From a virus: DNA of 34,274 nucleotides. Made by a program: the position numbers and the translations under genes. The DNA is taken from positions 1 to 34,274 of IMG/VR virus record IMGVR_UViG_3300032018_000395; one strand, written 5' to 3'. The notes under the pieces are model-generated. The model was not told the origin of the DNA. It ran no database searches and worked only from the letters and a program-made list of their open reading frames with translations. This document shows positions 1 to 34,274 of this stretch, piece by piece (positions within the stretch are counted from its first letter, which is position 1; each line of letters begins with the position of its first letter).

Positions 1-858
1 TTAATCCAGTAGAGTGGGAGTAAGCAGGTCTTCCCGATGCAAGCCGTGTCCAATGAACCCGGCAAAGCGCTCACGCTCCCCTGTTGCGCCCAAGTCATAC
101 ACATCGTGCGCATAGCGGCTCATCATCCTGATGGCAGGTTTTGCCACGCCGTAGTCACTGGCGGCCAACACGGCTACCGTATGTCCTTGCGCCTTGGCCT
201 CGTCCAAGGTGATACCTTTGACGGCAGCTTCCCCGCGTGTGGTGGCACTGAGTTTGTCCATGCCGCGCAGGTCCATTACTTCAATTAAATGAAGCTGTCC
301 GTTCATCAGTGCAAGATCGGCATACAGATCGGCAGACGGATCAATGGGATAGTTGGCGATCACGCGGTGTTTGCCCAGGTCTTCAATCTTGGTGCTGAAC
401 GCCTTGGAATGTTTGAGCCATTGGCGCAGTTCAAGCCCCAGACGGGTGGGCTTCTTGCTTGGATTGCGCGTTGCGCGGACGTTGACAGACTGACGGTTGA
501 CTTGCCATTCCATCAGACCCGCCAGCGTGGCTTGAGGGTCTTCCTCATTGAGTTCGGTGCTACCCGGCTCGCTGTCGGCAATAAAGGGATGCACCAACAG
601 GGGTAACAGGGATATTTGCTGTTGCACTGTCAGCTTGGACGCATAGCCTGCAAGGGCAGTTTGCACCTTGTCAGCCCACTGACCCAAGTGCACGGCACCG
701 AAGTCTGGGTGCAGGGCCTTGAGGCGGGAGGCGTCTTGCGTCAGCGCGACCACGGCTACATTGGGAGTAAACAGCACAATCCCAGCGTTCAGGCTTTCGC
801 CGCGCGCCGTATTTTGCGCACGCAAAACAACAAAGGGGGCAAAGGTATCGGTGTTCAT
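1..858 (-). CDS. DUF3037-type protein, partner of the HipA-like kinase
   Basis: This 285-residue protein has an N-terminal region (about residues 5-35) with the GE-x-LNAGIVLF pattern typical of DUF3037 proteins, which are often encoded next to HipA-like kinases. The C-terminal half contains a hydrophobic strand reading LHLIEVMDL and an A/K-rich helix, and I cannot assign it to a family. The start chosen is the ATG at 858, because it overlaps the kinase stop codon as ATGA; an upstream in-frame start at 879 would overlap the kinase gene by 25 bases. It is the last gene of the repressor-kinase-DUF3037 operon seen here, so it is probably expressed in the lysogen. Its biochemical function is unknown. 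A role as modulator, antitoxin or substrate of the kinase is inference from gene pairing. Confidence 0.7.
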   Translation of the reverse strand: MNTDTFAPFVVLRAQNTARGESLNAGIVLFTPNVAVVALTQDASRLKALHPDFGAVHLGQWADKVQTALAGYASKLTVQQQISLLPLLVHPFIADSEPGSTELNEEDPQATLAGLMEWQVNRQSVNVRATRNPSKKPTRLGLELRQWLKHSKAFSTKIEDLGKHRVIANYPIDPSADLYADLALMNGQLHLIEVMDLRGMDKLSATTRGEAAVKGITLDEAKAQGHTVAVLAASDYGVAKPAIRMMSRYAHDVYDLGATGERERFAGFIGHGLHREDLLTPTLLD

Positions 859-1583
859 GGCTGGCAGTATTGCACGCATTTTGACACATGGGCGTGAAAG
901 TGGTCATTTCCCCACCAGGTCAAAAGTCTGCTTTTTTGATCATCCGCAAGCCACACTTCTGGCATGGCATCAAGCCACACCCCAAGAGTGGAGGGCGATA
1001 TTTGCGATAGGGTACCCAACGCCATCAGGGCTTGAGGAGCGCGCCACAGGCCCAGGGCTCGCACTATTTTCAGGTGGTTGGTGGTGGCGCTGTGGGCGGC
1101 GGTCAGATCCGCCGGTGGCCAGCCCGCAACCCACCAGGCGTGCGAATAGTCAATGGGCATGATGGTGCGTTGGTTCAGGCTGTTACATCTAAACAGAAAG
1201 TTACCAAAGTGCCGGTCAGCATTGGCAATAAAGAGGTCTAGCGCATAGGCAATGCTGAGGCGGTCAGCGCAGTCAGCCAAGTATTGGTCGGGCGGAGTGC
1301 CGGCCTTCACGTCGTCCTGCATATTGGAAAGGCCCACCTCGATGCGGCTGCCAAAGGCACGGGACCCATCAGGCATGACAAGTACAGCACACGCGGGGCA
1401 CCCAAGTCCTACCGATTGGGCTAGTTGGTAGCAGAACCACTCGCTGGCAGGCAGCATGGCGTGTTCGGTTTGGGCCTTAACTGCGTAGTCAAAGCCGTCC
1501 TCGGCAATCGCGTTGGTTTGCAGCGTCTTACCCCGGCCAATGGGTGGCACCAGCTTGGAGACACGCAGTTCAAATAGGCTCAT
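855..1583 (-). CDS. HipA-like (HipA_2-type) protein kinase
   Basis: The 242-residue protein keeps the core of a HipA-fold Ser/Thr kinase. A candidate ATP-binding lysine sits at K36 (YAVKAQ) with an acidic partner at E48. The catalytic loop N-A-D-R-H-F-G-N spans residues 121-128, with D123 and N128 as predicted catalytic residues, and the metal-binding aspartate is D145 (MPIDYS). It is much shorter than classical HipA (about 440 residues) and lacks the N-terminal subdomain that contacts HipB, so it resembles the short HipA-like kinases paired with DUF3037 proteins. The start ATG overlaps the repressor stop as ATGA, and its own stop overlaps the next start in the same way. The substrate is unknown. 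Co-expression with a phage repressor suggests a function in the lysogen, for example growth arrest or phage exclusion. Confidence 0.8.
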   Translation of the reverse strand: MSLFELRVSKLVPPIGRGKTLQTNAIAEDGFDYAVKAQTEHAMLPASEWFCYQLAQSVGLGCPACAVLVMPDGSRAFGSRIEVGLSNMQDDVKAGTPPDQYLADCADRLSIAYALDLFIANADRHFGNFLFRCNSLNQRTIMPIDYSHAWWVAGWPPADLTAAHSATTNHLKIVRALGLWRAPQALMALGTLSQISPSTLGVWLDAMPEVWLADDQKSRLLTWWGNDHFHAHVSKCVQYCQP

Positions 1584-2152
1584 AACTTAGCCACAGATAC
1601 TTTGCTAGTCGGCGGAAGCCCTGCATGGTGGTTGGTTTCAAACTGTGCACTGGGCGTCAACTCTGCCTCGATGGCTTTAGCGTAAAGAGGGTTGTCTGGG
1701 CTACGCACGAGCAGAGCAAAAAGATTTACCAAGTTGTCGCGTTTGTCGGGACCGGCAAGTTTTATCAATGCTCCCAGCCGAGCCAGCGTGTCTGCCAAGG
1801 TGGTTGACTGGTTAGTCGATGGCGTTGCAGTCATTCCCAGGGTGATCGAAGGAACGAGCGTGTTAATGGTGGAACTGGTGGTATCGGCTCTGGATAAGTG
1901 CGCCTCATCAATGATGGTCATGTCAAACCAGCTAAGAGGGCGTTTATTAGCGTAAGCCCGAGCTATAGCTCGAGCTGCATCAGGCCCCATATTTTTCTTG
2001 ATTCCCTTATAGAGTTGGTAGATGTATTCCTCATCTAAACCGGAGCATGAGGCAACCGCCCTATAGCCCAACCGAAGTTTCCCGCCGGCACTTTTTGCCT
2101 CTGCGTCCACTAGAGCGCGCAAATTTTCAATTCTGTTTTCTTCGGCTGCCAT
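1580..2152 (-). CDS. CI-like phage repressor, no peptidase domain
   Basis: This 190-residue protein reads divergently from the Cro-like gene across a multi-operator region, which is the position of a lysogeny repressor. Residues 30-55 form a helix-turn-helix whose putative recognition segment DEEYIYQLYKG (40-50) closely resembles the Cro-like protein's DEQYLYQVAKG. The rest is a polar linker followed by a helical segment (about residues 120-150). I see no LexA/S24 Ser-Lys peptidase domain and no Ala-Gly cleavage site, so classical RecA-stimulated self-cleavage is not supported. The ATG at 2152 is preferred over an in-frame TTG at 2164, which lies inside an operator palindrome. No strong ribosome binding site precedes it. 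It heads the operon with the HipA-like kinase. Confidence 0.75.
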   Translation of the reverse strand: MAAEENRIENLRALVDAEAKSAGGKLRLGYRAVASCSGLDEEYIYQLYKGIKKNMGPDAARAIARAYANKRPLSWFDMTIIDEAHLSRADTTSSTINTLVPSITLGMTATPSTNQSTTLADTLARLGALIKLAGPDKRDNLVNLFALLVRSPDNPLYAKAIEAELTPSAQFETNHHAGLPPTSKVSVAKL

Positions 2153-2160
2153 AACGCCAT

Positions 2161-2177
2161 TCAAGCAGACTGCTTGA
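2161..2177. promoter_or_regulatory. Operator 1 (repressor side)
   Basis: This is a perfect 8-bp inverted repeat around one central base, TCAAGCAGACTGCTTGA. Its inner 15 bases fit CWAGC-N5-GCTWG. It lies just upstream of the repressor ATG and covers the expected leftward transcription start. Occupancy would repress the repressor gene itself, comparable to lambda OR3. Binding is inferred from symmetry and position. Confidence 0.65.
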
Positions 2178-2204
2178 AAATATATCTAGCCAATGGCTTG
2201 ACAA
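2177..2204 (-). promoter_or_regulatory. Leftward repressor promoter (pRM-like)
   Basis: On the minus strand TTGTCA (2204-2199) is followed after 16 bp by TATTTT (2182-2177); an alternative -10, TATATT (2184-2179), has a shorter 14-bp spacer. Its -35 overlaps the rightward -35 almost completely, so the two promoters are mutually exclusive or co-regulated. The expected start lies inside operator 1, giving a leader of about 18 nt before the ATG at 2152. Confidence 0.5.
2186..2200. promoter_or_regulatory. Operator 2 (middle)
   Basis: CTAGCCAATGGCTTG is an imperfect palindrome of the form CWAGC-N5-GCTWG. Its centre is 24 bp from operator 1 and 22 bp from operator 3, so all three sites lie near the same face of the helix. 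It touches the overlapping -35 elements of both divergent promoters. Confidence 0.6.
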
Positions 2205-2225
2205 CAGCTAGCGTATGGCTAGAAT
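2198..2225 (+). promoter_or_regulatory. Rightward early promoter (pR-like)
   Basis: A consensus -35 box TTGACA (2198-2203) is separated by 16 bp from a near-consensus -10 box TAGAAT (2220-2225). The expected transcription start is at about 2231-2233, essentially on the ATG of the Cro-like gene, so that transcript may be leaderless. Operators 2 and 3 overlap the promoter elements, as expected for repression by the CI-like protein. Confidence 0.75.
2208..2222. promoter_or_regulatory. Operator 3 (Cro side)
   Basis: CTAGCGTATGGCTAG has perfect 5-bp arms around five central bases. It fills most of the spacer and overlaps the -10 box of the rightward promoter, so bound repressor would exclude RNA polymerase. 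An in-frame ATG at 2215 falls inside this site, one reason to prefer 2233 as the Cro-like start. Confidence 0.65.
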
Positions 2226-2232
2226 TATCAAC

Positions 2233-2505
2233 ATGGCACTCCCAATTTATAGCCCTGATCGACGGCGTGAAGTCGCTCAAAAGCTCGAAATAGACGAGCA
2301 ATACCTCTATCAGGTCGCAAAAGGGTTGCGGGTAGCAAGCCCAGCCCTTGCGCGCAAATGGCATGAAATTGATCCTGATGCCGACTTGAAAGAGCTTCGC
2401 CCCGACGATTGGAACCTGATCTGGCCCGAGTTGATCGGCACCGAAGGATCGCCAGACCTCGCGCATTTGGCACCAGCCAGCGCCACAGCCGGGCAGGGGG
2501 TTTGA
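2233..2505 (+). CDS. Cro-like DNA-binding regulator
   Basis: This 90-residue protein carries an N-terminal helix-turn-helix at residues 9-34, with recognition-like segment DEQYLYQVAKG at 21-31. The C-terminal tail is Ala/Gly-rich and probably disordered. It lies opposite the repressor and directly downstream of the rightward promoter. The resemblance of its recognition helix to that of the repressor suggests both read the same operators, the usual Cro-CI logic. The ATG at 2233 (MALP) is chosen over the ATG at 2215, because the latter lies inside operator 3 and upstream of the predicted transcription start. No Shine-Dalgarno sequence is visible, consistent with a leaderless message. YdaS-like small regulators are an alternative family label. 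Confidence 0.7.
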   Translation: MALPIYSPDRRREVAQKLEIDEQYLYQVAKGLRVASPALARKWHEIDPDADLKELRPDDWNLIWPELIGTEGSPDLAHLAPASATAGQGV

Positions 2506-2588
2506 GATGCGCGTTGACCTATTGCCGAACCATGAAGCTAGATTTTTAGAGTCAGTCTTTGGGCCGCTTGACCCTGCAACCCCAATCC

Positions 2589-2873
2589 CTACGGATTTGC
2601 TCGAACCCAAGTCATTAGAGCTTTGTCTATCAGGCAGTGCTCGTCCAGCGGGACAACCCATGTCCGCTGCTCCGGTCGCCATAGGTGATGAAACCCTTTG
2701 TACACGTCTGAAACAGGGCGATCCGACATGAACGCAATTGCTGTCATTCCGGCGCCGCCTTCCCCATATTTCATGCGTTCGCCTGCCACAGATTTGATTG
2801 CATCCCGAACTTCCGGTGCATATCCGCGCAAATCCTCCTGCTTGCAAAACATCAACGCCAAAAACGGTTTCAT
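2589..2873 (-). CDS. Small protein of unknown function, antisense within the early region
   Basis: This 94-residue protein is encoded opposite to the surrounding early genes. Start ATG 2873 has a good ribosome binding site (AGGAAAGGG on the minus strand, roughly 6 nt upstream), so it is preferred over an in-frame ATG at 2912. The protein has a hydrophobic N-terminus (MKPFLALMF), an amphipathic middle, and a Trp-rich C-terminal half (HLWRPEQRTWVV). I recognise no domain. Its position between Cro-like and CII-like genes, read against the early transcript, suggests an independent small cassette or an antisense regulatory unit. No convincing promoter was found upstream of it. Codon texture looks protein-like, unlike the plus-strand reading of the same DNA. 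Confidence 0.55.
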   Translation of the reverse strand: MKPFLALMFCKQEDLRGYAPEVRDAIKSVAGERMKYGEGGAGMTAIAFMSDRPVSDVYKGFHHLWRPEQRTWVVPLDEHCLIDKALMTWVRANP

Positions 2874-3031
2874 GGGCGTCCCTTTCCTGAATGGTTGTGT
2901 TGGAGCTTCCATTGTCCAGGCAAATCGGACGCCCGCTCAGCATCCAGGCGGGCAGAGCGTCGGCGACGTGAATCCAGGTGATTTTGTTCATGCAGCGAGT
3001 CTGCTTTTTTTTGAATTAAAGAGGTAGTCAA
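2874..3031. other. Divergent intergenic region before the CII-like gene
   Basis: This stretch separates the start of the minus-strand small gene from the GTG of the CII-like gene. It contains a GCCCGC/GCGGGC hairpin (2931-2953) without a U-tract and a run of eight T (3005-3012). I see no convincing -35/-10 pair on either strand. Confidence 0.4.
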
Positions 3032-3463
3032 GTGACGTCAAAAGATTTGCATTGGCATGACGGACAGGGCGAACTGATCCTTTTACGTCGTGCCGAACCC
3101 AACGAAGTACCAATGGAAATGATCCGTCGGCAAAAGACGGCAGCGTCAGCTTTTGCGCTGGCTTGCCAGTCTTCTGGTCTCGAAGACAAAGAAATTTACG
3201 GTGGTCTCGGCATTGATGCTGGCTATTTCTCGCGCATCAAAAAGGGTGAGGCCACCCTGCAAGCTGATCTTGTTCCTGTTTTCTGTGAACTGGTTGGAAA
3301 CCGAATCTACCCCGAGTGGATGGCCTACAAACTGGGCTGCACGCTGGTGCAGATCAAGAGCGAGGCTGAGCGCCGTCTAGAACTGTCAGAGCAAGCCCTT
3401 GCGGCGGAGCGCGTCAAGGTCCGGGTACTGACCGACGCCATTAATGGGCGGGCAGTCGCATGA
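3032..3463 (+). CDS. CII-like phage transcriptional regulator
   Basis: This 143-residue protein contains a helix-turn-helix at about residues 51-72 (DKEIYGGLGIDAGYFSRIKKG) and a long charged C-terminal helix from about 108 to 138 that could mediate oligomerisation. It starts with GTG, preceded by AGAGG about 8 nt upstream. It is the first gene of the ATGA-coupled early operon and follows the Cro-like gene, the place where lambdoid phages encode CII or replication regulators. The assignment as regulator rests on the helix-turn-helix and on position; whether it activates repressor synthesis is inference. No CII-type target promoter was recognised. Confidence 0.55.
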   Translation: MTSKDLHWHDGQGELILLRRAEPNEVPMEMIRRQKTAASAFALACQSSGLEDKEIYGGLGIDAGYFSRIKKGEATLQADLVPVFCELVGNRIYPEWMAYKLGCTLVQIKSEAERRLELSEQALAAERVKVRVLTDAINGRAVA

Positions 3464-3798
3464 GCCTATACGACGACCTACTGGCCTATGCCGTGAGCGT
3501 AGGAGACTTTTGGCCATGCGGGACACCCCGCAGCACCGATACCGATTTTGCATTGCAACAACAAGCGCCAGCAGTGGTAGTCGAACCAACGGCACCGCTG
3601 ACAAAAAAAGAGCGCGACAAAATTTACCAACGGGAGTACGCCAAAGCGCACTACATCCCGGCCGCCCGGCGAGCATCACTCAAGGCGGCGGCGACCCGGG
3701 TGAACCCAACAAGCGACATTGCAACGACAAAGCAACATCGCGCGGCGCTCGATAAAAACAATGCGATCCGTGGTGGTGGCAAATGGACGCGCGCATGA
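3460..3798 (+). CDS. Small early protein of unknown function
   Basis: This 112-residue protein overlaps the previous gene as ATGA and is followed by another ATGA overlap. It has a short acidic and aromatic N-terminus (residues 1-20), a Pro/Val-rich linker, and a basic helical region (about 47-85, KKERDKIYQREYAKAHY) resembling nucleic-acid-binding basic helices. The C-terminus is rich in basic and small residues. I do not recognise the family. Its place in the operon directly before the helicase/methyltransferase suggests an accessory role in DNA metabolism or gene control, which is inference only. Confidence 0.6.
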   Translation: MSLYDDLLAYAVSVGDFWPCGTPRSTDTDFALQQQAPAVVVEPTAPLTKKERDKIYQREYAKAHYIPAARRASLKAAATRVNPTSDIATTKQHRAALDKNNAIRGGGKWTRA

Positions 3799-6317
3799 CT
3801 GACTACGCCACCTTCTTGCGCCAAAAGATTCGCATGGCGAGCTTCAAGGGTTTTGATGTTCCACTGGAGCAGATCAACACCGGGTTGAAGCCCCATACCC
3901 GCGACATCGTGCGCTGGGCCGTGCAGGGTGGCAACCGCGCCATATTTGCCAGTTTCGGGCTCCATAAAACTGCCACCCAGTTGGAGATCATGCGCCAGAT
4001 CGGAATCCACCGGCCGGGCCTGCGTCTGTTGGTGATGCCGTTGGGCATCCGGCAGGAATTCAAACGCGAGGTCGAGCTGCGTTTTCAGGGCGACTGCGCC
4101 GTGGACCTGCGCTTCATTCGCGCCGCCGCCGAGATTGACGATCCCGACACGATCTACATGACCAACTATGAATCGGTGCGCGAAGGCAAGATTGATGTCA
4201 GCAAGTTCCGTGCGACCAGCCTGGACGAGGCGAGCGTATTGCGCAGCTACGGCAGCAAGACTTATCAGGAGTTCCTGCCAGCCTTCGCGCCGGTCGAATT
4301 CAAGTTTGTCGCCACCGCCACACCAAGCCCGAACCGGTTCAAGGAACTGATCCACTACGCCGGCTACCTGGGCGTCATGGATACCGGGCAGGCCTTGACA
4401 CGCTTTTTTCAGCGAGACAGCGAGAAGGCTGGAAACCTGACGCTGTACCCACACAAAGAAGAAGAATTTTGGTTGTGGGTGGCAAGCTGGGCCGTTTTCA
4501 TTCAGCGCCCGAGCGACCTTGGCCACAGTGATGAAGGCTACATCCTGCCAGACCTCGATGTCCGCTACCACGAAGTCCCCAGCGACTATGCGGCGTCCGG
4601 TACCGAGAAGAACGGCCAGGGGCTGTTGATCCCTGATGTGGCCATGGGCCTGTCGGCGGCTGCCAGTGAGAAGCGCGGCAGCATGGACGCGCGCATTGCC
4701 GTGGTGGCTGACCTGATCGAGCAGGATCCGGCTGACCACTTCATTGTCTGGCATGACCTTGAAGACGAGCGCCATGCCATTCAAGCCGCCATCCCCGAGG
4801 CGGTCAGCGTTTGGGGTAGCCAAGATCTGGAAGAACGCGAGAACCGGATCGTTCGGTTCAGCGATGGCCATGATCGCATCGTGTCCACCAAACCGGTTAT
4901 CGCCGGCAGCGGCTGCAACCTGCAGCGCCATTGCCACCGCGAGATTTTCGCGGGCATCGGTTTCAAGTTCAACGACTTTATCCAGTCCATCCACCGCGTC
5001 CACCGCTTTGGCCAGACCAAGCCGGTTCGCATCGACATCGTTCACACCGAGTCCGAGCGTGAGGTACTGCGCACGCTGCTGGCTAAGTGGGATCAACACA
5101 ACGAAATGGGGAAGAAGATGACCGACATCATTCGCAAATTCGGTTTGAACCAACTGGCCATGCAAGAGGTGCTGGCGCGCTCCATCGGCGTCAAGCGAAT
5201 TGCTGTTGAGGGCGACCTTTTCAGTGTCGCAAATAACGACTGTGTGGAAGAAGCCCGTCTGCAGCCGGAGAACTCGGTCGACCAGATCATCACCAGCATC
5301 CCGTTCGCCAACCATTACGAATACACGCCGAGTTATAACGACTTCGGCCACACCCAGGACAACGCGCACTTTTGGGCGCAGATGGACTACCTGACGCCCG
5401 AGCTGCTGCGCATTCTCAAGCCTGGCCGCATCTACTGCTGCCACGTCAAGGACCGGATCAACTTTGGCAATGTCACCGGCGCCGGCGTGCCAACGGTCAG
5501 TCCATTCCACGCCGAGGCGCTGTTCCACGGACTGAAGCATGGATTTGACTACTTGGGGATGATCACCGTGGTCACCGACGTCGTGCACGAGAACAATCAG
5601 ACCTACCGGCTGGGCTACACCGAAATGTGCAAGGACGGCACCAAGATGGGCGTGGGCTCACCTGAGTACGTGCTGCTGTTTCACAAGCCCCAGACCGACC
5701 GCGGGCGCGGCTACGCCGATCAACCGGTCGTGAAGTCAAAGGCTGAATCCAGCCTGGCGCGCTGGCAGGTCGATGCACACGCATTCTGGCGCTCCAGCGG
5801 CAACCGCCTGCTGTCTGCCGAAGAAATGGCCAGCTACGGGCCCGGCAAGCTGGCCAAGATGTTTACGGACTACAGTTTGCAAAACGTCTATGACTACGAG
5901 TTCCACGTCAAGATCGGCGAGGAACTACTGGAGCGTCAGGCGCTGCCGTCCACCTTCATGAGCTTGGCACCTGGCAGCCATTGCCCCGACGTGTGGCACG
6001 ACATCAATCGCATGCGCACACTCAACGGCGACCAGACCAATCGCGCCGTCGAGAAGCACGTCTGCCCGCTCCAGTTCGACATCGTTGACCGCCTGATCGA
6101 GCGCTACAGCACGAAGGGCGAGCGCATTTATGACCCGTTTTGCGGTCTCGGAACCGTGCCCTATCGAGCCATCCTCAAGGGGCGCACCGGTGGCGGCTCA
6201 GAACTCAGCGCAGCCTATTTCATGGACCAGGTGCACTACCTCAAGTCGGCAGAGCGTGAAGTCAGCATGCCCAGCCTTTTTGCGATGGAAGAGGCCGAAG
6301 AACTGGAGACAGCATGA
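3795..6317 (+). CDS. SNF2-like helicase and DNA methyltransferase fusion
   Basis: This 840-residue protein combines two modules. The N-terminal half looks like a superfamily 2 helicase/ATPase: a degenerate P-loop (FGLHKTA, 54-60), an LDEAS motif in the DEAD/H position (143-147), ATATPSP (173-179) and a SNF2-type motif VI, Q-S-I-H-R-V-H-R-F-G-Q (397-407). The C-terminal half is a beta-class N4/N6 methyltransferase: the catalytic motif is SIPF (501-504) where DPPY/SPPY is usual, and the SAM-binding motif DPFCGLGT (780-787) comes after it. The likely role is DNA modification of the phage genome, perhaps coupled to translocation. The ATG at 3795 forms an ATGA overlap with the previous gene; an in-frame ATG at 3783 is also possible. 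I recall phage relatives that share SIPF, so the methylase may still be active. The helicase P-loop is less certain. Confidence 0.8.
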   Translation: MTDYATFLRQKIRMASFKGFDVPLEQINTGLKPHTRDIVRWAVQGGNRAIFASFGLHKTATQLEIMRQIGIHRPGLRLLVMPLGIRQEFKREVELRFQGDCAVDLRFIRAAAEIDDPDTIYMTNYESVREGKIDVSKFRATSLDEASVLRSYGSKTYQEFLPAFAPVEFKFVATATPSPNRFKELIHYAGYLGVMDTGQALTRFFQRDSEKAGNLTLYPHKEEEFWLWVASWAVFIQRPSDLGHSDEGYILPDLDVRYHEVPSDYAASGTEKNGQGLLIPDVAMGLSAAASEKRGSMDARIAVVADLIEQDPADHFIVWHDLEDERHAIQAAIPEAVSVWGSQDLEERENRIVRFSDGHDRIVSTKPVIAGSGCNLQRHCHREIFAGIGFKFNDFIQSIHRVHRFGQTKPVRIDIVHTESEREVLRTLLAKWDQHNEMGKKMTDIIRKFGLNQLAMQEVLARSIGVKRIAVEGDLFSVANNDCVEEARLQPENSVDQIITSIPFANHYEYTPSYNDFGHTQDNAHFWAQMDYLTPELLRILKPGRIYCCHVKDRINFGNVTGAGVPTVSPFHAEALFHGLKHGFDYLGMITVVTDVVHENNQTYRLGYTEMCKDGTKMGVGSPEYVLLFHKPQTDRGRGYADQPVVKSKAESSLARWQVDAHAFWRSSGNRLLSAEEMASYGPGKLAKMFTDYSLQNVYDYEFHVKIGEELLERQALPSTFMSLAPGSHCPDVWHDINRMRTLNGDQTNRAVEKHVCPLQFDIVDRLIERYSTKGERIYDPFCGLGTVPYRAILKGRTGGGSELSAAYFMDQVHYLKSAEREVSMPSLFAMEEAEELETA

Positions 6318-6604
6318 AGACCGCAGTCACCACAAGCTCAATCAGAAGCTATGACGCGCTCAAGTCGTCAGGATTCCACGGCCAACACGCAGCCATCGTC
6401 TCGCGCATGAAGCGCGGCCAGATTTACTCACGGCGCCAACTGGCCAACTTGACGGGCTTGGAAACATCGGCCGTGGCCGGTCGAGTGAATGAGCTTGTTG
6501 ACGATGGCCAGATCATCGTCTGCGGCCACATCAAGTGCCCACTGACCGGTCGGCAAGTCGAAGCCGTGAAGTTGGCCGATGAACAGATGGAGATGATGGC
6601 GTGA
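6314..6604 (+). CDS. Winged-helix DNA-binding protein
   Basis: The 96-residue protein has a central winged-helix pattern (about residues 32-75): a first helix, a QLANLTGLETSAVAGRVNELVDDG helix-turn-helix segment, and a beta-wing ending in IIVCGHIKCPLTGR. Such small proteins are common in phage early operons just before replication genes. Start and stop both overlap neighbours by 4 bases (ATGA in, GTGA out), indicating translational coupling. The target DNA is unknown. It could regulate the operon or assist loading of replication proteins at the repeats inside the next gene. Confidence 0.6.
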   Translation: MKTAVTTSSIRSYDALKSSGFHGQHAAIVSRMKRGQIYSRRQLANLTGLETSAVAGRVNELVDDGQIIVCGHIKCPLTGRQVEAVKLADEQMEMMA

Positions 6605-7401
6605 ACTATTTCGAAGATCACATCGGCGACTACGCCGCTGCAACAGCCCATCTTACATGGGACGAAGACATGGCTTACACGCGGCTAATTCGGGCCTACT
6701 ATCACACTGAAAAGCCAATCCCCAAGGATAAGGCGCACCGGTTGGCCAGGGCTGTGACACCTGCCCAACGCCGAGCGGTTGATAGCGTCCTGGTCGAGTT
6801 CTTCACGCTTCAGGACAACTGCTATTGCCAAAAGCGCTGCGATGAAGAAATTGCGAGATTCCAGGACAAGCAAGATAAAGCAAAACGCAGTGCGGATGCA
6901 AGATGGAACGCACATCGTTCGCAGTCTGATCGCAATGCGAACGCATCAACAAACGCAATGCGAACGCATAGCGAAGGCAATGCTCCCAGTCTCCAGACAC
7001 CAGACACCATACCCAATAAAAAGAATACAAGCGCATCCGCGCCACCGCCTTCCGGCGTGTCCGATTCGGTTTGGGCTGATTTCCTGAAAATCAGAAAAGC
7101 CAAACGGGCGCCAATGACCGACACGGCATTGGAGGGAATCCGTCGAGAGGCGGCTAAGGCTGGCATGACTCTGGCAGACGCTCTGGCGATGTGCTGCACA
7201 CGCGGCTGGCAGGGGTTTGAGGCCAAGTGGCTTGAGGACAAAAAAACCGCCTTTACGCCGCCCAGCCCCGCCGTCACCGTACCCAGAAAACCCGGAATTG
7301 ATCCCGCGCTTGCGAAGTGCTACGCCGACGCGAAGATTTGCAAACCTATGCCGATTGAAATGCAAAAGCCAAGGCGTGAACCGTCAGGAGCGAGAGCATG
7401 A
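6601..7401 (+). CDS. DUF1376 (YdaU-like) replication-associated protein
   Basis: This 266-residue protein begins with the DUF1376 signature (YFEDHIGDYAAATAHLTWDEDMAYTRLI-type segment, about residues 3-30) and continues with a domain seen in phage replication proteins. A polar linker rich in N, A, S and T (about 100-150) follows. The C-terminal helical region (about 150-225, WADFLKIRKAKRAP to GWQGFEAKWL) resembles replication initiator C-termini. It uses GTG as start, overlapping the previous stop. DNA encoding the linker contains two perfect 16-bp direct repeats, suggesting that the origin lies within the gene as in lambda O. No helicase-loader gene was recognised next to it. Confidence 0.75.
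   Translation: MNYFEDHIGDYAAATAHLTWDEDMAYTRLIRAYYHTEKPIPKDKAHRLARAVTPAQRRAVDSVLVEFFTLQDNCYCQKRCDEEIARFQDKQDKAKRSADARWNAHRSQSDRNANASTNAMRTHSEGNAPSLQTPDTIPNKKNTSASAPPPSGVSDSVWADFLKIRKAKRAPMTDTALEGIRREAAKAGMTLADALAMCCTRGWQGFEAKWLEDKKTAFTPPSPAVTVPRKPGIDPALAKCYADAKICKPMPIEMQKPRREPSGARA
6905..6983 (+). repeat. Iteron-like repeats, candidate replication origin
   Basis: Two identical 16-bp copies of CGCAATGCGAACGCAT lie at 6931-6946 and 6954-6969, 23 bp apart. Each contains the palindrome ATGCG-AA-CGCAT. Partial copies flank them: GAACGCA at 6905 and GCAATGC at 6977. A more AT-rich stretch follows at about 7005-7030. Placement inside a replication gene matches the lambdoid origin layout. Origin function is inference. 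Confidence 0.5.
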
Positions 7402-7583
7402 CCCGCACCTACATCGCTAAACGCCTTTTGGAACACGGACCACTGACCGCGCGAGAGTTCCACGCTATCACCGGATGGACAGCGAGACAAGCACACAAAA
7501 CCATCGAATGGATGCTGCGAAACGGGCAAATAAAGTTTTGGTACGAGAGCGAGAAATCGCCGCGCAGGTACCGGCTGTGCTAA
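7398..7583 (+). CDS. Small winged-helix protein
   Basis: The 61-residue protein is predicted to be almost entirely a winged helix: an N-terminal helix (MTRTYIAKRLLEHG), a helix-turn-helix (residues 16-42, LTAREFHAITGWTARQAHKTIEWMLRNG) and a C-terminal beta-wing ending in RRYRL. It overlaps the DUF1376 gene as ATGA. A DNA-binding role is likely; the target is unknown. Such mini-regulators occur often between replication and resolvase genes of phages. Confidence 0.6.
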   Translation: MTRTYIAKRLLEHGPLTAREFHAITGWTARQAHKTIEWMLRNGQIKFWYESEKSPRRYRLC

Positions 7584-7723
7584 CCCGAGAAATCGTCATA
7601 GCCCACATCAAAATGATGAATAAATCAGAGCCGTCCTACGCTGAAAAAGCCATTAAGTGGTATTGCGCCACGCTGCCGTGGCTTGAGTTGCCGACTTACG
7701 CAGACCTGAAAGGCCAGCAATGA
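7577..7723 (+). CDS. 48-residue early protein of unknown function
   Basis: A longer reading frame exists from 7475, but its first part overlaps the previous gene and has no ribosome binding site. The GTG at 7577 overlaps the previous stop, has AGG at 7566-7568 (8 nt upstream), and begins a compact protein with an amphipathic helix and a YCATLPWLELPTY segment. Its stop overlaps the rusA start as ATGA. No family recognised. The tight coupling on both sides is the main evidence that it is real. Confidence 0.5.
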   Translation: MLTREIVIAHIKMMNKSEPSYAEKAIKWYCATLPWLELPTYADLKGQQ

Positions 7724-8076
7724 TCGAGTTGACATTACCGTGGCCGCCAAAATCGCTGAGCCCGAACGCACGGACACACTGGCGTAAAAAGGCACCGATA
7801 ACCAAGGCCTACAAAACCGAATGCTGGGCACTTGCGAAAGCCTCCGGCATGGTCGCACCCGAAAGCGCAGATCGACTGCACCTGTGGCTTGATTTCTATC
7901 CGCCCGACAAACGGCACCGAGATGACGACAACATGATTGCCAGTTTCAAGGCCGGCCGCGACGGCCTGGCGCTGGCATTGGGCGTCAACGACAAGCGATT
8001 TATCACTCACCCGATGGTGATGGATCAGATCGGCGGGATGGTCAAGGTACGGGTGACGACTGGGGTTGTCGCATGA
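7720..8076 (+). CDS. rusA: RusA-family Holliday junction resolvase
   Basis: The 118-residue protein has the length and motifs of RusA, a dimeric endonuclease that cuts Holliday junctions symmetrically. It starts with a beta-strand and the LPWPP-K-S-LSPNAR motif (residues 5-18). It carries the acidic cluster H-R-D-D-D-N (66-71), K77 within FKAGRDGL, and D91 in GVNDKRF, matching the catalytic aspartates and lysine of E. coli RusA. It would process recombination and replication intermediates before packaging. It overlaps both neighbours by 4 bases. Confidence 0.92.
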   Translation: MIELTLPWPPKSLSPNARTHWRKKAPITKAYKTECWALAKASGMVAPESADRLHLWLDFYPPDKRHRDDDNMIASFKAGRDGLALALGVNDKRFITHPMVMDQIGGMVKVRVTTGVVA

Positions 8077-8618
8077 TCTGGAACGAACGCACCATCGCCC
8101 GCGCCATCGCGCTGCAAACACTGGCCCGCAAGTGTGTGGTGCTGGTCGATAACTGTAATTGGACTGGCCATGAGTGCGACGTGCTCGCTGTGACCACTGA
8201 CCTGCGCATCATTGATGTCGAGGTCAAGATCAGCCGCTCCGACCTAAAGGCCGACGCCAAAAAAGACAAATGGTGGCACAGGCCCGGTTGGAGTTGGGGC
8301 AGCCGCGCTGCTGCTGGAGCTGAGGCCAACACGCACCCACGCCGGGTTTGGAAGCATTACTACGCGCTGCCAGTCGAGATTTGGAAGCCAGAGATGCTGG
8401 ACTTCCTGCCGAGTAAAGCCAGTGGCGTGCTGCTGCTGTCCGTACAGAAGGGCGGCGCTGCTATTGTGGTGGAATGCCGCCGCCGTGCGACGCCCGCCAA
8501 GGATGCCTACCGCCTAAAACCAGACGAAGTAATGGACATCGCCAGATTGGCCAATCTTCGGATGTGGGAAGCCTACCGGCGCGCCGAGCGCGCGCAACAG
8601 GAAAGGCTGGCAGCATGA
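8073..8618 (+). CDS. PD-(D/E)XK nuclease-like protein
   Basis: This 181-residue protein shows a nuclease-type signature near the N-terminus: D36 in a strand (HECDVLAV), followed after 13 residues by E50-V-K52 (IIDVEVK), the spacing of a PD-(D/E)XK active site. An upstream helix (residues 8-20) supplies the usual first helix, and a charged segment with paired tryptophans (KWWHRPGW) follows. The C-terminal half has a beta-strand (GVLLLSV) and a basic helix. The function is probably DNA cleavage or repair. It sits between RusA and a DUF1367 gene with 4-base overlaps, so it belongs to the recombination block. The exact family is not recognised. Confidence 0.6.
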   Translation: MIWNERTIARAIALQTLARKCVVLVDNCNWTGHECDVLAVTTDLRIIDVEVKISRSDLKADAKKDKWWHRPGWSWGSRAAAGAEANTHPRRVWKHYYALPVEIWKPEMLDFLPSKASGVLLLSVQKGGAAIVVECRRRATPAKDAYRLKPDEVMDIARLANLRMWEAYRRAERAQQERLAA

Positions 8619-9136
8619 GTGAAATCACGCTTGTCCGACAAAACCCGACCGAGATACCCGAGGCCGACAAGGACGCCGCGCGCCGAGTTCTGTTCGGACT
8701 GGTGGACGGCTTGGGCGAGAAGGGCCGCAAATCATGGCGACGGTTTGTGAGCGGGCTCATGGCGCTGGAGCCGGGCGAGATGGTGTCGATCATCACCCAC
8801 AAGGATCGCAGCGGCCCGTTTCATCGTCGGCACATGGCCATCGAGATGGCGGTTTTTGAGACGCAGGAGAAGTTCGACAACTTTGACCAATTTCGCAACT
8901 GGATCAAGGTTGGATCAGGATTCTGTGATTGGGTGGCCGGTGCCAAGGGTGGTGTTTTCCCGGTTCCAAAGTCAATCGCTTTCGACAAATTGGAAGACAA
9001 CGAAATGCGCCAGGTGCACGATGACATGATCAAGTTTCTGCGCACCGAGCACGCCGGCCGGGCGCTGTGGAAGCATCTGGTGCCGGCCGCACGCACCGAA
9101 ATGATTGAAGGGATTCTTGAGGGTTTCGGGGAATGA
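8615..9136 (+). CDS. DUF1367 family phage protein
   Basis: The 173-residue protein starts at ATG 8615, overlapping the previous gene as ATGA; a longer in-frame start at 8474 would overlap that gene deeply and is unlikely. The middle section has the family-like pattern G-P-F-H-R-R-H-M-A (about 66-75), then a helix and a segment PVPKSIAFDKLEDNEM (about 112-128). The tail is helical. DUF1367 proteins are encoded near NinB/RusA genes in lambdoid phages and are thought to act in DNA metabolism, but no activity is established that I know of. Confidence 0.65.
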   Translation: MSEITLVRQNPTEIPEADKDAARRVLFGLVDGLGEKGRKSWRRFVSGLMALEPGEMVSIITHKDRSGPFHRRHMAIEMAVFETQEKFDNFDQFRNWIKVGSGFCDWVAGAKGGVFPVPKSIAFDKLEDNEMRQVHDDMIKFLRTEHAGRALWKHLVPAARTEMIEGILEGFGE

Positions 9137-9480
9137 TGTTCCCAAAGCGCACCTACGTGCGCAGCAAGGCGCTGACCGACGCCTGCCGCTTGATACCGTG
9201 CCAGCACTGCGGCCGTGACGAGCGAGGCCACACATGCGCCGCTCACAGCAATTGGAGCGTCCACGGCAAGGGTGGTCACATAAAAGCCGACGACAACCGC
9301 GTGGCCGCGCTGTGCGACCGCTGCCACGTCCCGATCCTTGATCAAGGTTCAAAACTGACAAAAGCCGAGCGCATGGCCATGTGGTGGAAGGCTCACGTCA
9401 AGACGGTTCGCATTCTGCTGGCGCGCGGGCTCTGGCCTGCCAATGTTCCCATTCCAGACATCCGTAAATTCGACGCGTAA
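9133..9480 (+). CDS. HNH/DUF1364-like zinc-binding protein
   Basis: The 115-residue protein has two cysteine pairs that suggest a zinc-stabilised HNH fold: C23-x2-C26 and C61-x2-C64-H65, with C35, H38 and a conserved basic/glycine stretch (GKGGHIKADD, about 45-54) between them. This arrangement resembles DUF1364 proteins such as the P1 Ref nuclease family. A role in recombination or DNA processing is likely from the neighbours (resolvase, nuclease-like). It begins with ATGATG overlapping the previous stop. It is the last gene of the coupled early operon; 13 bases separate it from the Q-like gene. Confidence 0.6.
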   Translation: MMFPKRTYVRSKALTDACRLIPCQHCGRDERGHTCAAHSNWSVHGKGGHIKADDNRVAALCDRCHVPILDQGSKLTKAERMAMWWKAHVKTVRILLARGLWPANVPIPDIRKFDA

Positions 9481-9493
9481 AACAAGGAGACTC

Positions 9494-9865
9494 ATGCGCA
9501 TCCCATCAGACCTCCAAGAAGCTGACCGTCTCCTGGTCAAATATGGCCGCTGGGCCATGGACCGTTTCAAAAAGCAGCACTGCGCAAGCGTCGAACACAA
9601 ATACAAACCGCCGAAACTGGAGGATGAGCCAAAGGAGGTGCTGATTGCTGATTTTGACGCCATGGACGTGCAGCGCACCCTCAACCTCGTGCCGCTACAG
9701 TACCGGCGCGTGTTGCAGGCCGAGTACATACCTCAGCGCCTGCCGAGTGTGGCCATCCGGCGCATGTTGCGTCTCACAAAAACAACATGGGACGGCAGTC
9801 ATTTGGCTGGTTTGAGGATGTTTGCGAATAATTGGCGTTTGCACATCCAAAAGAATAGTGCATAA
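9494..9865 (+). CDS. Q-like late antiterminator
   Basis: The 123-residue protein starts at ATG 9494, with AAGGAG 5 nt upstream. An N-terminal helix pattern (LLVKYGRWAM, 13-22) and a C-terminal helix-turn-helix-like region (about 68-112, RRVLQAEYI to SVAIRRMLRLTKTTWDG) resemble the phage 82-type antiterminator Q. Position is the stronger evidence: it is the last early gene, and directly behind it come a promoter, a short leader, an intrinsic terminator and then the terminase genes. Q proteins load onto polymerase near the late promoter and make it resistant to terminators. The family match is tentative; a sigma-like or other late activator is the alternative. Confidence 0.55.
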   Translation: MRIPSDLQEADRLLVKYGRWAMDRFKKQHCASVEHKYKPPKLEDEPKEVLIADFDAMDVQRTLNLVPLQYRRVLQAEYIPQRLPSVAIRRMLRLTKTTWDGSHLAGLRMFANNWRLHIQKNSA

Positions 9866-9866
9866 T
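9838..9866 (+). promoter_or_regulatory. Putative late promoter (pR'-like)
   Basis: TTTGCA (9838-9843) is spaced 17 bp from CATAAT (9861-9866). The stop codon of the Q-like gene lies within the -10 box. Transcription would start near 9871-9874 and give a leader of about 90 nt ending at the terminator at 9939-9964. Position right behind the Q-like gene supports it. The -35 matches consensus at only four of six bases. Confidence 0.5.
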
Positions 9867-9870
9867 CGCG

Positions 9871-9964
9871 GCTATTCCCCGCGACACCGAGTCGTGCGCC
9901 CTGGTTGCCTTTCGGCAGGCCGGGTGCGCTCAGTAGATAGCCCGCCACACCAGCGGGCTTTTTC
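9871..9964 (+). ncRNA. Putative late leader RNA (6S/tR' type)
   Basis: The predicted transcript from the late promoter is short and highly structured. It holds a long hairpin at 9900-9924 (CCTGG, TGCC, loop TTTC, GGCA, CCGGG) and then the terminator hairpin. No ORF is convincing here. In lambda the equivalent leader RNA accumulates in lysogens until Q acts. The boundaries given are estimates. Confidence 0.4.
9939..9964 (+). terminator. Intrinsic terminator (tR'-like)
   Basis: A 7-bp stem AGCCCGC/GCGGGCT with a 7-nt loop is followed by a run of T. It lies between the putative late promoter and the terminase genes, so late expression needs readthrough or antitermination. Confidence 0.8.
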
Positions 9965-10216
9965 GTTTCTGCCGCCCCAAAGTCAGCACACACCCAAACA
10001 GGCCATGAGCCACCCGGGTGCTTGATCTTTGCGGGTGGCGATTTATTTCAAATCCGCCAAGCGACTGACACGCTGACCGCTCAGGTCAATAGCGTGAAGG
10101 CACCGGCGGCCCAGGCTGAGGCCGGGAAAGACCTCGCCAGCGGTACGGGCCGGTGGATGCTGTCAACTCCTAGACACGCCACCGGCACCGCCGCACAGCA
10201 AACAACAGGAAATAGC
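9965..10216. other. Non-coding region before the terminase, candidate packaging site
   Basis: No convincing gene lies in this 250-base stretch. A TTG-initiated extension of the next reading frame to 10022 has no ribosome binding site. An interrupted inverted repeat links CACCGGCGGCCC (10101-10112) with GGGCCGGTG (10147-10155). Phage cos or pac sites often lie just upstream of the small terminase gene, so this is a candidate; no terminus can be read from sequence alone. Confidence 0.4.
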
Positions 10217-10750
10217 GTGGCACGACCTTCAAAGCTCACGGACAAGCAGTGGGAGTCCATCGGCAAGCGGTTACTGAATGGCGAGTCCGCCGCATCGCTG
10301 GCACGGTCTTTCGGAATCAGTAAAGCGGCAGTTTCTTTACGCTTTTCTAAACGCATTGAGACGGTCAAATCCGTTGCAAATCAAATAGTTGCGACGGGTA
10401 AGGCGTTGGAGTTATTGAACGTTTCTGAACAGATCGCCGCCCATGACATGGCATCGCGCATGCGGTCAATCTCTGGGCACCTGATGGGTGCCGCAGACTA
10501 TGGAGCCGCGACGGCCCACCGGCTTTCTGGCATTGCCCACGCCAAGGTGCAAGAGATTGACGACGCCGCGCCGGTGAGCGAAGAGAGTCTGAACGCGCTC
10601 AAGGGAATCAATGCCTTGACCAGGATGGCCAACGACGCCAGTTCCATCGGTCTGAACCTGATCGCAGCCAACAAGGATGCGGTGAATAAACTGCAAAACC
10701 CACCGAAAGGCCCGTCTGGGTTGAGCCACTTCTATGGAGAGTCTGACTAA
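10217..10750 (+). CDS. terS: Terminase small subunit
   Basis: The 177-residue protein has an N-terminal helix-turn-helix (about residues 22-46, GESAASLARSFGISKAAVSLRFSK) of the kind used to bind packaging sites, followed by long helices for oligomerisation (50-110 and 130-160). It directly precedes the large terminase gene, overlapping it by 17 bases. The GTG at 10217 is preceded by CAGGA 6 nt upstream; the longer frame to 10022 begins with TTG and has no ribosome binding site. It would select phage DNA and stimulate the large subunit. Confidence 0.8.
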   Translation: MARPSKLTDKQWESIGKRLLNGESAASLARSFGISKAAVSLRFSKRIETVKSVANQIVATGKALELLNVSEQIAAHDMASRMRSISGHLMGAADYGAATAHRLSGIAHAKVQEIDDAAPVSEESLNALKGINALTRMANDASSIGLNLIAANKDAVNKLQNPPKGPSGLSHFYGESD

Positions 10751-12122
10751 GCCGACGCTGAACCCCGCGTTGCGGGAGTTCTGGAAAGCGAAAGCTCGCA
10801 ATCGGGTGCTGATCGGAGGCCGCGCATCAAGTAAGAGTTGGGACGCCGCAGGGATGGCCACCTACTTCGCCGACAACTCCAAGCTGCGCGTGCTGTGCGT
10901 GCGCCAGTTCCAGAACCGTATCTCTGAATCTGTCTATGCCCTGCTGAAGATCCAGATCGAGCGCTTCGGTCTGTCCGAGCGCTTCGACATTCAGCGCGAC
11001 AAGATTTACAGCACGGCCGGCAGCGAGTTCATGTTCTATGGGCTGTGGCGCTCGATTGACGAAATCAAGTCGCTTGAGGCAGTTGACATCTTGTGGATAG
11101 AAGAGGCCCACAACCTCACCGAAGAACAGTGGAAGATTCTGGAGCCCACGATCCGAAAGGCTGGCTCGCAGGTCTGGGTGATCTTCAACCCGAAGTTGGC
11201 CACTGACTTTGCCTACAAAAGGTTCGTGGTAAATCCGCCGCCGAACACGATCGTTCGCAAGATCAACTTCGACGAGAACCCATTCTTGTCGAAGACGATG
11301 CTGCGGATCATTGAGGCAGCAAAAGCGGAAGACCTGGACGAGTTCAATCACATCTACGGTGGTGAACCGAAAGACGACGATGAAGCGGTCATCATCAAGC
11401 GGTCATGGATATTAGCTGCGATTGACGCGCACAAGAAGCTGAGCATGGGGCCGACGGGCAGCAAGCGCCTGGGCTTTGACGTGGCGGACAGTGGCGACGA
11501 CAAGTGCGCCACGATCTATGCGCATGGCTCCGTGGTGTCCTGGGCTGATATGTGGAAGGCCGGCGAAGACGAGTTGCTGACGTCGTGCACGCGGGTTTAC
11601 CACTCGGCACGTGAGCGTGGCGCATCGGTCACATACGACTCCATCGGTGTTGGTGCCAGTGCTGGCGCCAAGTTCGGAGAACTCAACGCCGCGTTGAAAG
11701 ACACGAAACGCATCAGCTACGCCAAGTTCAACGCGGGCGGCGCGATATGGCGTCCTGAAGCGGTCTACTCGCATGGCACCAAAAACAAAGACATGTTCAG
11801 CAACATCAAGGCGCAGGCCTGGTGGTTGCTGGCTGACCGGTTCCGCAACACGTTCAACGCGGTGCGCAATGGCCAGCAATTCAAGGATGACGAACTGATC
11901 AGTTTGTCAAGTGACACACCGCACCTTGAACTGATTATTGATGAGCTGTCCACCCCCAAGCGCGACTATGACCAGAACGGCCGCGTCAAGGTGGAGAGCA
12001 AGAAAGACCTCGCCAAGCGCGAAGTGAAATCCCCCAACCTTGCGGACGCCGTTGTGATGGCATTCGCACCAGGCCAAGCGCCCATGAACATCAGCGACGA
12101 AGCGCTCAACCGATTCAGTTAA
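10734..12122 (+). CDS. terL: Terminase large subunit
   Basis: This 462-residue packaging motor has an N-terminal ATPase with Walker A GGRASSKS (28-35), Walker B ILWIEEA (119-125, catalytic glutamates at the end) and coupling motif FNP (151-153). The C-terminal RNase H-fold nuclease has candidate metal ligands D249 and D252 (GFDVAD), D302 (YDSIG) and an aspartate near 445 (SPNLADAVVMAF). The pattern resembles the Terminase_3 (PBSX/SPP1) group. It cuts concatemeric DNA and pumps it into the procapsid through the portal. Its TAA overlaps the portal ATG (TAATG). Confidence 0.95.
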   Translation: MESLTKPTLNPALREFWKAKARNRVLIGGRASSKSWDAAGMATYFADNSKLRVLCVRQFQNRISESVYALLKIQIERFGLSERFDIQRDKIYSTAGSEFMFYGLWRSIDEIKSLEAVDILWIEEAHNLTEEQWKILEPTIRKAGSQVWVIFNPKLATDFAYKRFVVNPPPNTIVRKINFDENPFLSKTMLRIIEAAKAEDLDEFNHIYGGEPKDDDEAVIIKRSWILAAIDAHKKLSMGPTGSKRLGFDVADSGDDKCATIYAHGSVVSWADMWKAGEDELLTSCTRVYHSARERGASVTYDSIGVGASAGAKFGELNAALKDTKRISYAKFNAGGAIWRPEAVYSHGTKNKDMFSNIKAQAWWLLADRFRNTFNAVRNGQQFKDDELISLSSDTPHLELIIDELSTPKRDYDQNGRVKVESKKDLAKREVKSPNLADAVVMAFAPGQAPMNISDEALNRFS

Positions 12123-13576
12123 TGAAACGCCACACAAAATCCCGCACTGTCGCAGCGCCTACACCGGCTAAGAAGCTGGCGATCAGCTATGAGGCATTGG
12201 CACGCTTTGCGTCTACTGAGCCCGAACCGGTTCGGTACAAGGTGCAGCCTCCCAAGTTGATGCCTGGCGTGGTGCCTTCTGGCGTTACGTTGGCCATGGA
12301 CGCAAGCTCTGTCTATGACTACGTCAGCCAGTATTACGAAGGCCAAGGCTTCCCTGGCTATCCACACCTGAGCGGGCTCGCTCAAAAAAGCGAGTATCGC
12401 AGCCCGTCCGAAACGACGGCCAACGAGATGACGCGCAAGTGGGCCAAGGTCGTAGCGCACGGTGACGGTGACTTGTCCGCCAAGATCGAGATCATCGAAG
12501 CTGAACTGAAGCGCCATAAGGTCCGGGATCTGTTTCGGCTGGCCGCCGAGCAGGATGGATTCTTTGGACGTGCCCAGATTTACGCGGACATCAAGGGCGT
12601 GACCGACGAGTCGCGCCGGTTGCCGCTGGTCATCGACCCAGCCACCATCAAGAAGGGCTCGCTGAACGGATTCAAGAACGTCGAAGCGCTGTGGACAACG
12701 CCGGCTGCCTACAACTCAACTGACCCGCTGGCGCCTGATTTCTTCAAGCCGACGGCGTGGTTCATTCTGGGCAAGCAGACGCATGCCAGCCGCTTGATGA
12801 CATTTATCAGTCGCCCGGTACCGGACATGCTGAAACCGGCTTACAACTTCGGCGGCATGAGCATGAGCCAGTTGATGGAGCCGTATGTCGAGGCATGGCT
12901 ACGCACGCGGGATTCAGTGTCCGACCTACTTCATTCGTTCTCTATCAGCGGTATTAGAACGGACATGGCCAGCACGTTGGCCGGTGGGTCGGGCGACAGT
13001 CTGGCCACTCGAGCAAAACTGTTCAACCAGATCCGGGATTCCCGCGGCTTGATGCTTCTGGACAAGGATTCAGAAGAATTCTTCCAGTTCAGCACACCGC
13101 TGTCGAGCCTGGACAAGCTGCAAGCGCAGAGCCAGGAACACATGGCCGCGCCCAGCCACATGCCGTTGGTCAAGCTGCTTGGAATCACGCCAAGTGGATT
13201 GAATGCATCGAGCGAAGGTGAGATGTCGTGCTGGTATGACTTCGTGGCATCGATGCAGGCAAACCTGTTCTCCGAACATCTGAAGAAGGTGATCGACATC
13301 ATCCAGCTCGACCAGTTCGGCAAGATTGACGACGCCATCGGGTTTGAGTTCGAGCCTCTGGAGCAAATGAACGGAACGGAATTGGCGGCCATTCGCAAGT
13401 CGGACGCCGACGCTGCCGTGGCCTACATCACGGCGGGCGTGATCGCGCCGCTGGAAGAGCGCACCAGGTTGGCCGCTGACCCGCTGTCTGGTTACACATC
13501 GCTGGAGGCTGAAGACTTGCCGGTGGTGCAGGGCGATCCTGACGCGCCGGCCGGGGAATTGGATGACGCACCGTAA
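12122..13576 (+). CDS. Portal protein (DUF1073 type)
   Basis: The 484-residue protein follows the large terminase and has the features of DUF1073 portals: an early FPGYPHLSGLAQKSEYR segment (about 77-95), an AEQDGFFGRAQIY region (about 143-155), and a late GLNASSEGEMSCWYDFV motif (about 358-376). The C-terminus is acidic. Twelve copies would form the ring at the capsid vertex where DNA enters and the neck attaches. Some databases label this family after anti-CBASS Acb1, but the length and position here fit a plain portal. Confidence 0.88.
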   Translation: MKRHTKSRTVAAPTPAKKLAISYEALARFASTEPEPVRYKVQPPKLMPGVVPSGVTLAMDASSVYDYVSQYYEGQGFPGYPHLSGLAQKSEYRSPSETTANEMTRKWAKVVAHGDGDLSAKIEIIEAELKRHKVRDLFRLAAEQDGFFGRAQIYADIKGVTDESRRLPLVIDPATIKKGSLNGFKNVEALWTTPAAYNSTDPLAPDFFKPTAWFILGKQTHASRLMTFISRPVPDMLKPAYNFGGMSMSQLMEPYVEAWLRTRDSVSDLLHSFSISGIRTDMASTLAGGSGDSLATRAKLFNQIRDSRGLMLLDKDSEEFFQFSTPLSSLDKLQAQSQEHMAAPSHMPLVKLLGITPSGLNASSEGEMSCWYDFVASMQANLFSEHLKKVIDIIQLDQFGKIDDAIGFEFEPLEQMNGTELAAIRKSDADAAVAYITAGVIAPLEERTRLAADPLSGYTSLEAEDLPVVQGDPDAPAGELDDAP

Positions 13577-14390
13577 CCTCGTTGCGCCCACAAAAAAGGC
13601 GATCAAGCTGTCAGCCATCCAGCCCAACGCCGGCATCGAAGCCGCCTATCGCAAGAAGCTACAGTCCTTGATCGAGGAAATGAGTCGGTCGGTGATCTAC
13701 TGGACTCGCGCTGCATGGCGCAAGGCACCACCGTTAGCCAGCATCGCACAAGACCGAGAAGGCGACCGGGTGCCAATCCTTGACCTGCGCCGCACGATGG
13801 AACGGCTTGGGCGGCACTGGACGCGCCGGTTCGATGATCTGGGCCCCGAGCTTGCCGAGGTGTTCGTGAACGGAGCCACGGCACACACGGACGCTGCGTT
13901 CATGGCTTCACTGAAGACCGCGGGCTTCACCGTCAAGTTTCAAATGACACAGGCCGCACGTGAGGGTTATCAAGCTGTATTGCAGGAAAACGTGGCGCTG
14001 ATCAAGAGCATCCCGGAAAATTATCTGCAAAGCGTGCAGGGCGACGTGTGGCGTGCTGTGAGCGGTGGCTACGACCTGAAAAAGCTGACCAACACGCTGC
14101 AAGAGAGGTATGGCGTCACGCACAGGCGCGCGGCGTTCATTGCGCGCGACCAGAGCAGCAAGGCCAAGGCGGTGATCGAGAACGTGCGGCGCCGGGAGCT
14201 TGGCATCACGACAGCCATTTGGCAGCACAGCGGGGCGGGCAAAGAGCCCCGGCCGTCGCATGTTGCCGCCAACGGAAAGCCGTTCGATCTGGACAAAGGG
14301 ATGCTGATCGATGGTGAGTGGCTTCTTCCTGGCGTTGCCATAAATTGCCGGTGCACATCGCGCGCCGTGATCCAAGGCTTTGAAGATTGA
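13563..14390 (+). CDS. Head morphogenesis protein (Mu F / SPP1 gp7-like)
   Basis: The 275-residue protein has the Mu F-like C-terminal signature: RRAAFIARDQSSKAKA (about 190-205), a PSHVAANGKPFDLDKG segment (about 235-250), and the terminal INCRC motif (260-264). The N-terminal part is basic and helical. Members are minor head proteins bound to the portal and needed for head assembly or DNA ejection. It overlaps the portal gene by 14 bases. An intrinsic terminator follows its stop. Confidence 0.85.
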   Translation: MTHRNLVAPTKKAIKLSAIQPNAGIEAAYRKKLQSLIEEMSRSVIYWTRAAWRKAPPLASIAQDREGDRVPILDLRRTMERLGRHWTRRFDDLGPELAEVFVNGATAHTDAAFMASLKTAGFTVKFQMTQAAREGYQAVLQENVALIKSIPENYLQSVQGDVWRAVSGGYDLKKLTNTLQERYGVTHRRAAFIARDQSSKAKAVIENVRRRELGITTAIWQHSGAGKEPRPSHVAANGKPFDLDKGMLIDGEWLLPGVAINCRCTSRAVIQGFED

Positions 14391-14409
14391 GCCCCACGAA
14401 AACCACACA

Positions 14410-14435
14410 AGCCAGCCTTACCGCTGGCTTTTTTT
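14410..14435 (+). terminator. Intrinsic terminator abutting the protease start codon
   Basis: A 7-bp stem AGCCAGC/GCTGGCT with a 6-nt loop is followed by seven T. The next ATG begins at 14436, immediately after the T-run, so hairpin and start codon are fused. No Shine-Dalgarno sequence fits between them. Confidence 0.8.
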
Positions 14436-15626
14436 ATGACCAAAACAGAATTCGCCTTTGACAAGAGCGTCAGGCACTTCGACGTCGATGGCCGACTGCA
14501 CGTTGACCTGTCGAACATCAGTAAGGCTATGGTGTGCCCGTACATGGGCAGCGAGATTCCTGGTGCCGACACGTTGGGCCTGGACGCCGGCAAGGTCTAC
14601 ATGCTACTGCGCGACCCGCAAGAGCTCGAGCGCGCCGCACCGACTTTTCGCAATTTACCACTGCTGATACAACACGTCCCGGTCAGCGCCGAAGAGCCGC
14701 GCAAGGACCTTGTGGTTGGATCGACTGGCAGCGACGTGGAATTCAACGCGCCATATCTGAGCGTGTCCCTGTCGGTCTGGGATGCGCCTGCCATCGCTGG
14801 AATTGAAAGTAAAGACCAAGCCGAATTGAGTAGCGCCTACCGATACACCCCCGACATGACGCCCGGCGTCTACGAGGGCACTGAGTATGACGGCGTGATG
14901 AGAAACATCGTGGGCAATCACGTAGCCCTGGTGGACGTTGGGAGGGCGGGGCCTGATGTCGTAGTTGGTGATTCAAACCCTTTTAAAGGAAAAACGATGA
15001 AAAAAGGTCAACGGCTTATAGCCGCGAAAACTGACGCGCGTAAGGCGTTGGATGGCTTGATTGCGCAGGACGCAGATTTGTCCCTTCTGGACAAGCTGCT
15101 GGCGCGTCTCGCCATGGATGCAGAGAAGGAAGACGACAAGGAAAAGGCAGTCGCCGAGGATGAGTCCGACGACGACCTCTATGAGGACGATCCCGACAAC
15201 GCCGGCAAGCGCCGCAAGAAAGTTGTCGCTGCCGCTGACGACTCCACCGGAGCGGATCCTGACGGGAAGGCCAAGGACTTGCCAGCCAAGCCCGAAGTGA
15301 CCAAAGCTGCCATGGACAGCGCCATTGCCGTTGCCGTTGAAGCTGCGACCAAGAAGGTGCGCGCTGACATGGAAGCCCTGCACGTCGCCCGCAAGGAAGT
15401 CGCTCCCATGGTTGGTGAAGTCGCCCTGGACAGCGCCGAGGCTGTCTACAAGTTCGCCCTGGATCATGCCAAGGTTGACGTTGTAGGTGTTCACCCGTCC
15501 GCCTACCGCTCGCTGGTCAAGATGGCCTGCGCGCCCAAAGCCGCTGTGCCCGCCTTCGCCCAAGACGCTGCTGCCGCCGCGAAGGTGACGGAGCAGTTCC
15601 CCCAATTGGCACGTTTCAACAAATAA
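14436..15626 (+). CDS. DUF2213 prohead protease with C-terminal scaffold region
   Basis: This 396-residue protein has an N-terminal protease-like domain (about 1-180) of the DUF2213 type, with a conserved histidine in LLIQH (H80), serines in AELSSAY (S132/S133) and histidine in GNHVAL (H162) as a possible catalytic set. The C-terminal part (about 190-396) is highly charged, with an acidic run at about 228-258, then Ala-rich helices as in scaffolds. An in-frame ATG at 14997 (M188) carries its own Shine-Dalgarno AAAGGA, suggesting a separate scaffold product. The protein would assemble the procapsid and cleave itself and the scaffold. Start ATG 14436 is unusual because it follows a terminator T-run directly. 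Confidence 0.8.
   Translation: MTKTEFAFDKSVRHFDVDGRLHVDLSNISKAMVCPYMGSEIPGADTLGLDAGKVYMLLRDPQELERAAPTFRNLPLLIQHVPVSAEEPRKDLVVGSTGSDVEFNAPYLSVSLSVWDAPAIAGIESKDQAELSSAYRYTPDMTPGVYEGTEYDGVMRNIVGNHVALVDVGRAGPDVVVGDSNPFKGKTMKKGQRLIAAKTDARKALDGLIAQDADLSLLDKLLARLAMDAEKEDDKEKAVAEDESDDDLYEDDPDNAGKRRKKVVAAADDSTGADPDGKAKDLPAKPEVTKAAMDSAIAVAVEAATKKVRADMEALHVARKEVAPMVGEVALDSAEAVYKFALDHAKVDVVGVHPSAYRSLVKMACAPKAAVPAFAQDAAAAAKVTEQFPQLARFNK
14997..15626 (+). CDS. Nested scaffold protein (in-frame internal start)
   Basis: The internal ATG at 14997 begins a 209-residue product identical to the C-terminal part of the protease gene. AAAGGA at 14985-14990 lies 6 nt upstream, a better ribosome binding site than that of the full-length gene. 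It starts with MKKGQRLIAAK, which looks like a natural N-terminus, right where the protease domain ends. The product is acidic, helical and Ala-rich. This copies the lambda C/Nu3 arrangement. Production is inferred. Confidence 0.55.
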   Translation: MKKGQRLIAAKTDARKALDGLIAQDADLSLLDKLLARLAMDAEKEDDKEKAVAEDESDDDLYEDDPDNAGKRRKKVVAAADDSTGADPDGKAKDLPAKPEVTKAAMDSAIAVAVEAATKKVRADMEALHVARKEVAPMVGEVALDSAEAVYKFALDHAKVDVVGVHPSAYRSLVKMACAPKAAVPAFAQDAAAAAKVTEQFPQLARFNK

Positions 15627-15635
15627 GGAGACACC

Positions 15636-16334
15636 ATGTCTTTTCAAGCACAAGTCAACACCCAGCCCGCGCCAGCGGTTGAGGGTGATTTCGCGTCGGC
15701 CAACCCGCGCGTAACCATGCTGGCGGGCCCTGGTGGTCTGGTCACTGGCGCCGCTGGCGTCGTTGTCGGTAACTTCGCCTGGGCAACCGCCGCTGGCGTC
15801 GCCACCAGCGCATGGGCCGCTGCCTGCAAAATCGGCTTTGTCCACCGTGAGATGAACGCCCTGATTACCGCCTTCCTGGGCGAGTCAGGCCTGGCTATTC
15901 CCGCCGGCCTGCCGCTCACGCTTTACACGGCTGGCGACTTTTGGGACAAGTTCGCGGGAGGCGCAACCATTGGGCAGAAGGTTTACGCCTACTACGCTGA
16001 CGGTACTGCCTACTCGGCAGCAACTGCCACGCCTCCAACCAACGCGCTGATCACGGCCAACATCGCGACCAACACGACTTTGACGGTGACGGCTAATACC
16101 GGCCTGCCTATCGTGGTCGGTCAGCCTGTATCTGGCGCTGGCATTGCTGCTGGCGCTTACATCAGTGCACTTGGCACCGGTACTGGTGGCGCTGGCACCT
16201 ACACCATGAGCGCAGCTGCCACGGCTACCACCAACGGCATCACCGTGACCGCAACCACCGCCGTTGAAACCAACTTCATCGTTGCCTCTACCGCCGCAGC
16301 TGGCGAACTGGCAAAAATCACCATCCAAGGCTAA
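15636..16334 (+). CDS. Capsid cement protein (Gp24-like) with an extra surface domain
   Basis: The 232-residue protein begins like phage structural cement proteins (MSFQAQVNTQPAPAVEGDFAS) with a compact beta-rich core to about residue 140. Residues about 145-207 form a separate module with the pattern V-S-G-A-G-I-x-A-G, then GTYTMSA, inserted before the C-terminal strand. The same module occurs in the tail sheath. It sits between protease and major capsid genes, has AAGGAG upstream, and would decorate and stabilise the capsid. The extra module may face outward and bind surfaces; this is inference. Confidence 0.75.
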   Translation: MSFQAQVNTQPAPAVEGDFASANPRVTMLAGPGGLVTGAAGVVVGNFAWATAAGVATSAWAAACKIGFVHREMNALITAFLGESGLAIPAGLPLTLYTAGDFWDKFAGGATIGQKVYAYYADGTAYSAATATPPTNALITANIATNTTLTVTANTGLPIVVGQPVSGAGIAAGAYISALGTGTGGAGTYTMSAAATATTNGITVTATTAVETNFIVASTAAAGELAKITIQG

Positions 16335-16339
16335 ACACC

Positions 16340-17350
16340 ATGAACAAGCAAAAATTTGCCCAACTCGCCGCGCAAGCTGGCATCCACTTCCCTGGCGCCA
16401 TGGACTTCCTGCCCGAAGGCGTCAGTCAAAACTTCGCCCTAGCCATGGACGCGCAGCCCGGCCTGATTACCGTGTCCAGCGCGGGCATCCCAGCCTACCT
16501 GAGCAACTACATTGACCCGAAGGTTGTTGAAGTACTGGTAGCCCCCATGAAGGCCGCCGTGATCTTGGGCGAAGCCAAAAAGGGCGACTGGACAACCACG
16601 ACCGCCGTTTTCCCGGCGATTGAATCGACCGGTGAAGTCTCCAGCTATGGCGACTTCAATCAGAACGGCTCTGTCGGCGTGAATGCCAACTTCAACCAGC
16701 GCGAGAGCTACCACTATCAAACCATCACCAAATGGGGAGAGAAAGAACTTGAAATGGCTGGCCTTGCCAAGATCGACTGGGCATCACGCCTGAACATCGC
16801 CGGGGCTCTGTTGCTGAACAAGTACCAGAACCAGACGTATTTCTTCGGCGTGTCAGGCCTGAAAAATTATGGTCTGCTCAACGACCCCGCGCTGGTGGCG
16901 TCCATTGCCCCGGCTGGCGCCGTCTGGTCAACCGCAACGGCTGACGTGATCTATGAAGACATCCGCCGCATCTTCGTGCAACTGCAAACGCAGTCCAACG
17001 GCACCATTGACCAGGATGCCAAGTTAGTTCTGGCCATGTCGCCCACGTTGTCGGTTGCTCTGAACAAGACTAACCAGTACAACGTCAATGTGTACGACCA
17101 GGTGAAGAAAAACTTTCCGAACATTCGCTTCGAGACGGCACCGGAATACGCCACCGTGTCCGGCCAGCTCGTGCAGATGATCGCGGAAGACATCGAGGGC
17201 CAGGAAACCGGCACTTGCGCTTTCACCGAGAAAATGCGCGCTCACGCCATCGTGCGCGACACATCCAGCTTTTTGCAGAAGAAAAGCCAAGGTACGTTTG
17301 GATCCGTGATCTTCCGTCCCTTCGCTATCGCCTCGCTGATTGGCGCGTAA
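16340..17350 (+). CDS. Major capsid protein (DUF2184 type)
   Basis: The 336-residue protein follows the cement gene and shows features of DUF2184 major capsid proteins: an N-terminal helix, a GAMDFLPEGVSQNFALAMD-type segment (about 19-37), a YLSNYIDPKVVEVLVAP stretch (about 53-69), a repeated-aromatic region near 110-130 (YHYQTITKWGEKELE), and a C-terminal strand ending in GSVIFRPFAIASLIGA-type sequence. The fold is expected to be HK97-like. A modest terminator-like hairpin follows. Confidence 0.85.
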   Translation: MNKQKFAQLAAQAGIHFPGAMDFLPEGVSQNFALAMDAQPGLITVSSAGIPAYLSNYIDPKVVEVLVAPMKAAVILGEAKKGDWTTTTAVFPAIESTGEVSSYGDFNQNGSVGVNANFNQRESYHYQTITKWGEKELEMAGLAKIDWASRLNIAGALLLNKYQNQTYFFGVSGLKNYGLLNDPALVASIAPAGAVWSTATADVIYEDIRRIFVQLQTQSNGTIDQDAKLVLAMSPTLSVALNKTNQYNVNVYDQVKKNFPNIRFETAPEYATVSGQLVQMIAEDIEGQETGTCAFTEKMRAHAIVRDTSSFLQKKSQGTFGSVIFRPFAIASLIGA

Positions 17351-17365
17351 TCAGCAAATGCAACC

Positions 17366-17394
17366 AAGGCCCGCTCCGGTGGGGCCTTCTTTAT
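17366..17394 (+). terminator. Terminator-like hairpin after the major capsid gene
   Basis: A 7-bp stem AAGGCCC/GGGCCTT with a 9-nt loop is followed by CTTTATT, a weak U-tract. Partial termination here would raise capsid message relative to the downstream neck genes. The next gene has its own GGAG box. Confidence 0.6.
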
Positions 17395-17407
17395 TGGAGA
17401 TTCACAA

Positions 17408-17725
17408 ATGGCAACAGTAACAGTGGGCTGCAAACTGCCCAACGGTTTGATTATTGAGATGGGCGACAAGCGCGTGACGCTCAAGGGCGCCAACTCGTCC
17501 GTCATCATCGGTGGCCACGGCATCACCGAGAACGTCGACAAAGAGTTGTTTGATGCCTGGATGGAGAAGAACAAAGAACTGCACTTCGTCAAAGAAGGGC
17601 ACTTGTTTGCGCATGAGAAAGAAGTCAATGTCAAAGCGCAAGCCAAAGATCGCGCCAAGCAAAAGACCGGCTTCGAGGGCTTGAACCCAGACGACAAGCC
17701 TGCCGGACTGACTGAAGTCAAGTAA
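17408..17725 (+). CDS. Small structural-region protein of unknown function
   Basis: This 105-residue protein lies between the major capsid and the DUF4054 connector. The N-terminal half is beta-rich (VTVGCKLPNGLIIEMGDKRVTLKG, about 4-27), then a helical segment (VDKELFDAWMEKNKEL, about 43-58), and a charged tail rich in K, A and D that looks disordered. Its TAA overlaps the next ATG. Genes here in related phages encode head-completion or minor head proteins; I cannot say which. Confidence 0.7.
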   Translation: MATVTVGCKLPNGLIIEMGDKRVTLKGANSSVIIGGHGITENVDKELFDAWMEKNKELHFVKEGHLFAHEKEVNVKAQAKDRAKQKTGFEGLNPDDKPAGLTEVK

Positions 17726-18123
17726 TGGCCATCGTGACCTTTGATCCCACCGCGTTCGTCGCGCGGTACCCCGAGTTTTCCACGGTGAATGCCGGGGTGC
17801 TTGGCGCGTACTTTTCAGAGGCCACGATGTATCTGGACAACACGGATGCTAGCCGGGTTTCGGATGTTGGCCAGCGTGCCGTGCTTCTGAACATGCTGAC
17901 CGCGCACGTCGCCGCCTTGAACGGCTCGGGCGTGAGCGGTAACGGTGCTCAGGGCATGGTAGGGCGCATCAACTCAGCGAGTGAGGGTAGTGTGTCAGTC
18001 TCGGCTGAATATGCAGCCCCAGCGAATGGCACGCAAGCTTATTTCCAGCAGACCCAGTACGGCGCTGCGTTTTGGGCGGCCACAGGGCGCTACCGCATGA
18101 TGCAATACGTGGGGAGGGTTTGA
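17725..18123 (+). CDS. DUF4054 head-tail connector protein
   Basis: The 132-residue protein matches the DUF4054 pattern: F-D-P-T-A-F-V-A-R-Y-P-E-F (about 5-17), a helix with YFSEATMYLDN (about 29-39), a central LLNMLTAHVAALNG helix (about 54-67), and a C-terminal segment with YFQQTQYGAAFWAATGRYR (about 105-123). These proteins form a neck ring under the portal in contractile-tailed phages. Start and stop overlap neighbours by one base each (TAATG, TGATG). Confidence 0.82.
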   Translation: MAIVTFDPTAFVARYPEFSTVNAGVLGAYFSEATMYLDNTDASRVSDVGQRAVLLNMLTAHVAALNGSGVSGNGAQGMVGRINSASEGSVSVSAEYAAPANGTQAYFQQTQYGAAFWAATGRYRMMQYVGRV

Positions 18124-18572
18124 TGGCTTCCGGGTTCAGCGGCGGTGCCAAACTGGAAGCGATCCTGCGAGATACGGCCAAAAAGCTGGCAGACGGCAAG
18201 ACTCTGCGCGTGGGTTTTCTGGAATCTGAAAAGTACCCAGACGGCACGCCTGTCGCACAGGTCGCCTTCTGGAATGAGTACGGGACCGTCAAGGCGCCGC
18301 CTCGGCCATTCTTCCGAGAGATGATCGCGGCCAAGTCTGGGCGGTGGGGCGGGGCTCTTGGCAAGGCGTTGGTGGCGAACGGCAACGATACGACCGCAGC
18401 GCTCAGCCTTGTGGGCACCGGAATCAAAGATCAACTCACGCAGGCCGTTGTCGAATTCCAGTCTCCGGGCAACGCGCAATCGACCATCATGGCAAAAGGC
18501 TTCGACAAACCGCTAATCGACACTGGCCAAATGCAGCGGGCTCCTGGCTTTGACATCGAGGGCGAATCATGA
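18123..18572 (+). CDS. HK97 gp10-like neck or tail-completion protein
   Basis: The 149-residue protein starts at ATG 18123, overlapping the previous stop; a longer frame from 18072 overlaps the neighbour and is not needed. It shows a strand with VGFLESEKYPDGTPVAQVAFWNEYG (about 36-60), then APPRPFFREMI (about 63-73), features of gp10-like proteins that join head and tail. The C-terminus ends with the LIDTGQM-type motif (about 134-140) common in this group. ATGA overlap with the next gene. Confidence 0.8.
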   Translation: MASGFSGGAKLEAILRDTAKKLADGKTLRVGFLESEKYPDGTPVAQVAFWNEYGTVKAPPRPFFREMIAAKSGRWGGALGKALVANGNDTTAALSLVGTGIKDQLTQAVVEFQSPGNAQSTIMAKGFDKPLIDTGQMQRAPGFDIEGES

Positions 18573-18964
18573 ATTTACATGGAATCGTTCGCGCCGCGAT
18601 CACCAGCGTAAACCCGGACATCAGCTCCACCCTGTTGCGCAGCAACGGCTACACGACCGACGCCACCGGAAAGCAAACTCCGGCATATCTGACCTTCACT
18701 GGACAGATCCAGGTGCAGGGCGTGTCTGGCAAGGACTTGATGCACACCGACAGCCTGAACATTCAGGGCGTCTTGCGCACCGTCTACCTTCGCGGGAACT
18801 GGGCGGGCGTGGTGCGTGCTGACCAAAAGGGCGGCGACATCATGAAGTTCGCGCAGACGCCGGGCGCCGCAGTGCAGGACTGGCGCGTAGTGGTGAGCAA
18901 AGAGGTTTGGCCTGATTGGTGCAGCGCCATCGTCTGCCTGCAATCGACGGTGACAACGCCATGA
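18569..18964 (+). CDS. Neck/collar protein
   Basis: This 131-residue beta-rich protein has the pattern ITSVNPDISSTLLRSNGYTTD near the start, a central GVSGKDLMHTDSLNIQGVLRTVYLRG segment (about 51-76), and a conserved GGDIMKF...W-RVV-V-E-W-C-V-L-Q ending. It is flanked by gp10-like and neck-terminator genes with ATGA overlaps, as in other contractile-tailed phages with DUF3383 sheath. Its assignment depends mainly on position. Confidence 0.65.
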   Translation: MNLHGIVRAAITSVNPDISSTLLRSNGYTTDATGKQTPAYLTFTGQIQVQGVSGKDLMHTDSLNIQGVLRTVYLRGNWAGVVRADQKGGDIMKFAQTPGAAVQDWRVVVSKEVWPDWCSAIVCLQSTVTTP

Positions 18965-19482
18965 CCGCAACCGTATCCCCGACACAGGCCGATCTGTTCA
19001 CGGCTCTGCGCGCCTTTATCCTGGGCTTGATTACCTGCGAAGTAGTGCAGGGCCTGGGCAACGGCGTGCCGATGCCGCTGGGCAGCTTTATCGCCATGAC
19101 GGCGCTCTATCAAAACCGACTGTCCACCAACGTGGATAACTTCGCAGACCCGACGCCAACGACGGGCAGCAAGACAGCGCAGCAGTCCACTCAGTACACG
19201 GTGCAGATTGACTGCTACGGCCCGCTGTCGAGCGACTGGGCGGTGATGTTGTCCACGATGCTGCGCGACGAATATGCCTGCCTGGCCATGGCTCCGAACG
19301 TTCAGCCGCTGAGTGCTGACGATCCAAAGATGCTGCCGCTGATTGACGGCGAACAGCAATATGAACAGCGCTGGGCGGTGACGGCGCTCCTGCAATACAA
19401 CCCGGTCACATCGACCCAGATGCAGTTCTTTGACGCGGCCACGGTCGGCCTTGTCGATGTTTATTCCAGCTATCCAGCATAG
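18961..19482 (+). CDS. Neck terminator protein
   Basis: The 173-residue protein (start ATG 18961, ATGA overlap; the upstream ATG at 18916 is not needed) begins with a helix containing DLFTALRAFILGLI (about 10-23), then a YQNRLSTN strand (about 48-55), an aromatic VQIDCYGPLSSDWAVMLSTMLRDEY region (about 77-101), and a terminal FFDAATVGLVDVYSSYP strand. This matches neck-terminator proteins that cap the tail tube at the head side. It closes the neck cluster; an intrinsic terminator follows. Confidence 0.72.
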   Translation: MTATVSPTQADLFTALRAFILGLITCEVVQGLGNGVPMPLGSFIAMTALYQNRLSTNVDNFADPTPTTGSKTAQQSTQYTVQIDCYGPLSSDWAVMLSTMLRDEYACLAMAPNVQPLSADDPKMLPLIDGEQQYEQRWAVTALLQYNPVTSTQMQFFDAATVGLVDVYSSYPA

Positions 19483-19504
19483 CTAGTTTTCTCAAAGTTC
19501 TCCC

Positions 19505-19527
19505 GCCACTTTCGAGTGGCTTTTTTT
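19505..19527 (+). terminator. Intrinsic terminator before the sheath gene
   Basis: The 6-bp stem GCCACT/AGTGGC with a TTCG tetraloop is followed by seven T. The sheath ribosome binding site (AAAAGG) begins only nine bases beyond the T-run. The 18 bases at 19516-19533 recur exactly at 31668-31685. Confidence 0.85.
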
Positions 19528-19549
19528 CGTCCTTAAAAGGTAAATCAAA

Positions 19550-21232
19550 ATGGCATCAATCCCCGCAAGCCAGCTTGTCAGTGTCCAACCCGGCGTTGTC
19601 GGGACTGGTGGCTCCCCGCTGTCGCTGAATTCCATCTTCCTCACAAACGACGCATCCATTCCGATCGGAACGGTGCAGCCATTTCCCACCGCCCTGAGTG
19701 TGGCCAACTGGTTTGGCGCGACCGCTCCCGAGGCGCTGCTGGCTGCCGTCTATTTCAGTGGCTTCGACGGATCCAACATCAAGCCCGGAAATCTGTTCTT
19801 CGCGCAGTATCCAGTTGCGCCGGTAGCGGCTTACTCGCGCGGCGCCGGCCTGTCATCCATGACACTGGCGCAGCTCAAGGCCATCATCCCTGGCGTGGTC
19901 ACTGGCTCAATTGCCACCACGGTGCTGACCGTCACGGCCGTGACCTCTGGAGCCTTGGTTGCCGGCCAGGTGCTGACGGGCGCTGGCGTGACGGCTGGCA
20001 CGCGCATCGTTGCGCAGTTGACCGGCACCACTGGCAGCATCGGAACTTACACGGTGAGCGCTTCTCAAACTGCAGCCAGCACCAGCGTGACCGGCTCGCC
20101 CGATCTGTCCGTGACCATAGACGGCGTTGTCAAGTCCTTCGCCACGGTCAACCTGTCCGCAGCGACCAGCTTCTCCAGCGCGGCTGCATTGCTGACCACG
20201 GCACTTTCCGCGACGGTGACATACGACAGCCTGCGATCGGCATTCGTGATCACATCCGGAACGACTGGTGCAGCCTCAACGATCACCGCCGTCACGGGCG
20301 CTGCCGCAACTTACCTGGGGCTCAGCACTGCCGCAGGCGGCGTGACCTCACAAGGAGCGATTGCTGCCGTGCAATCCACCTTCATGAACGCCGTGGCCAA
20401 CGTCACCCAGAACTGGGCGTGCTTCATGACCGTGTGGGAACCTGCGACAGCTGATTGCATGTTGTTCGCTCAGTGGGCAAATTCGCAAAATCAGCGCTAC
20501 GCTTACGTGTGCTGGGACTCCGATGTGACTGTCACTCAGTCGGGCAACACCACGTCAGTCGGGCCGATGTGCCTCGCTGCAAATTACACCGGAGTGATTT
20601 TGGTCTATCCAACAGCCGACAAGGCTGCATTCATCTGCGGCATGACGGCATCGATTGACTTCACTCAGCGCAATGGCCGCGTCACCTATGCCTTCAAGGG
20701 TCAGTCCGGCCTGAGCGCCGACGTGTCCGACCCAACCATTGCCGCAAACCTGATCGCCAACGGCTACAACTTCTACGGCTCGTATGCCACGGCAAATCAG
20801 GCATTCACCTTCCTGCAACCCGGCTCGACCCCGGGTGTGTGGACGTGGATCGACAGCTACATCAATCAGATCTACCTGAACAGCCAGTTCCAGCTTGCGC
20901 TGATGACACTGCTCAGCGCATCCAAGTCGCTGCCATACAACGCACTGGGCTACGGAATGATCACTGCCGCGTGCCAGGACCCAATCAACCAGGGTGTGAA
21001 CTTCGGATCAATCCGCGCCGGCGTGCCGCTATCGGCTCAACAGGCCGCGTCTGTGAACATGGCGGCCGGCGTGCCGATTGATCAGTCGCTGACCAATCAA
21101 GGCTACTACCTGCAAGTGCTGCCAGCCAGCGCCCAGGTGCGAGGCCTGCGCCAATCCCCGCCGTGCACCTTCTGGTACATGGACGGCGGATCGATTCAAA
21201 AAATCAATCTCGCATCCCTCGACGTCCAATAA
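19550..21232 (+). CDS. Tail sheath protein (DUF3383 type)
   Basis: The 560-residue protein is the contractile sheath that surrounds the tail tube. It has an N-terminal ASQLVSVQPGVVGTGGSPLSL segment, an aromatic N-domain (about 50-90), and a C-terminal domain with NLIANGYNFYGSYA (about 400-413), WIDSYINQIYLNSQFQLALM (about 430-449) and SPPCTFWYMDGGSIQKI (about 536-552), as in DUF3383 sheath proteins. Residues about 118-182 carry a module like the one in the cement protein (LTGAGVTAGT ... GTYTVSA). DUF3383 itself supports a myovirus-type tail. Confidence 0.88.
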   Translation: MASIPASQLVSVQPGVVGTGGSPLSLNSIFLTNDASIPIGTVQPFPTALSVANWFGATAPEALLAAVYFSGFDGSNIKPGNLFFAQYPVAPVAAYSRGAGLSSMTLAQLKAIIPGVVTGSIATTVLTVTAVTSGALVAGQVLTGAGVTAGTRIVAQLTGTTGSIGTYTVSASQTAASTSVTGSPDLSVTIDGVVKSFATVNLSAATSFSSAAALLTTALSATVTYDSLRSAFVITSGTTGAASTITAVTGAAATYLGLSTAAGGVTSQGAIAAVQSTFMNAVANVTQNWACFMTVWEPATADCMLFAQWANSQNQRYAYVCWDSDVTVTQSGNTTSVGPMCLAANYTGVILVYPTADKAAFICGMTASIDFTQRNGRVTYAFKGQSGLSADVSDPTIAANLIANGYNFYGSYATANQAFTFLQPGSTPGVWTWIDSYINQIYLNSQFQLALMTLLSASKSLPYNALGYGMITAACQDPINQGVNFGSIRAGVPLSAQQAASVNMAAGVPIDQSLTNQGYYLQVLPASAQVRGLRQSPPCTFWYMDGGSIQKINLASLDVQ

Positions 21233-21244
21233 GGAGCATCAAAA

Positions 21245-21685
21245 ATGGCAAATAACAACACCATCACCGCGGCCAATTCCATATTCCTGCTGGCTGTCGC
21301 CGGGGTCTTCCCTGTCGCGCAGCAACTCCAGGGCTATGCCGCTGACGCCGCTTTTGCCTTTGATGCCGTTGATCCGGCGGAGACTGTCATTGGCGTGGAC
21401 GGCAGGATGTCGGCAGGCTACGTGCCGTTCATCACCATCCAGACGATCAACATCATGCCGGATTCGCCAAGTCTGGCCATCTTCGAGACGTGGCTGGCCG
21501 CCTGCAACACGGCACGCGAGATATTTGTCGCCAACGCCAGCATCTTCCTGCCTGCCATCGGACGCAAGTACATCATGACGCGCGGCGTGCTTACCGGCGC
21601 CAAGGCCGCACCCGATGTGAAGAAGGTGCTCCAGGCGGTGGAATACAAGATCAGTTGGGAATCGGTGGCCCCGGCCTTCGTCTGA
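21245..21685 (+). CDS. Tail tube protein
   Basis: The 146-residue protein follows the sheath gene and precedes the tail chaperone, the position of the inner tube subunit. It is beta-rich with a PAETVIGVDGRMSAGYVPFITIQTINIMPDSPSLAIFE-like core (about 41-80), an alternating hydrophobic pattern and a C-terminal YKISWESVAPAFV strand. It has AAGGAG upstream. A structured intergenic RNA follows its stop. Confidence 0.75.
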   Translation: MANNNTITAANSIFLLAVAGVFPVAQQLQGYAADAAFAFDAVDPAETVIGVDGRMSAGYVPFITIQTINIMPDSPSLAIFETWLAACNTAREIFVANASIFLPAIGRKYIMTRGVLTGAKAAPDVKKVLQAVEYKISWESVAPAFV

Positions 21686-21690
21686 CCGCT

Positions 21691-21754
21691 TTGCACGGGC
21701 CACAGGAGGCAACCTGCGTCCCAATGCCCTCTCCCGTTGGGCTGGTCCGTGCAA
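21691..21754 (+). other. Structured intergenic RNA (three-way junction) between tube and chaperone genes
   Basis: An 11-bp closing stem pairs TTGCACGGGCC (21691-21701) with GGTCCGTGCAA (21744-21754), including one G-U pair. Two inner hairpins, CAGG/CCTG and CCCAA/TTGGG, complete a three-arm fold. There is no U-tract, so it is not a standard terminator. Pairing is read from sequence; function is unknown. Confidence 0.5.
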
Positions 21755-21782
21755 TTCATTTACCGGGAATCAGGAGATTTGA

Positions 21783-22217
21783 ATGGCACGAAAACAAGCT
21801 ACGGTCCAGATCGACGCACAGGGGCGAGACTTCGGAAAAACCTTTGTCATCACGGAATTGAGCGCCATGGCCGCCGAAGAATGGGCAGGTCGCGCACTGT
21901 TCGCCATGATGAATTCTGGGGTGGAAATCCCCGCGAACATCGCCCAGGCTGGACTTGCCGGCGTGGCCGCGCTGGGCATTGCATCGCTGACAAAGATTTC
22001 ATTTGACGCCGCCAAGCCGCTGCTCGCCGAGATGCTGGGTTGCGTGCAAATCCAGCCCAGCCCGAAAGTGACTCGGGCCCTGATCGATGACGACATCGAG
22101 GAAGTTGCCACGTTGCTGACCTTGCGCAAAGAGGTGTTCAACCTGCACATTAGTTTTTTTACCAGCGCCGCCCCATCGACTTCGGAGTCGGGGTCGGCCA
22201 GCAGAATTCCCGCCTGA
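21783..22217 (+). CDS. Tail assembly chaperone, short form (gpG-like)
   Basis: The 144-residue protein sits between tail tube and tape measure, the canonical place of tail assembly chaperones. It starts with a beta segment (ATVQIDAQGRDFGKTFVITEL), has an Ala/Gly-rich helical middle (about 44-75), and an acidic ALIDDDIEEVATLLTLRKEVF helix (about 100-120). The last 18 residues after the T-run are Ser/Ala-rich and look non-native, which suggests that the main function is shared with the frameshifted long form. CAGGAG lies just upstream. It would hold the tape measure during tail assembly. Confidence 0.8.
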   Translation: MARKQATVQIDAQGRDFGKTFVITELSAMAAEEWAGRALFAMMNSGVEIPANIAQAGLAGVAALGIASLTKISFDAAKPLLAEMLGCVQIQPSPKVTRALIDDDIEEVATLLTLRKEVFNLHISFFTSAAPSTSESGSASRIPA

Positions 22218-22381
22218 TCGATTACGCCAACATGCCAGGCGCAATTGGCCGGGTGGTCTCGCGCCGACTGGCCACGCTGCACGAGCTACAGACGGTGTAC
22301 GGATCGCAGGACCTGTACGACCTGATGGAAATCATGGCGGTTGACGCCTACAACAACAACGTGATGAACGAACAAAGGTGA
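21783..22381 (+). CDS. Tail assembly chaperone, long form by -1 frameshift (gpGT-like)
   Basis: A slippery T-TTT-TTT lies in the correct phase at 22154-22160. A -1 slip continues the reading from TAC at 22160 for 73 further codons to TGA at 22381, giving a 199-residue fusion. The extension begins YQRRPIDFGVGV and includes RLIDYANMPGAIG, ending with AYNNNVMNEQR; it looks protein-like and fills what would otherwise be an empty gap before the tape measure gene. A stable hairpin (22171-22193) lies 10 nt downstream. This copies the lambda G/GT arrangement. Confidence 0.8.
22154..22193 (+). promoter_or_regulatory. Programmed -1 frameshift signal
   Basis: The slippery heptamer TTTTTTT (22154-22160) fits X-XXY-YYZ with the zero frame reading AGT TTT TTT. 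Ten bases later a hairpin pairs CGACT (22177-22181) with AGTCG (22186-22190) around a TCGG loop, extended by CCC/GGG across a small bulge. Slippage is inferred from phase and context. Confidence 0.75.
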
Positions 22382-22385
22382 TGCC

Positions 22386-24386
22386 GTGGCTACGATAATC
22401 GATGCGCTCATAGTGACCCTTGGCCTGGACGCCAAGGGCTACACCACGGGTTCTAAGCAGGCAACCAAGTCGCTGAAAGACACCGGTGACGAAGCCGCGC
22501 GCGTGGCCAAAGACATGGAGGCTCGCGGGAAGCAGGCCGCCCAGTTCTTCGGCAAGCTGCGCAACGAGGCGCTGGGCCTGCTGGCAGTATTCACAGCGGG
22601 CGTTGGCATCAAGAACTTCGTGGAGGGCACGATCACCTCTGCCGCTAGTCTGGGGCGCATGTCGGAAAATCTGGACATGAGCGCCAAGGATTTGGCGATG
22701 TGGCAACTCGCGAATAAGAACGCGGGCGGATCGGCTGAGGGGATGACGGCGCAACTCAAGGCGCAGGCCGACGAGATTGCGAACATCAAGATGGGGCAGA
22801 GTCCCGACACCGCCCAATGGTTTTACCGCTTGGGTGGCAACCCTGACGATCTCAGGAAGGACGTTAAAACAGCCCTGATGGCCAAGTCAAAGATTGTCAG
22901 CGAGCTGTACAAAAAAGACCCGATTCTTGCGTCATCGATGTCCCTTAAGCTGGGCATCAATGATGACTCGTTCAACCTGCTAAAGAAGACGCCCGACATG
23001 CTGGAGGCGGCACGCCAAGCGCAATCCCGACTCGCCGACGAGCAGGCCAAGGCATCCATCCCCATGGAGTCCTTCCGCAAAAAGCTGGACACGCTGAAGA
23101 ACAACTTTGAGGCCGTCGGCGTCAAGATTCTCACAAGCCTGATGCCGCAGTTTGACCGGTTCGCCAATTGGCTTGACCAGCACCGTGGCGACATCGAGGA
23201 ATGGGCGAACAAAGCGTCAGCGGCGATTGAGCGGTTCGTCAAGTGGGCTGACGATGCGGCCCAGTCGGTAGGTGGATGGAAGAACGTGCTTATCGCGCTG
23301 ATCGCACTTGAAGTGCTTTCGATTGTCAGCCCGATACTGTCGCTGGCTGCGGCTCTGGCGACTTTGGCCACCAGCATGGGCGCTGTCGGAGGCGTGGCTG
23401 GCGCCGGTGCGCTGTCGGTGCTGGGTAGGCTGGTTGGGATAGCTGCCAAACTTGGTGTTGGTGCTGCTTTGCTTTTCCATACCGATGATCTGAATGCAGG
23501 CGAAGATGAAGAACTCGCCAAGCGTCGTAGCGGCGGAAGCTCTGGACGGTCCGCATCGGGAAAAGTAACGGACGGTACGACTTCGGATAAGACGATCAAT
23601 CGTCAAAACTACTTGGCGTCCGCATTAAAAAACGATGGCTACACGGATGCTCAGTCAGCCGGGATCATTGGCAGCCTGAAACAGGAAAACAGCACCTTCG
23701 ACCCGAAGACGGTAAATGCCATCGGCGCAACCGGCATTGCTCAGTGGCTCAGCAAAGATCGAAAGCAGGGATTCGAGAAGCGTTATGGCCACGGCCTAGA
23801 TAAATCTACTTTCGAAGAGCAGACCGATTTCATGCTCTGGGAGTTGCGCAACACAGAAAAGCGCTCCGGCGACCTGCTTCGGCAAGCGAAGACGCCAGAA
23901 CAGGCGGCACAGATTCACGCTCAGGAATACGAGCGTCCTGGCGTTGCTGAGGCGAACATCGACAAGCGCAAGGAAAACGCGACCAGGGTGTATTCCGAGA
24001 TTACGGCCCCGGCCAACAGCGCCACACTTGCGCGCGCCGATGGCCCCGTTACGAACAATGCTGGCGACGTCGCCAACGACAACCGTACTGCAAACTATTG
24101 GCACGGAGACACTCGAACCACCAACAATTCAAACACGTCCAACGACAACCGGACAGCCAATACGACCGGCGCCATCAATACGGTGAACATGGTGAACGCA
24201 GTACAGGCACAGGCCCCGGCGCGGTCGGTGACAAGCAGCAGCAATTCCTCAACCAGCGAAACCAATATCAACGGCCCAATCACCATCATGTCTCAGGCCA
24301 CAGACGCCAAAGGCATCGCGCGCGACCTTGGTCAGCAACTCGGCAAAGTGGCATTCGCTGCGCAAACCAATACAGGACTTCAATGA
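22386..24386 (+). CDS. Tape measure protein with lysozyme-like domain
   Basis: The 666-residue protein has a helical N-terminal half with coiled-coil-like segments, a hydrophobic transmembrane-like stretch (about 300-364), a lysozyme-like domain at about 408-538 (NYLASALKNDGYTDAQSAG onward, with QEN at 433-435 and candidate catalytic E434), and an Asn/Thr-rich tail. It determines tail length and helps DNA pass the cell wall. Start is GTG at 22386, with AAAGGTG just upstream. The modest length (666) predicts a short tail; at about 1.5 angstrom per residue that is roughly 100 nm, a rule of thumb. Confidence 0.85.
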   Translation: MATIIDALIVTLGLDAKGYTTGSKQATKSLKDTGDEAARVAKDMEARGKQAAQFFGKLRNEALGLLAVFTAGVGIKNFVEGTITSAASLGRMSENLDMSAKDLAMWQLANKNAGGSAEGMTAQLKAQADEIANIKMGQSPDTAQWFYRLGGNPDDLRKDVKTALMAKSKIVSELYKKDPILASSMSLKLGINDDSFNLLKKTPDMLEAARQAQSRLADEQAKASIPMESFRKKLDTLKNNFEAVGVKILTSLMPQFDRFANWLDQHRGDIEEWANKASAAIERFVKWADDAAQSVGGWKNVLIALIALEVLSIVSPILSLAAALATLATSMGAVGGVAGAGALSVLGRLVGIAAKLGVGAALLFHTDDLNAGEDEELAKRRSGGSSGRSASGKVTDGTTSDKTINRQNYLASALKNDGYTDAQSAGIIGSLKQENSTFDPKTVNAIGATGIAQWLSKDRKQGFEKRYGHGLDKSTFEEQTDFMLWELRNTEKRSGDLLRQAKTPEQAAQIHAQEYERPGVAEANIDKRKENATRVYSEITAPANSATLARADGPVTNNAGDVANDNRTANYWHGDTRTTNNSNTSNDNRTANTTGAINTVNMVNAVQAQAPARSVTSSSNSSTSETNINGPITIMSQATDAKGIARDLGQQLGKVAFAAQTNTGLQ

Positions 24387-25048
24387 GCTTGATCCCGTAC
24401 CCCAATGTGCCGAACGTGCCCGGCGTGCCTGCGATATTCCGCAGCATCACCGTGCCGACGCCTGGAGCGCTGCTCAACATGGCACTGGGTGGTGCCGCAG
24501 AGTCCATCTTTGGCCGGGTAGTGTGGGGCATCTTCGACCAGTCTGGCAATGAGGCGCTGACGCCTGATTCTTTTCTTGACATCGACTACAAAAACGAGTC
24601 CCGCGTCTCAAACTACCACATGGAGGCTGGGGCGTTTGCCGCCTACAACAAGGTCGGCACTCCATACGACTGCCGAGTGAAGATGGCGCTTGGCGGTGAC
24701 AAGGCCTCACGCACGGCGTTTCTTGCGCAGATCGATGCCATGTTGAAGGCGATTGACCTGTTTACGGTGGTGACGCCGGAAGCAACGTACCTGAATGCGT
24801 CGCTGCAAAACTACAGCTACCGGCGCGAGTCGAAGAACGGCGTCAGCATGCTGACCGTGGATCTGTGGTTTATCGAGGTGCGGATGACCGGAGGCTCGAC
24901 ATTCTCAAAGGCCACACCCAGCCAGCCCAGCGGGGCTGATCCGGTCAGCGATGGTCAAGTTCAGGTAACTCCTGTCACGCAATCCATCATAAACTCGGTG
25001 GCGCTGCCCAGCATGGGGGCGCTGATCTCGCGGGCGAGCTTCCAATGA
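24383..25048 (+). CDS. Baseplate protein (Dit-like/Mu gp43-region type)
   Basis: The 221-residue protein (start ATG 24383, ATGA overlap; the longer in-frame start at 24098 overlaps the tape measure and is unlikely) has a Pro-rich start, a central SFLDIDYKNESRVSNYHMEAGAFAAYNKV segment (about 63-91), then a RVKMALGGDKASRTAFLAQIDAM helix. The C-terminus is Ser/Thr/Gln-rich. Such proteins connect tail tube and hub. The assignment is mainly by position after the tape measure and before the plug. Confidence 0.65.
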   Translation: MSLIPYPNVPNVPGVPAIFRSITVPTPGALLNMALGGAAESIFGRVVWGIFDQSGNEALTPDSFLDIDYKNESRVSNYHMEAGAFAAYNKVGTPYDCRVKMALGGDKASRTAFLAQIDAMLKAIDLFTVVTPEATYLNASLQNYSYRRESKNGVSMLTVDLWFIEVRMTGGSTFSKATPSQPSGADPVSDGQVQVTPVTQSIINSVALPSMGALISRASFQ

Positions 25049-25347
25049 AAACGATACCCATGCAAGCCGTGCCGTCGCAGACCCTAAGTGTGCTGCTCGG
25101 CAGCCAGAACTGCCAGATCAGCGTTTATCAGAAATCGACTGGCCTTTACCTTGATCTGTCGATCAGCAACATTCCAGTGATCTCCACGGTGCTGTGCCGC
25201 GACCGAACGAAGCTGGTGCGCCTGGCCTATCGCGGGTTCATCGGCGATCTGGCATTCGTGGATACGCAGGGCTACAGCGAGCCGGATTACACGGGCCTGG
25301 GAGCGCGGTTCGCGCTGGTGTACCTGGAGGCGGCAGACCTTTTATGA
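25045..25347 (+). CDS. Baseplate plug protein
   Basis: This 100-residue protein of mostly beta-strands has the pattern PMQAVPSQTLSVLLGSQNCQISVYQKSTGLYLDL (about 5-38), then a LVRLAYRGFIGDLAFVD segment (about 57-73) and a FALVYLE end. These features match the small baseplate plug family found between the Dit-like and hub genes in this phage type. It overlaps both neighbours by 4 bases. The plug is thought to close the baseplate channel. Confidence 0.72.
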   Translation: MKTIPMQAVPSQTLSVLLGSQNCQISVYQKSTGLYLDLSISNIPVISTVLCRDRTKLVRLAYRGFIGDLAFVDTQGYSEPDYTGLGARFALVYLEAADLL

Positions 25348-26210
25348 CCACCTACGCAAAACGAAAAATCGACGTGACGATCAATCTCGGCACGGGACAA
25401 TTTGGTGCAGACAAAGGCGCAGATGTCACGTTGTCAGGGCTTCGCGTCTCGGCTTCCTATGTGGCCTATACCGGAGATGCCCAAGGTGCGCTCCAGCTTC
25501 GCGTCTTTGGCATGCCGTTGGCGCTGATCAACCAACTGACGACCATTGGCCCCATCATGCGGCAGCGTCGGAATAACCGGATAACCCTCACGGCAGGTGA
25601 AGAAGGTGGCGCCATGGCGACGGTCTATGAGGGGACCATTAATTCAGCTTTTGGCGACTTCAACGGAGCACCAGAGGTAGTGTTCAACGTTGTTGCACTG
25701 GCTGCGGCTTTCGAGTCGGTTAGGTCGGTGCCAGCGAAAGATCATGCGGGCAGCGTCGATGCGGCGGTCATTATGTCCGACCTGGCCAATACCATGGGGT
25801 TCGCATTTGAAAATAACGGCGTGTCTGTCATCCTGCAAGACCGCACGTTCAGCGGAACGGCAATGATGCAGGTCAGAGAGTGCGCCCAAGCGGCTCAAAT
25901 CAACTACACCGTTGACCGCGGCATGTTGGCCATATGGCCGCGCACTGGATACAGGCCTGGCGAGCCCATCAAGGTGTCGCCAGCCACCGGAATGATCGGC
26001 TACCCCTCGTTTTCAAGCCAAGGCATCGTCCTGACGACGCTCTTCAATCCGGATATTGCTCTGGGTCGAAGGCTGGATGTCTCCAGTGATTTGACGGTGG
26101 CCTGCGGAATATGGAATGTTTTCAGCATCGCCCACATGCTGGAGAGTGAAACACCGAACGGCCATTGGTTCACGCAAGTGGCCTGCTACAGGATGGATGA
26201 TGCCCAATAA
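25344..26210 (+). CDS. Baseplate hub protein
   Basis: The 288-residue protein (start ATG 25344, ATGA overlap; the upstream ATG 25194 is not needed) shows a beta-rich fold starting with YAKRKIDVTINLGTGQFG and has an ITLTAGEEGGAMATVYEGTINSAFGDFNGAPEVVFNV section (about 87-123) typical of hub proteins, then a helical middle (about 140-190) and a terminal barrel-like domain. It would form the central hub under the tube, like T4 gp27 or Mu gp44, and bind the spike encoded next. Confidence 0.65.
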   Translation: MTTYAKRKIDVTINLGTGQFGADKGADVTLSGLRVSASYVAYTGDAQGALQLRVFGMPLALINQLTTIGPIMRQRRNNRITLTAGEEGGAMATVYEGTINSAFGDFNGAPEVVFNVVALAAAFESVRSVPAKDHAGSVDAAVIMSDLANTMGFAFENNGVSVILQDRTFSGTAMMQVRECAQAAQINYTVDRGMLAIWPRTGYRPGEPIKVSPATGMIGYPSFSSQGIVLTTLFNPDIALGRRLDVSSDLTVACGIWNVFSIAHMLESETPNGHWFTQVACYRMDDAQ

Positions 26211-26928
26211 CTTAGGCTACACAGGCTATCAACAGCCTGGCGACGAAGCGGGAGACTTTGGCGCGCAATCGTTTCTGATTCGTCAGATACTATCCCGCGT
26301 AAACACCTGCACCCTGGTGCAGATCGTCGCCGTCACGAACTCGGGCGGCCTGTCGCCGGTTGGTTTCGTGGATGTGCAGCCGCTGGTCAACCAGGTGGAC
26401 GGCGCGAACAATTCCATGCCGCAGGGCGTACTGCACCGCTTGCCGTACTTTCGCATCCAGGGCGGCACCGACGCTATCATCATTGACCCGAAGATGGGCG
26501 ACATTGGCATTGCTGTGTTTGCCAGCCGCGACATCTCGACCGTCAAGAACACCAAGGCGCAGGCGAACCCCGGCTCTGGCGCGCAATTTTCCATGTCGGA
26601 CGGCATCTACATCGGCGGCGTGCTGAACGGCACCCCGGTGCAGTACATCCAATTCACATCGACCGGCATCAACGTCGTGTCGCCGTCAAAAATCACGTGC
26701 ACCGCGCCCAACATCGAAATGGACGCATCGGCTGAATTCGTGGTGAATTCTGCGGCGATCACACTGAACGGCCCGGTGTCGGCGACCAGCACCGTCGCTG
26801 CGGCTACAAGCGTGACGGCACCGATTGTCACGGGCTCGACCAATGTGGTGTTCGGCGGCAAATCTGGCATCGGCCACACACACGGTGGAGTTCAGACTGG
26901 CCCTGGAACCACTGGAGCGCCATCCTGA
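26200..26928 (+). CDS. Baseplate spike protein (Gp138-like)
   Basis: The 242-residue protein has an N-terminal OB-fold-like domain (about 20-120: LIRQILSRVNTCTLVQIVAVTN, VGFVDVQPLVNQVDG, PYFRIQGGTDAIIIDPKMGDIGIAVFASRD) followed by a repetitive beta-helix (about 160-220) and a short tip with G-H-T-H (225-228), the iron-binding HxH motif of phage spikes. It would pierce the outer membrane. Start ATG 26200 has AGGATGG upstream, and the ATG at 26197 is equally possible. It overlaps the hub gene by 11 bases. Confidence 0.82.
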   Translation: MPNNLGYTGYQQPGDEAGDFGAQSFLIRQILSRVNTCTLVQIVAVTNSGGLSPVGFVDVQPLVNQVDGANNSMPQGVLHRLPYFRIQGGTDAIIIDPKMGDIGIAVFASRDISTVKNTKAQANPGSGAQFSMSDGIYIGGVLNGTPVQYIQFTSTGINVVSPSKITCTAPNIEMDASAEFVVNSAAITLNGPVSATSTVAAATSVTAPIVTGSTNVVFGGKSGIGHTHGGVQTGPGTTGAPS

Positions 26929-27278
26929 TGAAGAGCCTTCTTTTAGACCGCACGGCGTGGGATTTGGTGCTGGACAGCGCCGGCAACATCGCGGCGGCCA
27001 CCGAACCCTATGCAATTGCCCAGGACGTGGCTTGCGCTTGTCGCCTGTTCGCGGGCGAGCTTTGGTACGACACCAACCAGGGCGTGCCGTACTTTTCCGA
27101 AATCTTGGGCCAATGGCCACCGCTGCCCTTGGTGCGCGCTCGGCTGATCGAGGCGGCGCTCACGGTGCCAGGCGTTGTGTCGGCGCAGGTGGTTATCAGT
27201 GCCCTCAACAGCCGCACGATCACCGGCCAAGTGCAGTTCCTGGATTCCGTTGGCGCGACCCATCACGTTAGCTTTTGA
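26928..27278 (+). CDS. Baseplate wedge protein (gp25-like)
   Basis: The 116-residue protein has the gp25-like lysozyme-derived wedge fold: LLLDRTAWDLVLDSAGNIAAA (about 4-24), ELWYDTNQGVPYFSEILG (about 44-61), VRARLIEAALTVPGVVSAQVVI (about 69-90). It anchors the first baseplate wedge subunit and the sheath. The TGATG at the spike gene end couples it to the spike. Confidence 0.85.
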   Translation: MKSLLLDRTAWDLVLDSAGNIAAATEPYAIAQDVACACRLFAGELWYDTNQGVPYFSEILGQWPPLPLVRARLIEAALTVPGVVSAQVVISALNSRTITGQVQFLDSVGATHHVSF

Positions 27279-27289
27279 GGATTGATTGA

Positions 27290-28501
27290 ATGACAACAAC
27301 GAGTGTCCCCGACGTCCAATTCACGACAACCGGCCTTGTGCTTCCCCTGGAGTCCGATATTCTTGCGGGTGTGCAAGCCGACATCAGCACCGCATTCGGC
27401 GGTGGCGTCAACCCGGCACTGAACACGCCGCAGGGCCAGCTTGCATCGAGCCTGACCGCGATCATCGGCGACAAAAACAACCTATTCGCGCAGTACGTCA
27501 ACCAGATCGACCCTGCAACGGCCAGCGGCTCCATGCAGGACGCCATCGGGCGCATCTACTTCCTGAGCCGCAATCCAGCCATCCCCACGGCGGTGCAGTG
27601 CGATTGCGTTGGCGCAGTCGGCACCGTTATCCCGGTCGGGGCCCAGGCGCAGGACACGGCGGGCAACCGCTACATCGCCACGGCTGGCGGCACCATCTCC
27701 ATCACGGGCACGATCTCCCTGCCATTCGCATGCACGGTAAGCGGCCCGACGCCATGCCCAGCCGGCACGCTCACCAAAATCTATCAGGCGATACCCGGCT
27801 GGAACACGGTCAACAATCCAGGTAACGGCGTGCCCGGGGCCCTGGTTGAAAGCCGGGCTGATTTTGAGTACCGGCGCAAACAGTCGGTGGCGCTGAATGC
27901 CGTCGGCTCGCTGCCGTCGATCTACGCAAGCGTTTTCAGCGTGCCGAACGTCATCGACGTTTACTGCGCTCAGAATAGGACTGATTCCCCGGTAACGATA
28001 GGATCCGTCACACTTGCCGCGCATTCGGTTTACGTCGCAGCATCCGGGGGTGATCCGAACGCCGTCGCGCTGGCGATCTGGAATAAGGCCTCACAAGGCT
28101 GCAATTTCAACGGGAACACGAGCGTCGTCGTCTCAGACAACTCCGGCTACAGCGCGCCGGTCCCGACTTATACCGTCCTCTACCAAGCGCCCGCGGCATT
28201 GCCGATTTACATCGCGATCAGTGTGCAGAATCAAAGTGGACTGACAAACGCCAGTGTTGCTGCGCTGATTACGGCCGCAGTATTGGGGGCCTTCGTTGGA
28301 TCAGATGGCGGCAAGCGCGCGCGCATCGGGTCCGTGATCTACGCCAGCCGGTTTTACTCAGCAGTTGGGGGCGTTGCTGCGCTGGCCGTAGTTTCGATCT
28401 TTGTCGGGACGTCGGCCAGTCCAACGGGTAATTCCGTGAGCGTTGGCATCGACGCAGCGCCGACACTCGTGGCCGGCAATGTCAGCGTGACCTTCGTATG
28501 A
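27290..28501 (+). CDS. Baseplate J-like protein (gp47/gpJ)
   Basis: The 403-residue protein carries the baseplate J pattern: an N-terminal region with GLVLPLESDILAGVQADISTAFGGG (about 15-39), NTPQGQLASSL (about 45-55), a Cys-containing middle (C102, C104, about 147-160), and a C-terminal SVTFV strand. It forms the outer ring of the baseplate with gp25 and the I-like protein. GAGG lies about 9 nt before the ATG. The next gene overlaps by ATGA. Confidence 0.88.
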   Translation: MTTTSVPDVQFTTTGLVLPLESDILAGVQADISTAFGGGVNPALNTPQGQLASSLTAIIGDKNNLFAQYVNQIDPATASGSMQDAIGRIYFLSRNPAIPTAVQCDCVGAVGTVIPVGAQAQDTAGNRYIATAGGTISITGTISLPFACTVSGPTPCPAGTLTKIYQAIPGWNTVNNPGNGVPGALVESRADFEYRRKQSVALNAVGSLPSIYASVFSVPNVIDVYCAQNRTDSPVTIGSVTLAAHSVYVAASGGDPNAVALAIWNKASQGCNFNGNTSVVVSDNSGYSAPVPTYTVLYQAPAALPIYIAISVQNQSGLTNASVAALITAAVLGAFVGSDGGKRARIGSVIYASRFYSAVGGVAALAVVSIFVGTSASPTGNSVSVGIDAAPTLVAGNVSVTFV

Positions 28502-29073
28502 ACAACGTCGCGCAGACCGTCGTAAGCCAGTATGCCAACAGCCCGACGATCACCCAGCTCATCAGCGGGTTTGATCAGAGCATTGATCCGCAGGCCGACT
28601 TTGGAAATTTCTACAGCCAAATCTGGAACATCGACACCGCGCAAGGGTTCGGGCTGGACATCTGGGGCCGGATTCTCGGAGTGTCAAGACAGATAAACGT
28701 CCCGGCGATTTATCCTGTCATGGTGGCTCCTGGGCTGACGGATTTGACGGACGACCAGTACCGAACACTGTTGCTGGTGAAGGCCATGACCAACATCAGC
28801 GCCTGCACGGCGCCAGGCATCAATAAGGCGCTGACGGCACTGTTTGCAGGGCGAGGAAATGCCTACACGGTCAATCTCGGAAACATGCACATGCAATACA
28901 AATTTCTGTTTGCACTGCAGCCCTATGAGTTCGCCGTCATGTTGAACAGCGACGTCACGCCATCGCCGGCCGGCGTTGATTGCAGCAGCCTTTTCAGCAT
29001 CGAGCCCTACTTCGGATTCACCGAGGCAATCTCATGGCAACCATTTGGACAAGGCGTGTTCGCCGCATATTGA
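28498..29073 (+). CDS. DUF2612 baseplate protein (gpI-like)
   Basis: The 191-residue protein matches DUF2612: SQYANSPTITQLISGFDQSIDPQADFGNFYSQIWNIDTAQGFGLDIWGRILGVSR-like start (about 10-64) and a LTDDQYRTLLLVKAMTNIS middle (about 81-99), plus a second aromatic half ending in a small surface loop. DUF2612 proteins take the place of gpI in the baseplate and connect to tail fibres. The ATGA overlap with gpJ places it in the baseplate operon. Confidence 0.85.
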   Translation: MNNVAQTVVSQYANSPTITQLISGFDQSIDPQADFGNFYSQIWNIDTAQGFGLDIWGRILGVSRQINVPAIYPVMVAPGLTDLTDDQYRTLLLVKAMTNISACTAPGINKALTALFAGRGNAYTVNLGNMHMQYKFLFALQPYEFAVMLNSDVTPSPAGVDCSSLFSIEPYFGFTEAISWQPFGQGVFAAY

Positions 29074-29083
29074 GGAAAAATAG

Positions 29084-29914
29084 ATGACAACACCACTGGT
29101 AAAGCCAACGGTCATCGTGGAACCGTTCGCGAAAAACGGCTCTAAAAACACGATCCCGCAGGCTTCGCAGATCGGAATTACGCCCGGTCTAGCGTCGTTG
29201 AACGACGGCTTCCCGCCGTTGACGATGACGCCGATCTATTCTGGCGGCGTGCCGCCGTCAGGGCTTGATTTCAATGGCATCCTGAATCTGATCACGCAGC
29301 ACACGGCGTGGGTCAATGCTGGCGGCATGTTCACGTTCGACGCGGGGATTTCGGCCTTCATCGGGGGATACCCGGTCGGCATGGTGCTGCAAAACAACTC
29401 GGGCACAGCAAGCTATGTCAGCGCGGTCGCCAACAACACGACCGATTTCAACAGCACGCCATCATCCATTGGCACGCTTTGGCTTCCGTTCGCCGGGAAT
29501 GCAATCGGGAAACAGGTACAAAGCAACGCCATGGCCTACGCAGCGGACACCGGCGCAGTCAACGCCTACGCGGCAGCCTACAGCCCGGCAGTCACGACTT
29601 TGACCGACGGCATGGTGCTGGAGTTCCAGGCGGTCAGTGCCAACACCGGCGCCAGCACATTCGCCCCGAGCGGCCTCGCAACCAAACCGATCATCGGCAG
29701 TGCGCACGTCGCGCTTCAAGGTGGCGAGATTACAGCCGCCGGCAAGGTCGAGTTGATGTACCACGCCGGCCTTGCGTCATGGGTGCTGCTGGCCTCGACT
29801 GGCGGCGCCGTGCAGGTCGGGAATGCCGTCCAATCTCAACACGCAGTGACCCTCGCGCAAGCGCAGGCCATGGGCACACCAGCAACTCAACTCTACTTCA
29901 TGGGGCAACTCTAA
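29084..29914 (+). CDS. Tail fibre protein, N-terminal region type
   Basis: The 276-residue protein follows the baseplate genes. The N-terminal part (about 1-90; KPTVIVEPFAKNGSKNTIPQ...GGVPPSGLDFNGILNLITQ) is a baseplate-attachment domain often found in phage tail fibres. The middle is Asn/Thr/Ala-rich beta-structure, and the end has a ASQHAVTLAQAQAMG-like helix (about 250-265) typical of trimer caps. It would bind the host surface or carry the next adhesin. Confidence 0.75.
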   Translation: MTTPLVKPTVIVEPFAKNGSKNTIPQASQIGITPGLASLNDGFPPLTMTPIYSGGVPPSGLDFNGILNLITQHTAWVNAGGMFTFDAGISAFIGGYPVGMVLQNNSGTASYVSAVANNTTDFNSTPSSIGTLWLPFAGNAIGKQVQSNAMAYAADTGAVNAYAAAYSPAVTTLTDGMVLEFQAVSANTGASTFAPSGLATKPIIGSAHVALQGGEITAAGKVELMYHAGLASWVLLASTGGAVQVGNAVQSQHAVTLAQAQAMGTPATQLYFMGQL

Positions 29915-30229
29915 ATGGCATCAGGAAAACTTGGAACTCCCGCCGATCTGACGGCAGCTACTGACACGCTGATCTACACCGTGCCGGCGCTCAAGGTGGC
30001 GACGGTCAACGTGCGCTTTGCAAATCGCAATGCAGCGGCCGTGAAAGTGCGTCTTGCTATTGGCACCGGCGCTTCTCCCGCCGTCACCGATTACATCGAC
30101 TACGACGTGACTTTGGCTGCAAACGGAGTGCTCGAAGACACCGGAATGGTCCTGACCGATGGCGAGAAGGTCTGGGCACGATCTGACACTGCGAACGTCA
30201 CTGTTCGCGCACACGGCATGGAGGCTTAA
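29915..30229 (+). CDS. Small beta-rich fibre-associated protein
   Basis: This 104-residue protein starts immediately after the fibre gene stop (TAAATG). Its alternating hydrophobic strands (DTLIYTVPALKVATVNVRFANRNAAAVKVRLAIGTG, about 17-52, then VTDYIDYDVTLAANGVLEDTGMVL, about 56-79) suggest a jelly-roll or carbohydrate-binding-like fold seen in small tail-tip proteins. Function unknown; inferred accessory to the fibre. Confidence 0.6.
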   Translation: MASGKLGTPADLTAATDTLIYTVPALKVATVNVRFANRNAAAVKVRLAIGTGASPAVTDYIDYDVTLAANGVLEDTGMVLTDGEKVWARSDTANVTVRAHGMEA

Positions 30230-30231
30230 TC

Positions 30232-31164
30232 ATGGGACAGGCAGCTACACAACCACCTGTAAACAACTCGCTGTCTATCAGCGGTGTACTTCCGACAAAA
30301 AACGTACCGCCAGGGTACATGGCCGATTTTGGAAGCAATGGCGTCTGGCAGGTATTTCTTGCGAACGGAACTTTTACTGTGCCCGCCAACGTCACAAAAA
30401 TTCGTGTTCGGGTAGGGGGCGCAGGTGGCGGCGGATATGCTGGGGCCAGTGGTGGTGCTGGCGGATCGTCAAGTTTCGGCGCGTTACTTTCCGCAACTGG
30501 AGGCGGCGCTGGGTTGGTTTCATCGGGTGGCGCTGGCGGAACAGGAACCGGCGGTGATTTTCAAGCTGCCGGTGGAACTGGCGGTGCCGCCTCTGCATCT
30601 GGTGGCGCTGGCGGTGGTGCAGCAGGCTCACAACTTGGCAATGGCGGCAATGGCGGGACCGCTGGCGCAACGGCTGCCGGCGGTGGTGGTGTTGGAGGTG
30701 GCGACGGTGGGCTTGGCGGTGGTGGTTCGCCATTCTCACCAGCAACCACAACAATTCCAGGCCCAGATTGCTCAGGTTCGTATGCAACAACAACAGGTGC
30801 AATGAACCAGTTAAATATGCCGATGCGATTCCCGTTTGATGGATTTACAGGTGGCGGTGGAAAGACTGGAGCCGGTGGCCCAGGAGCCGGTGGCGGTATA
30901 TCCAGTTCAGCGGGATCTTGCCCAGGCGGCGTCGGCGGCGGCGGCGGCGGTTGGCAAACTCAGCCAGGTGGCCCCGGCGGATTAGGCGGCGGCGGCGGCA
31001 CAAATATAGTCTCAGGCGCGCGTGGCGGCGGTGGTGGTGGTTATGCCCATGGAGTATTTACCGTAGCGCCATCAACGCCTTACACCGTTACCGTCGGCGT
31101 CGGTGGCACAAGTAACGGCAGTACGAATAATGGTGGTGGCGGTTTTGTTATTGTTGAATGGTAA
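30232..31164 (+). CDS. Glycine-rich tail-fibre adhesin
   Basis: The 310-residue protein has a short beta N-domain (about 1-60; with the FTVPANVTKIRVRV strand) that leads to a Gly-rich sequence with polyglycine-II-like runs (about 63-183 and 208-277) broken by a non-glycine loop (about 184-206, SYATTTGAMNQLNMPMRFPF), then a closing beta segment ending in GGGGFVIVEW. This composition matches phage adhesins whose distal loops bind receptors. GGAGG lies about 8 nt before the ATG. Sequence variation in such loops changes host range. Confidence 0.75.
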   Translation: MGQAATQPPVNNSLSISGVLPTKNVPPGYMADFGSNGVWQVFLANGTFTVPANVTKIRVRVGGAGGGGYAGASGGAGGSSSFGALLSATGGGAGLVSSGGAGGTGTGGDFQAAGGTGGAASASGGAGGGAAGSQLGNGGNGGTAGATAAGGGGVGGGDGGLGGGGSPFSPATTTIPGPDCSGSYATTTGAMNQLNMPMRFPFDGFTGGGGKTGAGGPGAGGGISSSAGSCPGGVGGGGGGWQTQPGGPGGLGGGGGTNIVSGARGGGGGGYAHGVFTVAPSTPYTVTVGVGGTSNGSTNNGGGGFVIVEW

Positions 31165-31173
31165 GGAGAAGAG

Positions 31174-31635
31174 ATGACAACTTACGCTCGAAACATCAGC
31201 AACACCGCGGTGGACGTTACTACGAACAACCCTGCGACCAGCTTTCATCCAACGATTGCAGTCCAGTTCATCACAGTGCCTGACGGCACATTGAACGGGG
31301 CCACGCTATCCGGTGGTGTATGGACGAATCCGGTTGTGGTCGCCCCAGTTGCGCCAGTCGTTCAGTTGCCGACGCTCACGCCGATGACCCTCTATCTGTC
31401 TTTCACGCCAGCCGAGCGCATCGCCATCAAGGCATCGACCGATCCGATGGTCAAGGAATTCTGGGCCACGTATCAACTCTCGGTGCAATTGGACAAGCCG
31501 ACTGATCCAAATCTGATTTCGGTTCAGAACGCCATCGCTTATCTCGCGCAGCCGACAACCGCGACACCACCGGGCGCTGGCATCTTGGCCTCACAGGCCC
31601 GCATCGCGCAAATTCTCGCCGGCATCCCGCAGTAA
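31174..31635 (+). CDS. Tail-fibre associated protein
   Basis: The 153-residue protein follows the adhesin gene and is preceded by AAGGAG. It has a Thr/Asn/Pro-rich N-terminal half with WTNPVVV, then a helical C-terminal half (about 78-105, PAERIAIKASTDPMVKEFWATYQLSVQL). It could be a fibre assembly chaperone or tip subunit; no firm family match. The fibre gene cluster ends here with a strong terminator. Confidence 0.6.
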   Translation: MTTYARNISNTAVDVTTNNPATSFHPTIAVQFITVPDGTLNGATLSGGVWTNPVVVAPVAPVVQLPTLTPMTLYLSFTPAERIAIKASTDPMVKEFWATYQLSVQLDKPTDPNLISVQNAIAYLAQPTTATPPGAGILASQARIAQILAGIPQ

Positions 31636-31655
31636 ATCAATGCAACCCAGCACGC

Positions 31656-31679
31656 AGCCACCTTCGGGTGGCTTTTTTT
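31656..31679 (+). terminator. Intrinsic terminator between fibre and lysis genes
   Basis: The 7-bp stem AGCCACC/GGTGGCT with a TTCG tetraloop is followed by seven T. It ends the fibre cluster and precedes the lysis gene start by about 20 bases. Confidence 0.88.
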
Positions 31680-31699
31680 CGTCCTAAAAAAGGAATGGC

Positions 31700-31879
31700 A
31701 TGAATGAACTGACCGTCGAGCAAAAAAAGAAGCTCGCTGAAATTCTTGAAACCTGGGACACGTATCACCGCGCGATCAGGTTCATCAATGTCCTTGGCCG
31801 CATTTTGAAATGGATTCTCGGCGCCGGGAGTGCCTTCGCCATCATGTGGGGCGCCTGGCATGGGGGTGCGCCGAAATGA
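31700..31879 (+). CDS. Holin-like small membrane protein
   Basis: The 59-residue protein begins with a charged amphipathic helix (MNELTVEQKKKLAEILETW) and ends with one hydrophobic segment (about 38-52, WILGAGSAFAIMWGAW) followed by a short GGAPK tail. It has AAGGA 5 nt upstream. It lies directly before the endolysin gene with an ATGA overlap, the place of holin genes. One predicted membrane segment and small size fit a class III holin, or a pinholin/accessory protein. The terminator upstream separates it from the fibre genes. Confidence 0.6.
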   Translation: MNELTVEQKKKLAEILETWDTYHRAIRFINVLGRILKWILGAGSAFAIMWGAWHGGAPK

Positions 31880-32403
31880 CGCCGCAAGACCTCGCCACTG
31901 CCACCGGCGCGCGCATCGACCGAGCTACCGAATGGCTACCGGCTATCACCGCTGCCATGGCCGAATTCGAGATCGATACGCCACAGCGTCAAGCGATGTT
32001 CCTGGCGCAGATCGGGCACGAGTCTGGATTTCTGCATTACACCGTGGAAATCTGGGGGCCAACCACCGCCCAGAGGCGCTATGAAGGCCGGGCCGATTTG
32101 GGCAACACGCAACCTGGCGACGGGTCACGATTCAGAGGGCGCGGCCTGATCCAGCTCACTGGGCGGGCGAATTATCTGGCGTGCGGATCAGCGCTTGGAG
32201 TGGACCTTATCGCCAAGCCTGTTGCCCTCGGCCAATCGCCACTGGCTGCTCGATCTGCGGCTTGGTTTTGGAAAGCGCACGGATTGAACGAGCTGGCCGA
32301 CGAAAACGACTTCACCGGCATCACTCGGAGAATCAACGGCGGCTACAACGGCATGGATGATCGCTTGGCACTCTACGCAAAAGCTAAAGAGGTGCTGTCA
32401 TGA
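31876..32403 (+). CDS. Endolysin, GH19 chitinase-like muramidase
   Basis: The 175-residue protein (start ATG 31876, ATGA overlap) has the GH19 fold pattern: QRQAMFLAQIGHESGFLHYTVEIWG (about 37-61) with predicted acid E49 and second Glu E58, then RRYEGRADLGNTQPGDGSRFRGRGLIQLTGRANY (about 67-100) and a C-terminal FTGITRRINGGYNGMDDRLALYAKA segment. GH19 phage enzymes cut the glycan strand of peptidoglycan. No signal peptide, so it needs a holin. Confidence 0.9.
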   Translation: MTPQDLATATGARIDRATEWLPAITAAMAEFEIDTPQRQAMFLAQIGHESGFLHYTVEIWGPTTAQRRYEGRADLGNTQPGDGSRFRGRGLIQLTGRANYLACGSALGVDLIAKPVALGQSPLAARSAAWFWKAHGLNELADENDFTGITRRINGGYNGMDDRLALYAKAKEVLS

Positions 32404-32879
32404 CTGGCGTCACCGAAACCCACGAAGAAAAGAACACGTTCCAGGTGGACGTTTTCATTCCTGGCCACGACCCACGAAAAGCTACGGCGCTGTTCGAGCG
32501 CAGCCGAAAACATTTGCTCGAGCGTGACGGCGGCCGCTGCTGGGTGTGCGGCTGCACGGCCGAGGAAACGGGCCACCCGCTGGAGGCTCACCACTACCCG
32601 ATTGAACGCAGCTTTGCCGAGATGGTGGACTGGTCGCCTGGTTCGCAGATTCGCAAGGACTTCCCGAGCTTCGGCTGGGGCAGCTTTGACGAGGCTGACC
32701 CCTACACGTTCGTTGACGACATGAATGTGAATGGCCGGCTGCTTTGCAAGGCGCATCACATCGGCAAGGACGAGGGCGTGCATGCCTTGCCAGAACCAGT
32801 CTGGTTGGCCCAGCGCTACGGGCGCGAGGGTTACCAGTTTTCAAGCATAGAAATCATTCACCACGGAGATCAATCATGA
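32400..32879 (+). CDS. HNH endonuclease-like protein
   Basis: The 159-residue protein has a zinc-binding C-W-V-C (about 48-51) and a C-K-A-H-H (about 117-121) pair, plus E-A-H-H (about 63-66) that could supply the catalytic histidine of an HNH fold. A helix with RSRKHLLERDGG leads into it. It overlaps both neighbours by 4 bases. HNH proteins in phages often assist packaging; placement inside the lysis cassette is unusual. Confidence 0.65.
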   Translation: MTGVTETHEEKNTFQVDVFIPGHDPRKATALFERSRKHLLERDGGRCWVCGCTAEETGHPLEAHHYPIERSFAEMVDWSPGSQIRKDFPSFGWGSFDEADPYTFVDDMNVNGRLLCKAHHIGKDEGVHALPEPVWLAQRYGREGYQFSSIEIIHHGDQS

Positions 32880-33499
32880 GCATCAAAACAGTAATTCAAA
32901 TCCTGATCGGCGTTGCCGGTTACGTCACCTGGGCTGTCATGGCGTGGTTCGACCCGGCGATCCGGCCGGACTTCTTGAAATTCAATGTCGCCATGGCGAT
33001 TGGCACGATTGGCCTGGTGCTGCGCGACATGCGGCCGGCAGACTCGGCCCAGCCGCCCGACAAGCAATCTGGGAGCGCTTCGCTTTTGCTTATGGCCATC
33101 CTTAGCCTGGGCGCGCTGGCGCTGAGCGGGTGCGCAAGCCTCAATTTTGCGGGTAATGCCAGCTACAGCGTCGAGCCTTTCCTTATCGGCCCTGGCAACG
33201 CCGTATGCTGCAAAGTGCTGATTCAGGACGGTAAGGAGCGCGCCAGCCTTGACCTGCACGTCGTGAAGGACGGCGACAAATATGACATCACGCTGAGCGA
33301 AAAGCAGGTCACGGCCTTTGCTGGCCAGCAGATCGCGGCGAACGCAGGTATTGCAAATGCTGAAATCGCGGCCAAGGCGGCGACGGCCGTCATCCTGGCC
33401 CCGCTGGCACCGGCCTTGATCGGATCCGGTGGGGTAGGTGCCGCGGCGGCTGGCGCTGGTGCTGCTACGTTGCTCACTCCGTCCGGGGTCAAGCCGTGA
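32876..33499 (+). CDS. Membrane protein fused to a lipoprotein-like domain
   Basis: The 207-residue protein (start ATG 32876, ATGA overlap; longer in-frame start at 32744 not supported) has two hydrophobic segments near the N-terminus (about 5-24 and 36-49), a third at 68-82, and then a lipobox L-A-L-S-G-C (C86). The soluble C-terminal part has a beta section (about 95-140) and an Ala-rich helix/tail (about 145-207). This could be a holin-like protein fused to an outer-membrane-linked lipoprotein, possibly spanin-like. An internal ATG at 33092 (M73) would yield a lipoprotein alone, but its ribosome binding site is weak. Confidence 0.55.
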   Translation: MSIKTVIQILIGVAGYVTWAVMAWFDPAIRPDFLKFNVAMAIGTIGLVLRDMRPADSAQPPDKQSGSASLLLMAILSLGALALSGCASLNFAGNASYSVEPFLIGPGNAVCCKVLIQDGKERASLDLHVVKDGDKYDITLSEKQVTAFAGQQIAANAGIANAEIAAKAATAVILAPLAPALIGSGGVGAAAAGAGAATLLTPSGVKP

Positions 33500-33921
33500 G
33501 CAAGTTCCTGACATCCCTGCGCGTTGAAGAGCTTGACGATTCGAGCAACGACGGGCGCGGCACCTGGCGCGTGCTGTCCATGCTGGCCTACAAATCTGAC
33601 GTGGCCGGAACCGTGTTCATTGTGCCCGCCGGCTTCATCACTGATTTTGCTTCGGTGCCAAGAATACCGATTGCATTCCTGCTGACGGCCGACACCGCCC
33701 ACCAGGCCGCCGTGGTGCATGACTGGCTTTACACGACACACGAAGTCGCGCGCGACGTTGCCGACGCTGTGCTGCGCGAAGCCTCTATCGCGTCTGGCGT
33801 GCCAGCTTGGCGCGCCTGGCTGATGTGGGCTGGCGTGCGGGTAGGTGGTGCATCTCATTTTGTAGCGCCTGCGACCCCGCAGCCTGCAATCGTTTTGAGT
33901 GCTGTGCCTGCGAGTATTTAG
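33496..33921 (+). CDS. DUF1353 protein
   Basis: The 141-residue protein (GTG start overlapping the previous stop) shows the DUF1353 pattern with GTVFIVPAGFITDFASVPR (about 38-56), then the H-D-W-L-Y motif (about 75-79). The C-terminus is a Pro/Ala-rich tail. DUF1353 proteins occur near lysis or tail genes in phages and have no established biochemical function that I know of. The conserved D and H could be a metal site. Confidence 0.82.
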   Translation: MSKFLTSLRVEELDDSSNDGRGTWRVLSMLAYKSDVAGTVFIVPAGFITDFASVPRIPIAFLLTADTAHQAAVVHDWLYTTHEVARDVADAVLREASIASGVPAWRAWLMWAGVRVGGASHFVAPATPQPAIVLSAVPASI

Positions 33922-34034
33922 TCAAGCATTCAAGGTCAGTTTGCGAAATTGCGCAAGTTGGCAAGTTTTGCAAGTTTCCGGTTTTTCCAGCTCACCGCGA
34001 TTAAGAAGCTGACATCATCATTTTAGGAATCACC
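33922..34034. other. Intergenic region with three GCAAGTT repeats
   Basis: This gap holds three GCAAGTT repeats (33953, 33961, 33970) and a short inverted repeat TTGCG/CGCAA (33941-33957). No promoter pattern or terminator is convincing. TAGGA precedes the next ATG. Confidence 0.4.
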
Positions 34035-34274
34035 ATGCCAACAATGCGCGCAAAGTTTCAGATCAGCAAGATCGAGCAGTTCGGTACCACCGAGCAGTTG
34101 CACTTCAATGCAGTGAGCAAATCGACTGCATATCCGGCGGACGGAAGTGACGAAGACAACACGTATGCGCACTATTCGCCCTCAGCAACGTGCGTCATCA
34201 GCATCGCCAACCCCATGCTGATTGGAAAGTTCAAGGTGGGTGAAAAATATTACGTCGATTTCACGCCAGCCTGA
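34035..34274 (+). CDS. Small phage protein of unknown function
   Basis: The 79-residue protein, preceded by TAGGA, is predicted mostly beta-structured, with alternating KFQISKIEQFG, TEQLHFNAVS and CVISIANPMLIGKFKVGEKYYVDF strands. It resembles small phage proteins often found near the right end of prophages, but I cannot name the family. It ends exactly at the window edge and is complete. Confidence 0.6.
   Translation: MPTMRAKFQISKIEQFGTTEQLHFNAVSKSTAYPADGSDEDNTYAHYSPSATCVISIANPMLIGKFKVGEKYYVDFTPA

Follow-up and report, generated by a model that had tools for sequence, protein, structure and literature searches.

Pairs of a HipA-family kinase and a DUF3037 protein are known as the PADLOC candidate system PDC-M66, and in a study of retrons, deleting HipA abolished defence against phage Bas51 while deleting DUF3037 was toxic, from which the authors concluded that DUF3037 neutralises a toxic kinase (PMC12548924). 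DefensePredictor recovered the same type of pair as DS-6, renamed HipAD, where mutating the kinase DS-6A abolishes defence and where DNA contact is predicted for DS-6B (PMC13092281). For HipAD, PMC13092281 refers to work from 2025 on prophage defences in E. coli (Brenes and Laub 2025), and on that account prophage-borne members are known. With this work published, the statement in a preliminary description of the present locus that HipA-like/DUF3037 pairs are poorly characterised is outdated. The name HipAD was reportedly given by Brenes and Laub in 2025.

We analysed an IMG/VR virus record over its full length of 34,274 bases (hereafter the window), the first base of which belongs to the minus-strand stop codon of DUF3037. 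Since the record starts exactly at this stop, anything 3' of the pair, the end of the operon, the integrase and the attachment site lie out of view. Read from a divergent control region, the minus-strand gene order is repressor, then HipA-family kinase, then DUF3037 protein (Table 1), and all three frames are open on translation. We found both ATGA overlaps by which the preliminary description had joined the three genes, and its HipA-like and DUF3037 identities are right, though the Pfam scores lie near threshold (HipA_2, E 4e-6 and 26.7 bits, just under the cut-off of 27; DUF3037, 22.6 bits, equal to the cut-off of 22.6). Searches of the window for tRNA and Rfam elements found none, and megablast of the phage structural genes, run for the host lineage, gave no matches.

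Table 1. Features of the repressor-hipA-DUF3037 operon and its control region in the window.
Feature	Position	Strand	Basis
DUF3037 protein, 285 aa; putative antitoxin/sensor partner of the kinase	1..858	-	Profile matches, AlphaFold model
ATGA overlap, HipA stop / DUF3037 start	855..858	-	Sequence read; same 4-nt overlap in 40/58 surveyed pairs
HipA-family kinase, 242 aa	855..1583	-	Profile matches; K36, E48, D123, N128, D145 conserved; PDB matches CtkA, HipT, HipA
ATGA overlap, repressor stop / HipA start	1580..1583	-	Sequence read
Phage repressor, 190 aa	1580..2152	-	HTH N-terminus, without S24 peptidase domain
SF2 helicase motifs II-III-like segment (DEAH ... TATP), repressor residues 76-111	1820..1927	-	Pfam ResIII, PHROG 16, alignment to 7clg
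Operator-like palindrome TCAAGCAGACTGCTTGA	2161..2177		Sequence pattern
Promoter-like site for repressor-hipA-DUF3037, TTGTCA-16-TATTTT	2177..2204	-	Consensus match only
Operator-like site TCTAGCCAATGGCTTGA	2185..2201		Sequence pattern
Divergent early promoter-like site, TTGACA-16-TAGAAT	2198..2225	+	Consensus match only
Operator-like site GCTAGCGTATGGCTAGA	2207..2223		Sequence pattern; half-sites kept in L126-L129
Divergent Cro-like HTH gene	2233..2505	+	PHROG 35 transcriptional repressor, E 3e-7; adjoins the repressor in L126-L129 too

Between the repressor and the Cro-like gene we found three 17-bp operator-like sites with centre spacings of 24 and 22 bp, and the hexamers of the two divergent promoter-like sites overlap them. 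The Cro-like ORF opens at 2215, and the start that we assign 18 bases further on agrees with its relatives. Both the Cro-like partner and the operator half-sites are kept in four relatives from IMG/VR (L126-L129) that share the N-terminus of the window repressor. Judged by its sequence, the control region is a lambda-type switch, with the repressor and the Cro-like gene diverging across three operator-like sites. The sole promoter-like site on the minus strand of positions 1-3100 is the one upstream of the repressor, within this three-operator switch, and such matches are no commoner than in shuffled sequence. Since no terminator-like site was found in 1-3100, read-through from the repressor to DUF3037 is the simplest reading, and the layout suggests that repressor, hipA and DUF3037 are co-transcribed.

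We propose, with a probability of about 75%, that this is the lambda-like immunity operon of a temperate phage, the rex-like slot of which holds a HipAD-type anti-phage toxin-antitoxin pair that is expressed in the lysogen and whose kinase is released on infection. The repressor would bind the three operators between the two divergent promoters, keeping the early genes off and driving its own operon, and coupled translation would give the lysogen a steady supply of both HipA kinase and DUF3037. The latter would restrain the kinase until a phage outside the range of the repressor infects the cell; the kinase, now released, would phosphorylate a cellular target and stop growth or phage production. 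Here we infer the trigger of the kinase, its target and the activity of the window copy. Anti-phage defence is kinase-dependent in relatives (PMC12548924, PMC13092281), and by analogy the window locus would defend its host too. Counting against this explanation, the window pair is divergent and PADLOC recognises its DUF3037 half only.

The kinase matches PHROG 3162 over nearly its full length (E 2e-23), and K36, E48, D123, N128 and D145 are invariant across 40 aligned HipA proteins, which bears out the earlier naming of D123 and N128 as key kinase residues. Its AlphaFold model (pLDDT 90.8, pTM 0.90) matches the structures of HipA and HipT (Foldseek E about 3e-5 to 1e-4, VIA Z 9-11) and that of CtkA (Z 13.8). 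On this model, the kinase has the HipA fold with its catalytic residues intact. The best identity of the kinase to anything found is 34%. Against PADLOC PDC-M66A it gives no match at E 0.01, a model matched by 32 of the 40 aligned members, and so the exact PADLOC label is not claimed for the pair; with the members that do match PDC-M66A, the kinase aligns at about 30% identity. Pattern scans found no close relatives of window proteins P0001 and P0002 in IMG/VR, nor any of the window proteins in the phage collection.

The DUF3037 protein matches PHROG 5137 over most of its length (E 6e-8) and PADLOC PDC-M66B weakly and in residues 16-82 only (E 0.00068), the latter model being matched by 40 of 40 aligned DUF3037 members; its best identity to anything found is about 30%. 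In its AlphaFold model (mean pLDDT 85.9, pTM 0.61), the top structural matches of the C-terminal domain (residues ~133-276; window about 31-462, minus strand) are PD-(D/E)XK nucleases, namely PspGI (Z 8.6, 3.0 A over 116 residues), BsoBI (Z 8.1), Cdn1 (Z 8.1) and a CRISPR ancillary nuclease (Z 7.6). Since the best Foldseek E is weak (0.036) and unrelated folds reach Z 6, we take this nuclease likeness as a lead only. The conserved stretch A-(D/E)-x-x-L-(K)-N-G ... E-x-x-D could be the nuclease motif; since the position of the signature lysine of E-x-K is M, L or I (D181 and E193-V-M in the window protein), nuclease catalysis by DUF3037 is doubtful. A nuclease-like domain, as modelled, would fit the DNA contact predicted for DS-6B; DUF1829, which was reported for DS-6B, was found in 0 of 40 members.

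A toxic kinase with a restraining partner would also suit another purpose, that of a selfish stability or dormancy module that kills or stalls cells losing the prophage, with defence incidental. HipA-like kinases are toxic in relatives, as is the loss of DUF3037 (PMC12548924), and expression tied to the prophage would suit such a module. However, relatives protect against phages and need the kinase to do so (PMC12548924, PMC13092281), and the pair occupies the place of the rexAB exclusion genes, so we consider addiction unlikely.

Whether HipA-DUF3037 pairs recur beside prophage repressors, a question raised in the preliminary description, was addressed by alignment-guided scans of IMG/VR, which gave 61 virus contigs. 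HipA is directly followed by DUF3037 in 58 of the 61 (37 clusters at 90% kinase identity), mostly with the 4-nt overlap seen in the window (Table 1). Of 59 contexts (the adjacent pairs and one with a broken HipA), 44 have a repressor-type HTH gene on the same strand within 400 nt upstream of the kinase gene; for comparison, such a gene precedes 2 of 356 background ORFs from these contigs. The other 15 contexts include 8 with such a gene 750-1300 nt upstream and 2 at contig edges. Since the HTH model was seeded from the upstream genes themselves (the background was scored with the same model), an independent Pfam check was made on the 37 nearest upstream ORFs, and it found HTH_3 in 25 and Peptidase_S24 in 19. 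The earlier claim that the pair is wired to the repressor thus gains support, most of all from the recurrence beside repressors but also from the overlaps and the lone control region upstream, all of which suggest linked expression. A second group of contigs (L104, L105-L107, L109, L110, L112) carries one or two other genes, e.g. for a bPH/SHOCT-type protein, between the HTH gene and HipA-DUF3037, and in L091 a transposase-like ORF occupies the expected HipA position, next to a DUF3037 without detected HipA.

One lineage of the pair is present in 24 of 5426 complete E. coli genomes, and in three E. coli contexts the pair has an XRE repressor on one side and kil and/or gam-bet-exo genes on the other, which is the place of rexAB in lambda. 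The same order follows an S24 repressor in a Klebsiella plasmid record with phage genes, again at the rexAB position. Nearly identical pairs are preceded by repressors of quite different types. In the four closest relatives of the window repressor (L126-L129), different small genes lie downstream, and the stretch examined contains no HipAD; hence, the pair looks like exchangeable cargo, and the slot after the repressor looks like a cargo site of which HipAD is one occupant.

Such tight linkage to the repressor could also mean that the pair tunes the lysis-lysogeny choice of its own phage rather than acting on other phages, and there is a precedent in RexA, which is reported to do so at the lambda switch (cited in PMC12894663). 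But pairs also occur away from repressors, for example on a Rahnella plasmid without an adjoining one and, in Komagataeibacter, next to type I restriction genes. Hence, the pair does not need a phage switch, and a tuning role is quite improbable.

The repressor itself is unusual. Over residues 1-77 it shares 75% identity with the HTH of the S24 repressor in L002/L126, and three of its four closest relatives (L126, L127 and L128) continue into an S24-like domain; profile searches gave no match to an S24 peptidase domain in the window repressor. Where S24 stands in those three relatives, its HTH is followed by the helicase-like segment FDMTIIDEAHLSRADTTSSTINTLVPSITLGMTATP, which matches Pfam ResIII (E 7.6e-6, over the cut-off) and the PHROG 16 helicase (E 1.3e-8). 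Aligned to the 7clg helicase without gaps, 18 of 36 residues are identical (50%) with DEAH and TATP in register, and the score is 87 compared with a maximum of 40 in 20,000 shuffles. Since other helicase motifs are missing, the segment alone is not expected to be an ATPase, and since both of its joins are in frame, an assembly error is less likely. A genome scan with the C-terminal part of the repressor returned helicases only.

Kinship of the repressor tail with that of L129 was considered as well; the likeness is weak, with 151 of 20,000 shuffles as good, and common descent is not claimed. The phage's own helicase-methylase gene is not a visible source of the segment, there being no DNA match and weak protein similarity. 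In the product of this early gene (window 3783-6317, plus strand), a helicase-like N-terminal part is joined to a DNA N6/N4 methylase domain.

S24 repressors self-cleave on DNA damage. By analogy, loss of S24 would mean a repressor without self-cleavage on DNA damage. In L036, L067 and L070, too, HipA-DUF3037 comes after a short repressor in which no S24 domain is evident, so the absence of S24 is not unique to the window; the repressor ORFs of L067 and L070 share 17-20 nt with the start of HipA.

The missing S24 domain and the helicase fragment inside the repressor, together with Pfam scores at or just below cut-off, might be taken as signs of a decaying operon, with a broken, chimeric repressor and a pair that is a divergent, inactive remnant. 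However, none of the three frames is interrupted, the kinase retains its catalytic residues, both overlaps are intact, and relatives conserve the operators, and we regard decay as very improbable indeed. In a bolder version of the immunity-operon reading, DUF3037 would be an antitoxin that also senses the DNA of invading phages through a degenerate nuclease-like domain, and the repressor operon would offer a general, exchangeable slot to pairs of this kind. The repressor of this phage would have exchanged its SOS-cleavage domain for a segment derived from a helicase, and DNA damage would therefore no longer switch off the prophage and the pair. As a whole, this version has a small chance of being right.

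The family and its defence role were already known; what is added here is the survey of gene position, a repressor that lacks S24 and contains a helicase-like segment, and the nuclease-like fold predicted for DUF3037. In the window, a HipAD-type pair of divergent sequence lies within the immunity operon of a phage without a close match in the phage collection, and the survey makes the slot after the repressor the usual home of the pair in virus contigs. Hence, the pair is predicted to be made in every lysogen. The position after the repressor suggests a route to further prophage defence genes, and the nuclease-like fold, as modelled, leads to a testable hypothesis on the sensing of infection by the partner.

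With the HipBA and HipBST toxin-antitoxin systems, the window shares a HipA-fold kinase. No HipB or HipS partner was identified; judged by its relatives and its divergent Cro partner, the HTH gene before the kinase is a phage repressor, and the probable partner of the kinase is DUF3037. The resemblance to lambda cI-rexA-rexB and to RexABpp of Pseudomonas putida (PMC12894663) lies in a pair placed just after the prophage repressor in the operon, but the proteins are unrelated and the likeness is positional only. The HipA/DUF3037 pair associated with Retron-Sda1 has both domains and defends stand-alone (PMC12548924), whereas the window pair is tied to a phage repressor and is without retron genes. 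With HipAD (DS-6, PADLOC PDC-M66), the window shares a kinase gene followed by a DUF3037 gene, the 4-nt overlap of most surveyed members and the conserved catalytic residues, although the window pair is about 30% identical and its kinase misses the PADLOC model at E 0.01. At the level of sequence, then, the window pair has the HipAD architecture but is a divergent example of it.
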